This document shows positions 1-64,000 of a DNA stretch of 64,000 bases, piece by piece. A program made the translations under genes and the position numbers. The stretch is taken from contig JAGCTY010000031.1 of assembly GCA_017963105.1 (NCBI GenBank), positions 1 to 64,000 on the forward strand. The letters are read 5' to 3'. Below the pieces are notes generated by a model. The model was not told the DNA's origin. It saw nothing but the letters and a program-made list of their open reading frames with translations, and searched no databases. The number at the start of each line of letters is the position of its first letter. Position 1 is the first letter of the stretch. Source of the stretch: Lentisphaeria bacterium (GTDB lineage Bacteria; Verrucomicrobiota; Lentisphaeria; Victivallales; UBA1829).

Positions 1-431
1 ACGACGAGGGTGTCGCGGCGTTCGAGCAGGGACGCGGTGGCGCTGAGGCGGAGGCGCTCGATGTTGTCGTTGATGCTGGCGTCCTTTGCGATGTAGGTGT
101 CGGTCTGGGGAATGTAGGATTCGGGCAGATAGTAGTCGTAGTAGCTGATGAAGTACTCGACGGCGTTCGTGGGGAAGAACGCCTTGAACTCGCTGTAGAG
201 CTGCGCGGCGAGCGTCTTGTTGTGGGAGAGCACGAGCGCGGGGCGGTTCAGCTCGGATTCGAGGAGCTTTGCGAGCGTGAAGGTCTTGCCGCTGCCCGTG
301 ACGCCGAGGAGCGTCTGGTGGCGGACGCCGCGGTCGAGGTTCTCCTTCAGCTGACGGATGGCGTCGGCCTGGTCGCCCGCGGGCTCGTAGTCGGAGACCA
401 CGCGGAAAAGTTCGCCGGAATCCTGGATCAT
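1..431 (-). CDS. uvrB: UvrABC excinuclease subunit B, N-terminal part
   Basis: This is the first ~143 residues of UvrB, the DNA helicase-like subunit that verifies damage and loads UvrC in nucleotide excision repair. The rest lies beyond the window edge. The Walker A motif GVTGSGKT is at residues 43-50. The motif [11 protein letters not shown] (69-79) and the start of the beta-hairpin ([12 protein letters not shown], 97-108) follow in the family's usual order. The ATG at 431 gives the typical UvrB N-terminus (...Y-E-P-A-G-D-Q...). It lies 15 bases after the preceding minus-strand gene ends, so it is probably the last visible gene of the ftsW-led run. Confidence 0.96.
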
Positions 432-446
432 GGTTTCACCTCGAAT

Positions 447-1454
447 TCAGACCTGTTTGCCCTGCATGGCGCTTTCGAGGAGCCTGCACGCGGACTGGTA
501 ACGGCATTTGCGGCAGGCTTCGCGGTTTTCGCAGGGCGGGAAGTCCTCGGGATGCGCGAGGCCGTCCTTGTCGATGAGCGCGAGCATCTCCGCGCTGCTC
601 GCGTCGATCAGGGACTCGATGTCCGGCTCGAAGAGGTTGTATACCACGCTGGAGAGCTCCTGCGAGAAGGTAAACGTGGTAATGTTGACGGGGAATCCCG
701 GGTAGCGCCCGGCACAGTAGAGTGCGAAGAGGGAGTCGAGGCGGCCGATCCGGGCGAAGAAGTCGCTGCTGTTTTCGCCGCCGGTGAGGCGGACTTCGGC
801 GTTGATGGCGCAGGCGGCGCCCTCGTGGAAGTAGATCAGGCCGGGGACGAGCCAGACGGGAAACCCCTTCTTGTAGTCGATGCTGATGAAGACGTCGTCG
901 GTGCGGAGGTCGATGAAGCTGATATTGGCGAGGTCGGCGATGATGTCGGAGCGGGACAGCATGGCATAGGCGTCGCCGAGGATGGAGACGGCCATGCCGG
1001 TGAGCTTGTCGACGTCGGCGAAATCGCCGATCCCGAGGTGGTGCTCCAGGATCGCGGGGCGTTTGGCGTCATAGAGATATTCGCGGTTCTTCAGGCTCAT
1101 CTGCAGGTCCGCCGTGGCCTTGCCGATCTGGCGCAGCAGGTAGAAGCCGAAGCCGCGACGCTTATGGCCGGGGGAACCGGCGCTCATCTTGGCGAACGCT
1201 TCGCGGATGGAGTCACGGAGCGTGCGGGAGAGCCAGGTATCGAACGGCATCAGGTACTTGCTGAAATACGCCTCGCGGGCGAGCGTGTGGGAATAGGCGT
1301 CCCACCCGCCCTGCGCGAGGTAGTACCGGATGAAATACGCCCGGCGGCAGAACCGGAAGAGGTAGTGCCTGGCGAGGGACCAGGAGAACTCCTCCGTCCG
1401 GATCGGCGGAAGCGGCCCGGCGGCGTTTCTGACTTCCTGTTCGAAATCTCTCAT
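447..1454 (-). CDS. Cas4/RecB-like PD-(D/E)XK nuclease with Fe-S cysteines
   Basis: A 335-residue protein. The N-terminal segment S-W-S-L-x-R-H-Y...C36 resembles the opening helix of RecB/Cas4/AddB nucleases. The segment around 181-196 (IDLR...SIDYKKG) matches the core D...D-Y-K of PD-(D/E)XK enzymes (D182, D193, K195). The C-terminus has C314-X2-C317-X5-C323, which with lone C36 gives the four-cysteine layout that holds a 4Fe-4S cluster in Cas4 and AddB. No cas genes or CRISPR array are nearby, so it is more likely a stand-alone repair nuclease, which fits its position 15 bases before uvrB. The substrate is unknown. The middle of the protein is not recognisable, so only the superfamily call is firm. 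Confidence 0.7.
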   Translation of the reverse strand: MRDFEQEVRNAAGPLPPIRTEEFSWSLARHYLFRFCRRAYFIRYYLAQGGWDAYSHTLAREAYFSKYLMPFDTWLSRTLRDSIREAFAKMSAGSPGHKRRGFGFYLLRQIGKATADLQMSLKNREYLYDAKRPAILEHHLGIGDFADVDKLTGMAVSILGDAYAMLSRSDIIADLANISFIDLRTDDVFISIDYKKGFPVWLVPGLIYFHEGAACAINAEVRLTGGENSSDFFARIGRLDSLFALYCAGRYPGFPVNITTFTFSQELSSVVYNLFEPDIESLIDASSAEMLALIDKDGLAHPEDFPPCENREACRKCRYQSACRLLESAMQGKQV

Positions 1455-1478
1455 GGCGCACGCGGAAGGGATGCGGGA

Positions 1479-2510
1479 TCAGAGGCCAGTGGCGAGGTAG
1501 TAGGGGCAGCCGGCCTTCGGAAGGACGACGTTCGTGCCGGAGAGGAGCGAGTTGAACGTGACGGGCTGGGCCTTCACGCCGAACATGCCGAGGAGGTCGG
1601 CGATGGAGGTGCTGGACTTGAAGCGTTCGATACGGCAGTTGTCGCGGGTGAGCCCGGCGAGTTCGAGCGCGGCGTCCTCGGCGGTCGTGAAGTATCCGAT
1701 CTGGTCCACCAGGCCGTTCGCAAGCGCCTGTTCGCCGTCGAACACGCGGCCGTCTCCGAGTTCGCCCTGAGTGATCTTCTCCAGCGGAATCTTTCTGGCT
1801 TCGGCGACAATGCCGGCGAATTCCTTGTAGGCGTCCATGACGAGCGCCTGGACGACCTTGGCCTCCTCTTCGGTGGTTGGCTTGGCGGGGTTGAGCATGG
1901 CCTTCATCTTGCCGGAGGTGTAGAACTCGGGCTTGACCTTGGCCCAGTCGAGCAGGCCGGAAACGTCCACGGTGGAGATGATGACGCCGATGCTCCCGGT
2001 CATCGTGAACTTGTTCGCGACGATCTTGTCCGCGCCGCAGGCGACGTAGTAGCCGCCGCTGGCCGCCATGGTGTTCATCATGGCGACGACGGGCTTGCCG
2101 CAGAGCTTGAGCTCGTGGTAGATCTCGTCGGAGGCGGTCACTTCGCCGCCGGGGGTGTCGAGGTCGACGATGATCGCCTTCACGCCGGCGTCGTCCTTCG
2201 CGGCACGGATGAGCTTGACGATCTGTTTGGAGTTCGCGACGACTTCGCCGAAGGACTCGCCTTCGCTCGCGATCGTGCCCTTCACGTCGATGACGGCGAT
2301 CCGGCTGTCGGCGTCCTCGTTGCCGCTGATGAACTCGGTGGTGTATTCGGCCGAACCGGACTTGAACGCCGCACCGCTTTCGCCGATCGCGTTCGCGACG
2401 GTAGCGATGCACACGACGAGTCCGATGAAGCCGACGATGCAGATGACAAAGAAGACGCCGAACGCGATCAGACAGCCGCGGAAGAGTCCGCCGGAAGAAT
2501 TGGAGCTCAT
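1479..2510 (-). CDS. sppA: Signal peptide peptidase SppA (S49 family)
   Basis: A 343-residue membrane-anchored serine protease that degrades cleaved signal peptides. One N-terminal transmembrane helix (about 12-40) is followed by a single S49 domain, as in the short Bacillus-type SppA rather than the tandem 67-kDa E. coli form. The nucleophile is Ser151 in M-A-A-S-G-G-Y-Y. The general-base lysine is probably Lys201 or Lys203 in Y-T-S-G-K-M-K. D-T-P-G-G-E (118-123) and the T-G-S-I-G-V strand (171-176) are also family hallmarks. It lies 24 bases upstream of the nuclease gene on the same strand. Confidence 0.92.
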   Translation of the reverse strand: MSSNSSGGLFRGCLIAFGVFFVICIVGFIGLVVCIATVANAIGESGAAFKSGSAEYTTEFISGNEDADSRIAVIDVKGTIASEGESFGEVVANSKQIVKLIRAAKDDAGVKAIIVDLDTPGGEVTASDEIYHELKLCGKPVVAMMNTMAASGGYYVACGADKIVANKFTMTGSIGVIISTVDVSGLLDWAKVKPEFYTSGKMKAMLNPAKPTTEEEAKVVQALVMDAYKEFAGIVAEARKIPLEKITQGELGDGRVFDGEQALANGLVDQIGYFTTAEDAALELAGLTRDNCRIERFKSSTSIADLLGMFGVKAQPVTFNSLLSGTNVVLPKAGCPYYLATGL

Positions 2511-2591
2511 GATGAATGTTCCTTTCAGGTTTGTTCTGGTTGATATGAAGTGAAACGTTTTTTATCGTGTCGGAAGTGTCAGGTTCAGGCG

Positions 2592-3566
2592 TCAGGTCGC
2601 GCGGGTTCGGACGGCTTCGATCCGCATTTCGTCCCGTATCCGGAGCGCTTCCGCCCGGTCGAAATCCGCCGCGTACTGCGTCAGGCAGCTCGCGCAGGCA
2701 GCGGCCAGCCCGGCGGCGAAGGCGGAAACCGCGTCAGCGCCCCCCAGAAGCTCGGACAGCATGACGCCGGAACAGACGTCGCCCGCGCCCAGGGGATTGC
2801 TGAGGCCGGAAACAGGCGGGATGGAGATGCTGTGAACTGATCCGCGCCGGACGATGAACGCCCGGCCCGGGCCGTCCGTGATGGCGGCGCACTCCAGCGG
2901 GAAGCGATCAAGCAGGGCAAGTGCGGCGGCTTCCGGCTCGGAAGCGCCGGTCACAGTCAGAAGTTCGCTGCTGTTGATCTTCAGGTACCGGACACCTGCG
3001 GCGAGCGTTTCTTCAAAAAACGCAACGGAATCCATGAGGACGTTCTTTCCAGCGCGGACGGCATTCGCGGCAAGTCCGGCGTAAAAACCGTCCGGGGTAT
3101 TGTTCGGGAGCGTGCCGCAGAGCGCGAGGGCATCGGCATCCGGAATGGCGCCCGACATGCGTTCCAGCAGGAAATCCGCGTCCTCGCGGGTAATGGACGG
3201 CGACGGTTCGATCAGCTCGGTCATGGAGGCGCAATTCCTGCACAGGACCGTGGTGCAGCAGCGCGTTTCGCCATCGATTTCCCGGGTGACGGCCTGAATC
3301 TCCTCCTGCTGAAGCCATTCGTTGAGGTTCCGTCCATTCGTCCCGCCAGCGAACTGGTACACGACCGGGTCGGCGAGCCCCCAGGTGCGGACGGCGCGGG
3401 CGAAATTCACCCCCTTGCCGGACGCCCGGCAGTCGCGTTCCTGCGCACGGTTGACCTCATGCGGATGGAGCACATCGAACGCAAGGGTCTTCTGCCAGGA
3501 CGGGTTCGGACCGCAGACGAGGATGCGCGGAAGCTTTTGCGCGGATTCGTTCAGGTTCGGGATCAT
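2592..3566 (-). CDS. PfkB-family sugar kinase, 1-phosphofructokinase/hexose kinase type
   Basis: A 324-residue ribokinase-fold kinase. The N-terminal PfkB signature G-K-G-V-N (50-54) and the C-terminal signature N-P-L-G-A-G-D (257-263, catalytic Asp263) are intact. Residues 17-60 resemble the FruK/LacC branch (fructose-1-phosphate or tagatose-6-phosphate kinases), and KINSSEL (196-202) is also typical. No PTS gene is visible, so the exact substrate is uncertain. Its ATG overlaps the stop of the Ser/Thr kinase gene by four bases, indicating translational coupling. Confidence 0.82.
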   Translation of the reverse strand: MIPNLNESAQKLPRILVCGPNPSWQKTLAFDVLHPHEVNRAQERDCRASGKGVNFARAVRTWGLADPVVYQFAGGTNGRNLNEWLQQEEIQAVTREIDGETRCCTTVLCRNCASMTELIEPSPSITREDADFLLERMSGAIPDADALALCGTLPNNTPDGFYAGLAANAVRAGKNVLMDSVAFFEETLAAGVRYLKINSSELLTVTGASEPEAAALALLDRFPLECAAITDGPGRAFIVRRGSVHSISIPPVSGLSNPLGAGDVCSGVMLSELLGGADAVSAFAAGLAAACASCLTQYAADFDRAEALRIRDEMRIEAVRTRAT

Positions 3567-5326
3567 GGCGGCGTCCCCTCTCCGGCAGCGTTTTCATCGG
3601 ATCCGGGCGCGGCATTCCCGTACATGTCCATATCCGGATACGCGCGGTGCATTTTTTCAAGTTCGAGATCGAGCATCTTCCGTTCGCGCTCAGGCAGGGA
3701 TTCCGGCGCGAGCGGACCAATGTCGGTGCTGTAGACGTTGATCGCAGCGTCATAGTTTCCCTCCCTGATGAGCGGGGCGGCTTTTTCATTCAGCGACGTC
3801 ATAAGCTTCGCGACGGCCGCGTCGGACGCTTTTTTCAGGTCGGAAATGAGGTTGAACGCCTCCGTCGCATATTCTTCGGACGACGTGAAGGATTCCAGGT
3901 CGTCGATGGCTTTCCTGAACCCGAAACCGTCCTTCATGGCCCGCGCGGCGGCTTTCTTCGTCTCCTCGAAGAGGCCGGACGCCTGCGAATCGATGTTTTC
4001 CCCGCCGATCGTGATTTCCGCGTCGAGCGCCTTCGTGGACGGGCGGACGGCCGGAACGGAGGATTCCCCGGACGGCGACACGTCGAATCCGGTCGTTTCC
4101 TGCTCGGTTTCCGCCTGTTCCCGTGGTTCGGCCAGATGATTCGCCGGAGGCGCGGCGGAGCACCCTTTCAGAAGAAGCAGCCCCCCCACGGCCAGGATCA
4201 GAAGGACGAGGACGGCGGCGACAGCCGGGAGCAGCATGGATCGTTTTTCCACGGCGGAGCTGCCGGTCAGCGCGGGAGTCCGGACATACGGGACGGCGCC
4301 GCTCGTGGTCGAGGGGAGAGGAGCGTCCGCGAGGAACGCCTCCAGGTCGGCGAGCAGTTCCTCCGGCGAACCGTAGCGGTCCTCCGGGCGTTTCTGGATG
4401 CAGCGCATGACGATGTAGTCGAAATCGATGGGAATGCCGTGCATGTAGGTGCTGGGGACAAGCGGTTCGACGGAGATGTGCATATGGCGGAGCTCAGAGC
4501 GCGTCTGCGTCTCGAAAGGAAGGCGTCCGGTCGCGAGCTGGTACATGGTCACGCCGAGCGAATAGATGTCCGACCGGATGTCGCAGGATTCCGTGTCGAT
4601 GTACTGTTCCGGGGACATGTATTCGAGCGTGCCGAAGCTCGTTTTGCGGGAGGATTTGTCCGGGGCGTCTTCGTCCAGGACCAGCGCACCGTTCCCGGAG
4701 GCGGACGATCCGTCGAGCTTCGCCAGCCCGAGGTCCGTGAGCTTGTACTGTCCCTCGGCAGAGAGCATGATGTTGTCCGGCTTGATGTCGCGGTGGACGA
4801 TGCCGAGCCCGGCGGTCACGACGAGCGCGCGGCAGACTTCCGCGCCGATCCGCGCCGCCTCGCCGGGCGGGAAGGACCCGTTCTTCTGGATGCTGTCGGC
4901 GAGCGTGCCGCCGGAAAGGAACTCCATGGCCAGGAACGGCACGCCGTTCGCGTCCCGGCCCGTCTCATAAACCTTGACGATGTTCGGGTGGACGGCCTTC
5001 GCATAGACCTTCGCGGCATGGAGGAACTGGTCGCGGGACGGCTTGTCGGCGGCATATTCGGGGAGGAGCGTCTTGACCGCGACGGGAACGCCGAGGTCGG
5101 GGTGGATGCCCTCATAGACGCAGTTCGACGCGCCGCGTCCGACGTAGCGCACGATGGAATAGCGGCCGATGGATTCGGGCGGCGGGAGGTCCGGCAGGGA
5201 CAGCTCCTCCACAACCGTCGAATCGTCGATCCGGAAGGTTGCCCTGCAGGCGCAGACGGCGATCCGGCCATGGTCGACATGGGGGATTTCGCTGATTCTG
5301 AGGCATTGCGGGCAACGTATTTTCAT
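3563..5326 (-). CDS. Transmembrane serine/threonine protein kinase
   Basis: A 587-residue Hanks-type kinase. The N-terminus has a short zinc-ribbon-like segment (C5, C8, C25, C27). The kinase domain spans about 56-325, with a glycine loop G-R-G-A-S (63-67), Lys85, H-R-D-I-K-P-D-N (178-185) and D-L-G (198-200) in place of DFG. The activation loop ends in G-T-L-E-Y-M-S-P-E-Q. A single transmembrane helix (about 364-384) precedes a ~200-residue extracytoplasmic tail with coiled-coil character and no PASTA repeats. It lies 22 bases after murG, suggesting a role in envelope growth or division, but no substrate can be read from the sequence. A PP2C phosphatase is encoded at 55902-56726. Confidence 0.93.
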   Translation of the reverse strand: MKIRCPQCLRISEIPHVDHGRIAVCACRATFRIDDSTVVEELSLPDLPPPESIGRYSIVRYVGRGASNCVYEGIHPDLGVPVAVKTLLPEYAADKPSRDQFLHAAKVYAKAVHPNIVKVYETGRDANGVPFLAMEFLSGGTLADSIQKNGSFPPGEAARIGAEVCRALVVTAGLGIVHRDIKPDNIMLSAEGQYKLTDLGLAKLDGSSASGNGALVLDEDAPDKSSRKTSFGTLEYMSPEQYIDTESCDIRSDIYSLGVTMYQLATGRLPFETQTRSELRHMHISVEPLVPSTYMHGIPIDFDYIVMRCIQKRPEDRYGSPEELLADLEAFLADAPLPSTTSGAVPYVRTPALTGSSAVEKRSMLLPAVAAVLVLLILAVGGLLLLKGCSAAPPANHLAEPREQAETEQETTGFDVSPSGESSVPAVRPSTKALDAEITIGGENIDSQASGLFEETKKAAARAMKDGFGFRKAIDDLESFTSSEEYATEAFNLISDLKKASDAAVAKLMTSLNEKAAPLIREGNYDAAINVYSTDIGPLAPESLPERERKMLDLELEKMHRAYPDMDMYGNAAPGSDENAAGEGTPP

Positions 5327-5348
5327 GGCGGGCCGGTGAGGTACTGGA

Positions 5349-6488
5349 TCAGGATTTGGAACGGGCGGTTTTCAGGGAGTTTTCGATAAAGCGGATGACG
5401 TTGGAGGCGGCATCCGGCTGCGCCATGGCGAGCGCCTTCCTGCCCGCCTCGCGGAATTTGTCCGGGGCGTCCAGAAATTCGGTAAGGATGCCGCGGAAAA
5501 CCGAGGGGGAGCATTCGGCGTTCGGGACGATCCGGGCGGCCCCCGTTTGCGCCAGCAGGCGCGCGTTGTCGTCCTGGTGCCCCTCGGCGGCGTACGGATA
5601 CGGGATCAGGACGGCATAGCGCCCGAAGATGGCGAGTTCGGAGACGGTGCTTCCGCCGGCCCGGCACACCACGAGGTCCGCCGCCATGTAGAGGTTCTGC
5701 ATGTCCGAGGCGGATTCGAGCGTGAGCGCGTTGATGCCGCACGCGGAATACTTGTCGTGGATGGCGTCGTATTTGCCGGGTCCGGACAGATGAATGACCT
5801 GGAGCGACTTCGCGCCCGGGTGGTCGATCGGGATCGTGAAATTCTCGTTGATGGCCGCCGCGCCCAGCGAGCCGCCGAACACGAGGACGACAGGCCGGTC
5901 GGGTGCGAACGACGTGCCGCGCGTGGCGTTGATGCGGGCGACGGCCTCGGCCTTGGACGCGGGGACGTCCTCCAGCAGGGCCTTGCGGAGCGGAAGCCCG
6001 GTCACGGCGGAGGGACAATGCAGGGTGTTTCCATTGACGGCGGGGAAGGAAAGCGCGATGCCGGAGGCGATGCGGCTGAAGAGCCGGTTGGACTTGCCGA
6101 TGCGGGCGTTGCCGTCGTGGAGGAAGAGCGGGATGCCGGCGAACCTGGCGGCGACGGAGGCCGGAATGGAGGGAAACGCGCCCATGGAGAGGACGGCGTC
6201 CGGCTTGAACTCGCGGAAGATCGCGCGCGCCTCGCGGACGCCTTTTATCTGCTGCGACAGGAAGCGGAACGCGGCGGAGGGGCTTTTCGCGAGTGGGGCG
6301 CAGGAGACGCGCCGGTATTCGATGCCGTTCTTTTCCGCGGTCTTCGACTGTTCCTCGAAGTGCTTGCCTCCGAGGATGAGCAGAGGTTTCCCGCCCGCGT
6401 CGCGGAACGCGCAGGCCGTGCTCAGGCCGGGATTGAAATGGCCGCCCGTGCCGCCGCAGCTGATGACAAGTCGGTTCAGTTCCTGCAT
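5349..6488 (-). CDS. murG: UDP-N-acetylglucosamine--lipid I GlcNAc transferase MurG
   Basis: A 379-residue membrane-associated GT28 glycosyltransferase that converts lipid I to lipid II. The N-terminal G-G-T-G-G-H (12-17) is the diagnostic glycine loop. The C-terminal donor-binding region has G-G-S-T-V-S-E-L followed by P-Y-P-Y-A-A-E-G-H-Q, matching the UDP-GlcNAc site. The frame is open far upstream, but the ATG at 6488 is the right start: it gives the canonical N-terminus, follows a GGAGAG-type RBS and lies 11 bases after ftsW. The ftsW-murG order is the usual dcw-cluster arrangement. Confidence 0.96.
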   Translation of the reverse strand: MQELNRLVISCGGTGGHFNPGLSTACAFRDAGGKPLLILGGKHFEEQSKTAEKNGIEYRRVSCAPLAKSPSAAFRFLSQQIKGVREARAIFREFKPDAVLSMGAFPSIPASVAARFAGIPLFLHDGNARIGKSNRLFSRIASGIALSFPAVNGNTLHCPSAVTGLPLRKALLEDVPASKAEAVARINATRGTSFAPDRPVVLVFGGSLGAAAINENFTIPIDHPGAKSLQVIHLSGPGKYDAIHDKYSACGINALTLESASDMQNLYMAADLVVCRAGGSTVSELAIFGRYAVLIPYPYAAEGHQDDNARLLAQTGAARIVPNAECSPSVFRGILTEFLDAPDKFREAGRKALAMAQPDAASNVIRFIENSLKTARSKS

Positions 6489-6499
6489 GGTCTCTCCCT

Positions 6500-7726
6500 T
6501 CAGGATGATTGCTCCGCGCCCTCCGGCACGGAGGGACGTCTGAAATGAAGCCGTTTCCCGGCCCAGGCAAGCAGCTTGTCCGGGTAGTCGGGGACGGCGG
6601 AATCGATCGCCACGCTCGCGACGCACGCCGAGGCGATAAGGCACGCGAGCAGATTGCTGCCGCCGTAGCTGATCATGGGCGCGGGCATTCCCTTGGTCGG
6701 GAACGCCGCCGTGATGACGCCGATGTTGATCAGCGCCTGCATCCCGATGAAGATGCTCATGCCGAACGCGATGAACATGCCCTGCCGGGTGCGCGCCTTC
6801 ACACTGATGCGCAGCCCGACGAACACGAGGGTCAGGTACGCCACGATCACGGTCAGCAGCGTGATGAACCCGAGTTCCTCGCCAACGATGGACAGGATGA
6901 AGTCGGTATGGTTCTCCGGGAGGTACAGCAGCTTGATGCGGCTTTCCGTGAAGCCGACTCCTGTCCAGCCGCCCGACCCGAGCGCAAGCAGCGAGTTCCA
7001 CAGCTGATACCCGGAGGTCATCTTGTACGCCTCGGCGTCCATGAACACCGTGAGGCGGCTCCAGCGCATCGCGTCGAAATGCTTGATGAAGAGCACGGCG
7101 GCCGGCGGCAGGACGAGCGCGAACGGAAGGATATACCGCAGGCGCATCCCCGCCACGAAGAGCATCAGCAGATACAGCGAGCCGAGCAGGACGGTCGTGC
7201 CCAGGTCCTCGCCGAACAGGACCAGCAGGACGGTCGGAGCGACCCAGACGCCGCTCGGGAACATGACTTTTTTGAACGGTTCGCTTTCCAGATCGCGCGT
7301 GCGCGAAGCGAGGAATTTCGCCATGAAGAGCGTGATGACGACCTTGCCCAGCTCGGACGGCTGAAGCGTGAATCCTGCGAACTGGATCCAGCGGCGGGCC
7401 CCGTTGATCGGTTTGCAGAAGAGGGCCCAGACCAGAAGCACGTCCAGCACGAGGACCATGACCGGGCTCCAGTCGGAGAGGCGTTTACTGCCGATCAACA
7501 CCGCGCCCACGCCCGCAATAACCCCGATGATCATCCACATCAGCTGTTTCGTGAAATAGGAGCTGCCCTGCGTGACGAACGAGGTGGAATACAGCATGAT
7601 GAGCCCGAAAAGTGTGATCATGAACGCGAAAAGGATAAAGACGACGAGTTCGGGTAGCGCCGGTTTCTTCGGCTGTTCGATGGTCTGCACGTCGGGCTGC
7701 GGCTTGATGGGCTGACGGATTTTCAT
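6500..7726 (-). CDS. ftsW: FtsW/RodA/SpoVE-family peptidoglycan glycosyltransferase, probably FtsW
   Basis: A 408-residue polytopic SEDS-family protein that polymerises lipid II at the septum. A ~27-residue cytoplasmic lead is followed by about ten hydrophobic helices. Recognisable segments are MLYSTS, the loop ARRWI near the start of the extracytoplasmic region, the E-N-H-T-D-F-I motif, I-V-G-E-E-L-G-F, and the C-terminal P-M-I-S-Y-G-G-S-N-L. Its position immediately before murG favours FtsW over RodA. It is the first gene of the minus-strand run. Confidence 0.94.
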   Translation of the reverse strand: MKIRQPIKPQPDVQTIEQPKKPALPELVVFILFAFMITLFGLIMLYSTSFVTQGSSYFTKQLMWMIIGVIAGVGAVLIGSKRLSDWSPVMVLVLDVLLVWALFCKPINGARRWIQFAGFTLQPSELGKVVITLFMAKFLASRTRDLESEPFKKVMFPSGVWVAPTVLLVLFGEDLGTTVLLGSLYLLMLFVAGMRLRYILPFALVLPPAAVLFIKHFDAMRWSRLTVFMDAEAYKMTSGYQLWNSLLALGSGGWTGVGFTESRIKLLYLPENHTDFILSIVGEELGFITLLTVIVAYLTLVFVGLRISVKARTRQGMFIAFGMSIFIGMQALINIGVITAAFPTKGMPAPMISYGGSNLLACLIASACVASVAIDSAVPDYPDKLLAWAGKRLHFRRPSVPEGAEQSS

Positions 7727-7811
7727 GTGTGTCTAAATACTGCGCGTGAGAGGTCCGGAAAAAAACAGATATGATAACCTAATCCAATTTTGCCGCAGTA
7801 CAACCCGAAAA

Positions 7812-7862
7812 CCGACTTTTTTTATAAAAAAGTCCGAAAAAATGTCCCCGGACATGTTTTTT
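7812..7862. other. Two adjacent inverted repeats in the ftsW/lipoprotein intergenic region
   Basis: The first palindrome, at 7812-7836, is GACTTTTTT/AAAAAAGTC around a short AT loop. The second, at 7838-7862, has ATGTCC/GGACAT arms around CC, with an A-run on the left and a T-run on the right. The second could act as a bidirectional terminator, but the flanking genes diverge, so a terminator is not expected. Each could equally be a regulatory or transcript-stability element. Confidence 0.4.
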
Positions 7863-8013
7863 GCTTGAAATCCGCCTTCCGGAGGGGCATATTATTAATC
7901 CGCCCGCCGGTTATTTTTCCGTACCGGGAAGGCGCAGCCTTCACCGCGGCGGCGCCTGGTGTCGCACCGGCGCCCCGGACAGACCGGCAGCCAGAACAAG
8001 CCCCTCCCAGCCC

Positions 8014-8676
8014 ATGAAACATAACCTCATTCTGTCCTTTCTCTGCATGATCCTCTGCATCGGCATTGCGTCCTGCCGTTCCACCGCGGCGGCGGACTCC
8101 GAAACCGTCGGCGCATCGGAAGTCGTGGAAATCGAGGACTGCGTGCTGGATGCGCCGTGCGTGCTGGTGACGCCGGACGTGCTCGGCACGCTCCCGGAAG
8201 CAGTCCGGGACGAGGCGGAAAAGCACTGCGGCAAACCCGGCGTCGCTGTGGTCGCGTCGAGCTTGCGCCCGCTCTATTTCCGGATGATCCGGCGGCAGGA
8301 ACGGCTCCTGCTCGGAAGCAACGAGAGCCCCGTTGTGCGGAACACCGTTTTTTTGAGCGTGATCACCGGGCTCGGCGAGGCGGCGGACTCCATCCGGGGC
8401 ATCGCGGTCGAAAACCCGGATTCGCCTGCCCCGTGGGACCTTGGCGTCTTCATGAAACGCTATCCCGAACTTTCCGACCGCATCGCCGCCCTCCCGCCAG
8501 GCGACGACCGTCTCGTCGCCCTCGAGCCCGCGGCGCGCGAACTGCTGAAACGCGGATCGACGCGCGTCATGCTGGAACGGCATTCCCGGACGAAAGATCC
8601 GGCGGCGATCGGGGAAGCGGCACAGGCCGAACGGGACCAGATCGGCGTCCTGGAAGAAATCCTGAACTCGAAATAG
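8014..8676 (+). CDS. Small lipoprotein of unknown function
   Basis: A predicted 220-residue lipoprotein. A hydrophobic signal segment ends in the lipobox I-A-S-C with Cys21 as the lipidation site. The frame is open 51 codons upstream, but the ATG at 8014 is chosen because it starts the signal peptide. The mature part has no recognised domain; it is mildly helical and charged, with no repeats. It is divergent from ftsW and convergent with the phage remnant, so it is probably monocistronic. Confidence 0.75.
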   Translation: MKHNLILSFLCMILCIGIASCRSTAAADSETVGASEVVEIEDCVLDAPCVLVTPDVLGTLPEAVRDEAEKHCGKPGVAVVASSLRPLYFRMIRRQERLLLGSNESPVVRNTVFLSVITGLGEAADSIRGIAVENPDSPAPWDLGVFMKRYPELSDRIAALPPGDDRLVALEPAARELLKRGSTRVMLERHSRTKDPAAIGEAAQAERDQIGVLEEILNSK

Positions 8677-8689
8677 GCTGGTTCGAGGG

Positions 8690-8745
8690 CAAAAAAAACG
8701 CACGGCTGTCCGGCTTGCAGACAACTGTGCGTTATGTTTTTGTGA
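8690..8745. terminator. Bidirectional terminator
   Basis: Arms ACGCAC and GTGCGT (near 8698-8732) enclose a partly paired loop. An A-run lies on the left and a T-rich run on the right, so transcripts from both convergent genes could end here. Confidence 0.65.
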
Positions 8746-8763
8746 AAGCGGGGCGAATGGCGC

Positions 8764-9243
8764 TCAGGACGACGTCGAACCCGATCCCGCCGACGCGGTC
8801 GATCCGGAGACGGTCTCCGTTTCCGGTTCCGACGGGGACAGTGCGGCGACCGTCAGGCACGCTGCCGCGCGGGCGTCCGGGCAGTCCAGCAGGCGGAACG
8901 ACTCCGGGATGAACACGATGTCGCCGGACTGAAGGCCGTCCGCCGGGAACAGCTCCTGAAGCGTGTCGAACCTGGCGAGCGCGGCGGCGGTGCGGGCGTC
9001 GTTGGACCCCGCCAGCACGTCGACCAGGATCAGGTGGAACTGCTGGCGGCGCGTGAGCGTGCTGTCCGTAAAGACGCCGTCGCCCGCGAGAATGAGCACG
9101 CATGGCGGACGGAGCCCGGCGGGCAGGCATCTGGCCTGGACCGCCGTTTCGGGCGTTCCGGCGGTCACGAATCCGACGGCGGGAAACGAATCTGCGACGA
9201 TGGATTTCAGAGCGTTCGCGACGGTAAGCGTGGCGGCGGTCAT
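8764..9243 (-). CDS. Phage gp37-like (DUF1834-type) protein, tentative
   Basis: A 159-residue protein. Its ATG at 9243 overlaps the stop of the portal-like gene by four bases, so they are translationally coupled. A central Q-F-H-L-I-L-V-D-V-L-A-G segment followed by a charged helix resembles the beta-alpha pattern of small head-tail or tail-terminator proteins. The resemblance to Mu gp37/DUF1834 is weak and rests mainly on context. The C-terminus is a low-complexity Ser/Gly/Thr tail. It ends the phage remnant: no tail genes follow. Confidence 0.45.
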   Translation of the reverse strand: MTAATLTVANALKSIVADSFPAVGFVTAGTPETAVQARCLPAGLRPPCVLILAGDGVFTDSTLTRRQQFHLILVDVLAGSNDARTAAALARFDTLQELFPADGLQSGDIVFIPESFRLLDCPDARAAACLTVAALSPSEPETETVSGSTASAGSGSTSS

Positions 9244-10472
9244 GGGCGCACCTCCGGGGCGGATTCGGCGCGCTTCAGCGAGATGCCGAACCGGGCGGAA
9301 ATCTCCTCGGGATCGGCGTCGAGCCCGGCACGGTGGAGCGTTTCCACGATGCCCGCAAAAACGGCACGGTCCTCCTGCGCGGAGTCGCGGAACCGCAGGA
9401 CGGGGACGGCCGCCGCATCGCCGAAATTGAACTTGGTCCACGGGACGGCGAGCTGGGAGCGGACGGTCGATTCGATCGCGCGGGCGTCGGCCTCCAGCAG
9501 GTCGCTCCTGACGCGGCTCTGCGCGTCGCCGCCGGAAAGGCCGCCGGATTCGGACGAGCTGGCGAGCTGTCCGAGGAGGACCTTCGTAATCGCCTTCGAG
9601 GTGTACTCCAGGAGCTTGAAGTAGACGTCGCCGCCCGAATTCGACGCCTGGAGGAGCTCCAGTTCGGTCGACTTCGTGAACACGCCGCCTCCGTTCGGCC
9701 CGAAGCTCCGGATCAGGTTCCGCATCACGCCGCGTTCGTTCTCCCACGCGCTGCGGTCGACCTTCGCCACCACGAACGGCATCCCGTAGCGCTCGACGAA
9801 CGACACGAGGTCCTTCACCGGGTAATTCTGGAACACGTGCAGCCAGATCAGCGTCCGGATGAGCCCGGCCCGCGCCGGATCGCCCGCGCCGCCGTGCGTA
9901 TGGACGATGAACTTCGCCGGAGGCAGAGGTACGCCCGCCCGGTCGTCGTCCGTCACGAGCAGCGGCGTTTCCGAGCCGCGGAACGTGAAATGCCAGGCGC
10001 CGACGGGCCGGAACCCGGCCAGCGAACCGCCCGCGCCCCAGACGATCTCGGCGGCGGAAAGCGGTGCGATCACGGCGTCCATCAGGTGGCCGGCGAGCTC
10101 GTGGAACGATGCCAGGCCGGGCTCGCCGCCGGATTCCCTCAGCGCGGCTTCGAACGCCTGCGCGGCTTCCTTCGAAGCCGGGCGGCCGTCGCCGGGTTCG
10201 ACGCCCCAGTCGAGGCCGGTCAGCGCGCTTTTCCGCACCTGCATCGCCAGGATGACTTCCCAGTTTCGTTCCTGGATCTCGCGGGCGGCGACGGCGAGTT
10301 CCGCGATGTCGCCCTCGTTCGCGGCCTCCAGGATGCGCGAGACGTTCACGGGCGTATACTCGGAGGTCTGGAGCCAGCGGGCGCGGTCACCGGGCGCGGC
10401 GGCGATCCAGCTGCCAGGCGCGGGCGTTCCGCCGTCCCTTGCGGCGGTTCGGACTGAATGGTTCAGTTTCAT
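9240..10472 (-). CDS. Mu gp29-like portal protein (DUF935)
   Basis: A 410-residue protein resembling the DUF935 family, the portal protein of Mu-like phages. Typical features are the early YTPVNVSRILEAANEGD segment, I-Q-E-R-N-W-E..M-Q-V-R-K-S-A, P-L-S-A-A-E-I-V-W, and the FVERYGMPFVVAK segment. A Ser/Gly-rich loop (SSSESGGLSGGDAQS) precedes the C-terminal helices. The family is usually longer (about 500 residues), so the C-terminus may be shortened. A gp27-like gene lies upstream, but the terminase large subunit (gp28) expected between them is missing. Confidence 0.8.
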   Translation of the reverse strand: MKLNHSVRTAARDGGTPAPGSWIAAAPGDRARWLQTSEYTPVNVSRILEAANEGDIAELAVAAREIQERNWEVILAMQVRKSALTGLDWGVEPGDGRPASKEAAQAFEAALRESGGEPGLASFHELAGHLMDAVIAPLSAAEIVWGAGGSLAGFRPVGAWHFTFRGSETPLLVTDDDRAGVPLPPAKFIVHTHGGAGDPARAGLIRTLIWLHVFQNYPVKDLVSFVERYGMPFVVAKVDRSAWENERGVMRNLIRSFGPNGGGVFTKSTELELLQASNSGGDVYFKLLEYTSKAITKVLLGQLASSSESGGLSGGDAQSRVRSDLLEADARAIESTVRSQLAVPWTKFNFGDAAAVPVLRFRDSAQEDRAVFAGIVETLHRAGLDADPEEISARFGISLKRAESAPEVRP

Positions 10473-10523
10473 GTTCGGATTCCTTATGGGGTTGAGGTTG
10501 ATGTGAGGTTGATGTGAGGCTGT

Positions 10524-11150
10524 TTACGGTTTGATTCCCAGGATCGAGGACAGGCGGTCCGCGACCTCGGCCCCGTCCACGCGCGACCATTCGTCCCGGC
10601 GGCGGTCCAGCAGTTCGTTGTACTGCATCCGGGCGCGTTCGAGCGCCTCGCGCAGGCGGACGTTCTCCTCGGACAGCGCGGCGACGCGTTTCCGCAGGAC
10701 GGTGTTCTGGCCGTCCGAAACGGATTTCGACAGGGTGACGGCCGAGCGGACGAGCCGTTCGATCGTCTTCGGATCGTCGGTTGTGGCGTCGGTGCATTCC
10801 CGGACGAGCTTCAGCAGGTCGATCTTGAGTTCCTCCGCAATCGCGCTCGTCGCCTCGCAGTCGCGGAGCAGCGCGGCGGACAGCCGGACCTCCTCGTATG
10901 CCAGATGCACTTTCTCCCGTTCCTCGGCAATGGTCTTGAACTCACGCGTCGTCCTGAACCGCGTTACCGCGGCGGCCGTCAGGGTCATCCCGAGCGCGTT
11001 CAGCGTACCGGCCACTTCAGGGTTGGCGAGCACGGCCTGGCTGGTCGCGCCCTCCAGGAGCAGGCATGCGATCCGGTAGCGGAGCCGGAACGGGAGGCGT
11101 CCGAACTGGGAAAGCGGTTTCGTTTTCTTCTGTTTCTGGGGCAGGCCCAT
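10524..11150 (-). CDS. Mu gp27-like protein (DUF3486), putative small terminase
   Basis: A 208-residue helical protein. The N-terminus has a basic patch and L-P-x-x-L-R-Y-R-I-A-C-L-L-L-E-G-A-T, which looks like a helix-turn-helix entry. The middle and C-terminal thirds are coiled coil. Size, composition and position before a gp29-like portal gene fit the Mu gp27/DUF3486 small terminase family. No integrase, transposase or large terminase is nearby, so it is a remnant or a repurposed fragment. Confidence 0.6.
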   Translation of the reverse strand: MGLPQKQKKTKPLSQFGRLPFRLRYRIACLLLEGATSQAVLANPEVAGTLNALGMTLTAAAVTRFRTTREFKTIAEEREKVHLAYEEVRLSAALLRDCEATSAIAEELKIDLLKLVRECTDATTDDPKTIERLVRSAVTLSKSVSDGQNTVLRKRVAALSEENVRLREALERARMQYNELLDRRRDEWSRVDGAEVADRLSSILGIKP

Positions 11151-11295
11151 GGTCCCTCCTTGTTTTGAGCTGATCTCTCAAAAAAGGGGCCGAGCCTGGA
11201 AAAACGGACGTGCCATTCTTGCAACAAAATCAACATCAATCACTTGCATCCGGCGCATCTGATCCTTTTTTTTGCGGTTTACGCGAATGCAAGTA

Positions 11296-11331
11296 CAAAA
11301 AATCCGGGCAGACCTGCGCGGCCTGTCCGGA
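11296..11331 (-). terminator. Terminator of the 11359-13350 gene
   Basis: Read on the minus strand, a G+C-rich hairpin with TCCGG..CAG / CTG..CCGGA arms (11303-11331) is followed by a T-run (11297-11302). It lies 28 bases after the stop codon. Confidence 0.8.
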
Positions 11332-11358
11332 TCGGGTTCCGTCTGAATGTGCGGAGGA

Positions 11359-13350
11359 TTACTTTTTGTATTCCTTGGCAAAGACGAGGCTGGTGACTTT
11401 GTCCTTCGCCTTGTCGTAGTAGAAGATGAGCGTGCCGGAGACGTTCTGTCCCTTCCAGCTGAACGTATAGGGGAGCAGCACCTTGCCGGCGTTGTCCTTC
11501 GCGAGCTTGACGCGGGAGTAGACGTAGGGGAGATTGTCGGAGGAGACGGCGTTCTCGAACGTCTCGGCCTTGGCGTTGGCCGCCTTCAGCGCCGAAGCCG
11601 CATTGTCGCGGGCTTCCTGAAGCTCATCGCGGTTGTCGTCGTTCGCATTTTTCAGTTCGGCAACAGCCTTGTTGAACGCTTTTTCGGCATCCTTCACGGC
11701 GGCCTGCGCCGCTTCGATCTCGTCCGCGTCGGCGATCTGCTGCGGCGGGGTCTTCCCGGTGAAGATATTCGTGAACGCGACGGAGTTTCCGCCCTTGTCC
11801 TCGGCGGCATGTCCGTACTGCTCGGTGAGGGAGTCCTTGAAGCGGAGGAAATCCTGCCTGGAGCAGTCCTTCATCATATAGATGACCTTGGAGAGGCTGT
11901 TGGAGACGTACACGAGGTCGATGGAGTCGGGGTCGCCGGCGATGCCCACGTCCAGCCCTTCGGGCGGGAAGGTGATGACGTCGCGGCCGAGCGCGGGCTC
12001 GATGTGCGGGAATTCAGGTTCGCGCCAGAGCGCGTAGCGCGCGTCGGCGATGGTGAAGCCCCAGCAGGCTTTTTTGTATCCGCAGTCGGCGTCGATGCCG
12101 GCGTAGTTCTCGTTCGCGTTCTTCTGCTGGCTCTCCGCCTTGGCGATGACGGCCTCGTATCTGGCCAGGGATTCCGCGTTGTCCTCGAGCTTGATGGCGT
12201 CGTTGACCGGGATGATCGTGGCCTGCGAGGAGCCCGGCGTCGTCTTTCCTGCGCCGGGGTTCACGGCGGGTGTGGAGTCCTGTCCGTCGTCCTCGGGGAA
12301 ATCATCGAAACCGTCGTCGTTCCGGACCTGGGCGGTCGTCGTCTTCGGCTTCGGCTGTCTGGACTTGTCCTTGGCGAGCAGGTCGATATAATTCTTCGCA
12401 AGTTCCTGAGCCGTGGCCCACGCGCCGGTCAGAGGATCATAGATGTAGCCGGCGGTTTCGTTGCGCTTGAAGACTTCGCCTTTGAGCTTGTCGTAATTGG
12501 CCCGGATTTTTTCGTCCTTTTCGCGGGCGATCCGTTCAAGGTTCTTCTTGACGTACTGGCTGCGCATGTACTTATTCTTCTGAGGATCGAATTTCGCGCG
12601 GGTCTCGTCGTTCAGGTCGATGAAGTTGATGATCTTGTCCTCGACCGTGATGGATTTCTCCGTGACGCGGTAGAGCGTGCCCTTGACGGAGTAATGCTTC
12701 GGCCCCATGTTGTAGTCCACAGAAACCTTGTCGCCGACCTTGTAAAGCGGGATTTCTTCCGCGGCCCGGGTCTCCACAATGCTCTGATACTTCTTGTCGT
12801 CGGAGCCGTAATCCTGCTCGACGAGTTTCTTGGCCTGTTCATTCAACGCCTGGAGATCCGCATTCTCAAGGGGGACGGACGGCACGAGCGGCATGTGCTT
12901 CTCGATGTCCGCGTTGATGGAACGGACGACGGACGGCTCGGTGAGGTCCTCGGACGAAGCGTATCCGTCGATCGTGGTCCGGATGATATCGGTGCGGTGG
13001 TTCGAGAGCTGGTATTTCGCGGCTTCGAGCGCGGCCTTGTCGCTCCTGGCGGCATTGGTTTTCGCGGTGGTATTCGTCTTGTCGGTCGTCGCGGGCTTCG
13101 CACCGGTCTGACCGGTTCTTCCCTGGGCGGCGCCCCCCTGCTGGAATCCGGGGCCGGCTCCCATTCCCTGGGGCATTCCCTGCGGGAAATTGCCCTGCGG
13201 CATCCCCTGCATTCCCTGCGGGAAATTACCCTGGGGGAAATTCCCCTGCGGCATCCCCTGCGGGAAATTGCCCTGGGCAGCCACGGGGACGGACAACAGC
13301 ATGCAGCCTGCGGCAAGCATGCTTCCAAAAACCCATGTAGTGTTCTTCAT
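11359..13350 (-). CDS. Secreted protein with N-terminal NFPQGMPQG repeats
   Basis: A 663-residue protein with a signal peptide (1-25, cleavage near V-A-A-Q). About 50 residues of repeats built from G-N-F-P-Q-G-M-P-Q follow, then a T/K-rich linker (about 80-105). The rest is charged and mostly helical. A beta-like stretch around 205-235 (YKVGDKVSVDY...YRVTEKSITVED) resembles an SH3-like fold. A long coiled coil lies near 560-605. No enzymatic motif was seen. It has its own promoter overlapping that of RNase HIII, and its own terminator, so it is probably monocistronic. Function unknown. Confidence 0.75.
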   Translation of the reverse strand: MKNTTWVFGSMLAAGCMLLSVPVAAQGNFPQGMPQGNFPQGNFPQGMQGMPQGNFPQGMPQGMGAGPGFQQGGAAQGRTGQTGAKPATTDKTNTTAKTNAARSDKAALEAAKYQLSNHRTDIIRTTIDGYASSEDLTEPSVVRSINADIEKHMPLVPSVPLENADLQALNEQAKKLVEQDYGSDDKKYQSIVETRAAEEIPLYKVGDKVSVDYNMGPKHYSVKGTLYRVTEKSITVEDKIINFIDLNDETRAKFDPQKNKYMRSQYVKKNLERIAREKDEKIRANYDKLKGEVFKRNETAGYIYDPLTGAWATAQELAKNYIDLLAKDKSRQPKPKTTTAQVRNDDGFDDFPEDDGQDSTPAVNPGAGKTTPGSSQATIIPVNDAIKLEDNAESLARYEAVIAKAESQQKNANENYAGIDADCGYKKACWGFTIADARYALWREPEFPHIEPALGRDVITFPPEGLDVGIAGDPDSIDLVYVSNSLSKVIYMMKDCSRQDFLRFKDSLTEQYGHAAEDKGGNSVAFTNIFTGKTPPQQIADADEIEAAQAAVKDAEKAFNKAVAELKNANDDNRDELQEARDNAASALKAANAKAETFENAVSSDNLPYVYSRVKLAKDNAGKVLLPYTFSWKGQNVSGTLIFYYDKAKDKVTSLVFAKEYKK

Positions 13351-13435
13351 CGTCGTTATTCCTTATCTGCGGTTCATGGATGTGCGAATCGTGCATTTCC
13401 CGCCGTTTTTTGGAAAAAACTCGGGAAACATTCAT

Positions 13436-13464
13436 ACTTTAACTTGATTCTTGCGAGTTTTCAA
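13436..13464 (-). promoter_or_regulatory. Promoter of the 11359-13350 gene
   Basis: On the minus strand, TTGAAA (13459-13464) and TAAAGT (13436-13441) are 17 bases apart. They overlap the plus-strand RNase HIII promoter. Confidence 0.5.
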
Positions 13465-13472
13465 GCTATAAT
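13444..13472 (+). promoter_or_regulatory. Promoter of rnhC
   Basis: TTGATT (13444-13449) and a perfect TATAAT (13467-13472) are separated by 17 bases, upstream of the GTG start at 13555. Confidence 0.75.
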
Positions 13473-13554
13473 AGAAAAGTTTTGACGTTTTTTTTAAAAA
13501 AAAGCTAGTTTCAGCCGTTATTTGCCCCCCTGAACCAACATAGGAACCGCCGCC

Positions 13555-14484
13555 GTGAGTGGTAAAACTTGTTTCGTCGCATCCCTGACGCCCGACCAGA
13601 TGAACGCCCTCCGGGCCAGTCTTGAAAGCATCTCCGCATGGGAGTTCTCCGAGGGGCCCTACATGCTCTTCAAAGCCGCGCGGGAGAAGACGCAGGTGGC
13701 GGCGTACCGGTCCGGCAAGCTCGTCGTGCAGGGCGCGGGCACGCAGGATTTCGTCGAATTCGTGCTGGAGCCGCTGATCGGGCTCACGCGGGACGAATCG
13801 GAACCGCCGCCGCTGCTTGAATTCAGGGACCCGCATGCGGGCATCGACGAAAGCGGCAAGGGGGATTTCTTCGGGCCGCTGGTCGTGGCGTGCGTGTTCG
13901 TGGCGGACGAGGAGACAGCGGACGTGCTGGCGAAGGCCGGCGTGCGCGACTCCAAGGCCATCAAGGACGATTCGAAGATCTCCGCGCTCGCGGAACAGGT
14001 CAAGACCACAGTCCGCGGCAAGTTCGGCGTCGTGGTCGTCGGACCGGAGGCGTACAACCGCACCTACGAATCCATCGGCAACCTCAACCGCTTCCTCGCA
14101 TGGGGCCATGCACGCGCGCTTGAGAACATGCTCAGATTCGCGCCGGAATGCCGGCATGTGATCTCCGACCAGTTCGGCGACAAACGCCTCGTGGAAAACG
14201 CTCTCCTCAAAAACGGTCGCGCCGTCCGTCTGGAGCAATTCCCGCGAGGCGAACGCGACGTCGCCGTGGCCGCGGCATCCATCCTCGCGCGTGCCGAGTT
14301 CGTGCGGCGTCTGACGAAACTCGAAGAGGAGGCCGGATGCCCCCTGCCCAAGGGAGCCGGGACGCAGGTCGACAGAACCGCGAAACAGCTCTTCCTGTCC
14401 GGCGGCGAACCGCTCCTCCGAAAATTCGCAAAAATGCACTTCCGCACGGCACGGAAGGCGATGGGACTGCCTTTGGACGACTGA
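13555..14484 (+). CDS. rnhC: Ribonuclease HIII
   Basis: A 309-residue enzyme that cleaves RNA in RNA/DNA hybrids. The N-terminal ~90 residues are the TBP-like substrate-binding domain that separates HIII from HII. The catalytic domain opens with G-I-D-E-S-G-K-G-D-F-F-G-P-L (97-109; Asp98, Glu99); the third acid is probably Asp205 in I-S-D-Q-F. The G-K-G-D motif is the HIII variant. The start is GTG: the next ATG (codon 16) would cut into the N-terminal domain. Confidence 0.93.
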   Translation: MSGKTCFVASLTPDQMNALRASLESISAWEFSEGPYMLFKAAREKTQVAAYRSGKLVVQGAGTQDFVEFVLEPLIGLTRDESEPPPLLEFRDPHAGIDESGKGDFFGPLVVACVFVADEETADVLAKAGVRDSKAIKDDSKISALAEQVKTTVRGKFGVVVVGPEAYNRTYESIGNLNRFLAWGHARALENMLRFAPECRHVISDQFGDKRLVENALLKNGRAVRLEQFPRGERDVAVAAASILARAEFVRRLTKLEEEAGCPLPKGAGTQVDRTAKQLFLSGGEPLLRKFAKMHFRTARKAMGLPLDD

Positions 14485-14544
14485 ACCGTCCCGTTTTTTC
14501 AGAGAAAGAATCGGGCGCAAAACCGTTTTTTCTCGAAAAAAAGA

Positions 14545-14573
14545 TTGCTTTTTATCCTGCGCGGTGCTATATT
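14545..14573 (+). promoter_or_regulatory. Promoter of the fructose-bisphosphate aldolase gene
   Basis: TTGCTT (14545-14550) and TATATT (14568-14573) have a 17-base spacer and an extended -10 TGC. The start codon is 47 bases downstream. Confidence 0.7.
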
Positions 14574-14619
14574 GATATGATGGATTTCTTTCAACCCTAA
14601 TCATAGAAAGGACAACCGT

Positions 14620-15594
14620 ATGGTCAACTACAAAGATCTCGGACTGGTCAACACCCGCGAAATGTTCAAAAAGGCGATGGCCGGCCACTATGCGATCCCC
14701 GCATTCAACTTCAACAACATGGAACAGCTCCAGGCGATCATCGCCGCGTGCTCCGAAGAAGAATCCCCCGTGATCCTTCAGGTCTCCAAGGGCGCGCGCA
14801 ACTACGCCAACCAGACCCTGCTCCGCTACCTCGCGCAGGGCGCTGTCGAATACGCCCGCGAAATCGGCGGCGGCAAGGTGATCCCGATCGCCCTCCACCT
14901 CGACCACGGCGATTCCTTCGAACTCTGCCAGAGCTGCATCGAGTTCGGTTTCTCCTCCGTCATGATCGACGGCTCCTCCAAGACCTTCGACGACAACGTC
15001 GCCCTGACCAGGAAGGTCGTCGAATACGCCCATCAGTTCGATGTGACGGTCGAAGGCGAACTCGGCGTCCTCGCCGGCGTCGAAGACGAAGTCAAGGCCG
15101 AGCAGCACACCTACACGCGCCCCGAAGAAGTCGAATCCTTCCTGAAGGGCACCGGCGTCGACTCCCTCGCCATCTCCATCGGCACCAGCCATGGCGCCTA
15201 CAAGTTCAAACCGGGCACGGATCCCCGCATCCGCCTCGATATCCTCAAGCAGATCGAAGAGCGCATCCCCGGTTTCCCGATCGTCCTCCACGGTTCCTCC
15301 TCCGTCCCGCAGGAATACGTTCAGATGATCAACCAGTACGGCGGCCAGCTGAAGGACGCCATCGGCATCGGCGAAGACCAGCTCCGCGAAGCATCCAAGT
15401 CCGCCGTCTGCAAGATCAACATCGACTCCGACGGCCGTCTCGCCATGACCGCCGGCGTCCGCAAGGTCCTCATGGAAAAGCCCGCGGAATTCGATCCCCG
15501 CAAGTATCTCGGCCCCGCCCGCGATATGCTCAAGGAACTCTACAAGCACAAAGTCATCAACGTGCTCGGTTCCGCCCACCACGCCTTCGATTGA
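14620..15594 (+). CDS. fba: Class II fructose-1,6-bisphosphate aldolase
   Basis: A 324-residue zinc-dependent aldolase of glycolysis and gluconeogenesis that interconverts fructose-1,6-bisphosphate with dihydroxyacetone phosphate and glyceraldehyde-3-phosphate. Visible catalytic elements are H-L-D-H-G-D (93-98; Asp95 acid/base, His96 zinc), E-G-E-L-G (145-149), S-I-G-T-S-H-G (186-192; His191 zinc) and V-L-H-G-S-S (222-227; His224 zinc). Codons are strongly biased to C-ending, as expected for a highly expressed gene. It is flanked by its own promoter and terminator, so it is monocistronic. Confidence 0.96.
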   Translation: MVNYKDLGLVNTREMFKKAMAGHYAIPAFNFNNMEQLQAIIAACSEEESPVILQVSKGARNYANQTLLRYLAQGAVEYAREIGGGKVIPIALHLDHGDSFELCQSCIEFGFSSVMIDGSSKTFDDNVALTRKVVEYAHQFDVTVEGELGVLAGVEDEVKAEQHTYTRPEEVESFLKGTGVDSLAISIGTSHGAYKFKPGTDPRIRLDILKQIEERIPGFPIVLHGSSSVPQEYVQMINQYGGQLKDAIGIGEDQLREASKSAVCKINIDSDGRLAMTAGVRKVLMEKPAEFDPRKYLGPARDMLKELYKHKVINVLGSAHHAFD

Positions 15595-15620
15595 TCTCCC
15601 GGTCGATTTCGCGTCATTCG

Positions 15621-15658
15621 CGCCGCTCTCCCTTCCCGGGGGAGCGGCTTTTTCTTTT
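15621..15658 (+). terminator. Rho-independent terminator of the aldolase gene
   Basis: A strong hairpin (GCCGCTC / GAGCGGC, extended by C/G pairs) is followed by TTTTTCTTTT, 27 bases after the stop codon. Confidence 0.9.
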
Positions 15659-15688
15659 GCTAATTTGCTCCCGCGCGCACGTTTCCGC

Positions 15689-15716
15689 TTGATTTTTCCG
15701 TTTTTTATGCTAGAAT
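15689..15716 (+). promoter_or_regulatory. Promoter of the dctPQM operon
   Basis: TTGATT (15689-15694) and TAGAAT (15711-15716) have a 16-base spacer and an extended -10 TGC. The dctP start is about 65 bases downstream. Confidence 0.65.
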
Positions 15717-15779
15717 ATAAGGATTCGCAACTGTCATTTTCTTCACCTTCATATTCACGAAAGGATAACCATTCCTGCC

Positions 15780-16808
15780 ATGTCTGAACTCCAAAAGACC
15801 CACAAGACGTTTTCGAATCCCATCTCCTGGTGGATTCTCAACATCCTGACCACGTGCTTCATCGCCACGGCCATTTGCGCGTTCTCGGTCCGCTCCGCCA
15901 AGACGTCCGGCAGCGTCCGCGTACTCCGCCTCGGGCACGGCCTCTCCGCCGACCACCCGGTCCATCAGGCGATGCTCCACATGTCGGAACGCCTGCGCGA
16001 GCTTTCCGCCGGCACGATGGAACTTCAAATCTATCCGAGCGGGCAGATCGGCTCCGAGGACGAATGCTTCAAGCAGGCGCAGAACGCCCAGATCGAGTTC
16101 GCGAAATGCTCCGCCGCCGTGCTCGACGGCTCCGTGCCGGAATTCCAGGTTGTCGGCGCGCCGTTCCTGTTCCGCGATTCGGATCATTTCTGGGCGGTCA
16201 TGAACGGCGAGATCGGCAAGTCCCTCCTGCGGAAGATCGACGGACTGATGGGCATCTGCTACTTCGACGCGGGCGCCCGCAACATCTACACCACGAAAAA
16301 GGCCGTGCGTTCCGCCGAAGACATGAAGGGGCTGAAGATCCGCACGCAGAAGAGCTCCATCGCCATGCAGTCGATGGAGGCGCTGGGCGCGTCCCCGACC
16401 CCGATCTCCTGGGGCGAACTCTACACCGCCCTGTCGCAGGGCACCGTGGACGCCGCCGAAAACAACATCCCGAGCTTCGTGACCGGACGCCACTTCGAGG
16501 TGTGCAAATATTTCACCTTCACGGAACACCAGCGTGTGCCGGACGTGCTCGTGATGAGCAAGAAGATCTGGGACGAACTCACTGCCGAGCAAAAGGGCTG
16601 GATCGAACAGGCCGCAGCCGATGCGAACGTGTTCCAGCGGCAGGCGTGGCGCGAATCCGAGGTCCTCAACGAGCAGATCGCGCGTGAAGCGGGCGTCGAG
16701 TTTATCAAGGTCGACCGCGCCCCGTTCATCGAGCTTTCCAAACCGATCTACGACGCGTTCCCGCCCGATCTGCAGGAGCTCGCGAAGCGCATCCGGGAGG
16801 TCAAGTGA
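15780..16808 (+). CDS. dctP: TRAP transporter solute-binding protein DctP
   Basis: A 342-residue periplasmic substrate-binding protein. An N-terminal hydrophobic helix (about 16-36) is the signal peptide or anchor. Family hallmarks are L-R-L-G-H (49-53), the Y-P-S-G-Q-I-G segment (85-91), G-L-K-I-R-T (184-189) with Arg188, the usual carboxylate-binding arginine, and D-A-A-E-N-N near 225. The substrate is therefore probably an organic acid, but which one cannot be read from sequence. It is the first gene of a three-gene operon; its stop overlaps the dctQ start. Confidence 0.93.
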   Translation: MSELQKTHKTFSNPISWWILNILTTCFIATAICAFSVRSAKTSGSVRVLRLGHGLSADHPVHQAMLHMSERLRELSAGTMELQIYPSGQIGSEDECFKQAQNAQIEFAKCSAAVLDGSVPEFQVVGAPFLFRDSDHFWAVMNGEIGKSLLRKIDGLMGICYFDAGARNIYTTKKAVRSAEDMKGLKIRTQKSSIAMQSMEALGASPTPISWGELYTALSQGTVDAAENNIPSFVTGRHFEVCKYFTFTEHQRVPDVLVMSKKIWDELTAEQKGWIEQAAADANVFQRQAWRESEVLNEQIAREAGVEFIKVDRAPFIELSKPIYDAFPPDLQELAKRIREVK

Positions 16809-17299
16809 TGCGGAAAATTCATACCGTCATGGTCAAAATCCTGAGTTTCCTCCTGGAAACCAGTATGGCGCTCCTGGTGCTGGACGTGCTCCTCGGCGTC
16901 ATCTCGCGTTACGTCGTGGGCAAGCAGGTGTCCTGGACCGAGGAGCTCGCATGTCTGCTGCTTGTCTGGTCCTCCTTCTTCGGCATCGCCCTGGCGTTCA
17001 ACAGCCGTTCCCACCTCGGCATCGACCTCATCGTGAACATGATGACCGACACCCCGCGCAAGACCGCCGCGACGATCGCCCATCTCGTAACGATCGTGTT
17101 CACGGTCGTGGCGTTCCTGTACGGCGGTTGTTTCCTGCTGCACAAGGCCATGTTCGTCACCCGGAACGTGATGCCCGCGCTTCAGATCCCGGACGCGGTG
17201 ATGTACCTGCCGATCCCGGTTTCCGGCCTGTTCATCCTCTACTTTGAAATCTGCAATTACGCCGAGGATGTCCTCGGCAAGAAAGGGAAGGAGGCCTGA
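16808..17299 (+). CDS. dctQ: TRAP transporter small membrane subunit DctQ
   Basis: A 163-residue protein with four hydrophobic helices. The Q-V-S-W-T-E-E-L-A motif (residues 40-48) and a following F-N-S-R-S-H-L-G-I-D segment are typical of DctQ. The ATG at 16808 overlaps the dctP stop (TGATG). It is the small membrane subunit that partners DctM. Confidence 0.92.
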   Translation: MRKIHTVMVKILSFLLETSMALLVLDVLLGVISRYVVGKQVSWTEELACLLLVWSSFFGIALAFNSRSHLGIDLIVNMMTDTPRKTAATIAHLVTIVFTVVAFLYGGCFLLHKAMFVTRNVMPALQIPDAVMYLPIPVSGLFILYFEICNYAEDVLGKKGKEA

Positions 17300-17301
17300 C
17301 G

Positions 17302-18597
17302 ATGGAGTGTGTAGGTTTTGTGCTCGCCCTGATCTTCTTCTCCCTGCTTCTCCTGAACGTCCCGGTCGCCGTGGCGATCGGGTCCGCCACCATGCTCGGC
17401 GTGGCCGTCGCGGGCGGCACGTTCCGTCCCGAGATCATCGTGCCGGAACGCATGATGTTCGGCATCAACTCGTTCCCCCTGCTCGCCATCCCGTTCTTCG
17501 TGCTGTCCGGCATCCTGATGGGACGCGGCGGCATGGCGCGCCGTCTGATCGACTTCGCCTCGGCCCTGGTCGGGCATCTGCCCGGCGGCCTGGCGTACGC
17601 CAATACGATCACGTGCATGCTGTTCGGGTCGATCTCCGGCTCGGCGGGCGCGGCAGTCGCCAGCGTGGGCGGCTTCATGGTCCCGGAAATGGTCGAGAAA
17701 GGCTATGACCGGAACTTCTCGACGGCCCTGACCACGACGTCCGCCACGACCGGCCTCATCATCCCCCCGTCGAACATCATGATCGTCTACGCCGTGGCCT
17801 GCGGCTCCGTGTCGATCGCGGCGATGTTCCTGGCTGGTATCATACCCGGCATCGTGATGGGGCTTTGCATCATCGTGGCGTGCATGATCCATGCGGCCCG
17901 CTCCAAGGCGAAGTTCGAGAAACGCGTGCCGTTCTCCGTCCTGTGGACTTCGTTCCGCCGGGCGTTCCTCAGCCTCTTCCTGATGGTCATCATCATCGGC
18001 GGCATCCTGAAGGGCATATTCACCGCCACGGAAGCCGCCGCCGTCGCCGTCGCCTACGCCTTCATCCTGAGCGTGTTCCTGTACAAGGAAGTCAAATTCA
18101 AAGACCTCCCCGGCATCCTGAAGGAAACCGGCATCACCACCGCCGTCGTAATGTTCCTGATCGGCGTCAGCTCCTCCATGAGCTGGATCATGACCGTGGC
18201 GAACATCCCCGGCACCGTAAGCGCCTGGCTGCTGTCGCTGTCGTCCAGCCCGATCGTCATCCTGATCTTCATCAACGTCCTGCTGCTGGTCGTCGGAGCC
18301 TTCATGGACATGACGCCCGCCGTCCTGATCTTCACCCCGATCTTCCTCCCGATCGTCCGCGAATTCGGCATGACGGACATCCAGTTCGGCATCATGATGA
18401 TCGCGAACCTGTGCATCGGCCTCTGCACGCCGCCCGTCGGCACCTGCCTCTTCATCGGCTGCGGCATCGGCAAGACGTCGATCGCGAAAGTCACGCCGTC
18501 CATGATCCCCTTCTGGATTGCGATGGTCGCCTCCGTGGTGCTGATCACCTACATCCCGGCGCTTTCCAACTGGCTGCCATCGCTGCTCGGAAAATAA
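17302..18597 (+). CDS. dctM: TRAP transporter large permease DctM
   Basis: A 431-residue polytopic protein with about 12 hydrophobic helices, the sodium-coupled channel subunit. The conserved S-F-P-L-L-A-I-P-F-F (55-64), the G-S-x-S-G-S-A-x-A-A-V-A-S-V-G segment, the I-P-P-S-N pattern, and C-T-P-P-V-G near the C-terminus match the DctM family. It begins two bases after the dctQ stop and ends just before a bidirectional terminator. Confidence 0.95.
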   Translation: MECVGFVLALIFFSLLLLNVPVAVAIGSATMLGVAVAGGTFRPEIIVPERMMFGINSFPLLAIPFFVLSGILMGRGGMARRLIDFASALVGHLPGGLAYANTITCMLFGSISGSAGAAVASVGGFMVPEMVEKGYDRNFSTALTTTSATTGLIIPPSNIMIVYAVACGSVSIAAMFLAGIIPGIVMGLCIIVACMIHAARSKAKFEKRVPFSVLWTSFRRAFLSLFLMVIIIGGILKGIFTATEAAAVAVAYAFILSVFLYKEVKFKDLPGILKETGITTAVVMFLIGVSSSMSWIMTVANIPGTVSAWLLSLSSSPIVILIFINVLLLVVGAFMDMTPAVLIFTPIFLPIVREFGMTDIQFGIMMIANLCIGLCTPPVGTCLFIGCGIGKTSIAKVTPSMIPFWIAMVASVVLITYIPALSNWLPSLLGK

Positions 18598-18615
18598 AAA
18601 CGAGTTCGAATCGCA

Positions 18616-18661
18616 GAAAAAACAACGGCCATCGTCTCAACAAACGACGGCCGTTTTTTTA
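18616..18661. terminator. Bidirectional terminator between dctM and the metF-like gene
   Basis: Arms ACGGCCATCGT and ACGACGGCCGT (one mismatch) lie between A6 on the left and T7 on the right. It serves both convergent operons. Confidence 0.92.
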
Positions 18662-18683
18662 TTCCTGAATAAGCAGCAAAATA

Positions 18684-20123
18684 TCAGGGGCGTTCTTCAA
18701 CGGACGGGACTGCGCCCTCCTCCAGAGAGGAATAATCGATGCGGCTGTTCGCGATCCGGGTGCGCTGCGCAAAGACGCATTCCGCATCCATGAGTTCGCA
18801 ATTGCCGTTCGCCCTGCCGCAGCCGCAGGAACCGTTCGCAAGTCCTTTCGGGCAGGATTCCGGACAGACGTAATCGGTCTGCGGCAGTCTGCACAGGTTG
18901 CATCCGCGGCACGACACAAGTAGTTTTTTGGTCAGGCGGCGTTCCCGCGCGGGCAGCTTGTCCGCGTTCGAGAAAAGCGCGCCGGCGAGCCTGCGCCGGA
19001 ATTTCTCGGACCTGGTCAGCGGGCGTATCCCCGGTTCGAAGGAAAGCTGTTCGGCCGGAAGGTCGGTTTCCAGAAGATGGTCGAAGAGGTAGAATTCGTT
19101 CGGGTACGGCGCCATGTCGAGGCGGTCGTAATACTCCCGGTAGGCGGTGCGCCAGTCCTCGAAGGTCGGGAATTCCCGGAACGCCTCGCGGACCTTCTGC
19201 AGGATCGTCTCCATGAGGGCGACGTTGGTGACGCCGGCGATCTGTACGGCGCTGAACCCGAGCAGGCGCGCCCCGGCGGCGTGGATCTGGATGCGGCGGA
19301 GCTGGGCCGCCTCGAACTGGGCGAACGAGTGGTCGCGTTCATCCTTCAGCAATTTTTCGAAATCGGGCGAGATGTCTACCCCGTGGAACCCGCCCGCGCA
19401 GACCTGTTCGGCGTTGTCGGGCGTCAGGAACATCAGGCGCGCCACGGTCGGGATGTTGATTTCGCGGCGGAACAGGTTCCAGATCATTTCCTGGAGCTTC
19501 ATCATATCCCAGCCGTACTGGGCGACAAGGTAGTCCGCGCCGTTGTCGAGCTTGCGGAACATCTTGAACGACTGCGCCAGAGCGGATTCCGGCGTGTACT
19601 GGTACGGATTGACCGTCGCGCCGACGGAGATCGAGGACAGCCCGGCCGCCCGGACCGCACCGAGGATGTTGACGCTTTCCAGGAACACATGTTTCCGGGT
19701 CTCCGCCTCGCCTTCGCCGGGAACCGCCGCACCGGTCACGGCACAGAAATTCTTGAACCCTTCGGAATGCGCGTGCCGGACCGATTCCAGAATGTCCTTC
19801 ATCGTGTTGTCGCGTCCGTGCAAATAAAGGATGTGGCGGTCGCGCGAGTATTTGCACAGCTCGGAGGCGAACTGCACCATGTCGAGCGAATACCCCGCGG
19901 GCGCTTCGTTGACGAACGCGATGGACGCCTTCGGCCCCTCCTGCGAATGGACGAGATATTCGAAATCGGACGCGCGGCGCACGGCGTCGGCCAGCGGCGT
20001 GTCGGCGGACGGGACGGGGAGTTCGGCGATGAGCTGGAATTCGCCGAGGTCGAACCTCTGTTTGAACCGGTTCTCGTTGGTTCCGTCAAAATTCATTTCC
20101 AGCTGGATGGATTCCCGGATCAT
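18684..20123 (-). CDS. metF: Methylenetetrahydrofolate reductase with Cys-rich MetV-like C-terminus
   Basis: A 479-residue protein. The N-terminal ~300 residues have the MetF TIM-barrel pattern: E-L-P-V-P, H-I-L-Y-L-H-G-R-D, G-A-T-V-N-P-Y, K-L-D-N-G-A-D-Y-L-V-A-Q-Y and I-P-T-V-A-R-L-M. This enzyme interconverts 5,10-methylene- and 5-methyl-tetrahydrofolate. The C-terminal ~150 residues match the MTHFR C-terminal/MetV type: C-R-G-C-N-L-C-R-L-P, then C-P-E-S-C-P-K-G, C-G-C and N-G-N-C-E-L, likely binding a metal or Fe-S cluster. MetF and MetV are separate proteins in many acetogens; here they are fused. The gene overlaps the upstream hydrolase-like gene by four bases. The electron donor is not evident. 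Confidence 0.85.
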   Translation of the reverse strand: MIRESIQLEMNFDGTNENRFKQRFDLGEFQLIAELPVPSADTPLADAVRRASDFEYLVHSQEGPKASIAFVNEAPAGYSLDMVQFASELCKYSRDRHILYLHGRDNTMKDILESVRHAHSEGFKNFCAVTGAAVPGEGEAETRKHVFLESVNILGAVRAAGLSSISVGATVNPYQYTPESALAQSFKMFRKLDNGADYLVAQYGWDMMKLQEMIWNLFRREINIPTVARLMFLTPDNAEQVCAGGFHGVDISPDFEKLLKDERDHSFAQFEAAQLRRIQIHAAGARLLGFSAVQIAGVTNVALMETILQKVREAFREFPTFEDWRTAYREYYDRLDMAPYPNEFYLFDHLLETDLPAEQLSFEPGIRPLTRSEKFRRRLAGALFSNADKLPARERRLTKKLLVSCRGCNLCRLPQTDYVCPESCPKGLANGSCGCGRANGNCELMDAECVFAQRTRIANSRIDYSSLEEGAVPSVEERP

Positions 20124-21001
20124 GGACGTTTCTTTCCTTCTTCAAAAAATTCCCTGACATTGGTGATGAACTCCGCCGGATCGTCTTCCATGAGGAAACG
20201 CCCGGCAAGAGGCAGTATGACGACTTTTGCGGACGGGAAATACTCCGTCCATTTCCGCAGCGCGCGCTTCGTGTAGAGCCAGTCCCTGCCGCCCCACAGG
20301 ATCAGCGCGCGTTTCCCCCGGAGCTGCCAGATCTCCGTTTCGATCTCGATCATGGACTGCGCCGACTTGTCCTCCGGCGCGCACGGCAGCGAGTTGATGA
20401 ACTCCATGAGGGCGCACCGGTCTTCCCGCCGCGGGAACGGCATCAGGTAGGCGTCGCGGACGATCTTCGGGTAGCGCCACGGCGGGCGCAGGAAGAAATT
20501 GAACTTGTTGACGAGGATGTTTCCGAGGATGGGGAGCTTGCAGATGCGGAGGCGGAACGGCAGCGAGAAATCGGAGAACGACATGGCATTCATGACGATG
20601 AAGGATTCGACACTTTCCGGGTGGCGGGCCGCATAGCCCATGCCGATGGCCGCGCCGCGTCCGTGCATCACGAGCGTGATCTGATCGGTAATTCCGAGGT
20701 GGTTGAGCAGCCGCTCCAGGTGCTCGATATGGTTCTCGATGCGGTAATCGAAGTTCAGGGGCTTGTCCGACTGCCCGAAGCCGAGCTGGTCGTAGGCGAC
20801 CACGCGCCGCGTCGTGCGGAATTCCCGGATCACGCTGCGGAACGCGAACGCCGACATCGGGCAGGAATGAATCAGGACCAGCGCGGGGCCGGTCCCTTCA
20901 TCGAAATAGCACAGGTTCTGGCCGTCGATTTCCAGGAAATGCGGTTCGAACGGAAACAGATCCCGGAATCTTTCCCGGTCCTGTGCACCTGGGTCAGACA
21001 T
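20120..21001 (-). CDS. Alpha/beta-hydrolase-fold protein lacking catalytic residues
   Basis: A 293-residue alpha/beta hydrolase related by pattern to haloalkane dehalogenases and lipases. The fold is clear: Y-D-Q-L-G-F-G-Q-S-D-K-P at 70-81, a strand leading to the nucleophile elbow, and a late G-G-R-D turn. The elbow reads M-H-G-R-G-A (112-117), putting Gly114 where the Ser or Asp nucleophile belongs. The late helix reads L-A-G-R-F-L-M-E-D-D-P, with Arg268 where the catalytic His is expected. It is therefore probably a non-enzymatic relative. Translational coupling to the metF-like gene suggests a linked function, but none is known. Confidence 0.8.
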   Translation of the reverse strand: MSDPGAQDRERFRDLFPFEPHFLEIDGQNLCYFDEGTGPALVLIHSCPMSAFAFRSVIREFRTTRRVVAYDQLGFGQSDKPLNFDYRIENHIEHLERLLNHLGITDQITLVMHGRGAAIGMGYAARHPESVESFIVMNAMSFSDFSLPFRLRICKLPILGNILVNKFNFFLRPPWRYPKIVRDAYLMPFPRREDRCALMEFINSLPCAPEDKSAQSMIEIETEIWQLRGKRALILWGGRDWLYTKRALRKWTEYFPSAKVVILPLAGRFLMEDDPAEFITNVREFFEEGKKRP

Positions 21002-21031
21002 GGCGAACCGACGGCCTTTGCGGATACGGAA

Positions 21032-22201
21032 TCAGTAGCGGTTGCGGGAGCTTCTGCTGCTGCGGCCGTTGTTGTAGTTGTTGTTGCGGCGGTCCTCACG
21101 CTCTCTGCGGCGATCCTCCGCTTCCTGTCTCCGTCTTTCCGCTTCCTCTTCGGCCTTGCGCTTGCGCTCCTCGGCTTCCTGTTTCTTGCGCTCCTTTTCC
21201 TCCTCGGCCTTGCGCTTGCGCTCCTCCTCCTTCTCCTTCTGCTGCTGCCTGTATTCCTCGGCCTTGCGCTTGCGCTCCTCCTCCAGAGCTTTCTTTTTCT
21301 CGGCTTCCTCCGCGGCTTTCTGCTTGGCCGCTTCGGCTTTCGCCCGGGCGGCCTCATCCTTTTCGGAGAGGGCCGCGGTGGAACCGCCCTTCAGCGCGGC
21401 AACGCCGGCGGAGGCGGACGCCTTCGGCGCGTACGAGGAGGACGATGCGGCCGGGACGCCGCCGCCCTTCTGGAATTCAACGGTCATGCCGTCGGCGGCA
21501 AACGAAACGTCCTTGGCGCGGGCGAAGAAGTTCATGACTTCCTCATTGTCGATGAGCGTGGTAAAACCGTCGAGGAAGGTATGCGTGCTCACGAGGACCG
21601 GCAGACGGCCGATGTCGAGGCGTTTGACATCGAGCGACAGCGGCGCCGTCACATCGTTCGAGCCCTCCTCGCGGGAATTGAAGATGAGGTCGCCGTGGAT
21701 GGTGTAGATCACCGGCACTTTGTCCTTGAGGGAAATCCACAGGTACACCACGGGCTGGTTCTTTTCCTCGTCGTACACGATCTCGGCGGCCGTGACCTTG
21801 GCGAAGGAATCAAGCTCGGACATCGGAGTTACGACTTTGGCGTTGAACATGCGGGTGAGCTCGGGATAGGTATATTTCACCTTGCCGACCGAAGTCCCGC
21901 TGACGGCGGCGGTGTATTTCTGGTTCGCGCTTGCCTCGGTCACGGCAGGCTCCTCGTACTTGCGGAGGCCGCCGTTGTAGAAAACCACGGCGAGGAACGC
22001 CACGACGACGAGCAGGCCGAACCCGGTGGAAATCGCCTCCTTGATGCGTTTCTTGGCGAGTTTGAGGTTCTTTTCCTTGTTGACGTCCTTCTGAAGCTTG
22101 TTCGGGTCGATCGCATCCATATTCAGCTTTTCGCCGCATTCGCGGCAGAAGATGCTGCCCATCTGGTTCTCGAAGCCGCACTTCTGGCATTTGATCATCA
22201 T
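21032..22201 (-). CDS. Zinc-ribbon membrane protein with charged coiled-coil tail
   Basis: A 389-residue protein. The N-terminal zinc ribbon has C5-X2-C8 and C19-X2-C22. One transmembrane helix lies at about 60-76. A ~160-residue extracytoplasmic region follows, then a long E/K/R-rich coiled coil (about 280-370) and a basic, Asn/Ser-rich tail. Nothing identifies an enzyme. The layout fits a membrane-anchored scaffold or adaptor. It leads the operon containing the hydrolase-like and metF-like genes (gap 30 bases). An alternative ATG is one codon downstream. Confidence 0.7.
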   Translation of the reverse strand: MMIKCQKCGFENQMGSIFCRECGEKLNMDAIDPNKLQKDVNKEKNLKLAKKRIKEAISTGFGLLVVVAFLAVVFYNGGLRKYEEPAVTEASANQKYTAAVSGTSVGKVKYTYPELTRMFNAKVVTPMSELDSFAKVTAAEIVYDEEKNQPVVYLWISLKDKVPVIYTIHGDLIFNSREEGSNDVTAPLSLDVKRLDIGRLPVLVSTHTFLDGFTTLIDNEEVMNFFARAKDVSFAADGMTVEFQKGGGVPAASSSSYAPKASASAGVAALKGGSTAALSEKDEAARAKAEAAKQKAAEEAEKKKALEEERKRKAEEYRQQQKEKEEERKRKAEEEKERKKQEAEERKRKAEEEAERRRQEAEDRRREREDRRNNNYNNGRSSRSSRNRY

Positions 22202-22253
22202 GGTAGGGGGGCCTTTCTTGTAAAAAAAACGGATAGGGAAGATGTAGTTTGAT

Positions 22254-22281
22254 AATATAGCATTTCAATCATTTTTATCAA
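22254..22281 (-). promoter_or_regulatory. Promoter of the 22201-18684 operon
   Basis: On the minus strand, TTGATA (22276-22281) and TATATT (22254-22259) have a 16-base spacer and an extended -10 TGC. Confidence 0.65.
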
Positions 22282-22342
22282 GCCGGTTTTCCCATCTTTT
22301 TCTCTTTTTTTGGAAAAAAGGCGTCTTTCCCGCGCTTTCCAT

Positions 22343-22370
22343 TTGACTATCCGGTTTTCGGATGTATACT
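22343..22370 (+). promoter_or_regulatory. Promoter of xseB-mutS
   Basis: TTGACT (22343-22348) and TATACT (22365-22370) have a 16-base spacer, about 50 bases before the xseB start. Confidence 0.7.
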
Positions 22371-22420
22371 TTTTGATACGCTTTTTGTTCAGATCGTTTT
22401 TCAACAGGGAGATCAACACG

Positions 22421-22768
22421 ATGCCGCAGACCGAAAAGGCCCCCGCGCCCGCTCAGGATATGTCGTTCGAGGAAGCCATGGCCAAACTCGAATCGCTCGT
22501 CCGGTCCATGGAGAACGGCAACACGCGCCTGGAGGACGTGATCGCGTCGTTCGAGGAGGCGAAACGCCTTTCCGTCTACTGCCAGCAGAAGCTCGAAACG
22601 CTCAAGCGCAAGATCGAGATCCTCACGAAGGACGGCCCCGAAGGCCAGACCTGGGCCCCGTTCCAGCCCGAAGCCGACGGCGGCGACACCTTCATCCCGC
22701 CCGCCCGTGACAACGCGCCGTCCCGCGCGCCGCAGGATGACGACGACTTGGACAACGTTCCCTTCTGA
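22421..22768 (+). CDS. xseB: Exodeoxyribonuclease VII small subunit
   Basis: A 115-residue protein with the XseB core: S-F-E-E-A-M-A-K-L-E-S-L-V near 15-27, a G-x-x-x-L-E-D-V-I-A-S-F-E-E pattern, and C-Q-Q-K-L-E. It partners XseA in degrading single-stranded DNA; xseA is not in the window. The C-terminal ~40 residues form an acidic, proline-rich extension beyond the usual ~80-residue length. The ATG at 22421 is preceded by AGGGAG. mutS follows after 20 bases, so they are probably co-transcribed. Confidence 0.88.
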   Translation: MPQTEKAPAPAQDMSFEEAMAKLESLVRSMENGNTRLEDVIASFEEAKRLSVYCQQKLETLKRKIEILTKDGPEGQTWAPFQPEADGGDTFIPPARDNAPSRAPQDDDDLDNVPF

Positions 22769-22788
22769 GGTACAGGCACGCGTCGACC

Positions 22789-25392
22789 ATGAGCAGACCC
22801 CCGAAACAGCGTTCCCCCGAGGACTTCGGCGAGAAGAACATCACGCCGATGATGAAGCAGTACCTTCAGGCGAAGGCGGAATCCCCCGCCGACTCCATCC
22901 TGCTTTTCCGCGCCGGCGACTTCTACGAGATGTTCTTCGAGGACGCCCTGCGCGCCGCGCCGGTGCTCGACCTGGTGCTGACCCACCGCGCCGGAAACCC
23001 CATGTGCGGCGTTCCGTACCGCGCCGTCGACGCCTACATCCCGAAACTGCTCGACGCCGGGCTGAAAGTTGCCGTGGCGGAGCAGATGGAGGACCCGGCG
23101 CTCGCGAAGGGCCTGGTCGAACGCGCCATCACCCGCATCATCACACCCGGAACCATCCTCGACGCGTCGTTCCTGAAGCCCGGCGACAACAATTTCCTCT
23201 GTGCGGTCGTGGCCGAGGACAAGGACGTCTACGGGCTCGCATGGCTCGACATCAGCACCGCCGAATTCCAGACCGAACGCCTCGACACCCGCGAAGCATT
23301 CGAAAGCGAGCTCCAGCGCCTCCAGCCCCGCGAATGCCTCATCCCGCGTTCCCTCCATGAACAGTGGGAGCAGAACTGCGGCCGCCCCATGCTGATCCGG
23401 CCCATCCTCTGGACTCCGCTCGACGACTGGATCTTCTCCTTCGAACACACCTCCGAACTCCTGAAACGCCAGTTCTCCGTTGCCGTGCTCGACGGCTTCG
23501 GCCTGAAGGACTGTGCGTGCGGCGTCCGCGCCGCCGGAGCCGTGCTGCATTACGCGACCGAAAACCTCCGCCGCAGCACCGGCCACATCGTTTCCATCCG
23601 CCGCAACTACAGCGAAAAATACCTCGGGCTCGACCCCGTCTGCCAGCGCAACCTGGAGCTCGTCGACGCGCTTCACGGCAGCGGCCGCGAGGGCACGCTT
23701 CTGCAGGTCCTCGACCGCACCTCGACCGCCATGGGGTCCCGCCTCATGCGCAGCTGGCTGCTGAAGCCGCTCCGCGACGTCGACGCCATCGTGGAGCGCC
23801 AGGACGTCGTCGGGCTCATGAAAGACGAGGTGCTGACCCGGCAGGAGATCCGCGAAACGCTCGTTTCCATCCGCGACATGGAGCGCCTCACCGCCAAGCT
23901 CAACGCGGGCGCGCTCAACCCCCGCGACCTGCTCGCGCTCGGACACAGCCTCTCCGTCCTGCCCGGCCTGAAGATGATCCTGAACGCCTACGACCTGCCG
24001 CTCGTCGAACGCATCCGCGACGGCCTGGGCGACTTTCCCGAACTCACCTCGCGCATCTTCGCCGCACTCGCCGACGATCCCCCGGCGGACATGGCGGAGG
24101 GCGGATTCATCCGCGAGGGCTTCAACCACGACCTCGACGTCTTCCGCTCCGCCATCACCGACGGCAAGTCCTGGATCGCCGCGCTTCAGGCGAAGGAGCA
24201 GGAGCGCACCGGCATCAAGAGCCTGAAGGTGCATTTCAACGGCGTCTTCGGCTACTACATCGAAATCTCGAAGAGCAACCTCGCGCGCGTCCCCGACGAC
24301 TACGTCCGCAAGCAGACGCTCGTGAACGCCGAACGCTTCATCACGCCCGAGCTCAAGGAGATGGAAAGCAAGATTCTCGGCGCGTCCGACAAGGCCGTCG
24401 CACTCGAAAAACAGCTCTTCGAGGAGCTCCGCACCTACGCGCGCACCTTCACCGGCAAAATCCAGAAGGCCGCGTTCTCCGTCGCACGCCTCGACGTCCT
24501 GGCCGCCCTCGGCGAATGCGCCTCCAAATACCGTTACTGCCGCCCGCACGTCGCGGACGACGACGTCCTCAGCATCACCGCCGGACGCCACCCCGTGCTC
24601 GACGCGAAGATGGAGAGCGAACGCTTCGTGCCGAACGACACGCTCCTCGACGGCGGCGAAAACCGCATGATGATCATCACCGGGCCGAACATGGCGGGGA
24701 AATCCACCTACATCCGCCAGACCGCACTCCTCGTCATCATGGCGCAGATGGGGTCCTTCATCCCCGCCGACGAGGCGCACATCGGGCTCGTGGACCGCGT
24801 GTTCACCCGCGTCGGGGCCATGGACGACCTCGCGCGCGGCCAGAGCACGTTCATGGTCGAAATGATCGAGACCGCGAACATCCTGAACCACGCCACCAGC
24901 AGGAGCCTCGTGATCCTCGACGAGATCGGACGCGGCACCAGCACGTTCGACGGACTCTCCATCGCGCTCTCCGTCGCCGAATACCTCCTCGACCACCCCG
25001 CCGCGCGCGCCCGCACCCAGTTCGCCACGCACTACCACGAGATGACCGAGCTCGCCCTCACGCGCAAGGGCGTGAAGAACTACAACGTCGCGGTCCGCGA
25101 ATACGGCGACCAGATCATCTTCCTGCGCCAGATCGTCCCCGGAGCCGCCGACAAGAGCTACGGCATCCACGTCGCCAAGCTCGCCGGGCTCCCGAACGAC
25201 GTGATCGTCCGCGCCCGCGAAATCCTCGAAAACCTCGAGGAAAACGCCATCGCCGACGCCGGCATTCCGTCCTACACGCGCCCCATCCTCCGCGAACGCC
25301 ACGCAAAGTTCCACACGAACGCGAAGAAGACGCGCAAAGCCGCCGCCCCGGAAAACGAAGACGACGAGCCCGAACAGCCCACGCTCTTCTGA
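22789..25392 (+). CDS. mutS: DNA mismatch repair protein MutS
   Basis: An 867-residue MutS of normal length. The mismatch-reading Phe45-X-Glu47 motif is in G-D-F-Y-E-M-F. The Walker A motif G-P-N-M-A-G-K-S-T is at 632-640, followed by the signature regions D-D-L-A-R-G-Q-S-T-F and D-E-I-G-R-G-T-S-T-F-D-G, then T-H-Y-H-E-M-T. The last residues, E-Q-P-T-L-F, resemble a beta-clamp-binding motif (Q-x-x-L-F). No mutL is in the window. Confidence 0.97.
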   Translation: MSRPPKQRSPEDFGEKNITPMMKQYLQAKAESPADSILLFRAGDFYEMFFEDALRAAPVLDLVLTHRAGNPMCGVPYRAVDAYIPKLLDAGLKVAVAEQMEDPALAKGLVERAITRIITPGTILDASFLKPGDNNFLCAVVAEDKDVYGLAWLDISTAEFQTERLDTREAFESELQRLQPRECLIPRSLHEQWEQNCGRPMLIRPILWTPLDDWIFSFEHTSELLKRQFSVAVLDGFGLKDCACGVRAAGAVLHYATENLRRSTGHIVSIRRNYSEKYLGLDPVCQRNLELVDALHGSGREGTLLQVLDRTSTAMGSRLMRSWLLKPLRDVDAIVERQDVVGLMKDEVLTRQEIRETLVSIRDMERLTAKLNAGALNPRDLLALGHSLSVLPGLKMILNAYDLPLVERIRDGLGDFPELTSRIFAALADDPPADMAEGGFIREGFNHDLDVFRSAITDGKSWIAALQAKEQERTGIKSLKVHFNGVFGYYIEISKSNLARVPDDYVRKQTLVNAERFITPELKEMESKILGASDKAVALEKQLFEELRTYARTFTGKIQKAAFSVARLDVLAALGECASKYRYCRPHVADDDVLSITAGRHPVLDAKMESERFVPNDTLLDGGENRMMIITGPNMAGKSTYIRQTALLVIMAQMGSFIPADEAHIGLVDRVFTRVGAMDDLARGQSTFMVEMIETANILNHATSRSLVILDEIGRGTSTFDGLSIALSVAEYLLDHPAARARTQFATHYHEMTELALTRKGVKNYNVAVREYGDQIIFLRQIVPGAADKSYGIHVAKLAGLPNDVIVRAREILENLEENAIADAGIPSYTRPILRERHAKFHTNAKKTRKAAAPENEDDEPEQPTLF

Positions 25393-25472
25393 CGGTTTTC
25401 TCCGAAGACAAGGGCGGCGAACCCGGACAGCCCGCGCTCTTCTGTTTTTTTTAACAAAAAGTCTTCTTTTCC

Positions 25473-25501
25473 TTGATTTCACGCCGTTTGAATGGTATTA
25501 T
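25473..25501 (+). promoter_or_regulatory. Promoter of the 25549-26433 gene
   Basis: TTGATT (25473-25478) and TATTAT (25496-25501) are separated by 17 bases. Confidence 0.65.
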
Positions 25502-25548
25502 ATATTCGGAACCTGAGAAAACGCAAACTCTATGTGAGGAGATATGAT

Positions 25549-26433
25549 ATGAAACTCAGATTAATCCCGACTTTGTTCGTGTTTTGCTTTGCACTGTCCC
25601 TGGCGACCGCGATCCCTGCATTTGCGGACGTCAGTGTGCTGGAAGTCATTGACGTGACGAGGGACGGAATCCAGGAAACCGGGCTCCCCGAGATCAACGA
25701 TCAGAACATCAACGGCATTCCGGATGAATGGGAGAAGGAGTTCAAACTCTCTCCCGGGCAGACGGCCGCCGATTCCGACCAGGATTCCGACGGCTTCACG
25801 CTGATTCAGGAGTACGAGGCAAAGACGGACCCCACCGATCCGAAGAGCCATCCGAAGTACATCACTCAAGTATTCGTCTCCGCGATCAGCCGGCAGCGCA
25901 TCACCGGGCTTGAACTCGTCTCCGTCGAAATGAAAAAAAGCGACAAAAAGGATTGGATCGCAGACTTCGCCGTAATCAGAAACAACAGAAAACGCAATGA
26001 GTTCGTCCGCATGAACGTCGGCACGTTCAAAAACAACGACGTCGAGTTCCGCCTTCTCGATCTTGAGGTGGACGAGAAGACGAAGGAACCTGTGGCCTAC
26101 ATCCAGCGCGTCGGCAGGGACGAGCGCATCCCCTGCCGGGTCAAGCAGCCGGTCTATGACCCTCTGATCCGCGTGAGATTTCAGGATGCCCTTGCCGACC
26201 GCACGTTCATCGTGTCCACCACCGAAGCCGAATTCAAGCTCGGCACGGCTAAGACGGGAGAGGAAACGTACAAGCTGGTCTCCGCCGACGTCAGCAACAT
26301 GGAAGCCGTCGTGAAGTCCGTCGGGGAAAAACCCGAAACGGTCACGATCCGGCGCCTCCCCAGGCCGAATCCCGACGTCGTCACCGGAGACGACAGCGAT
26401 GATCGGGGAGCGTCTGGTGAAAAATCGGAATGA
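25549..26433 (+). CDS. Secreted protein with thrombospondin-type-3-like Ca2+ motif
   Basis: A 294-residue protein with a signal peptide (1-24, cleavage after A-F-A). Residues ~45-105 read N-I-N-G-I-P-D-E-W-E...D-S-D-Q-D-S-D-G-F...E-Y-E-A-K-T-D-P-T-D-P, the acidic calcium-binding layout common in PVC-group secreted proteins. The remainder looks beta-rich, with repeated V-x-R strands. An upstream ATG is in frame, but the one at 25549 starts the signal peptide. It has its own promoter. The downstream genes encode pseudopilin-like proteins, so a role in an envelope complex is possible but only inferred. Confidence 0.7.
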   Translation: MKLRLIPTLFVFCFALSLATAIPAFADVSVLEVIDVTRDGIQETGLPEINDQNINGIPDEWEKEFKLSPGQTAADSDQDSDGFTLIQEYEAKTDPTDPKSHPKYITQVFVSAISRQRITGLELVSVEMKKSDKKDWIADFAVIRNNRKRNEFVRMNVGTFKNNDVEFRLLDLEVDEKTKEPVAYIQRVGRDERIPCRVKQPVYDPLIRVRFQDALADRTFIVSTTEAEFKLGTAKTGEETYKLVSADVSNMEAVVKSVGEKPETVTIRRLPRPNPDVVTGDDSDDRGASGEKSE

Positions 26434-26550
26434 CGCCGCAATCCGTTTCCTCTACCGCACGCTGTTCTGACGCAAACGCCCGCCGGAAAAGGGCGGGGAA
26501 AATAGGAAAAAAACACTGATTTAGTTTTTTTTATAACCTTTGTTTTTTCC

Positions 26551-26579
26551 TTGACTTTGCCCTGCCTGCATGGTATATT
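26551..26579 (+). promoter_or_regulatory. Promoter of the pseudopilin-like operon
   Basis: TTGACT (26551-26556) and TATATT (26574-26579) are separated by 17 bases. The first start codon is about 75 bases downstream. Confidence 0.75.
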
Positions 26580-26653
26580 GTTTCGTCGAAGCAGTTGTTG
26601 CAAAAAATGCAACAGCTCGATCGACGAGTTTCCCCGGAGGACATGAAGACAAA

Positions 26654-27334
26654 ATGAAGAACACGGACATCACGAAGCCTTTACGATTCTTGGAGGACCA
26701 TATTGCCGTCATCCTGGCGGTTTTCTGTCCCGCCTGGGTTGGCATCTTCCTCGTTCTGATGATTGGCCTGCCTCTGCTTCCGGAGAAGATCGCCAGAAAA
26801 GTGTCGCCGGAACCGCTGCACATTATGCTCGCGGTCCTGGGATCTCTGGTCATCTGTGTGCTCATCGCGATCCTGCGAATGGTCCGGGATGTCAAGGCTG
26901 GGAAACCGAAGCAAATTCTCATCTATCCGCTTCTTATTGCACTGGACATCTTTTTCATGCTTTACGTTCTTAATCTGTACGTAGCGCTCCAATTGAAACA
27001 GGACAACGCAAACACGTCGGGGAACTTGTCTCATATATCAAAACGACTGTTCATGTATGAGATGGAACACGGGAGCTATCCGCCTCAGCAGGATATGCGT
27101 TCCCTGCTGGAGACGCTGGGGATGAACGAAAGCGATTTCAGCAAAACCCGGTTCTATGATCTCTATTCCGCGGAATATCATGCTCCGGCCGTTGGTTCGT
27201 CTGATGAAACGATCATAACAATACGCACTAAATGGTTTATTCCTGAAAGCGATGCCCAGCTGCGGTTTTTGAGAAGAGACGGATCCGTTGGCATCGAACG
27301 CCTGAAAGACATCCGTGAAGGAGCGGCAAAATGA
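26654..27334 (+). CDS. Membrane protein with C-terminal pseudopilin-like segment, copy 1
   Basis: A 226-residue protein with three hydrophobic helices (about 14-36, 53-73, 85-105). A C-terminal periplasmic part contains G-S-Y-P-P-Q-Q-D-M-R-S-L-L-E-T-L-G, resembling the G-x-Y-P-x-x-x-x-G-L-x-x-L segment of type II secretion pseudopilins, then F-Y-D-L-Y-S-A-E-Y-H-A-P. The ATG at 26654 is chosen because the next paralogue starts with the same M-K-N. Its stop overlaps the next start (ATGA). Function unknown; it is the first of three tandem paralogues. Confidence 0.65.
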   Translation: MKNTDITKPLRFLEDHIAVILAVFCPAWVGIFLVLMIGLPLLPEKIARKVSPEPLHIMLAVLGSLVICVLIAILRMVRDVKAGKPKQILIYPLLIALDIFFMLYVLNLYVALQLKQDNANTSGNLSHISKRLFMYEMEHGSYPPQQDMRSLLETLGMNESDFSKTRFYDLYSAEYHAPAVGSSDETIITIRTKWFIPESDAQLRFLRRDGSVGIERLKDIREGAAK

Positions 27335-28086
27335 AGAACAATATCCTGACGAAAACGTTTTGTTTTCTGGAGGACCATATTGTCCTCATCCTGGGGCTTT
27401 TCTTCCCCGCCTGGTTCGGCATATTATACCTGTCAGCCTTCCTGCTGACGATGATCCTGCGGAAGCTTCCGAGAGAAACAGCCGACATGCTGACGCCTCA
27501 CCCGATGAATGTTCTGTTCGTGATCCTGGGATCTCTGGTCATCTGTGTGCTCATCGCGATATGCCGGATGATCCGGGATATCAGGGAGAGGAAACCGAAG
27601 CAAATCCTCGTCTGTCTGATTCTGATTGCAATGGACATTCTTATCCTGTTATACTTTTTCAACTGGTTCGGAGACGTTCAGTTGAAATCGGATAACGCCC
27701 TCACGACAGAGAACATGATACGTGTATCAATACGCCTGGAAGCGTACAAGGAGGAACACGGGACTTATCCGCCTCAGCAGGATATGAAGTCCCTGCTGGA
27801 AACGCTGGGGATTAAGAAAAGCGATCTCCGACCGACTTTTTTCTTTGACCTCTATTCCGCGGAATACCATGCCCCGGCCGGGGATTCGAACGATCCCGAG
27901 GACAGACTGATCACGATGCACGTCAAATGGCATTTGTCCGAAAGCTATGACGACCATCTGCTTTTCCTGAGAAGAGAAGGAACCGTCGGCACCGAGTACC
28001 TGAAAGACAAAACCCCGCCGCCCGTACCGAAGCACGAAAAGGAACGGTCCGCGGCAATACCGGAGCCGAACGATGAAAAACAATGA
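27331..28086 (+). CDS. Membrane protein with C-terminal pseudopilin-like segment, copy 2
   Basis: A 251-residue paralogue of the gene just upstream, with the same three-helix N-terminus and the motif G-T-Y-P-P-Q-Q-D-M-K-S-L-L-E-T-L-G. A ~36-base stretch around the second helix (near 27520-27560) is identical at DNA level to the first copy (near 26835-26875), pointing to recent duplication or gene conversion. The C-terminus has an extra charged, proline-rich tail (about 220-251). It overlaps its neighbours on both sides. Confidence 0.65.
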   Translation: MKNNILTKTFCFLEDHIVLILGLFFPAWFGILYLSAFLLTMILRKLPRETADMLTPHPMNVLFVILGSLVICVLIAICRMIRDIRERKPKQILVCLILIAMDILILLYFFNWFGDVQLKSDNALTTENMIRVSIRLEAYKEEHGTYPPQQDMKSLLETLGIKKSDLRPTFFFDLYSAEYHAPAGDSNDPEDRLITMHVKWHLSESYDDHLLFLRREGTVGTEYLKDKTPPPVPKHEKERSAAIPEPNDEKQ

Positions 28087-28567
28087 CCGCATTTCCTCCG
28101 GGGAGATCCTTGAGAAAAAAGAGAAAAAAGGATGCATGATCGTCGCGGTCGTCCTCGGCTGCATCCTTACCGCCATCGTCGCGGGAGCCGTGTGGATCGG
28201 CCTCGAACTCTGTTTGCATGCGGATGTCGTCGGCACATGGGCCAATATGGGGCAGGTGGATAAAGCTTTGTTCATGTATTCCATGAGCCACGGGTGTTAT
28301 CCGCCTCAGCAGGATATGGAATCCCTGCTGGAAACCCTGGGGCTGAAGGACAGCGACTTTCAGAAAGTGTGGTTGACCGACATCAAATCCGCGGAATACC
28401 ATGCCCCGCCAGGGGCGGTAAAGGTTCCCGATGTCAGTCAGGATCCGATCCTGACGATTCGCGTCAGACAGCATGTTTTCGGCGGAAATCAACTGTATAT
28501 CTTGCGAAGAGACGGCAGCGGAATCACGGTGAATGAAGCTAGCCTGACGCCCGCGGTCGGATGGTAG
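28073..28567 (+). CDS. Membrane protein with C-terminal pseudopilin-like segment, copy 3
   Basis: A 164-residue shortened member of the tandem family. It has one transmembrane helix (about 22-45) instead of three. The periplasmic motif is retained: G-C-Y-P-P-Q-Q-D-M-E-S-L-L-E-T-L-G, then I-K-S-A-E-Y-H-A-P. One N-terminal helix plus this motif makes it the most pilin-like of the three, although no prepilin peptidase site (G-F-T-L-x-E) is visible. It overlaps the upstream gene by 14 bases. Confidence 0.65.
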   Translation: MKNNDRISSGEILEKKEKKGCMIVAVVLGCILTAIVAGAVWIGLELCLHADVVGTWANMGQVDKALFMYSMSHGCYPPQQDMESLLETLGLKDSDFQKVWLTDIKSAEYHAPPGAVKVPDVSQDPILTIRVRQHVFGGNQLYILRRDGSGITVNEASLTPAVGW

Positions 28568-28610
28568 GTGCGCGTGATGCCCCTGAAATAAGCGTCCGTG
28601 AAGAAATCAC

Positions 28611-28674
28611 GTGCCGTCGCGAAGCAAGGCACTACCCGCCACACTATGTGTGTGCCGTTGCGAAGCAAGGCACT
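28611..28674. repeat. Two REP-like hairpin elements
   Basis: Two 23-base direct copies (28611-28633 and 28652-28674) differ at one base. Each is an imperfect palindrome, GTGCC..TTGC-GAA-GCAA..GGCAC with a bulged G. This is the structure of REP-type extragenic palindromes. Confidence 0.6.
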
Positions 28675-28682
28675 GCCGCAGT

Positions 28683-28705
28683 GGAGGCTCCGCCTCCCCA
28701 TTTTT
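28683..28705 (+). terminator. Terminator of the pseudopilin-like operon
   Basis: A GGAGGC / GCCTCC hairpin with a three-base loop is followed shortly by TTTTT. Confidence 0.7.
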
Positions 28706-28727
28706 CCGCATCTTTCGGCGGTTCGAC

Positions 28728-28756
28728 TTGATTTTTACCACAATTCATGCTATCTT
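28728..28756 (+). promoter_or_regulatory. Promoter of the 28809-29534 gene
   Basis: TTGATT (28728-28733) and TATCTT (28751-28756) have a 17-base spacer. The extended -10 reads TGC. Confidence 0.6.
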
Positions 28757-28808
28757 TATATAATATTTGTCGTTCCATCCCCCAACATCACAAAAGGAAA
28801 CACGATCA

Positions 28809-29534
28809 ATGAAATTCAAAATCGGCGACATCATCGCGGTCATCTACTTCGCAGCGTTCGTCTGCCTCGTCTTCTTCTTCCCGCTGGACTACGGCCCGCA
28901 CAGAACCGGTACGCTCTCCGGAGAAATCGGGCTCTACTGGAACGGCTTCACGACGGAAGGCATCAAGGCGTTCGGCCGCGTCGTCGGGCATTACCCCTAC
29001 ATCTCCGGCTTCCTGAAGGTCGCCCTGCTCGCCACGCTCGGCGAAATGATCAAGGTGCGCGGCAAGACCGGCAGCTGGAAGACCCCCGACCTGCTCCTGA
29101 AGTTCCTCGTCTGGGGCGTGTACGGCATGCTCTTCACCATCGCGTTCGCGCTCTTCGGCAAAGGCATCGCCGCCGTCATGGGCACCCCGGTCTGGCCGCT
29201 CACGTTCGAAAACGACACCGTCCAGAAGATCTGGCAGGGCTTCTCCACCTCCCTGTGGGCGAACCTCATCTTCTGCTTCCCGATGATGCTCAGCCACGAT
29301 TACTGGAACACCTGCATCACGAAGAAGCGCTTCCTCGGCGGCGCGGAGTTCCTCGAAGGCATCGACAAACACCTCTGGGGCTCCTACCTGCTGAAGACCA
29401 TCGTCGTCTTCTGGATCCCGGCGCACACGATCACGTTCTCGCTCCCGGCGAACTACCAGGTCCTCATGAGCGCGTTCCTCAGCCTCGCCCTCGGATTCAT
29501 CCTCACCATCAAGCCCAAAAAGAAAGCCGAGTGA
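28809..29534 (+). CDS. Mpv17/PMP22-like integral membrane protein
   Basis: A 241-residue protein with about five hydrophobic helices. The C-terminal segment F-W-I-P-A-H-T-I-T-F-S-L-P-A-N-Y-Q-V-L follows the W-P-x-x-Q-x-x-N-F-x-x-V-P-x-x-Y-R-V pattern that marks the Mpv17/PMP22 family of eukaryotic organelle membrane proteins. Overall length and helix count also fit. The assignment rests on this motif and needs a profile search. Codons are strongly C-ending, suggesting good expression. A small lipoprotein gene follows on the same strand. Confidence 0.5.
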   Translation: MKFKIGDIIAVIYFAAFVCLVFFFPLDYGPHRTGTLSGEIGLYWNGFTTEGIKAFGRVVGHYPYISGFLKVALLATLGEMIKVRGKTGSWKTPDLLLKFLVWGVYGMLFTIAFALFGKGIAAVMGTPVWPLTFENDTVQKIWQGFSTSLWANLIFCFPMMLSHDYWNTCITKKRFLGGAEFLEGIDKHLWGSYLLKTIVVFWIPAHTITFSLPANYQVLMSAFLSLALGFILTIKPKKKAE

Positions 29535-29596
29535 CCGCGTTTTTCCGATCCGGCTTTCCACATCATAATCAACAATCAAACGAAAGGCAAACCATC

Positions 29597-29812
29597 ATGA
29601 AGAAACTGCTCTTCACGCTCACGATCGCCGCGGCCGCGTTCTGCGCCATGACCTTCACCTCCTGCGAGAAGAAGGAAACCGCCGGCCAGAAGCTCGACAA
29701 CGCGATCGACAGCACCAACAAGGCCGCCAGCAACTTCACCAAGAAGGCTGAAGAGGCCGCCCAGGATACCAACGACGCCGTCAGCAAGGCCATCAAAGAC
29801 ATCCAGAAGTAA
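29597..29812 (+). CDS. Small entericidin/Lpp-like lipoprotein
   Basis: A 71-residue lipoprotein. The signal peptide ends in the lipobox T-S-C at residues 21-23 (Cys23). The mature ~49 residues form a single amphipathic helix rich in Lys, Asp, Ala and Asn, with heptad-like spacing. Size and helix resemble small outer-membrane lipoproteins such as Lpp or YtxH/CsbD-like helical proteins, but the family is not identified. The RBS GAAAGG precedes the ATG. Confidence 0.75.
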   Translation: MKKLLFTLTIAAAAFCAMTFTSCEKKETAGQKLDNAIDSTNKAASNFTKKAEEAAQDTNDAVSKAIKDIQK

Positions 29813-29969
29813 GGGACTGTTCTCAGCTTCTTTCCGAACCCCGTGTGCCGGTCTGATCCCGCGCAAACGGCGTTCGATGCCCCGGTTCCCGCCATGCGCG
29901 GAGCCGGGGATTATTACGGACGGCAGCCTCCCCGAACAAATATCGGACCGGACAATAAGGACCCCTGCT

Positions 29970-31943
29970 ATGAACAAAATGTTCTGTTTGCTCGCTGTCG
30001 CCGCGATTGCGCTCTGTTCCATAGCGCTCACGGTCTCCTGCAGGGGCGAAGAGGATCAGCCCTGCCTTCCTCCCGTCGAAGAGAACCCGTTTTACAGTCT
30101 TTTCGAGGGAGGAAACGAGCCGGACACCGTATCTTTCGAAGGCACTGTTCGCGCAGCCTCACTCATTCCTGACCCCGAAAAGAATGATTATCCCAACTGC
30201 CTCTATGCGCTTTTTGTTGAGCTGGACTCTGTGCTGTCCTCAACACCGCTGAGCAAACGTGTTGCGTATGAAGTGATCGTCAATGTCCCGGTCATGAAGG
30301 ACAAAACGATCCTCGAACAGAACATCTTTCTGCCGGGCGACAGGATTTCCTGCATCTGCGCGGATTATGATGCGATGCCGCAGGCAATCCGGGAGATCCA
30401 GCTTTCCGACGACATCCAGTCGTTCGAACACCAGCAGTATTATGCGCTGAGCATCTGCAAAGTGCAGGATTTCCGGACAACCGGGAACAGGGATTTCGCG
30501 AAACGGGAGATCACGGTTCTGCCGGTTCAGTCCTGGCCAAAAGATGAAAACGCCGCAAGGATGAGGCGGGACCGTATTCAAAAGGAAATCGCCCGCATCG
30601 AAGAAGAACTGAAAATGCATGGCGGCACCTTCTCCGCCTGGAAAGAAGAATACAAGACGATCGCCGCGAAATACAAAGATCTTCGCGACAAAAAATACAG
30701 GGGTTGGATCGGCGATTCATATTTTGCCGCCGACGGAGAGGAAACGACCTACAACACCAGGGAATACATCGACGGGATACTCCCCTATAAAAAGTATCTC
30801 GAAGAAAACAATATCGACCTCATTCTGGTCCGCATCCCGTCCAAGGGAGATTTCGCCGCGCGCGTCCTGGCGTCGGACGATTTTCAGGAGAATCCGGAAT
30901 GGGTCGAGCACTATTTCGAATGTCTGAAAAACGACATTGAGGTCATCGACCCGATGCCGGAGATGTGGAAACACAGGTTCGATTTCCCCCTGTTCTATTT
31001 CTACACCCTCGAAGCGGAACAGCATCCGTTTGAGGGTCAGGCAGTTATTACGGCTCAAATTCTTTCCGGGGTCCTGAAGCGCTATCGCTATTCCCGAACG
31101 GATCAGCCGATCACTCTTGAGGACGCGGATTTCAAAGCCGATGACGACGATTCCCGGTTCTTCTGGCCGAAAGGCAATAATAAGTTCGATCCCGCAAAAA
31201 CCATTGGCTTCAAGCAGACGAATCAGAATGGCCGGCCGATCGGAAATCTTGCGGTCAATACAGGATCTCCATTCCTTTTCCTTTCAAATTCCTTCTTCTG
31301 GTACCCTCAGCGCGAGCTGGGAGCGTCCGTTCCGGGTTACACCGCGTTTTTCCTCCAGCATGTTCCCGATTGGCTTTATCAGGACGGCATCAACAATCAG
31401 ATGATACGGAATCTGGTCTGTTCGCCGGAGATCCTGCAGAAACGGAAGGCGGTCATCATGGTCAAGATGCCTGCCATGTGCAGGGAGGGTTTTCCCGATC
31501 TTCCGAGGTACCTTTCCGAACATGTGGAGGTCATCACCATGGAGAAGTCTCTGGGGTTCCTGGACTCCGGGATCAAGATTCACGACAACGGATCTTTCAC
31601 CTTCAAAAAGGAAAAGGACGGGCTGGTCCATTTTACGCGGAACATGCTCAAATTCCGTGCGGAGAACCAGTTCGGGATCGAGCTGGCGATCCCGCCGTGC
31701 GAGGGGAAAACGACCTGCATGCTGAGAATGAATTTCAAAAAGAACTCTTCTATCTCTCTGAACGTGCTGGACGGCGCCGACGGATCCGTCATTGATTCCA
31801 CACGCCTGCCGTCCGGAAAAAATGCCCGTTTCGACTTCTTTATCCCCGTAACGGAATCCGAACGTACGATCAGGATTCAGTTTATCCCGTCGAATCCGAA
31901 AAGGGATTTTTTCGTCAGGAACCTCGAACTCTGGTATTTCTGA
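29970..31943 (+). CDS. Lipoprotein, AlgJ/AlgX (SGNH)-like, tentative
   Basis: A 657-residue lipoprotein: the signal peptide ends in V-S-C (Cys24). The mid-region resembles SGNH-type polysaccharide O-acetyltransferases of the AlgJ/AlgX group. It has L-I-L-V-R-I-P-S-K-G-D, then L-E-A-E-Q-H-P-F-E-G-Q in place of the D-x-H-W motif, and F-L-F-L-S-N-S-F-F-W in place of G-D-S-F. The Ser and His could be catalytic, but the acidic partner is not clear. The C-terminal ~130 residues look like a beta-sandwich carbohydrate-binding domain. No alginate or O-antigen genes are nearby, so substrate and activity are uncertain. An in-frame upstream extension is rejected because it lacks the signal peptide. Confidence 0.55.
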   Translation: MNKMFCLLAVAAIALCSIALTVSCRGEEDQPCLPPVEENPFYSLFEGGNEPDTVSFEGTVRAASLIPDPEKNDYPNCLYALFVELDSVLSSTPLSKRVAYEVIVNVPVMKDKTILEQNIFLPGDRISCICADYDAMPQAIREIQLSDDIQSFEHQQYYALSICKVQDFRTTGNRDFAKREITVLPVQSWPKDENAARMRRDRIQKEIARIEEELKMHGGTFSAWKEEYKTIAAKYKDLRDKKYRGWIGDSYFAADGEETTYNTREYIDGILPYKKYLEENNIDLILVRIPSKGDFAARVLASDDFQENPEWVEHYFECLKNDIEVIDPMPEMWKHRFDFPLFYFYTLEAEQHPFEGQAVITAQILSGVLKRYRYSRTDQPITLEDADFKADDDDSRFFWPKGNNKFDPAKTIGFKQTNQNGRPIGNLAVNTGSPFLFLSNSFFWYPQRELGASVPGYTAFFLQHVPDWLYQDGINNQMIRNLVCSPEILQKRKAVIMVKMPAMCREGFPDLPRYLSEHVEVITMEKSLGFLDSGIKIHDNGSFTFKKEKDGLVHFTRNMLKFRAENQFGIELAIPPCEGKTTCMLRMNFKKNSSISLNVLDGADGSVIDSTRLPSGKNARFDFFIPVTESERTIRIQFIPSNPKRDFFVRNLELWYF

Positions 31944-31975
31944 GTTCGTCTCGCAAGCAGGCAGCGGTCCAAGAG

Positions 31976-32004
31976 CAGGTCGTGCTCGACCATACTACGA
32001 CCTG
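31976..32004. other. Inverted repeat between convergent genes
   Basis: Perfect 8-base arms, CAGGTCGT and ACGACCTG, enclose 13 bases. There is no T-run, so it is at most a weak terminator or transcript-end structure. Confidence 0.4.
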
Positions 32005-32082
32005 TCCACGGAAAAGACCGGCCCGCCACGGCAACTCCGGCTCCGCTCCCGCGAAGTCCGGCGGACGGACGGAATCCGCCCG

Positions 32083-33837
32083 TCACTCCTCCTCGTTTTT
32101 CGCCTTGCGGGTCATGAGCTCGTGGACGACTTCGCGCGCGTCGCGTCCGTCGTGGAGCGCGGCGTAGATGCCGTGGATCAGCGGCGTGTCGACGTTCCAG
32201 CGTTCGGAGAGCGCATAGGCGGCCTCGCAGGTCTTCACGCCTTCGGCAACGACCATGTTCATGGACTTGATGATCTCGTCGAGCTTGCGGCCCTTGCCCA
32301 GCTCCTCGCCGACGAACCGGTTGCGGCTGTGCTTGCTGGTGCAGGTCACGATCAGGTCGCCCACGCCGCTCAGCCCGCTGAACGTCTCCTTCTTGCCGCC
32401 GAGGACCTTGCCCAGGCGGGACATCTCGGCGATGGCGCGCGTCATCATCGCGGCCTTCGAGTTGTCGCCCATGCCGCAGCCGTCCACGATGCCCGCCGCG
32501 ATCGCGTAGATGTTCTTCAGCGCGCCGCCCAGCTCCACGCCGACCACGTCGAACGACGTGTACACGCGGAAATACTCGTTCATGAACAGGCGCTGCACGT
32601 ATTCCGCGATGTCGCGGTCCTCGCACGCGGTCACGACCAGGGTCGGGATCCGGCGCGCGACTTCCTCCGCGTGGCTCGGCCCGGAGAGCGCCACGTAATG
32701 CGTCGGACCGAGTTCCTGCCGGCAGAGCTCGCTCATGGTCAGCAGCGAATTCACCTCGATGCCCTTCACGATGTCCACGACGATCTGTGTGTCGGGGTTC
32801 AGGTACGGCTTGAACTTCTGGAGCACGCCGCGGAGATACTGCGACGGCGTCGCGAGCACGACCAGCCGCGCGTCCTTCACCGCGGATTCCATGTCGGATG
32901 TGTATTCCAGGTCCGCCGGGATCGGCACGCCCGGCAGGAATTTCTTATTCTCATGCTCGCGGTTCACGGCGTCGATGTTCTCCTGGAACGCGCCCCACAC
33001 TTTCACCTTGTGGCCGTTGGCGTGGAGCGTGAGCGCGAGCGCGGTACCCCAGGCGCCGTCGCCCAGCACGGCGGCGCGGATGGAGGAATCGTCCCGGAGC
33101 GAGGAGAGCGGCATCGGAGCCGCCTTCTTCTTGCGCTCGAACTTATTTTCCGTCCCCGCGCGCAGCCGTTTAATATTCGACGCGTGCTTGGTCACGGCGA
33201 GCGCGGCGAGCAGGAAGAACAGGATGATCTCCGGCACGGTCGCGTTCGAGAGACCCGCGGCGCGGTAGACCACGCAGAAGACCGCAATCGACACGGCCGC
33301 CGCGATGCTCGCCAGCGACACGTAGCGCGAGGCGAAGAACACGATCACCCACACGGCCCCGGCGGAGAGCAGCGACAGCGGGTTCAGCGCCAGGATCGCG
33401 CCCGCGGCCGTCGAGACGCCCTTCCCGCCCTTGAAATTCAGGTACACCGGCCAGATGTGCCCGCAGACCGCCGCGAACGCCGCCACGCAGGCCAGCAGCC
33501 CGCCCGGGTCCGGCAGGCACGGTTCCATCTTCAGCCATTCGGGCAGGTGCTCCACCACGAACTGCGAGGATTCGCGCGTGGAGAGCATGGATGCGGCGAT
33601 CACGGGGACTGCGCCTTTCAGGAAGTCGAGGAAGAAGCAGAGGCGTCCCCAGCCTTTGCCGAGCACGCGCGTCACGTTCGTGGCGCCGATGTTGCCGCTG
33701 CCGTGCTTGCGGATGTCGATGCCCTTGATCAGCTTGCCGAGGAGGAAGCCGAACGGGACGGCTCCGACAAGGTAGGATCCGAGCGCGATCACGGTGATGG
33801 AGACGCCGATGCCGACGGGAGTATTGGGAATCGTCAT
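32083..33837 (-). CDS. PlsY-GpsA fusion: glycerol-3-phosphate acyltransferase / glycerol-3-phosphate dehydrogenase
   Basis: A 584-residue fusion of two consecutive phospholipid-synthesis enzymes. Residues 1-235 are the membrane acyltransferase PlsY: motif 1 S-G-N-I-G-A-T-N (47-54), motif 2 around F-K-G-G-K-G-V-S-T (135-143), and motif 3 with K-H-x-S-N-I-K-R-L (217-225). Residues ~253-584 are the NAD(P)-dependent dehydrogenase GpsA: G-D-G-A-W-G-T-A-L (259-267), D-I-V-K-G-I-E, S-G-P-S-H-A-E-E-V-A, and catalytic Lys in L-K-N-I-Y-A-I. The linker (234-252) is basic and short, with no stop codon. An internal Met at 242 could also start a free GpsA. GpsA makes glycerol-3-phosphate, the PlsY acceptor. 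Confidence 0.95.
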   Translation of the reverse strand: MTIPNTPVGIGVSITVIALGSYLVGAVPFGFLLGKLIKGIDIRKHGSGNIGATNVTRVLGKGWGRLCFFLDFLKGAVPVIAASMLSTRESSQFVVEHLPEWLKMEPCLPDPGGLLACVAAFAAVCGHIWPVYLNFKGGKGVSTAAGAILALNPLSLLSAGAVWVIVFFASRYVSLASIAAAVSIAVFCVVYRAAGLSNATVPEIILFFLLAALAVTKHASNIKRLRAGTENKFERKKKAAPMPLSSLRDDSSIRAAVLGDGAWGTALALTLHANGHKVKVWGAFQENIDAVNREHENKKFLPGVPIPADLEYTSDMESAVKDARLVVLATPSQYLRGVLQKFKPYLNPDTQIVVDIVKGIEVNSLLTMSELCRQELGPTHYVALSGPSHAEEVARRIPTLVVTACEDRDIAEYVQRLFMNEYFRVYTSFDVVGVELGGALKNIYAIAAGIVDGCGMGDNSKAAMMTRAIAEMSRLGKVLGGKKETFSGLSGVGDLIVTCTSKHSRNRFVGEELGKGRKLDEIIKSMNMVVAEGVKTCEAAYALSERWNVDTPLIHGIYAALHDGRDAREVVHELMTRKAKNEEE

Positions 33838-33846
33838 ATGATCTCT

Positions 33847-33875
33847 TTGCTTTTTTACGCGGGATGTGATATATT
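33847..33875 (+). promoter_or_regulatory. Promoter of the M24 peptidase gene
   Basis: TTGCTT (33847-33852) and TATATT (33870-33875) are 17 bases apart, with extended -10 TGA. The start codon is at 33938. Confidence 0.65.
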
Positions 33876-33889
33876 AAAGGATAACATTC

Positions 33890-33918
33890 AATTTAACTTC
33901 ATTTGCATCCTTTTTCAA
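33890..33918 (-). promoter_or_regulatory. Possible promoter of plsY-gpsA
   Basis: On the minus strand, TTGAAA (33913-33918) and TAAATT (33890-33895) are 17 bases apart. It lies within the transcribed leader of the divergent peptidase gene. Confidence 0.4.
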
Positions 33919-33937
33919 GCGAGGAGGTCTTTTTTCT

Positions 33938-35068
33938 ATGGAAAAAATCACGCAGGCACGCCTGATCGCCGCCACCACCGCCGAATCCGCGGACCTCGTC
34001 TACGGCTCCGGGTTCTTCGCCCCCGACGAGTTCATCTACGCCGAAATCAACGGCAAACGCTATGTTTTCGTATCCGTGCTGGAGATCGCGCGAGCCCGCC
34101 GCGAAGTGCGCCCCGGCATCGAGGTGGTCGACTTCGCCGACGTCCTGAAGCAGGCTCCGCAGGACTGCAAGCGCTGCCTCGTGGCCGCCATCAGCAAGGT
34201 CTACGGCGTGACCCGCTGGCAGGTGCCCGAACGCTTCCCGCTCATCTTCGCGACAAAGCTCCGCGCCGCCGGAATCGAGGTCGAAATGGCCGACGGACCG
34301 TTCTTCCCCGAACGCGCCGTGAAGCGCCCGGACGAGATCGAAAAGCTCCGCGCCGCCGAGGCCGCCACGCAGGAAGCCCAGCTCCAGGTGCGCGATTTCA
34401 TCGCCGAATCCACGGTCAATTCGCAGGGCTTCCTCGAATGGCACGGCAAGGTCCTGACCTGCGACTTCATCCGCGCCGAGGTCGAGGCCGAGTTCAAGCG
34501 CAAATCCTACTCCGCCGTCGGCACCATCATCTCCTGCGGCCCCGACTCCGCCCTGCCCCACTGCATCGGCAGCGGCCCCATCAAGGCCGGCGCGCCCGTC
34601 GTCTCCGACATCTTCCCGCGCAGCGACATCAACGGCTACTGGGGCGACATGACCCGCACGTTCGTGAAGGGCAAGGCCAGCAAGCGCCTCTTCGAGATGT
34701 ACAAGGCAGTCCGCTACGTGAACGAAGCCGTCGAGGCGCAGCTGAAACCCGGCGTCCCGTGCAGCCTCATGCAGGATTTCTGCATCAAGTCGCTCGCCGA
34801 GGCCGGATTCAAGACCGGCGTCGACGACGAGGGCTACCCCTGCGGATACTTCCACGGGCTCGGACACAGCGTCGGGCTGGAAATCCACGAACAGCCCAGG
34901 TTTTCCGCGCGTAATTTCGAGCTGCTCCAGCCCGGAAACGTCATCACGGTCGAACCCGGCCTGTACTACCACGACATCGGCGGCGTCCGCATCGAGGACC
35001 TCGTGCTCATCACCGAAACCGGCATCGAAAACTTCTGCTCCATGCCGAAGGACATCGAAGTCCCGTAA
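33938..35068 (+). CDS. M24-family metallopeptidase (Xaa-Pro aminopeptidase type)
   Basis: A 376-residue cytoplasmic peptidase. The N-terminal ~125 residues form a creatinase-like domain. The pita-bread domain carries the five metal ligands: Asp224 (S-D-I-F-P-R), Asp237 (W-G-D-M-T-R-T), His310 (G-L-G-H-S-V-G), Glu339 (T-V-E-P-G) and Glu353 (R-I-E-D-L). The spacing between the two Asp ligands is slightly longer than usual (D-I-F-P-R variant). It probably removes an N-terminal residue before proline. GAGGAGG lies just before the ATG. Confidence 0.9.
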
Positions 35069-35095
35069 AAAACGCGCCGGAGACCGCGCCCGCGA

Positions 35096-35442
35096 TCAAT
35101 CGAGGATCGACCTGTCGAGCAGAAAATCCGTCAGTCCGATGTGCAGGACTCCGGTTTCATCGTACCAGCGTTTGCCGATGTCCCGGCGGACGATGATCTT
35201 CGGGAATGAATCGCCAGTCAGAGCAAACGGTCTGAGTTCGGACTCCTGCTTGGCATCCGTCGGCATCGCAAAGGCCGATTGGATGTAGAACTTCCGGTTG
35301 CCTTTGGACGCGATGAAGTCGATTTCGCGCCGGACCCGCACGCCACGTAGTAAAACTCCGAAAAGGAGAGCGGATGGATTCTGATCTCATCGCCGCACCC
35401 CAGGAATTCGGTCAGGATATCGCTGGAAAGCATGTCAAGCAC
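35096..35442 (-). pseudogene. Remnant of an AAA ATPase with DUF4143 C-terminus
   Basis: Two pieces of one gene in different frames. The upstream piece (35218-35442) reads L-S-S-D-I-L-T-E-F-L-G-C-G-D-E-I-R-I-H-P-L-S-F-S-E-F-Y, typical of the arginine-finger region of AAA_14/DUF4143 ATPases. The downstream piece (35096-35341) reads R-R-E-I-D-F-I-A-S, then Y-I-Q-S-A, and ends I-G-L-T-D-F-L-L-D, the DUF4143 C-terminus. The Walker A half and most of the middle are absent; the frame changes near 35340. Such ATPases are usually accessory genes of unknown role. Confidence 0.85.
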
Positions 35443-35445
35443 ATT

Positions 35446-35549
35446 TCATTGAAAAGTTGCCTTGTTTGATGCCGTACTTTTCAATGAAACCGCTGCGGTT
35501 CTGCCCGTTGATAAGCTCGCATCATTGAAAAGTTGCCTTGTTTGATGCC
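35446..35549. repeat. 28-bp direct repeat with internal inverted copy
   Basis: The same 28 bases occur at 35446-35473 and 35522-35549. Between them, at 35476-35487, lies the exact reverse complement of the first 12 bases (TCATTGAAAAGT), so either direct copy can pair with it. Read on the minus strand, the interval could encode a short helix-turn-helix-like fragment (F-I-E-K-Y-G-I-K-Q-G-N-F-S). It probably marks an old insertion or deletion site next to the broken ATPase gene. Confidence 0.7.
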
Positions 35550-35994
35550 AAAGTTATCAGCGGAATCGTCTTATCTCCTGTTTTCTGCATCCACTGTGCC
35601 CGCCTGTCCGGATCATTCGCCGCGTTTTTTTCGTTTTTGAGGCACGGGAAACAGAATTCTTTTCCACGAACATTTTTTCGCTTGCATTCTTCCGAAAACG
35701 TGGTATTATATAGTCGAAACGCATTCATATCCGCGAATCCATGCTCGAACGAACGGAAAATGTCCCGTATCCGCCGAACAAAGGACGGGGATCGCACGGA
35801 CAGGCAGCGTCGGGAAAGAAAACAGACCGGGGACGGAGCCGAACCGTCCGCTCGCCGGTTCGGACGCACAGACCGGGTCCGGGCGGAAGACGCAGGAAAC
35901 GGGTTGACGTTTTGACCGGATCCGTTCCATCGTGCAAACACGGCTCCCCCGGCCGGGGAAGAAGTCCACACCAAGATTGCAGAAAGGATAAGAA
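35550..35994 (+). promoter_or_regulatory. Long leader with promoter upstream of 35995
   Basis: This 445-base stretch holds a likely promoter, TTGCAT (35683-35688) and TATTAT (35705-35710) with a 16-base spacer. About 280 bases of untranslated leader before the next gene remain. An Arg-rich frame starting at 35741 lacks protein-like composition and is not called. No riboswitch fold was recognised. Confidence 0.45.
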
Positions 35995-37374
35995 ATGAAA
36001 AAACTTCCGGAAATCTTCTGGGAAAGCGGCATCGAGGATCAGTATGATACCAACGCCTACGCTTTCCGCATCTGCTCCTTTGTCATTCTTTTTGTGGTGA
36101 TGAAATGGCGCTTTTCCTACGGCGCGGACCTTTCCGCGGCATGTGCCGCCGCGGGCTCGTCCCTCATCTTCAGTCTCTACATCAACAAGACCCACAGCAT
36201 AGCCACTGCGATCGTGTTCGCCGCGGCATCCATCCTGTACTATTTCCGGATAGGGCCCATGCTGGAAGCCATGACATCCATGTCCCACCTCAATCCGATC
36301 GGCCACCCGGGGTTTGGCCATTTCCTGTCCTGGCTGGTGATCCTCGCGGGCATTCATCTGGCTTCGTTTCTGGTCTGTCTGCCTTTCTTCAAGGGGCAGC
36401 TGCCGCGGGAGCTCCATCATGCCGCCCTGATCTGCATTCTTACGCTGGAACACACCTGTATTTACCTCCTGTTTTCGCTGGTCGTGCTCATCGTCTGCTG
36501 GTTTCTGGGGGTTGCGGAACTGGCCTTTCTTCTTGCCTTCATCGTCTGCATGATCCTGGGCATCAGGGAGGCGACGGAGGAGGCGGCGAATATTTCATGG
36601 GATTTTTTTGTGGCAAGAAATAACGTTTTTTCCTTCATGTGGCTCACGAAGCAGGCGCAGCAGGAGCTTGACATGGCGCTGGAGGAGGTACCGGACCTGT
36701 CGCCCCTCAAGGAGAATGGAATGCTGAACACGGAAGTCGCAAGAGGCGTCTCTCTGCCGCAAAGAAGGCTCGCGCAGTATTACGCCATGTGTCCCGGCGT
36801 CATGCGGAACGCGCAGCAGTGCATCCGGTGGTGCAAAGCCACGCTCGAATATCTGGAAGGAGGGTCATCGGACGCGATCCTTCACAACAAACTGAATTCC
36901 TACAGGGATTATTATATCGCCCACATGCTGCTCTATATCGTCTATTCGAGCAGCGGGAAATACAAATCCGAGACCGAAGCCCAGAAGCATTGGGCGCTGT
37001 TCAGTCAGAGCAAGCTCAGTGTTTCCGATTTCTACGCCTACGCGACTTCCGAGAAAACAATGGCCGACGTCATCCAGATGGCGGGGAAGGAATGGAGCGA
37101 CCCGAACAGCCCGTTCGAGGATCACGGACCGCTGCGTTTCTTCGGCCTCCCGCGTAAAAAGCTCATCAGAATCGCGCAAACGGAGCCGGACGCCTATCTG
37201 TCGCTATACTACTATTATCTGGCCTATGCCAGCTTTACGATTGACGAACAGGAGAAAAGCGAATTGAAAAACCAGGCCGCAGCCTTCCTGATGGAAGGCG
37301 TGAACCGGAACAGTCCCGCCTGCGTGTCATTCCATAATAGCCCGGATTACGCTTTGAGCCTGAAAAACGCTTGA
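35995..37374 (+). CDS. Multi-pass membrane protein of unknown function
   Basis: A 459-residue protein. About six hydrophobic helices occupy residues 25-200. The remaining ~250 residues are soluble, helical and rich in Gln, Ala and Tyr, with no recognised domain. AGAAAGG precedes the ATG. The next gene starts 20 bases after its stop, so the two are probably co-transcribed. No enzymatic motif was seen. Confidence 0.65.
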   Translation: MKKLPEIFWESGIEDQYDTNAYAFRICSFVILFVVMKWRFSYGADLSAACAAAGSSLIFSLYINKTHSIATAIVFAAASILYYFRIGPMLEAMTSMSHLNPIGHPGFGHFLSWLVILAGIHLASFLVCLPFFKGQLPRELHHAALICILTLEHTCIYLLFSLVVLIVCWFLGVAELAFLLAFIVCMILGIREATEEAANISWDFFVARNNVFSFMWLTKQAQQELDMALEEVPDLSPLKENGMLNTEVARGVSLPQRRLAQYYAMCPGVMRNAQQCIRWCKATLEYLEGGSSDAILHNKLNSYRDYYIAHMLLYIVYSSSGKYKSETEAQKHWALFSQSKLSVSDFYAYATSEKTMADVIQMAGKEWSDPNSPFEDHGPLRFFGLPRKKLIRIAQTEPDAYLSLYYYYLAYASFTIDEQEKSELKNQAAAFLMEGVNRNSPACVSFHNSPDYALSLKNA

Positions 37375-37394
37375 GAACAATCAGAGAGCCAACC

Positions 37395-38513
37395 ATGAAA
37401 TTCGTTCGTTTCGGGTCGCTGACGCCGCAGAAGCAGATGCACTACAAGGAGCCGAAAACAGGCATGTGGCCCTGCTGTCCGCCGTGCAAGAAGGGGTTTT
37501 TCGCCTTCCCGGCGGGATACATGGACACGTTTTACCTGCCGTTGAGCCGTCCGCCGGAGGACCCGCATTCCCTGAAGCAGTACTTCCGCGATGAAAACGG
37601 CGAGAAAATCACAAAAAAAGCCTTTTATCGCAAAAACACCGAGGCTGCCGAACGCATCGCAAACTATGCGGAGGAACTGAAGTTCAGCAACTGGGGGCGG
37701 AATCTGAAACTGCCGAAGGGGGACAATGACTGGTTCTTTCGTATGGTAGCGAGGGATAAGCTGTACCCGAACGGAGAAGACGAGCCGACCGTCGCCCCGG
37801 GAATCCAGGCGCTGCTGAAGAAAAGGAAACTGAAAGAGTACCAGATCTTATGGGTCCAGCGGCCGTCCTACATCATGTACTTCCCCGATCCGAAAAAGGA
37901 CCTGACGTTCTACGGACTCGGCACGGATCGGGAAGACCGGACCCGTCTGAGCCAGCCGCTGGAATTCCTGATCGATCCCTTCGGTAAGAAAATCGAGCCA
38001 GACAATTACATTAATTCCGATTATTATGAGGGGGCTTTCCCGAGCCTTTTCGAGGGCGGATTTCGTGCGCCCGACCCGAAAAAGGATTACATGTCCCATT
38101 CCAGCGTTTATTTCCCGGACAAAAAGAGCGTCCCGTTTCTCAAGTGGCTGAAGATGAAGCATATTTCCCCGGATCAGCTTTGCGTCTGGCCGTGTTATCC
38201 CGAGGAAGAGGACGAATTCGCCACCACGCTGAAAAAATACCATGTCTTCGACTATGACGGATGCCTCTGGCATCATCTCGGCGAGCTTCTGAAACCATCC
38301 GAGATCCTTTCCCGGTTCGCGGACACCTGGGTCTACACGGACATGCACGCCTATGAACGCGCGCTCAAGAAATCCAACGGCACCGCTTACCAGAGGAACA
38401 TGAAGTACCAGCGGAATATGACGCGCCCCGGGTATTTCGGCACACAGACCTGGAACGGGACATTCGACCTGTCCACCATGTACGAAGTCTTCTTCGACGT
38501 AAAATTCCACTGA
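37395..38513 (+). CDS. Hypothetical cytoplasmic protein
   Basis: A 372-residue protein without signal peptide or membrane helices. The N-terminus has a compact Cys/Pro cluster (W-P-C-C-P-P-C-K-K-G-F-F, about 25-36) that might bind a metal. It is rich in Tyr, Trp, Pro and Lys. Conserved-looking landmarks are F-Y-G-L-G-T-D-R-E-D-R-T-R and L-E-F-L-I-D-P-F-G-K-K, but I do not recognise the family. An in-frame start 8 codons upstream overlaps the previous gene; the ATG at 37395 is preferred. Confidence 0.6.
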   Translation: MKFVRFGSLTPQKQMHYKEPKTGMWPCCPPCKKGFFAFPAGYMDTFYLPLSRPPEDPHSLKQYFRDENGEKITKKAFYRKNTEAAERIANYAEELKFSNWGRNLKLPKGDNDWFFRMVARDKLYPNGEDEPTVAPGIQALLKKRKLKEYQILWVQRPSYIMYFPDPKKDLTFYGLGTDREDRTRLSQPLEFLIDPFGKKIEPDNYINSDYYEGAFPSLFEGGFRAPDPKKDYMSHSSVYFPDKKSVPFLKWLKMKHISPDQLCVWPCYPEEEDEFATTLKKYHVFDYDGCLWHHLGELLKPSEILSRFADTWVYTDMHAYERALKKSNGTAYQRNMKYQRNMTRPGYFGTQTWNGTFDLSTMYEVFFDVKFH

Positions 38514-38882
38514 TCCCGGAACGGACGTCCTCATATGAGGCACGATCCGCCGCTGTGAGGCACCGGTCCGCACCGTCCTGTCTATCTGTCCTATTTTGCC
38601 CTGTCTCGCCTCTGCCGCGCCCGCGCCTGCCCGGAGCATCCCTGTTCATCGCGAAAGTCAAGTTCGTCGACCACGGCCGCGCCCATGCCGGCGTGAATCA
38701 TTCGCACGTTTTTCTTGTCATTTCGAGGCGGGGGAGGCAGAAAGTTAAAAGTTTTTTTGCAGAGGCTTTTTTTCCGCTTGCATTTTTATGAATCCGTGAT
38801 ATGGTATAGGATTGAAACGGCTGATGTTCTTGAATGCGCCGTACGGTTCCCTCGATCTTGAAACACCCCTGGAGAACTTGCC
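38514..38882 (+). promoter_or_regulatory. Intergenic region with probable promoter of 38883
   Basis: This 369-base gap has a 12-base palindrome (CCTCATATGAGG, 38529-38540) and a T-rich block at 38740-38785. A weak promoter has TTGCAT at 38778-38783 and TATGGT or a nearby A/T box around 38800-38805. It carries no copy of the 39-base element found in the next intergenic regions. No gene is supported. Confidence 0.4.
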
Positions 38883-40226
38883 ATGAAAAAGAAAACTGTC
38901 TGGATTACCGCCGCGATCCTATGCCTTGTCGCCGTCATTTTTGTGCTGGTGCAGGTATACAGATCGATCCTCATCGAAGGGACGATCACGGACGATCAGG
39001 GAAACGCCATGAACGGGGTTTCCGCCTATGTGACCTTTTCGCGCAAAAAAGCGGGATGGTACAGTGGGACAAAAGAACTCGAGGAGACCGTCGATTCCTC
39101 CTTCCGTTTCGAGGGGAAAGGCGACGCTGTCTTCGTCGTTTTCGCCAAAAAAGGATACGCTCCGGGGCAAATCCAGCTTGACCGCGGGCGCGGCAGCCAA
39201 GTGCTCCGGCGCGACCTCCGCATCGTCATGAAGGAATTGACGCCGGAAGAACTGGAAAAACGTTTTTTCAGGACGATCTACGAATGGAGTCAACTTGATG
39301 TCTACATCGACGCAGGGGAAAAAATGCCCACGACCGAGGACCAGCTTGAGCGTTTGCGCAAGTATTTCGGGCTGGAAAAAAGCGATATGACGGATCTTTT
39401 CGTGAAAGCGATTCGGGAAGGCGTCGATACCGGCGAGGAGATCCTCGCCGAAGTTCATTTCGTCGACGATGAGGACAAGGAATACCTGATTGGCCCTCCG
39501 GACGATCTTTCCGGGATCGAAACGAAATCGGAGAAAAGGTCGCTCAGAGAACGGTATTTCTCTGCAATGCGTTATCTTCAGTATTATCCGCCGCCTCAGC
39601 AGCAGTTTTTGGAATTGATCCGGAAAGCAGTCGAACTGGAGCCGGAGTCCGCGGACACGCTCATTCTCTCTTATACGAAGGCGTACCCGGATTGGGTGTT
39701 CGATGACGGAACGATCCTTGAATTGACCTGCAAAAGCGACATGGAAGAGTTTAATCTTCGCGAGGCCGGCTCCGATTTAAGGGTTCAAGTTCGTCAGGAA
39801 AACGACGAGGCACGCAGGAAAAAGCTTCTTGACAAGGCTTTCGAATGGGCATTCCAGGACGACAAGGTCGAAATCTTTCATTATTTGGATAGGCTTTTGC
39901 TTGACCACTACGATAAGGATTACGCAACGAATCCCGGACGAAAGCTCCAGTTGGAAAAGGATTTGAAGCGTCATGAGGAAGCGGAGATTTATGACTGGGT
40001 TTACCGCCGGACAAAATACGCTCTGGAACATTTCGACGAGGGAGATGAAGCGCTTGAAATGTTATACAAGTTGGATACAGATCCCAAAAGGTGGGATGGT
40101 GAGTGGGAACGTTCCGAGCGTAAAAGACGGATAAGAGAGAGTATAGAAGAGTGGAAGAAGGAGGGAAACGATCCGTCGTATATTTTTTCTGAAGATTTTC
40201 TCGAACGAATATACAAAGATGAATAG
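38883..40226 (+). CDS. Membrane-anchored protein with carboxypeptidase-regulatory-like domain
   Basis: A 447-residue protein. An N-terminal hydrophobic helix (5-25) is an uncleaved anchor or signal peptide. Residues ~30-118 look like a CarboxypepD_reg beta-sandwich (E-G-T-I-T-D-D-Q-G-N-A-M-N-G-V). The C-terminal ~320 residues are helical and strongly similar to those of the protein at 48952-50079: P-D-W-V-F-D-D, K-L-L-D-K-A-F-E-W-A-F-Q-D-D-K, D-W-V-Y-R-R-T-K-Y-A-L-E-H-F. It heads the array of genes separated by the 39-base element. Function unknown. Confidence 0.7.
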   Translation: MKKKTVWITAAILCLVAVIFVLVQVYRSILIEGTITDDQGNAMNGVSAYVTFSRKKAGWYSGTKELEETVDSSFRFEGKGDAVFVVFAKKGYAPGQIQLDRGRGSQVLRRDLRIVMKELTPEELEKRFFRTIYEWSQLDVYIDAGEKMPTTEDQLERLRKYFGLEKSDMTDLFVKAIREGVDTGEEILAEVHFVDDEDKEYLIGPPDDLSGIETKSEKRSLRERYFSAMRYLQYYPPPQQQFLELIRKAVELEPESADTLILSYTKAYPDWVFDDGTILELTCKSDMEEFNLREAGSDLRVQVRQENDEARRKKLLDKAFEWAFQDDKVEIFHYLDRLLLDHYDKDYATNPGRKLQLEKDLKRHEEAEIYDWVYRRTKYALEHFDEGDEALEMLYKLDTDPKRWDGEWERSERKRRIRESIEEWKKEGNDPSYIFSEDFLERIYKDE

Positions 40227-40237
40227 ACTCCTTCTTT

Positions 40238-40276
40238 CCTCACCATCCCCGGCCGACTAACCCCGACACCACGGAG
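40238..40276 (+). repeat. 39-bp leader element, copy 1
   Basis: First of seven copies of an element with core CCGACTAACCCCGACACC ending in CGGAG, which serves as the ribosome-binding site. It is followed by an ATG at 40287 and the orphan signal-peptide start M-K-Y-K-S-V-S-T-I-A-A-I-L-C. Confidence 0.95.
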
Positions 40277-40286
40277 AAAAATCAAT

Positions 40287-40400
40287 ATGAAATACAAATC
40301 GGTCAGCACCATCGCCGCGATCCTCTGTCCACTGGCGACACAATACAGGCGAACGGAAAAACGTTATAATAAGAGACAACAACACACAGGGGGTCCCGAT
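40287..40400 (+). pseudogene. Orphan signal-peptide start, copy 1
   Basis: A 38-codon stub: M-K-Y-K-S-V-S-T-I-A-A-I-L-C, the same signal-peptide start as the genes at 43834 and 45736, breaks off after CTCTG and continues into unrelated, promoter-bearing sequence. It happens to stay in frame with the ATG at 40401, so initiation here would give a non-functional N-terminal extension. A TATAAT box lies at 40365-40370, inside the stub. A near-identical stub lies at 46851-46955. Confidence 0.7.
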
Positions 40401-43400
40401 ATGAAAATGAAATCGATCCGCAGTGCTTTCTTCGCCGTAGTCGCGATCTTTCTGACCGTCGCAGCGTTCACCGGATGCGGCAAAAGCGAGGAAGGCGCGC
40501 CGGCCTCGAACGCCTCGGAAACGAAGACCGAAGCATCCGCCAGCACGACCCTCGAACAGCAAAAGAGCGCTCCGGGCGAAGCGGAACTCAGGAAAGGGCT
40601 TGCCGCCTGTGACAAGAATGACTACGAAGCGGCCGTGAAGTCCTTCCGCGCCGCCGCGGAACAGGGCAACTCGGACGCCATGCTGCTGTACTATGATTGT
40701 CTGGTGAGCAGCAAGATCGCGAAAGACAGGGCTGACTCCATAGAATGGCTGGAAAAAGCCGCGGAGGCCGGAAACCTGACGGCGCAGGCGCTCTACGGCA
40801 GTAAATTTGTGGGCGGGGGGCAGGAAGCGAAGGGGATCGAATACATGAAGCGGTCCGCGGACAGCGGAAACATCCTGGGCATGCACCTGCTCGGGATGAC
40901 CGCCTTTGAAAAAAAGCCCGGAGAAGCGGGCGAGGATGCCTTGAAGTCTCTGAAAACGCTTGCCGGCCTGCCGTTCTCGGAACAGAAAACAGTTTTGGAT
41001 TATCTGCACCGGATCAGCAGCGACTTCAATCTGACGGGAAAACTCAACACCAATACGAACAAGCTCATCGTCATGGATCAATACATGCTCGGCGTGTATT
41101 ACCTCGAAGGCAGAGCGCCCGGCGGGCGGCGGGATCTCGACGAGGCGGCGAAGTGGCTGAAGATGGCAAAGGACAACGGGCTTCCCGATGTCGATCCGCT
41201 CCTGCGGAGGGTTGAGGTGATGAAGCAGAGCCCCGACGCAAGCCGGACCAATGAGGAACTCCAGAAGGCCAGAGCCGAAGCCTTCCTGGCCGATACGCAA
41301 AACCAGATCGACGCTTCGGAATTCGACCTTCGGTTCACCATCACGGACGCCGACGGCAAGCCGCTGGACGGCGTCAAAGTGGAAATGAGACTGGAGCGTC
41401 CGGTTGTCAAATTGCTCCTGAGCGGCGGATCGGAATCCAAAAAACCGGAAGAGAAGACGGTCGATTCCAAGTTCAGCATTCACGAAAAAGGCTGGACGAG
41501 CCTCGAACTTACGTTCATGAAAGACGGCTATTATATCGAAGACCGCTACTATTATATCAACTTCATGCCGAACAGTCCCGACGAGCTCGGCCCGGACGGC
41601 AAACCGAAGCTCGTGATGAAGGAAGACGTCCAGGTCGTCATGTACAAGGGCGTCCCCCCCGGCGACCTGACCGGGACCAGCGGATACCTGATCTATGATT
41701 TAGAAAAAGCGACAAAGACGGTCTGCGATCTTTCCGCGTTCGACAAAAAGCTGGAACGACCGAAAAAGAGGACTGTTTCGGAGAAAGACGAGGAGGACGA
41801 GGAATATGATGACGAGGACGAGGAAGACGAAGAGGAATATGTGGAGGAAATCAGGATCGGAATGAAGAAGGTCGACCTGAAGGCGAAACCGGAATTGACA
41901 AAGTATATCGAAGTGGATTTCAGGCGGGACGAAAACGGCGAAGTCCTGTTCGACGGGACGCTGGGGGACGCCCCGTGCCCCTCATCGTTCATCATCCGTC
42001 TCCACTCCGACGATCCCGACGACGGTTTTATCGTCGTGGACGAATTGGGACCGGGGTTCGTCAGACGGGAAGAATACGAAAAACGTTGTCCGACCGCCCC
42101 GGAAACCGGATACAAAAAAGAACTCGTGTTCGATTTCGGGAAAAAAAGCGCCGATGGGAAATACACGTATAATGATATTCACACATTCGCTTTCGTGAAA
42201 TGCGGACAGCGCTACGGAAAAGTCTTTATCGATCCCGTTTATGTCGACATCGGAAGGAACCGGCCGCTCCGTCTGTTCCACAGGAAAATCCAGTTGACGA
42301 TCAACAGAACCGAAGGCGACAGGAACGTGTCGGGCGGCAGTTTCTATGTCGAACGCGAGCGACCGGCGCAAACCAGGAACGACTTGAAGAAAACGGATGC
42401 GAAGAACGAAGCCAAAGACGCTTCCGATGACAAGGCCGAACTGGCGAAAGAACAAATCCTGCTGATTCATGATGCACTTGAGCAGTACAAACTGGACGTC
42501 GGGACTTATCCCTCCAGTCTGCAGGGCCTCGAAAAGAACGTCGACAAGTCCGAACGCTGGGACGGCCCCTACATCGTGCCGAAGGTCCCGCGGGTGGATC
42601 TCTGGGGCAACAAATACCAGTACCGTTTCGACGCGGAAAAAGGAACGTATCGCCTGTACCTGATCTCGTTCGACCTTTCCGAAACGAGAATCGAGGATCC
42701 CCCGGAATCGGCGCAGGAACAACAGACCGAACCGGACGATCCGAAACAACCGGACATCTTCGCGGGATTGCCCCTCTGGAACACGGCGCGTGACGGAAAG
42801 CCCGAAGTCATGCTCCCCAGACTCGTCAAGGATGCGGCGAAACGTGCGAATGTCAATCTCCAGTCGCTCGGCGATGTCAGGATCGATCCGATCGATGCCG
42901 GGCATTCCTACGCCGAGCTCGATCTCGATGTCGTCGACGAATACGGCAAAATCGTCCGCTTCCTCGAGGAAATCGAGAAGAAAACGCCGAAGCTTGCCTG
43001 GCGCCGCCTCGAACTCCGAGTCAATTCCGCCCGCGAACGCATCGCGTCCGAACTGCAGGACGGCGCGTCCGCTGCGGCCTCCGCCAAAGCGATCCGCATG
43101 AGCGGGCAGGTCCGCGTCATCGCGTACGATCCGGCAGCCGGTCCCTCCGCATCGCCGAAGAGATTTTGGACGGATGACATGCCGGTTTCCCCCGGCGAAA
43201 CGGACATTCTCACCCTGCTTTACGATTTGTCTGTCTCGCTCCCCGATGACGCTCTCGTGACCGTTTTCCGGCTTGACAACTGGAAATGCGAGTTCGTGAT
43301 CCAGACGCTGGCGCTTTATACCGACCTCCCTCGGTACCTGCGCTTCCCCGCCTGGAATATCGGCAGGCTGCAGAAGAGGATCCTTTCCGATGACGTTTGT

Positions 43401-43775
43401 ACTTTCTCCGTGGCCCTTCAGAAAAAAGACAATCCGGAGCCGCGAAAGGACAGTGTGACCCCGGATAAAAAGATCGCGACCATCGTGGCTCTGAACCTCT
43501 TCGACCCGGAAGCCGTTCCGCGTAAGGCGGCCGCCTCCGGCATGCCCGCCTCGAACGGTACGCGCGCGAACAACGCGAAAGACCCTGAAACGGAACTGAA
43601 AGAGCAGCTGAAGAAGGCGATCAACAACCAGAATGAACTGAAAGAACTGCTCAAAACGCTCTCGAATACGCCCGGCGCCACGAAAGAGCAGACCGATATG
43701 GTCGAGCAGCGCCTGAAACGCAACGAACAGGAGATCAGGCGCCTTCGGGAACAGCAGAACAGGCTTCGTCCCTGA
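40401..43775 (+). CDS. Modular lipoprotein: Sel1-like repeats, regulatory-like domain, GspG-like and PilO/GspM-like segments
   Basis: A 1124-residue lipoprotein (lipobox F-T-G-C, Cys22). Residues ~50-300 contain Sel1/TPR-like helices (A-A-E-Q-G-N-S-D-A-M, A-A-E-A-G-N-L-T-A-Q-A-L-Y-G). Residues ~310-650 are a beta-rich module homologous to the protein at 45736-46788, with an acidic insert near 455-475. Residues ~675-755 resemble GspG, including L-D-V-G-T-Y-P-S-S-L-Q-G-L and V-D-L-W-G-N-K-Y-Q-Y. Residues ~800-880 resemble a PilO/GspM ferredoxin-like domain. The C-terminus is a coiled coil. The ATG at 40401 has an AGGGGGT RBS and starts the signal peptide; the earlier in-frame ATG belongs to the stub. 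Confidence 0.75.
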   Translation: MKMKSIRSAFFAVVAIFLTVAAFTGCGKSEEGAPASNASETKTEASASTTLEQQKSAPGEAELRKGLAACDKNDYEAAVKSFRAAAEQGNSDAMLLYYDCLVSSKIAKDRADSIEWLEKAAEAGNLTAQALYGSKFVGGGQEAKGIEYMKRSADSGNILGMHLLGMTAFEKKPGEAGEDALKSLKTLAGLPFSEQKTVLDYLHRISSDFNLTGKLNTNTNKLIVMDQYMLGVYYLEGRAPGGRRDLDEAAKWLKMAKDNGLPDVDPLLRRVEVMKQSPDASRTNEELQKARAEAFLADTQNQIDASEFDLRFTITDADGKPLDGVKVEMRLERPVVKLLLSGGSESKKPEEKTVDSKFSIHEKGWTSLELTFMKDGYYIEDRYYYINFMPNSPDELGPDGKPKLVMKEDVQVVMYKGVPPGDLTGTSGYLIYDLEKATKTVCDLSAFDKKLERPKKRTVSEKDEEDEEYDDEDEEDEEEYVEEIRIGMKKVDLKAKPELTKYIEVDFRRDENGEVLFDGTLGDAPCPSSFIIRLHSDDPDDGFIVVDELGPGFVRREEYEKRCPTAPETGYKKELVFDFGKKSADGKYTYNDIHTFAFVKCGQRYGKVFIDPVYVDIGRNRPLRLFHRKIQLTINRTEGDRNVSGGSFYVERERPAQTRNDLKKTDAKNEAKDASDDKAELAKEQILLIHDALEQYKLDVGTYPSSLQGLEKNVDKSERWDGPYIVPKVPRVDLWGNKYQYRFDAEKGTYRLYLISFDLSETRIEDPPESAQEQQTEPDDPKQPDIFAGLPLWNTARDGKPEVMLPRLVKDAAKRANVNLQSLGDVRIDPIDAGHSYAELDLDVVDEYGKIVRFLEEIEKKTPKLAWRRLELRVNSARERIASELQDGASAAASAKAIRMSGQVRVIAYDPAAGPSASPKRFWTDDMPVSPGETDILTLLYDLSVSLPDDALVTVFRLDNWKCEFVIQTLALYTDLPRYLRFPAWNIGRLQKRILSDDVCTFSVALQKKDNPEPRKDSVTPDKKIATIVALNLFDPEAVPRKAAASGMPASNGTRANNAKDPETELKEQLKKAINNQNELKELLKTLSNTPGATKEQTDMVEQRLKRNEQEIRRLREQQNRLRP

Positions 43776-43786
43776 TAACGCTTACC

Positions 43787-43825
43787 CCTCACCATCCCCA
43801 GCCGACTAACCCCGACACCCCGGAG
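43787..43825 (+). repeat. 39-bp leader element, copy 2
   Basis: It lies 12 bases after the previous stop and ends eight bases before the ATG at 43834. It has one substitution near the 3' end (ACACCCCGGAG). Confidence 0.95.
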
Positions 43826-43833
43826 ACCTTAAC

Positions 43834-45711
43834 ATGAAATACAAAACGGTCAGTACCATCGCCGCGATCCTCTGCGGTATCTTTGCATTGTTTACCGCGA
43901 CTCCGGCGACATCCGCGGAGATCATCGAGCATCCATACTGGATGACGGCGGAAAATACGAAAGGCATCCCGGAAGTGATCCTGCAGGGGTATCTGTATCG
44001 GAAAAACAAAACAAGAAAGGCGCTCGAAAAACAGAACGGCCCCAGGAGCGAAGAAGAGGAACGGAGGATCAACGACGTGTGGAGCGGGAATCTGCTGGAG
44101 TTGTCGCAGTATCTGGCCGAACACCCGGAGGAACAGCGGAAACTGGCGGAACATTACAAGAAGATCAGGATCGACGAGATCGACTGGGGGAATCCGCCCG
44201 ATCCGCCGTGGGTGAACGAGATCATTCGAAAAGAAATGGATCCGGCAAACCTGAAAGTGAACATCGAGCTCTATTACGACAGCCCGGAATGGACGAAAGG
44301 GGCAGCCGAAAGAAATGCGCTGGGAGTTTTCGGCAGAACTTTTTTCCCGGATCAGCCTGCTCCCGTCGAAGGTCCTGACTTTGGAATCGGCTTTGGCGGG
44401 GGTAACGGGAATCATCCGGCCGACCGTTTCGAGCTCCTGAAACTCATTGCGCAGGAAAAAGAGAATCCGCATCAGTTCGATGGTTTCTTCAACGCGAGAG
44501 ACTGGGTGCGGTATTGGGAACAGCCGTACGGCGTCACCCGGAATACCTGCGTGATCGACCGGGAGTTCGAACGGAACGTCATGCTCGTTCTGTCCAGGAC
44601 GGCCCCCATCGCGGAGCCTCAGAAACAATGGAACGCGCCTGTGCTGTCCAGATCCCTCCGGGATGACGATCATTATCAGTATTATCAATACACCTGGCTG
44701 AACCGCTGCAAACTCGGCGTACTGTCCATGCTCATCACCGTAATCGAGGATCATGCGACCGGACTGATCTATAAAAATGATCTGCCGCGCGATGATATGA
44801 GGGCCGCGCTCGACCTCTTCGCCTCGAAACTGCAATCGGGGAACGACGATATGGAAGCGGTCGCCCGTCTTCTCCGCATGATGCACGGGATGGCGCTGTG
44901 CGATATGCCCGGCGGAGCGGAATACGAAGCGATCGGGATGTGCCGCCGTGCATTGACGAAATGGGCAGGGATGAAGAACTGGTACTGGGAAAAATCGGAA
45001 GAACTCCTGCAGCATGACAAGAACAACAAGGATGCAGTGCTGATTCCGCATCCCGTCAAAAAGCAGGATTTCTGGCCGAAACGCGATTCCGTGCAGCCGG
45101 ACGAACCCGAAGTCATCCTCACGCTGGAAGGGACGCTTAACGCTTCGGGCAAGTTCGTTTTTACAGGCGACACGATCCGGTACGACGCACCCGGCGAACA
45201 CCAGGCCCCGTCCGACGTCACGATCGACGGCAAGCCGTGGAAGGACCTGAACCAGCCGTTCAAGCTCGCTTTCACCCCGGATTTCGAGAATGTCATCATC
45301 GCGGACAGAGCGGGCGGGAACGGCGTTATGCTGAACAGAGGTTCGGAGCGGGCAGAGCTCACTCTCTTCATCGTCGATGCACATGCACCCGCGCCGCACT
45401 TTGTGGTCCGGCTGGTCGTCAAAAACGTCAGCAGTTCGCGCACAGAGCCTGCTCGCCTGAACCCGTCGGAGCTCCCGTCCGGCCCGATCCCGTTCCAACA
45501 GCAGTTGCAGATGGCGCTCGAACGGCGCGCCGTGCTGGAAAAAACGATCAGGAATCTTGAATTGGTCCCGGATTTCCCGGAGGAGTCGATCGACGAGGTG
45601 CGCAGGCAACTCCGGGATCTCGACCGTATGATCGAGCTACTGAAAGAGGTCGTCGAAAAAGCAGCCGCCCGTGATGCAAACGAACCACCCTCGCCACCCC
45701 CAGCCGACTAA
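43834..45711 (+). CDS. Secreted protein of unknown function, leader family
   Basis: A 625-residue protein with signal peptide M-K-Y-K-T-V-S-T-I-A-A-I-L-C-G..., cleavage near T-S-A (about 28). No known domain is recognised. The first half is Trp- and Tyr-rich and helical; residues ~430-535 look beta-rich; the end (about 550-615) is a coiled coil. The last residues, P-S-P-P-P-A-D, and the stop codon are encoded by the next copy of the 39-base element, so the original C-terminus may have been replaced. Confidence 0.7.
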   Translation: MKYKTVSTIAAILCGIFALFTATPATSAEIIEHPYWMTAENTKGIPEVILQGYLYRKNKTRKALEKQNGPRSEEEERRINDVWSGNLLELSQYLAEHPEEQRKLAEHYKKIRIDEIDWGNPPDPPWVNEIIRKEMDPANLKVNIELYYDSPEWTKGAAERNALGVFGRTFFPDQPAPVEGPDFGIGFGGGNGNHPADRFELLKLIAQEKENPHQFDGFFNARDWVRYWEQPYGVTRNTCVIDREFERNVMLVLSRTAPIAEPQKQWNAPVLSRSLRDDDHYQYYQYTWLNRCKLGVLSMLITVIEDHATGLIYKNDLPRDDMRAALDLFASKLQSGNDDMEAVARLLRMMHGMALCDMPGGAEYEAIGMCRRALTKWAGMKNWYWEKSEELLQHDKNNKDAVLIPHPVKKQDFWPKRDSVQPDEPEVILTLEGTLNASGKFVFTGDTIRYDAPGEHQAPSDVTIDGKPWKDLNQPFKLAFTPDFENVIIADRAGGNGVMLNRGSERAELTLFIVDAHAPAPHFVVRLVVKNVSSSRTEPARLNPSELPSGPIPFQQQLQMALERRAVLEKTIRNLELVPDFPEESIDEVRRQLRDLDRMIELLKEVVEKAAARDANEPPSPPPAD

Positions 45712-45727
45712 CCCCGACACCACGGAG
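45689..45727 (+). repeat. 39-bp leader element, copy 3
   Basis: This copy begins inside the upstream gene: its first half encodes P-S-P-P-P-A-D and the TAA stop. It differs from the consensus at two positions in the 5' part. Confidence 0.95.
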
Positions 45728-45735
45728 GAAATACC

Positions 45736-46788
45736 ATGAAATACAAAACGGTCAGCACCATCGCCGCGATCCTCTGCCTCGGCCTGACGGCAGGGCTTCT
45801 GGGCAGTTCCTGCAAGACCGGAACGGCTCTGCTGATGAATGCGGATGACAATCTCAGGATCTCGTCTTCGGGATTCGACCTCCGCGGGACCGTGACGGAC
45901 GAAGACGGCAATCCGCTCGACGGCGTGAAGATGGAAATGGCATTCTCGCGCGTCAACACCGCGTCGTTCCGGTCGGAGAACCTGCATGAAACGGAAACGG
46001 TCGATTCGGCGTTTCATGTTCAGAGAAAGGGCTGGACGGAGCTCCAGCTAACGTTCTGGAAAGACGGTTATTTCCCGGAACGACTCGCTTTTGACTCGCC
46101 GTGGTTGGAAAAAGGCAAAAAACGTTATGTCGAGGAGGACGGAGTCCAGGTCAGAATGGTCAAAATGGGACCGATCGCGAAATTATACCGGACCAGGACC
46201 AGCGACTCGATTCGTCTCAAATACGATTTCAAACAGGAATCCGGGGCAATCTGCGACCTCTCCATGCTTCAAGCTTCGGAAGAACTGGACAGAAGGCAAT
46301 ACGAGAACATCGAGGCGACGGCTTTTAAACTGGAATCGGGACCGGAAGCGACGAAGTATCTGGAACTGGATTTTAGGCGGAATGAAAACGGCGAAATCGT
46401 TTTTGTCTCTCTTCCAGGCGTGCTCGCGCCGTGTCCCGCCGAATTGATCGTCCGGCTTCACTCGGACGACCCGGGCGACGGGATGATCTTGCTCAACGAA
46501 CTGGACCCCGACATCACGGAGGACAAGGTCTACAAGAAATACAACACCGCGCCGGAAACCGGATACGACAGGAAAGAAATCGCCTTTGCGCTGACCGATC
46601 AATGGCATGAACTTGACAAGTCAACTAATTTCGTCTATTTGAAATGCGGAAACCACTATGGAAAAGCCAGGATTCGTAACCTTAATATTGAAATACACAG
46701 GACATTTGAGAGCGCCAAGGCATTTATTGCGCTTCATATCAACCGGGTCCCCGGCGACAGAAATCTGACATCACAATTCGGCTTTTGA
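45736..46788 (+). CDS. Lipoprotein with carboxypeptidase-regulatory-like module, leader family
   Basis: A 350-residue protein. The leader M-K-Y-K-T-V-S-T-I-A-A-I-L-C-L continues to a lipobox-like G-S-S-C (Cys26). Nearly the whole mature part matches residues ~310-650 of the 1124-residue lipoprotein at 40401: F-D-L-R-G-T-V-T-D-E-D-G-N-P-L-D-G-V-K, then E-T-V-D-S, Y-L-E-L-D-F-R-R-N-E-N-G-E, R-L-H-S-D-D-P-G-D-G, and N-R-V-P-G-D-R-N. The module therefore occurs both alone and fused. The fold looks like a CarboxypepD_reg domain followed by a second beta domain. Function unknown. Confidence 0.75.
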   Translation: MKYKTVSTIAAILCLGLTAGLLGSSCKTGTALLMNADDNLRISSSGFDLRGTVTDEDGNPLDGVKMEMAFSRVNTASFRSENLHETETVDSAFHVQRKGWTELQLTFWKDGYFPERLAFDSPWLEKGKKRYVEEDGVQVRMVKMGPIAKLYRTRTSDSIRLKYDFKQESGAICDLSMLQASEELDRRQYENIEATAFKLESGPEATKYLELDFRRNENGEIVFVSLPGVLAPCPAELIVRLHSDDPGDGMILLNELDPDITEDKVYKKYNTAPETGYDRKEIAFALTDQWHELDKSTNFVYLKCGNHYGKARIRNLNIEIHRTFESAKAFIALHINRVPGDRNLTSQFGF

Positions 46789-46803
46789 CACCCCACACCA
46801 TCG

Positions 46804-46842
46804 CCTCACCATCCCCAGCCGACTAACCCCGACACCACGGAG
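46804..46842 (+). repeat. 39-bp leader element, copy 4
   Basis: It lies 15 bases after the previous stop and ends eight bases before the stub ATG at 46851. Confidence 0.95.
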
Positions 46843-46850
46843 GAAATACC

Positions 46851-46955
46851 ATGAAATACAAAACGGTCAGCACCATCGCCGCGATCCTCTGTCCACTGGC
46901 AACACAATATCGGCGAACGAAAAAACGTTATAATAAGAAACAACAACACACTTGA
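46851..46955 (+). pseudogene. Orphan signal-peptide start, copy 2
   Basis: A 34-residue frame opening with M-K-Y-K-T-V-S-T-I-A-A-I-L-C, then the same foreign sequence as at 40287, ending at TGA ten bases before the ATG at 46965. A TATAAT box is at 46929-46934. Although translatable, it has no mature protein. Confidence 0.75.
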
Positions 46956-46964
46956 GGTCCCGAT

Positions 46965-48872
46965 ATGAAAACGAAATCGTTCCGCAGCACGATCTTTGCC
47001 GTCGTCGCACTCTTCCTGACCGTCGCAGCGTTCACCGGATGCGGCAAACGCGGGGGAAATGCGGATCATTCTTTACGGGAAGACAATGCCGCATTTGAGG
47101 CAAAGGATGGAGAAAACACGGAAGAGCTTTCGGAAAAAGGCAATGCCGCTTTTGAGGCGAAGGATTTGGAGATCGCGACCATTCAGCTGGAACAGTATTC
47201 CGGCAGCGTCCGCTCCTCACAACCGGACGTAAGAACGCAGTCCGTTTCCATTGCGAACCGGTCCGACAAAACGATTGACTTATACGGCTATTCCGTCACG
47301 AACAACGGAAAAGAAATCCTGCGGATCAACGAGCATGTCGAATTGGAAAAAGATGCAAAGAAGGTGTTTCCGCTCCCTTTAGTCGATACAGGAAAAGAGA
47401 ACAGGAAGCAGGGATTCGCAATCGAGCCATGGTTCCTTTACTCCATAGTCTTCAAGGACGAGAATGAAGCCCGGAAGGAACGGGAAGAGCTTGCGACGAT
47501 GATGGAACGGTATCTGCCGTATCTCACGGAACTGAGTAAAACGATATTCGAAGTAGACTATAGTACGGGGAAATATTCGTTCTACTTTTCGGAAATCGCC
47601 TTGAAGTCTCCCCGGAATGAAACCGTGGACCAGATACTTCTGACGAAGGTGGATGTTCAGAAGAATCCGTATTCCCTTGTGGCATTCTTAGAACCCATAC
47701 AAGCCACAGGCGTTTTTCGGAAAGGAAATCGTGCGATCGTCTGCAGCGTGCCCGAAATGGCGCCTTTCCCGGTCGACATTATCTTTTACAGCGGGCAGTC
47801 ACTGGCGATACTTACAAGCGGGAATCAATACTTCAGCGAAAACACCGGATTGTTTGTGCCGGATCTGAAGATGACATTATCCCTGTATCGTGATCAGGAC
47901 CTCAAGGAAGAAATGGTCCGTCTGGAAGGAGAGAAATTCTTTTTCAACAAAATGAGCGAAGCGCAAACGGATGAACTCGATAAGTTCCTGGACGGGGCAA
48001 GAATGAAGGAAGTGTATTATAAACTTTCCGTCACGCATCCGGTTTTCCCCGAATTGTCGCTTCCGGAGCCATTGACCGGAAAAGTTAATATCCAGCTGCG
48101 GCTAGCGCGCAGCCCCGGCAGCGGCATCGCCTACGAGTACAACGCCCTCAACAACATCACGGGGCAGGTAAGAAATACGAATTGGAACACGGAATCCGCG
48201 ACTGGCAATGGCGGCGGAGCCGTCAACAGAACCGGAGGCAGATCCGCCGCGCAGGACGAGTATCCGGGTTCCCGGCTTGTGAACGGCATTCTTTACTCGG
48301 AGGACGGTTCCACCCTCATTTCCTGCGTTTCCGCGCCGAACGGCCCGTGCATCGTCCAGCCGGGCGTGAAGACCATCGCAGATCGCGCGTTTTCCGGCTG
48401 CGCCGGATTGACGGAAGTCCGCCTGCCGGAAGGCATCACGAAGATCGGCCGCTCCGCATTCTGGAAATGCTCCGGGTTGAAACGCATCAATCTGCCGGAC
48501 TCGCTGGAAGAGATCGGGACCAATGTGTTTGAGGAGTGTACCGGACTGACGGAGATCGCGATCCCGCCGGGCATCCGTGTCATCAAGTCGAGCACATTTA
48601 TCGTGTGTGCCGGGCTGAAGCGCGTCGATCTGCCGGATTCGCTGACGGAAATCGAGTTTGCCGCGTTTACGGCGTGTACCGGGCTGACGGAGATCACGAT
48701 CCCGCCGAACGTCACATCCATCGGGGAAAGCGCGTTTGCGGGGTGTACCGGACTGAAGCACGTGACGCTCCCGGACAGCCTGAAATCCATTTCTCCGGGC
48801 GCTTTTTCCGGTTGCGAGTCCCTTGACCAGGAAACACGGGAGCGTCTGAACAAACTGACACGCAGGCCATAG
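46965..48872 (+). CDS. Lipoprotein with C-terminal BspA-type leucine-rich repeats
   Basis: A 635-residue lipoprotein. The leader M-K-T-K-S-F-R-S-T-I-F-A-V-V-A ends in F-T-G-C (Cys22), almost identical to the protein at 40401. Residues ~25-400 have no recognised domain. Residues ~445-625 hold about six 23-residue BspA-like (LRR_5) repeats. These alternate between F-x-x-C-x-G-L-T-E-I-x-I-P-P-x-I and F-x-x-C-x-G-L-K-x-V-x-L-P-D-S-L types. Such repeats are associated with surface adhesion or protein binding. A Gly/Asn/Thr-rich linker separates the halves. The RBS is GAGGT. Confidence 0.8.
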   Translation: MKTKSFRSTIFAVVALFLTVAAFTGCGKRGGNADHSLREDNAAFEAKDGENTEELSEKGNAAFEAKDLEIATIQLEQYSGSVRSSQPDVRTQSVSIANRSDKTIDLYGYSVTNNGKEILRINEHVELEKDAKKVFPLPLVDTGKENRKQGFAIEPWFLYSIVFKDENEARKEREELATMMERYLPYLTELSKTIFEVDYSTGKYSFYFSEIALKSPRNETVDQILLTKVDVQKNPYSLVAFLEPIQATGVFRKGNRAIVCSVPEMAPFPVDIIFYSGQSLAILTSGNQYFSENTGLFVPDLKMTLSLYRDQDLKEEMVRLEGEKFFFNKMSEAQTDELDKFLDGARMKEVYYKLSVTHPVFPELSLPEPLTGKVNIQLRLARSPGSGIAYEYNALNNITGQVRNTNWNTESATGNGGGAVNRTGGRSAAQDEYPGSRLVNGILYSEDGSTLISCVSAPNGPCIVQPGVKTIADRAFSGCAGLTEVRLPEGITKIGRSAFWKCSGLKRINLPDSLEEIGTNVFEECTGLTEIAIPPGIRVIKSSTFIVCAGLKRVDLPDSLTEIEFAAFTACTGLTEITIPPNVTSIGESAFAGCTGLKHVTLPDSLKSISPGAFSGCESLDQETRERLNKLTRRP

Positions 48873-48904
48873 CCTTTCGCGAGTTCAAGGGAAAAGCGGA
48901 CCCT

Positions 48905-48943
48905 CCTCACCATCCCCAGCCGACTAACCCCGACACCACGGAG
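48905..48943 (+). repeat. 39-bp leader element, copy 5
   Basis: It ends eight bases before the ATG at 48952, about 30 bases after the previous stop. Confidence 0.95.
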
Positions 48944-48951
48944 AATATAAC

Positions 48952-50079
48952 ATGAAACACAAATCGGTCAGCACCATCGCCGCACTCCTCTGCGGCGGCT
49001 TCCTCTCGTTTATTCCGGCATTCGCGCAGGAGAACACGGATGGAAAAACGGAACAAGACAAGACCTCACAAATGCAGCCGCATTACACGCTGGAGGAGCT
49101 GAAGAATGCTGAAATAACGGCGACCGGGGCAACGAACGCCGATAACAATGGATCGTCAGGCACTTCGCTGAACAATGACCAGATGGAAGAATTGACAGAA
49201 TCACTCTTTCAGGCAATTCAATTTTGGTCATCGCTTGATGACATGCGTAACCCAGAAGCCAGTCTTAGCAGATATGATCGCCTTGAGCTCTGGCGTAAAG
49301 AACATAAACTCGAAAAAGATGATATGACGAAGATTTTTGTCAAAACAATTCAAGTTTATTTTTTAGAACTGGAAAAGAAATCAGAAAACAAAAAACTTAT
49401 GATGTGGCATTTTTATGCCATCTCCAGTCTCAGGGATTATCCGCCGCCTCAAAAGGTGTTCAAGGAACTGATTCAAAAAACATTTCAAATGGAACCAAAT
49501 TGTGTTGAAGGGGTCATATATGAGTATATAAGTGTATTCCCGGATTGGGTTTTTGATGACAAACCGATTATTGAAATAATATATAAAACCAACTCAAAAA
49601 CAAACAGACTTTACAGAGTGTGCTCTGATTTAAAAGACCAAATTCTTAAAGAAAAAAATGAAGTTCGTAAAAAGAAGCTTCTTGATAAGGCTTTCGAATG
49701 GGCTTTTCAGGATGACAAGCTTGACATCTTCTGTTTTTTAGACAGAACTTTGCTTGACCACTACGATAAGGAGTATGCAACACATCCTGGACGAAAGCTC
49801 CAACTGGAAAAGGATTTGAAGCGTTATGAGGAAGCCAAGAATTACGACTGGGTTTACCGCCGGACGAAATATGCGCTGGAGCATTTCGGCGAGGGAGACG
49901 AAGCGTTTGAAATGTTATACAAGATGGATACGGATCCCAAATTGCAAGATGGTGAATGGGATCGTTCTGAGCGCAAAAGACGCTCAAGAGAGCATATAGA
50001 AGAGATGAAGAAGGCGGGAAAAGACCCCAGGTCTGTTTATTCCAAAAGGTATCTTGACGAACTATACAGCGATGAATAA
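48952..50079 (+). CDS. Secreted helical protein, leader family
   Basis: A 375-residue protein with signal peptide M-K-H-K-S-V-S-T-I-A-A-L-L-C-G, cleavage near A-F-A (about 24). The mature part is homologous to the C-terminal ~320 residues of the protein at 38883-40226 but lacks its regulatory-like domain. Shared landmarks are Y-P-P-P-Q, F-P-D-W-V-F-D-D, L-L-D-K-A-F-E-W-A-F-Q-D-D-K and R-R-T-K-Y-A-L-E-H-F. The DNA is visibly more A+T-rich in the middle (about 49,200-49,750) than in the 3' part, where it closely matches the paralogue. Function unknown. Confidence 0.72.
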   Translation: MKHKSVSTIAALLCGGFLSFIPAFAQENTDGKTEQDKTSQMQPHYTLEELKNAEITATGATNADNNGSSGTSLNNDQMEELTESLFQAIQFWSSLDDMRNPEASLSRYDRLELWRKEHKLEKDDMTKIFVKTIQVYFLELEKKSENKKLMMWHFYAISSLRDYPPPQKVFKELIQKTFQMEPNCVEGVIYEYISVFPDWVFDDKPIIEIIYKTNSKTNRLYRVCSDLKDQILKEKNEVRKKKLLDKAFEWAFQDDKLDIFCFLDRTLLDHYDKEYATHPGRKLQLEKDLKRYEEAKNYDWVYRRTKYALEHFGEGDEAFEMLYKMDTDPKLQDGEWDRSERKRRSREHIEEMKKAGKDPRSVYSKRYLDELYSDE

Positions 50080-50085
50080 ACATCC

Positions 50086-50124
50086 CCTCACCATCCCCAG
50101 CCGACTAACCCCGACACCACGGAG
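50086..50124 (+). repeat. 39-bp leader element, copy 6
   Basis: It ends eight bases before the ATG at 50133. Here the downstream signal peptide differs from the family leader, so similarity stops near the start codon. Confidence 0.95.
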
Positions 50125-50132
50125 GATATAAC

Positions 50133-53042
50133 ATGAAATCTAAAACAGCTTGGATCATTGCCCTGATCGCGCTGCCGCTTCTTGCGGCAGTATTCACTCT
50201 GCACGCACAGAAACAAGACGACGGACGGGACAAACAGGAGCGCTCTTTTGGAGTTGAAAAGATTTATATTAGTGATGGTATTTTAAATTATTGTCTATCT
50301 CCGGATGCAGCTGACAGCGCTGTTGTGCTTTATTCCTTTGATATTCGAGATGGAGAATGTAAACAATACTATTTACCTATGACAATCGTTCCCGAAATCG
50401 ACACCAGAAATGATGGGAATAAACAAATCATTAAATTCCCCCTTGCATGGTACATGAACAGCGAAGAGTTACTTATTGTATTTCATGATTTAGAATCAGA
50501 TGCAATGGGCAGAGTTATATTTTGTCTTTTTTCAACAGACAGGACCCGCGATTTTGATTTTCGGTCTTTTACAGATTATTATGAATATCAAAATGATATA
50601 ATGAAGTATAAGGGGTTTTATTTCGGCGTGGGTGGCCGCATATATATCCATGGAATGAGTTCTGCCCCATTTGTGGATCATCGTCTAACTAACAATTCTA
50701 AAATATGGTATGATTTTGCTGGCAAAAATATTATTGCACGTTTCCCATCCTTATCCGATAAGCAAGAAAACTGGATGCCATCAGAAAATCCAGCATACTA
50801 TAAATGGATGTCGTATGCAATTGAAGATGGTAAGAGTATTGTTATTCAAGATGATCAATTGAAAGATTTTTACCCATTATCAAGTATTTCTGTAAAAGGG
50901 AAAAAAATCTATACGGATAATGGTGAAACGATCAACTTTCCAAGCGATATTGATTCGATCATTTGGGGTATTGATAACAATTCAACTCCAAGTATAATAT
51001 TGTTATCTCAAACCGATAAGATTAAAATTTCTAAAAAGGATTATCCGAAACTTCCGAAGTTGATTCTTGCAAATGAAGACTCTGATTACGTGATGTTTAT
51101 TTTTGACCGCAAGATTGATTCATCGAATGTGCAAGGTTCTTTACAGGAGATCAAAGATGTGCTCGAAAAGAGCAGTTTATTACAACAATATCCACCACGT
51201 CCTAAGAAAAAGGAAGTTAAGCCAACAGAAAATGTGATACATACTGCTACGCCATCGCCTGAAGAAATGAAACGGAGAGAAGCTGAATATTTAGCGAATC
51301 ATCTCAAAGTATTGTATGAATCCGCCAATATTATTGTTACAATTACGCCACCAGATATCAATCAATTCAGTGAAGGTAATATTCAATTGCTTGATAAATC
51401 GAAACAAAATAAAATATTATGGGAAATGGCAATTCCAAGTCAAATGGAATCAGGAACAGGGGCCGGGGCTATAAAATCAACGGCGTTTTTTGAAGATAAT
51501 AAACGCGGATTTTTCTATGCTGCTATTATCCGCAATGAACTGTTTCCTGAAGTAGTTATTCTTAAAATTGATTCAAAGAATGAAACAGTAAGTGAATTAA
51601 GGTTTGCCAGTCCTTTTCTTCCGGACCTGCCATTTAAAAAGATGAAGTTGAACGTGGTCCAAAATATTGTTTTTTTATCTGTCACATATAATGACAATAA
51701 ACATCAAGAATCTGCTATAGATATTTCTTCTGGTTTTTACAATATGATATTGAATGAGAGACATAGAAAATATCCATATATACCGACAGAATTGTTTCTA
51801 TTATTGACATCAGGTGACACAAATGATAATGATGATTTTCTCGACATACAGGATATAAAACATAAAAGGTTAAAGTCACTGTATGCAGACCTGACGATTT
51901 TAGGATTAAGTTTCGCCGAATATTTGTATCATGTCGATGTTAAAGGCTCCTCCATTAATGATAGCACATTTGCTAATCTAAACAAAAAATATCATGTTAG
52001 TTCGTTGCTTAACAATAAAGTTTATGAAGATGAGTTAGATCACTATTTGGATCAAAACTCAGAGATTTTATGGTCTATTCAAAAAAGAATAGACAAACGA
52101 ATAATTCGACAGGCAAAATTTCTAAACAAAGATGCATTCTTAAAACAAATAGCTCAAATACATGTATCGAAAGACGCGGGGGCTGCCGTTAATCCATCGC
52201 CTGAAGAAATGGAACGGAGAAAAGCTGAATTTTTAGCGAATCTACCGAAAGATAACATTTTTACCGATGACGAGTTTAAAGCTCTGTTTCCCAAGGTTGA
52301 ATATGATAAAATTTCCGATTTATACGAGCGTGGCATGGCTTATGATTGGGATGAGAAATTCTCCGATGCCATGAAATGCTTTGAGCAAGACTCATCATTA
52401 AAGTCAAAATTAATGTTGGCAATGTATTACAAAACCGGGAGACCTGATATTCCAAAAGACTCTGTCAAGGCTAATGCTATCTTTAATGAGATAATTGAAG
52501 ATGTCAGTAACAAATCCGCCCCCACTCCTGAAATGTTATGCATAGCCGGACGCGCCTGCATGGAATTTGTTTCAACAGAATTTTTTGAAACACAAGAGTT
52601 TCAAAAAAAAGCAACAGAATTCTTCAAAGAATCCATTGAGCAAGGATATGCTGCTGCCGCTTTTTATCCTCAATATTACATAAGAAACAATGGTAAGTTT
52701 CAACCTCGGGAATTACTTGAAATAGCCAACAAAAACAACTGTTTGGACACTGAAGTGTTAGCCGCAGGGATGGCATTATTTCGGAATCCTGTCTTTATGA
52801 ATTATCGCAACAAACAGGAAAACCTGTTAACCATCAAAAAGGGTATTCAAGCACACATCCCATTGGCGGAATATATCCTTGGCGAATTATTCTATCTTGA
52901 TGCCGCGAATCCTGATCTTGCATTAAAGCCGAATCGAGAACTGGCGTTATTCTGGATGAAACGTGCCGCGAATCATGGAGAAGCGGATGCCATAGAACTT
53001 TTACGGCAAAATCCCACTTTGAGATCATTGCTGCATCCTTGA
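50133..53042 (+). CDS. Large secreted protein with C-terminal Sel1-like repeats, A+T-rich
   Basis: A 969-residue protein with a signal peptide (about 1-26). Residues 30-690 have no recognised domain; alternating short strands suggest a propeller-like or beta-rich region. A segment P-S-P-E-E-M-x-R-R-x-A-E-x-L-A-N occurs twice (about 374-389 and 687-702). Residues ~740-965 carry Sel1/TPR-like helices, ending in a clear one (A-L-F-W-M-K-R-A-A-N-H-G-E-A-D-A-I-E-L-L). The coding sequence is conspicuously A+T-rich compared with the rest of the window. Function unknown. Confidence 0.72.
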   Translation: MKSKTAWIIALIALPLLAAVFTLHAQKQDDGRDKQERSFGVEKIYISDGILNYCLSPDAADSAVVLYSFDIRDGECKQYYLPMTIVPEIDTRNDGNKQIIKFPLAWYMNSEELLIVFHDLESDAMGRVIFCLFSTDRTRDFDFRSFTDYYEYQNDIMKYKGFYFGVGGRIYIHGMSSAPFVDHRLTNNSKIWYDFAGKNIIARFPSLSDKQENWMPSENPAYYKWMSYAIEDGKSIVIQDDQLKDFYPLSSISVKGKKIYTDNGETINFPSDIDSIIWGIDNNSTPSIILLSQTDKIKISKKDYPKLPKLILANEDSDYVMFIFDRKIDSSNVQGSLQEIKDVLEKSSLLQQYPPRPKKKEVKPTENVIHTATPSPEEMKRREAEYLANHLKVLYESANIIVTITPPDINQFSEGNIQLLDKSKQNKILWEMAIPSQMESGTGAGAIKSTAFFEDNKRGFFYAAIIRNELFPEVVILKIDSKNETVSELRFASPFLPDLPFKKMKLNVVQNIVFLSVTYNDNKHQESAIDISSGFYNMILNERHRKYPYIPTELFLLLTSGDTNDNDDFLDIQDIKHKRLKSLYADLTILGLSFAEYLYHVDVKGSSINDSTFANLNKKYHVSSLLNNKVYEDELDHYLDQNSEILWSIQKRIDKRIIRQAKFLNKDAFLKQIAQIHVSKDAGAAVNPSPEEMERRKAEFLANLPKDNIFTDDEFKALFPKVEYDKISDLYERGMAYDWDEKFSDAMKCFEQDSSLKSKLMLAMYYKTGRPDIPKDSVKANAIFNEIIEDVSNKSAPTPEMLCIAGRACMEFVSTEFFETQEFQKKATEFFKESIEQGYAAAAFYPQYYIRNNGKFQPRELLEIANKNNCLDTEVLAAGMALFRNPVFMNYRNKQENLLTIKKGIQAHIPLAEYILGELFYLDAANPDLALKPNRELALFWMKRAANHGEADAIELLRQNPTLRSLLHP
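51252..52241 (+). repeat. Internal ~49-bp direct repeat within the 50133 gene
   Basis: The two copies are at 51252-51300 and 52193-52241, with a few substitutions. Both encode S-P-E-E-M-x-R-R-x-A-E-x-L-A-N. The annotated span covers both copies and the ~890 bases between them. Confidence 0.85.
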
Positions 53043-53060
53043 TCATTTTCAATTTAACCG

Positions 53061-53531
53061 ATGACGAACGTAATTTTCAACAGCGGCTTTATCGGCTTTT
53101 TGGTTTGGGTGTTGCTCTTTGCCGTCAGCACGGCGGCACTGGCAATCGCTATCCGCTGTGTGTGGGGGTTGCATAAAACTATATTTGCGATGGCGGAATT
53201 CAAAGAAAAGTTGATTCCGTTTCTTTTTCTCGCTTTCGCTCTGATGTTTTCGGTCCTTCCTCTGCGCGTCCAGGCGGCATTGCCGAAGGAACTTCCGACT
53301 GCACCGACGAAGTTCCTGACGGGAGCCTGCCTGACACGTTCGGAAGACCTTTGGATCACGGCGGAGGCGGGCGGCGTCTACCGTCTGAGCGGGCAGGAGA
53401 TGAAGCCGAAGTGGAAGGATATGCGGAAGCAGCCGGGATTCCCGAAGACGGACAACTGCCAGTCTATAACAAAACAACAACAACTTGAAACCTCGCCGGA
53501 GCAGCACCCCTCACCACCCCCAGCCGACTAA
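53061..53531 (+). pseudogene. Truncated composite: membrane segment plus start of a propeller-type secreted protein
   Basis: A 156-codon frame. Residues 1-43 resemble the first helix of an ExbB/TolQ/MotA-type protein (G-F-L-V-W-V-L-L-F...I-A-I-R-C-V-W-G-L). From Met44 a second signal peptide begins (M-A-E-F-K-E-K-L-I-P-F...). It leads into L-T-G-A-C-L-T-R-S-E-D-L-W-I-T-A-E-A-G-G-V-Y-R-L, the first blade of a regulator-propeller-like protein, which then breaks off. The last residues, P-S-P-P-P-A-D, and the stop come from the 39-base element. A shorter start at 53190 would give the propeller piece alone (113 residues). It is probably a remnant of two genes. Confidence 0.65.
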
Positions 53532-53549
53532 CCCCGACACCGCATGGAG
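53509..53549 (+). repeat. Leader element, copy 7 (41 bases)
   Basis: The most divergent copy, with GCATGGAG in place of ACGGAG at the 3' end. It provides the stop codon of the upstream frame and the RBS of the gene at 53558. Confidence 0.9.
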
Positions 53550-53557
53550 AATTTAAC

Positions 53558-54652
53558 ATGAAACACCGATTATTCCTGCCTGCGCTGATGTGCTGCCTGA
53601 CACTGACGGCATTCGGTTTCTTCGTATTTGCCCTGGTCCGTGACTCCATGCGGAACACGCCGCAGACGGACTGGGAAGGATGGAACATGTATGTTGCCGT
53701 CCCTGAATTCGATTTGTCTTGCCGATTGGCCAAGAAATACGGGCTTGATGCCTGCCCGCCGTCAGATTGCACAAACGATCGCATTATCGGGTTCCGGTTC
53801 AACCTTGACCACCCGGAACACGCGGCGGAGATCGTGCGCGATCTCCATGAATGGAAGCGCCAGTCGCCGGAACTCGTCAACGAAACGTTCGGCGTGGATG
53901 CCTACCTCTATCGCTCGGATGACAAGCACTGGCGAACAGAACGGCTTCTGGTCATCCGCACGATGATGCCTGCGCCGGGAAGGACCGAATTTCAGGGGGC
54001 GTATCAGGGGCGGACAAGCGACGTGGTGATCGAAAACGGCAATGTTTCGAAGACGTTCACACCGGATGAGTTCTATCATCCCGCCGACGGATCCGACGAA
54101 GCCGATACATTCATCCGGGCCCTTGCGGACGCCCCCGTAGCCGAGACGGAGAAAACGGCTGGGGAAAAGATTCCCGATGTCAACAACGAGGCGATGCTCA
54201 CAAACCAGAAAGCGTACTTGGAAAAGAGCGGTCGTTCCATGTTCGAGATTCTGCCGGGACTGTTCGCCGCGACATGGTTCGACTTCATCTGCGCGATTGT
54301 CCTTTTCCTTTTCGCCATCCGTTATCGGGATCAGGGAATCGGCGGGCGTCTCTTCCCGTTATGGCTTCTGACCATCCTGCACATGCTTCTGTTTCCTTCG
54401 CTCGACCTCATTCCGCTCGACCATGACAAGATCGCCGGGACCATGACCGGAACCATTTTCCTCGTTCTGGAGTCGACAATCTTGTTTTCGCCCCTCGTCC
54501 TGTTCCTGTTTGCCCTAGTCTACGGAATCGCGCTGAGCAACATGAAGCGAACGGACCGCCCGTTGAAAATCGCCTTCGTTTTATTTTCCGCAAACGTTCT
54601 CATTCAGGGGCTGATCGCATTGAGCGTATGGGCCCTTTCGCAGGGCGGATAA
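53558..54652 (+). CDS. Membrane protein of unknown function
   Basis: A 364-residue protein. An N-terminal helix (8-30) is followed by a ~195-residue extracytoplasmic region. Three or four further helices lie at about 230-355 (L-F-A-A-T-W-F-D-F-I-C-A-I-V..., L-W-L-L-T-I-L-H-M-L..., V-L-F-L-F-A-L-V-Y-G-I-A-L). No domain is recognised. It is the last gene behind a leader element, although its N-terminus does not match the leader family. High-GC codon use resumes here. Confidence 0.68.
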   Translation: MKHRLFLPALMCCLTLTAFGFFVFALVRDSMRNTPQTDWEGWNMYVAVPEFDLSCRLAKKYGLDACPPSDCTNDRIIGFRFNLDHPEHAAEIVRDLHEWKRQSPELVNETFGVDAYLYRSDDKHWRTERLLVIRTMMPAPGRTEFQGAYQGRTSDVVIENGNVSKTFTPDEFYHPADGSDEADTFIRALADAPVAETEKTAGEKIPDVNNEAMLTNQKAYLEKSGRSMFEILPGLFAATWFDFICAIVLFLFAIRYRDQGIGGRLFPLWLLTILHMLLFPSLDLIPLDHDKIAGTMTGTIFLVLESTILFSPLVLFLFALVYGIALSNMKRTDRPLKIAFVLFSANVLIQGLIALSVWALSQGG

Positions 54653-54710
54653 TCCGAACAAGTCATCTTCTCAAGATTTGGAACATGCATCCGGCGAACG
54701 CGGGGCAAAG

Positions 54711-54771
54711 GTCACGCCTGGTAGTAGCAGGCGACGGTGTCGTGGCCGCTGCGCTTCAGGGCGGCGGCGAT
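54711..54771 (-). repeat. Decayed duplicate of the PP2C gene 3' end (left flank of the Fic insert)
   Basis: These 61 bases match 55901-55967 except for one substitution and a 6-base in-frame deletion. On the minus strand they encode A-L-K-R-S-G-H-D-T-V-A-C-Y-Y-Q-A and a stop. The functional gene ends A-L-K-R-G-G-H-D-N-V-T-V-A-C-Y-Y-Q-A. Confidence 0.9.
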
Positions 54772-54952
54772 AAAGATAGAATTCGCATTAAGGATTATTG
54801 CGTCAGAATGTCACAATCGGTTAGTGAGACTAACCGATTGGGTTCTAAGCTGTTCATTTTGAAAGGGTGGACTTTTCTGTTTTATGGGGAGCAAAAAACG
54901 AATGGATTACAAAAACGATTAGCAAAGCACAAAAAGCCGCAATGTAATCCTG
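54772..54952. other. Non-coding sequence downstream of fic with a perfect inverted repeat
   Basis: AATCGGTTAG (54815-54824) and CTAACCGATT (54830-54839) form a perfect 10-base stem around TGAGA. It lies about 110 bases past the fic stop on the minus strand, so it could be a transcript-end structure or an element boundary. No gene is supported. Confidence 0.6.
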
Positions 54953-55882
54953 TTATGGATTCTGCGATGATGCTTTTTCCTTTATTCCATCAGGTTCCAT
55001 GCTGGAATCATCGCTTTCGTAGTAGTAGGAATAATCAATCCCCTTCATAAACAGCTCACGATTATCTATTTCGTTGGTCAAGGCCGCTCGAAGCAGAGAT
55101 TTCAGATGGGTACTGTTGTCAACGCTTTCCCTCATGGCGCTCAAATACTCGAATTTATCGATCCTGCTCCAGTCCACACATTTCTTCAGGGTGCGTTTGA
55201 GCATCAAATCTAGCCAGATACGCGTACTGCGGCCATTGCCTTCCATAAACGGGTGCGCTATATTCATTTCAATGTATTTGTCCGCGATCTGCTCAAACGT
55301 GGTTTCCGGCATGGACTCTATCATAGGAAGCGTGGTCCCGAAATGGCGCGCATTGGCAAAAGCAAACCCGCCTTTGCTGATGTTCCTGTCGCGGATTCTG
55401 CCGGCAAATTCGTAGAGTCCACCAAAAATATAGGCATGAATCTGCTGAAGACACTCAATAGTTCCCGGTTCCAGAGAAGACAACAGACCGCTTTCGAAAA
55501 GATCATATGCTCTCTTTTTGCTTTGCCCGTCTATTGTATTGTCACTGTACAGGAACCAATCCAGAAACTTCGATGCCTTTGTATTGGGGAAACTTTTGGC
55601 AAGCGCAATGATTCCGGCACTGTCAAGACAATCCGTTGAACGGGATCTGCCATCGGAACCGGGAAGGCGCAATAGTTTTACGGCATTGATTAGCTGGTCT
55701 TTTTCCTTTTTCAGCTTCCCCTTCAAGTATTTCCAGTAATTGCGGGTCTTCCCGGCATCGTCCTGCTCATTAAGCACAGCAACAATATCCAGAACGGAAA
55801 ACCACCATTTGCTGTTTTGAACATCCCAAACAGCCCGGACTTTTTGCTTGCCGTAATGTCGTACAGAAATTTTAACAATCAT
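54953..55882 (-). CDS. fic: Fic-family adenylyltransferase with N-terminal Bro-N-like domain
   Basis: A 309-residue protein. Residues 1-110 resemble a Bro-N-type domain (V-R-A-V-W-D-V-x-N-S-K-W-W-F-S-V-L-D-I-V-A-V-L). The Fic core H210-P-F-M-E-G-N-G-R-S-T-R is complete, so transfer of AMP (or another nucleotide part) to a protein hydroxyl is predicted. No inhibitory helix motif (S/T-x-x-x-E-G/N) or antitoxin gene was identified. Base composition is more A+T-rich than its neighbours. It lies between two copies of the PP2C gene's 3' end, consistent with acquisition as a unit. The target is unknown. Confidence 0.88.
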   Translation of the reverse strand: MIVKISVRHYGKQKVRAVWDVQNSKWWFSVLDIVAVLNEQDDAGKTRNYWKYLKGKLKKEKDQLINAVKLLRLPGSDGRSRSTDCLDSAGIIALAKSFPNTKASKFLDWFLYSDNTIDGQSKKRAYDLFESGLLSSLEPGTIECLQQIHAYIFGGLYEFAGRIRDRNISKGGFAFANARHFGTTLPMIESMPETTFEQIADKYIEMNIAHPFMEGNGRSTRIWLDLMLKRTLKKCVDWSRIDKFEYLSAMRESVDNSTHLKSLLRAALTNEIDNRELFMKGIDYSYYYESDDSSMEPDGIKEKASSQNP

Positions 55883-55900
55883 ATCGCCATCGATCCGGCT

Positions 55901-55967
55901 GTCACGCCTGGTAGTAGCAGGCGACGGTGACGTTGTCGTGGCCGCCGCGCTTCAGGGCGGCGGCGAT
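55901..55967 (-). repeat. Intact PP2C 3' end (right flank of the Fic insert)
   Basis: These 67 bases include the last ~21 codons and stop of the PP2C gene, and match the decayed copy at 54711-54771. Confidence 0.9.
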
Positions 55968-56726
55968 GAGGTCGCGCACGGCGTCCTGCGCCGAATTGCT
56001 CCGCGCCATGATGTCGAGGATCTCCGGGTCGGATACATGGCACATCAGGCCGTCGGAACACACGATGAACTTGTCGCCGTGCCTGCGGTCGTGGACGCGG
56101 ATGTCCGGGTCCAGACTGCGTTGCTGTCCGATCGACTTGTAGATCACGTGGGACATCGGATGGATCTTCGCGGCGGCCTCCGTGATCACGCCCTCGCGGA
56201 CCCATTTCTGCACGAGCGAATGGTCGGCGGTCAGGCATTCGATCCCGCCGTCGCGGAACCGGTACGCGCGGCTGTCGCCGGCGTGCGCGACCACGACCTG
56301 GTCCTGCAGCAGCGCGAGCGCGGCGACCGTGGTGCCCATGGGCGAGGAGAGCGTGCCCTGGTCGGCGTTGATGCCGTACACGGTCCGGTTGATGTCCTCC
56401 AGCGCCCTCCGGAAGAACTCGACGGTCTCGTGCGCGCCGGGCGTCCTGCCCGCGGCAAACCGTTTCCACTGTGCCAGCAGGCTCTTCGCCGTGAACTGGC
56501 TGGCGAGGTCGCCGCCGCTGTTCCCGCCCACGCCGTCGGCCACGAAGAGCAGCGAGCAGCCCCCTGCGGGGTCCGTAAACGTGCCGAAACTGTCCTCGTT
56601 GTGGTCGCGCTGGAATCCCGGATGGGTGTCGGCGGCGATGCAGGAGGTCTCGGCGGGGAAAAGCTCGATGACCTGCGTCCTGGAAGGCGAGTCCAGGAAT
56701 GTTCCGTCCTGTTTGCGGGTTGACAT
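55902..56726 (-). CDS. PP2C-family serine/threonine phosphatase
   Basis: A 274-residue cytoplasmic, metal-dependent PPM phosphatase. The motifs are complete: D-H-N-E-D (41-45), V-A-D-G-V-G-G (62-68), M-G-T-T, A-H-A-G-D-S-R-A-Y-R, C-S-D-G-L and G-G-H-D-N-V-T-V near the C-terminus. A ~30-residue N-terminal lead precedes the domain. It could reverse the kinase at 3563-5326, though no sequence feature links them. It has its own promoter and is separated from the upstream flippase-like gene by 118 bases. Confidence 0.94.
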   Translation of the reverse strand: MSTRKQDGTFLDSPSRTQVIELFPAETSCIAADTHPGFQRDHNEDSFGTFTDPAGGCSLLFVADGVGGNSGGDLASQFTAKSLLAQWKRFAAGRTPGAHETVEFFRRALEDINRTVYGINADQGTLSSPMGTTVAALALLQDQVVVAHAGDSRAYRFRDGGIECLTADHSLVQKWVREGVITEAAAKIHPMSHVIYKSIGQQRSLDPDIRVHDRRHGDKFIVCSDGLMCHVSDPEILDIMARSNSAQDAVRDLIAAALKRGGHDNVTVACYYQA

Positions 56727-56779
56727 GTCGGTTCGGCGGTGAATGGTTGTGCGACGGCGTTGAAAAAAGTATCGTTTCT

Positions 56780-56807
56780 AATGTATCACGTTTTCAGGGA
56801 AAAGCAA
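56780..56807 (-). promoter_or_regulatory. Promoter of the PP2C gene
   Basis: On the minus strand, TTGCTT (56802-56807) and TACATT (56780-56785) have a 16-base spacer, about 55 bases before the ATG. Confidence 0.55.
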
Positions 56808-56844
56808 GTCCGGTTCCGCTGAAAAAACGGAAGAGACGGCGGAA

Positions 56845-57948
56845 TCACGCTTTCGGGGCGCGTTTTCCGCGGTCGAAGATGAAGAAGACCGAGCAGGACA
56901 GCGCCACGAGCAGGGTCACCATCGTGACCAGGATCGGGATCACGCCGCTCTCCGTGTCGGTGAACCCCATGGCGGTCATCATCTCGGCGCAGGCGATGTC
57001 GCGCGTACCGGTACCGCCGAACGAACCGGGGATCGCTGCGATCGTCTGGCTCACGTTCGAGATCATGAGGCACGGCAGGAAACCGCGGTGCGGCGCGCCC
57101 TCGAAGCCGTTGGCGATCAGCCACACGGGCATACTGAGGATCGGGAAGAAGATCAGCGTGGTTGCGGCAATCCAGCCGAGCAGGAGTTTCCAGTTCCGGC
57201 GGTACAGCGCCACGGCGTCCGCGGCGCGCTTGAACGTATCCTTCGTGATGCGGTCGGCGATGTCGAGGAAGAACTTGAAGAACTGCACCTTGTACAGCAG
57301 GTCGCTGAAGAAGACGAAGATCACCACGCAGAGCAGCGCGCCGCACACCGCACACATCACCAGCAGGCCGTGCCGCGCCCCCTCCGGGAACTGCGCGATC
57401 GTGTCATGGCAGATCAGGCATGTCCCGAGCAGGGCGATCAGCAGCGCGCCCAGCCCGCACAGACGGTCCACGAAGATCGAAAACACCACGTTGAACTTGC
57501 CGCCGGGAGGCGTCCGCGTGGCGAGGATGCCCGCCTTCACCACGTCACCGCCCACCGAGCCGCCCGGCAGAAACTGAGAGAAGAACATCCCCTGCATCTG
57601 GAGACTGAACGCCTCGCGGAAAGAGCACTTCACGCCCGCGGCGCGCAGGAGCGTGAACCAGCGAACGGCGGTCAGGGAGAGCTGGGTGCAGATGGCGAGG
57701 AACGCGGCGGCGATGCACCACGGATTCACGAGCTTGAAGTCCTGCCACTTGATGTCGCGCGTACAGACGATGTAGGTGAGGATGCCCGCGGAAACGCCGA
57801 ATTTGAGGAGGAATTTCAGCGTCTTTTTCCAGGCGGGTACGAGCGGCTTCTCCGTTTCCGCCGCGGGTGCGGTTTCAGAGGAGGAAACGGCCGCACCGTC
57901 CGTCTGTCCGTTTTGCGCCGCGTTGTTCAGAGATTCGGATTCGTTCAT
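56845..57948 (-). CDS. LPG-synthase-TM family (UPF0104-type) membrane protein
   Basis: A 367-residue polytopic protein of the lysylphosphatidylglycerol-synthetase transmembrane family. A ~40-residue cytoplasmic lead is followed by about eight helices. Family landmarks are R-W-F-T-L-L, F-F-S-Q-F-L-P-G-S/G-S-V-G-G-D-V-V-K, V-F-S-I-F-V-D-R-L-C-G-L and A-A-I-P-G-S-F-G-G-T-G-T-R-D. These proteins lack the MprF synthase domain and are proposed lipid transporters or glycosyl-transfer partners. The frame is open upstream, but the ATG at 57948 overlaps the trmL stop by four bases. Confidence 0.85.
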   Translation of the reverse strand: MNESESLNNAAQNGQTDGAAVSSSETAPAAETEKPLVPAWKKTLKFLLKFGVSAGILTYIVCTRDIKWQDFKLVNPWCIAAAFLAICTQLSLTAVRWFTLLRAAGVKCSFREAFSLQMQGMFFSQFLPGGSVGGDVVKAGILATRTPPGGKFNVVFSIFVDRLCGLGALLIALLGTCLICHDTIAQFPEGARHGLLVMCAVCGALLCVVIFVFFSDLLYKVQFFKFFLDIADRITKDTFKRAADAVALYRRNWKLLLGWIAATTLIFFPILSMPVWLIANGFEGAPHRGFLPCLMISNVSQTIAAIPGSFGGTGTRDIACAEMMTAMGFTDTESGVIPILVTMVTLLVALSCSVFFIFDRGKRAPKA

Positions 57949-58430
57949 GACAGCTTCCCCTTTCCCGGCAGGATCCGGCGCAGCCCCTCGTACACGGCGA
58001 TGGCGGTCGAGTTGGCCAGGTTCAGGCTCCGGTTGAAGTTTCCCGGCATGGGGATCGTGTAGAACTGCGGCGCATACGTGTCGTGCAGGTATTGCGGCAG
58101 TCCCTTGCTCTCGCTGCCGAAGACGAGGAAGGAACCGCGTTCGAACGGGCAGTCCCAGTAGCACCGTTTCGCCTTGGTGGAGAAGAAATACATCGGCGCT
58201 CCGGCGGCAGTCCGCAGCACGGAGTCGAAATCCTCGTGGATGATGCAGTCCACGTGCCGCCAGTAGTCCATCCCGGCGCGCTTCAGGTGCGCGTCGTCGA
58301 ACGAAAACGAGATGGGTTTCACCAGGTGCAGGCGGCATTCCGTGCAGCAGGCGATGCGTCCGATGTTCCCCGTGTTCTGGGGGATTTCGGGCGCGTGCAG
58401 GACGATATGGAAGAGAGGATCGGAGGGCAT
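57945..58430 (-). CDS. trmL: tRNA (cytidine(34)-2'-O)-methyltransferase TrmL
   Basis: A 161-residue minimal SPOUT methyltransferase that 2'-O-methylates the wobble base of certain tRNA-Leu species. Hallmarks are P-E-I-P-Q-N-T-G-N-I-G-R (14-25), L-V-F-G-S-E-S-K-G-L-P (101-111) and the trefoil-knot end I-P-M-P-G-N-F-N-R-S-L-N-L-A-N-S. The family usually has V-R-S-L-N-L-S-N; here F-N-R-S-L-N-L-A-N retains the Arg-Ser-Leu-Asn. Length is normal. Confidence 0.92.
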   Translation of the reverse strand: MPSDPLFHIVLHAPEIPQNTGNIGRIACCTECRLHLVKPISFSFDDAHLKRAGMDYWRHVDCIIHEDFDSVLRTAAGAPMYFFSTKAKRCYWDCPFERGSFLVFGSESKGLPQYLHDTYAPQFYTIPMPGNFNRSLNLANSTAIAVYEGLRRILPGKGKLS

Positions 58431-58499
58431 GAAAGTAATAACACCAAAAAACGGAAAGGAATCGTTGAAATCAGCTTGGAACGGCCTCGCTTCGCGGGT

Positions 58500-59780
58500 T
58501 CAGTTGTTCAGGCGCAAGCGCGCCTCCACGTCGCCGTTCCGCGCCGCTTCGCGGTACAGCGCCAGCGCCTTTTCCAGGTCGACGTCGCAGCCGACGCCGT
58601 TCTCGTAGCACACGGCCAGCTGGCGCTGTGCGGGGGCGTTACCTTTGGACGCGGCGCGGTTGAACCAGAAGAACGCGGACTTGTCGTCCTTCGCGATCGG
58701 ACCGTCCTTTTGCAGGAAGAGCATCCCGAGTTCGTACTGGCAGTTCGCGTGTTCGAGCTGGGCGCCGCGGGAGAAGAGTTCCGCGGCGAGTTCAGGGTCC
58801 TTTTCGGCGCCGATGCCGTGAAGGTTCCAGACACCGAGGCGGTACAGCGCCTCCGGGCAGTCCTCGACGGCTGACTTCTTGATCCACACGAGCGCATCGT
58901 CCGTGCCTTTTCCCTCGACCTCGCCCGCGGCGATCATGTCGCCGTATTTGAGCATGGCGGCGGGCAGTCCGGCCTTCGCGGCGCGTTCGTAGCACGCGAG
59001 CGCCTTTTTCGGATCGGCCTTCACGTTGATGCCGAATTCATAGCAGTAGCCCATGCGGGACAGCGCCTCCAGGTTGCCTTTCGCGACCGCCTTTTCCAGC
59101 GCCTCGATCATCTTTTTTCCGTCGGGAATGGTGCCGAATCCGGAGAAATAGCAGTCGGCCAGGACGCGCCAAGCGCGCGCGGGCGCGTCGGGGTCCTTCA
59201 CGGCCCTGGAAACCAGCGCGAACGCCTCCTCGGCGTCCTTCGCGGACACGTCGTCCGGTCTGGCGATCAGGATGGCGGCGAGCTCGACCTGGGCGGGCAG
59301 ATAGCCGCGTCCGGCGAGCGACCGGATCATCTTGCGCGCCTTTTCCGGGTCGCGGGCGGGGAGGTCGGCGTCCTTGAACTTGCCGCTCTCTTCGACGGTG
59401 CGGAATTCCACGCCGTTCAGCAGCACCATGGCGTAGTTGTATTCGGCGGGCTCGCAGTTCTTTTCGGCGGCCTTGCGGTAACATTCGGCGGCGGCCACGG
59501 GGTCGCGGTCCACGCCGAGGCCGCGTTCCAGGCAGACACCGTAGTTGAACATCGCCTCGGGGATCTCGTCGGACGCCTTGCGGAACCAGTGCGCGGCAAG
59601 CACGGGATTCGCTTTGCGCGTCTCCGTGCCGTAGAAATACTCGTTGCCGAGCGCGAACTCGGATTTCGGGTCGCCGAGCAGCGCCTTTTCGCGAAGCTCG
59701 TCCTCGGCGGAGGACATCCGGACGCAAAAAAGGGCGGCGCACCCGATCAGAAGAAAACAGATGTTTCCGCGTCCAGTCAC
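58500..59780 (-). CDS. Secreted Sel1-repeat protein
   Basis: A 426-residue protein with a signal peptide (about 1-25). Around ten Sel1-like repeats of ~36 residues follow, with the A-x-x-W-F-x-K-A-A, G-V-G-x-D-x-x-x-A and A-x-x-x-L-G pattern. Examples are A-A-E-C-Y-R-K-A-A-E-K-N, A-L-A-C-Y-E-R-A-A-K-A-G and A-F-F-W-F-N-R-A-A-S-K-G-N. Such proteins usually scaffold protein complexes, and no enzymatic domain is present. It is 18 bases after secA on the same strand, so it may be co-transcribed. Confidence 0.88.
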   Translation of the reverse strand: MTGRGNICFLLIGCAALFCVRMSSAEDELREKALLGDPKSEFALGNEYFYGTETRKANPVLAAHWFRKASDEIPEAMFNYGVCLERGLGVDRDPVAAAECYRKAAEKNCEPAEYNYAMVLLNGVEFRTVEESGKFKDADLPARDPEKARKMIRSLAGRGYLPAQVELAAILIARPDDVSAKDAEEAFALVSRAVKDPDAPARAWRVLADCYFSGFGTIPDGKKMIEALEKAVAKGNLEALSRMGYCYEFGINVKADPKKALACYERAAKAGLPAAMLKYGDMIAAGEVEGKGTDDALVWIKKSAVEDCPEALYRLGVWNLHGIGAEKDPELAAELFSRGAQLEHANCQYELGMLFLQKDGPIAKDDKSAFFWFNRAASKGNAPAQRQLAVCYENGVGCDVDLEKALALYREAARNGDVEARLRLNN

Positions 59781-59798
59781 GATGCACCGCCAGTGCGG

Positions 59799-63173
<3,375 letters not shown>

Positions 63174-63241
63174 GGATGGTCTTTCTGTGGTTCATCCGCC
63201 CGTCCGTCCCCTCAAAAAAAGAACGGCGGGGCGGAGCGGAT

Positions 63242-63820
63242 TCAGGATTTGCTGCCGGGGACGTCGATGGGCTGTCCGGCGCGGCACATGGGGCACTCCT
63301 CCGCCGTGTAGGTCGGCAGGGAGAGCTTCAGCAGACTGAAGAACGGGATGCCGCCGAAGGAGGCTTTGCCGCCGCTGCGGTCCGTGATGACCGCCACCGC
63401 GACAGGATCGGCCCCGTGCGCGCGAACCAGGTCGATGGTCTGCTGGACGCGGCCGCCCTCGGTCACGACGTCCTCCGCCACGATGACCTTCTGCCCGGGT
63501 TCGAGACGGAAGCCGCGCTTCAGGACGAGCTGGTCGTTCTCCTTGTCGGCGAAGATGGATTCGATGTGGAGGGCGCGGGCGATCTCCTGCCCGACGAAAA
63601 GGCCGCCGACCGCCGGCGAGATCACGACGGATGCGTCGATCCCGGCGGCTTTGATGCGGGCGGCGAGTTCCTTGCAGAGCTCTTCCCCGACCCACGGCTT
63701 CTTGAAAACGAGCGCGGCCTGGAAGAAACGGTTGCTGTGCTTCTTGCTGCGGAGCTGGAAATGTCCGGTCAGCAGTGCGCCGGCGGACTCGAATGCGGCG
63801 ATGATTTCCTGGTCTGTCAT
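63242..63820 (-). CDS. pyrE: Orotate phosphoribosyltransferase
   Basis: A 192-residue enzyme that makes orotidine-5'-phosphate from orotate and PRPP in pyrimidine synthesis. The PRPP motif V-I-V-A-E-D-V-V-T-E-G-G (112-123) is intact, and the early loop S-K-K-H-S-N-R-F is the substrate-binding region. The sequence resembles the shorter Thermus/Clostridium-type PyrE. C-terminal Cys-Pro-x-Cys (C-P-M-C-R-A-G, about 175-181) is characteristic of this branch. It lies 68 bases before secA on the same strand. Confidence 0.92.
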   Translation of the reverse strand: MTDQEIIAAFESAGALLTGHFQLRSKKHSNRFFQAALVFKKPWVGEELCKELAARIKAAGIDASVVISPAVGGLFVGQEIARALHIESIFADKENDQLVLKRGFRLEPGQKVIVAEDVVTEGGRVQQTIDLVRAHGADPVAVAVITDRSGGKASFGGIPFFSLLKLSLPTYTAEECPMCRAGQPIDVPGSKS

Positions 63821-63847
63821 GATGCGATGTACCCTTTTTTTCGGTGA

Positions 63848-64000
63848 TTAACGGAACGTGTCGGGCGAGGACGGCTGGATCCAGAGATGGAAGTCGATGG
63901 ACTTGCCGCCCACACGGAGCGTGAGCATGGTGTTCAGGCGGGTCAGCAGCAGGGCGTAGGGGACCTTCACGCTGCCGCCGGGGACGTTGACGGAGACGCA
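63848..64000 (-). CDS. C-terminal 50 residues of an unidentified protein
   Basis: A partial frame, open to the window edge and ending at TAA (63848-63850). The visible part reads ...V-N-V-P-G-G-S-V-K-V-P-Y-A-L-L-L-T-R-L-N..., then L-R-V-G-G-K-S-I-D-F-H-L-W-I-Q-P. It looks like a beta-rich C-terminal domain. It is 27 bases upstream of pyrE on the same strand. No family can be assigned. Confidence 0.6.
   Translation of the reverse strand, partial: CVSVNVPGGSVKVPYALLLTRLNTMLTLRVGGKSIDFHLWIQPSSPDTFR

Follow-up and report, generated by a model that had tools for sequence, protein, structure and literature searches.

The window, that is, the whole stretch of 64,000 nucleotides analysed here, belongs to contig C133 of a rumen Lentisphaeria/Victivallales MAG (3.03 Mb, 187 contigs, 87% complete) and contains seven exact copies of the core CCGACTAACCCCGACACC, all on the forward strand and all within 40253-53541 (core starts at 40253, 43802, 45704, 46819, 48920, 50101 and 53524). 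Dinucleotide shuffling gives a chance expectation of 0.03 copies, with a maximum of one per shuffle and none at seven. The core begins 15 nt into a 39-nt element, CCTCACCATCCCCAG-CCGACTAACCCCGACACC-ACGGAG, the 3' end of which is an RBS (GGAG), with an ATG 8-10 nt further on. The elements lie at 40238-40276 (preceding gene 40287), 43787-43825 (gene 43834), 45689-45727 (gene 45736), 46804-46842 (stub 46851), 48905-48943 (gene 48952), 50086-50124 (gene 50133) and 53509-53547 (gene 53558), all on the forward strand. The third and seventh overlap the 3' ends of genes 43834 and 53061, whose stop codons fall inside the element, at ...PPPAD-stop, that of 43834 within the core. Since the seventh copy stands directly 5' of gene 53558, the array extends to 54652. 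The initial annotation, which had described a repeat of about 39 bases ending seven times at the RBS of genes for exported proteins or of a signal-peptide stub, is thus confirmed. Its further statement that similarity runs on through the ATG into the same signal-peptide coding sequence in five of seven cases holds as well: 40287, 43834, 45736, 46851 and 48952 have the common start MK[YH]K[ST]VSTIAA[IL]LC, and the remaining two, 50133 and 53558, have other signal or membrane starts.

The array opens with a gene that has no element (38883-40226, +); its leader, MKKKTVWITAAILC, is related to the shared one, and its DNA is 93-94% identical to a region of contig C30 of the congener G010. Gene 40287 (40287-43775, +) consists of the stub behind its element, a nested lipoprotein leader and a mature part, and its translation start is probably ATG 40401, in the nested leader. 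The mature part carries a Sel1 repeat and a T2SSG-like domain (Pfam). This pseudopilin-G-like domain (window 42430-42700, +, E 1.9e-15) sits mid-way in an exported protein of 1162 aa, an unusual place for it. Two further exported proteins with the shared signal-peptide start follow: 43834 (43834-45711, +), of unknown family, and 45736 (45736-46788, +), which has a domain also found in 40287 and in the array-type gene on contig C64 of the same genome. Structure prediction for 45736 was poor (mean pLDDT 57.8) and Foldseek matches were weak, with only an N-terminal beta-sandwich plausible from the model. The orphan stub 46851 (46851-46955, +; 34 aa) stands 5' of the lipoprotein leader of 46965 (46965-48872, +), a lipoprotein-type gene with BspA-type leucine-rich repeats (LRR_5, E 4.7e-49). 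A 205-nt repeat, 89% identical, is common to 40287 and 46851 and comprises the abandoned signal-peptide stub and the second, lipoprotein leader; 46965 and 40287 thus have a leader in common in front of unrelated mature parts. Gene 48952 (48952-50079, +) is followed by 50133 (50133-53042, +), with Sel1/TPR-like repeats below curated cut-offs, by a small gene ending in an element (53061-53531, +), which has a homologue on contig C38 of G001, and by the membrane-protein gene 53558 (53558-54652, +).

Export is assigned from the signal-peptide and lipobox-like starts of the array genes, and a surface location of their products is likely. Anti-phage defence was dropped as a function, as none of the nine array proteins had a PADLOC match. 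The mature parts had been described as unrelated or shuffled, which stands as far as different families and chimeric genes are concerned and fails for the paralogous pair 38883/48952 (52% amino acid identity) and for the domain common to 40287 and 45736 (37-39%).

The element itself, aligned over 18 copies from several species, has 19 invariant columns. A structured RNA element was ruled out, since no stable fold was found and folding was no better than in shuffles (z -0.25 and -0.40); the element likewise has no detectable inverted-repeat architecture. In five copies from relatives (two in G002 and one each in G005, G006 and G011) a promoter-like repeat, TTGACT-17 nt-TAAAGT, precedes the core, which is diverged in the G006 copy and in one of the G002 copies and begins about 12 nt past the -10-like hexamer. 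Given this position right behind the promoter-like repeat, the 5'UTR of the promoter-bearing copies would begin with the core itself. The promoter-like repeat, TTGACTTTTCCCGGAA-NNNN-TGNTAAAGTAGAG, is dispersed in eight congeners before two types of 5'UTR, the core type (L184, L188, L189, L190, L192) and another (L182, L185, L186, L187, L191); it was seen in relatives only, with no match in the source genome.

The left part of the element (CCCCCAGCCGACTAACCC) also belongs to a second dispersed intergenic family, CCGACTTCCTGCCCGGAGCCTGCC, here called repeat 2, which forms a GC-rich hairpin in some copies and has 33 copies in 11 congeners (L070:9933, L064:41-97, L065:318-384, L066:5133-5187 and others). 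Repeat 2 directly abuts the core at several loci, with joints that vary by several nucleotides, and we infer from these arrangements that the 39-nt element arose when repeat 2 and the 5'UTR were joined at the core common to both. The source genome has no copy of repeat 2; the array is thus independent of it, and an interpretation of the element as a mere part of repeat 2 was ruled out. Because conservation is higher in the element than in the genes, part of what is seen may reflect selection on the element in its role as a 5'UTR.

A search of the genome and its relatives, as the initial annotation had suggested, yielded ten copies in the source genome, copies in 9 of the 13 genomes of the genus, and no instance of element plus leader among 186 relatives from outside the genus. 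The counts, obtained with a sequence-only profile, are 14 in G002, five each in G001 and G006, three each in G005 and G010, two in G008 and one each in G004 and G011; 12 of the 13 have the leader in at least a diverged form. When 84,980 bacterial and archaeal genomes were scanned for exact matches, ten stretches were returned, all of them on rumen MAG contigs (Lentisphaeria, Victivallales and RUG bins), and a widespread intergenic repeat was ruled out on this basis. The element is confined to the genus. A literature search for intergenic or surface repeats of rumen Lentisphaeria found nothing relevant.

Copies outside the window in the source genome lie on contigs C89 and C64 and, diverged, on C54, each within about 1.2 kb of a contig end. 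Another dispersed, hairpin-like intergenic repeat, GCTTCGCTGGGGGCGGCTTCGCCGCCTCGGTAAGCTCGCTTGCGCTCG, occurs near the C89 and C64 copies (L045:1379-1481 and 1564-1636; L046:2465-2567). A gene is cut at the start of C89 (L073:3-1157, -), and an ankyrin-repeat gene at the start of C64 (L074:1-1161, +); some other array proteins have no known family. The element was also seen, with array-type genes, on a viral-classed IMG/VR contig of 98.5 kb (IMGVR_UViG_3300037455_001397, L059:3431, -), where one gene is 96% identical to the C89 gene of the source genome; this contig may be a bacterial or proviral one of the same genus. Relatives of the two cut genes (96% and 68% DNA identity for C89 and C64) are consecutive there in one frame and followed by the element, so that the cut genes may be two halves of one gene. 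The contiguity of these pieces suggests a second array in the source genome.

The array site is flanked by a conserved frame, w32122, on one side and a PP2C gene on the other, which are near neighbours in congeners too. Between them the source genome holds nine genes and seven elements, and congeners zero to about four. G002 has several array-type genes and two degenerate elements, G005 two genes, one of them 38883-like, along with two partly diverged elements, of which one precedes a ten-codon stub; in five congeners only a homologue of 53558 (44-47% amino acid identity) occupies the site, without an element, and others have no array genes. A second array site is common to G001 and G010 and differs in content. 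The initial annotation had considered that related strains might all carry the same genes behind the same copies, and this is not the case: orthologous loci differ in content. Adjoining the array (window 54953-55882, -) is a gene with Fic and BRO-N domains, 94% identical at the same site in G003 and not found there in other congeners; the array site thus also gains and loses other genes.

Two genes are, by their matches, chimeras with sharp joints. In 50133 the element and signal peptide (50086-50237) match the C64 gene of the same genome at 88.8%, and from 50241 on the match is to a gene on contig C38 of G001, at 95-97% over almost 3 kb, which places the joint at about 50220-50241. The G001 counterpart has an unrelated start and no element, and in G010 a third leader (element plus MKHRVFLIAIALCAVV) is fused at a later point of the same protein (window 51298). 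In 40287 the element, stub and lipoprotein leader (40247-40479) match the second gene of G001 at about 90% and the mature part (from 40451) matches that genome's first gene at 86-88%, with the switch at the lipobox sequence TTCACCGGATGCGG. A gene of G002 is 98.0% identical over 985 bp to the mature part of the C64 gene, and the leaders of the two differ. Recombination appears to have left footprints in the form of stubs, at 46851, in G005 and where the C64 gene ends. The leader had been regarded as a fixed module; this notion was abandoned, as leaders are themselves exchanged and stacked.

The core, too, marks points at which sequence relationships change. Two orthologous pairs of sites (G002 C18 with G006 C15, and G002 C22 with G010 C59) are 97.9-100% identical up to CCGACT[AG]ACCCCGAC and unrelated beyond. 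The core-to-core cassette with gene 48952 (48918-50111, +) is 92.1% identical to G002 C18 between its left and right cores, and the DNA outside is unrelated on both sides. Over 20 loci, with blocks of at least 80% identity and at least 150 bp and with boundaries from -20 to +40 counted as lying at the core, 16 of 77 block starts fell there against 1.8 by rotation, and 15 of 77 block ends against 1.7, an excess of about nine-fold that none of 2000 rotations reached. Reciprocal pairs are counted twice in this test, so its effective n is smaller; the excess is still large. In the signal-peptide zone boundaries are only weakly in excess (12 against 6.5). Between species, array genes are up to 98% identical in DNA, compared with 86-89% for the neighbouring PP2C gene, and this greater likeness of the array DNA indicates recent movement between species. 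The recombinational swapping of exported proteins proposed at the outset is borne out in so far as chimeras and flank switching at the core are present; a dedicated or rapid switching system is not, and the exchange is one seen between species, by comparison of MAGs.

We consider it probable, at about 0.62, that the dispersed 5'UTR/RBS/signal-peptide repeat acts as a short-homology recombination joint by which exported proteins are reassorted between species. The element would then be the 5'UTR/RBS part of a dispersed expression-and-export leader, fused at its left to a short gene-trailing repeat; in some relatives the leader would comprise promoter, UTR core, RBS and signal peptide. The near-identity of leader and core at many loci is proposed to let them serve as short stretches of homology. 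Recombination, either general (RecA-type) or driven by microhomology, would replace, duplicate, delete or import whole cassettes from core to core or, as an alternative outcome, attach a new mature part to a leader already in place, with joints at the lipobox or where the signal peptide ends. Such a mechanism explains all of the switches, whether they lie at the core, where 15-20 nt are shared, or at the lipobox or signal peptide, or have very little sequence in common. DNA would move between rumen species of the genus by a transfer route that is inferred, as is the enzyme. The outcome would be that exported proteins, which are probably located at the surface, turn over while their leaders are reused, with stubs and stacked leaders as footprints of short-repeat recombination; expression from the leaders and selection for diversity are presumed in this scheme.

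It is conceivable, if rather unlikely, that the array instead arose by tandem operon duplication and divergence, with the element retained because a 5'UTR/RBS is required there, perhaps as the target of a regulator, and exchange only incidental. The paralogous pairs, the close spacing of genes on one strand, the position of the core in the 5'UTR of promoter-bearing copies and the invariant columns shared across species are all compatible with such a history. It leaves unexplained, however, the genes whose leader and mature part differ in origin, the 98% identity of mature parts behind different leaders and the switching of flanks at the core, and the core is also present without a gene leader behind it. 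The chimeras have already weakened this explanation.

A dedicated site-specific recombinase acting at the core CCGACTAACCCCGAC, integron- or Xer1/vpma-like and not a known enzyme, could also be imagined to move the cassettes, and this seems quite improbable. Such an enzyme would fit the recurrence, at independent loci, of switches at the same 15-18 nt, and also the presence of a core at both ends of a cassette. Chromosomal integron arrays likewise consist of same-strand, mostly unrelated genes between repeated elements and exchange whole units, but the element described here is shorter than attC, is placed at the RBS of the following gene and has no attC-like hairpin. The integron integrase profile (TIGR02249) gave no hit over its cut-off of 265 in any of the 13 genomes, MAGs that are 69-94% complete; the best match reached 92.5 bits, and matches skip about model positions 190-236 and have the look of XerC/XerD-type recombinases. 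Together with the missing hairpin, this ruled out an integron. A Pfam scan of the nine array genes and selected neighbours found no recombinase by the array or recurring in the loci of congeners, where a single phage-type integrase lies about 10 kb from the G006 copies. Against a site-specific enzyme also stand the lack of inverted repeats and of a stable fold, the variation by several nucleotides of the joints between core and repeat 2, and the joints located in signal peptides, away from the core; it would account for the core switches, not for the others. It is highly doubtful that CCGACTAACCCCGAC is a genuine recombination site, used by a dedicated but unrecognised enzyme to swap cassettes for exported proteins, within rumen Lentisphaeria and between them, with no integron integrase involved.

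Usual assembly k-mers are longer than 15-20 nt. All sources are MAGs, and copies near the ends of C64, C89 and C54 indicate that element regions do break assemblies, but it is extremely unlikely that short repeats led the assembler to false contig joins, and thereby to false chimeras and arrays, because core joints share only 15-20 nt, some joints (50133) share almost no sequence, and the same leader-mature pairs recur in independent MAGs (the stub with the MKTKAIRN leader in G001 and G002, promoter-UTR-MKHRFFLIALL in G005 and G011); for the last two kinds of junction in particular, assembly error is unlikely.

Short-homology reassortment would make the array evolve, by analogy, like the erp/UHB genes of Borrelia and partly like the vpma/vsp genes of Mycoplasma. 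The Erp family is described as the product of recombination between a single promoter, leader and localisation sequence and many diverse ones that encode the external part (PMC10016077). As in these OspE/F-related proteins of Borrelia burgdorferi, with their upstream homology box, a conserved promoter or leader region precedes diverse mature exported proteins here, and a common leader with mature parts of independent origin is found; the promoter repeat is present in relatives only. Erp loci, however, are allelic sites on cp32 prophage plasmids, whereas these are same-strand chromosomal arrays with an intergenic 39-nt element, adjoining PP2C and SecA genes on a chromosomal contig. The leaders, unlike those of Erp, are of several types and stacked, and the likeness lies in the mode of evolution. 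In the Vpma/Vsp systems of Mycoplasma agalactiae and M. bovis the 5'UTR, which holds the recombination sites, and the signal peptide are conserved, xer1 lies next to the locus, and the mature parts contain unique and shared regions (PMC2268961). The conserved 5'UTR and signal peptide before variable mature parts have a parallel here; the adjacent xer1 recombinase, the inversions and the single promoter of Vpma do not, as genes and elements all point the same way and each gene has its own RBS. Compared with both systems, the cassette-bounding element is distinctive, and the phylum and the setting are new.

Shuffling of exported proteins behind shared leaders, which is familiar chiefly from pathogens such as Borrelia and Mycoplasma, is thereby extended to a gut bacterium that is uncultured and belongs to another phylum. 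Host immune evasion is a less obvious driver in the rumen; alternatives are phages, protozoa, competing bacteria or attachment to feed particles. Across congeners many intermediates survive, namely stubs, stacked leaders, cassettes bounded by cores and the same site in forms with cassettes and without them, so that the way in which families of this kind arise can be reconstructed.
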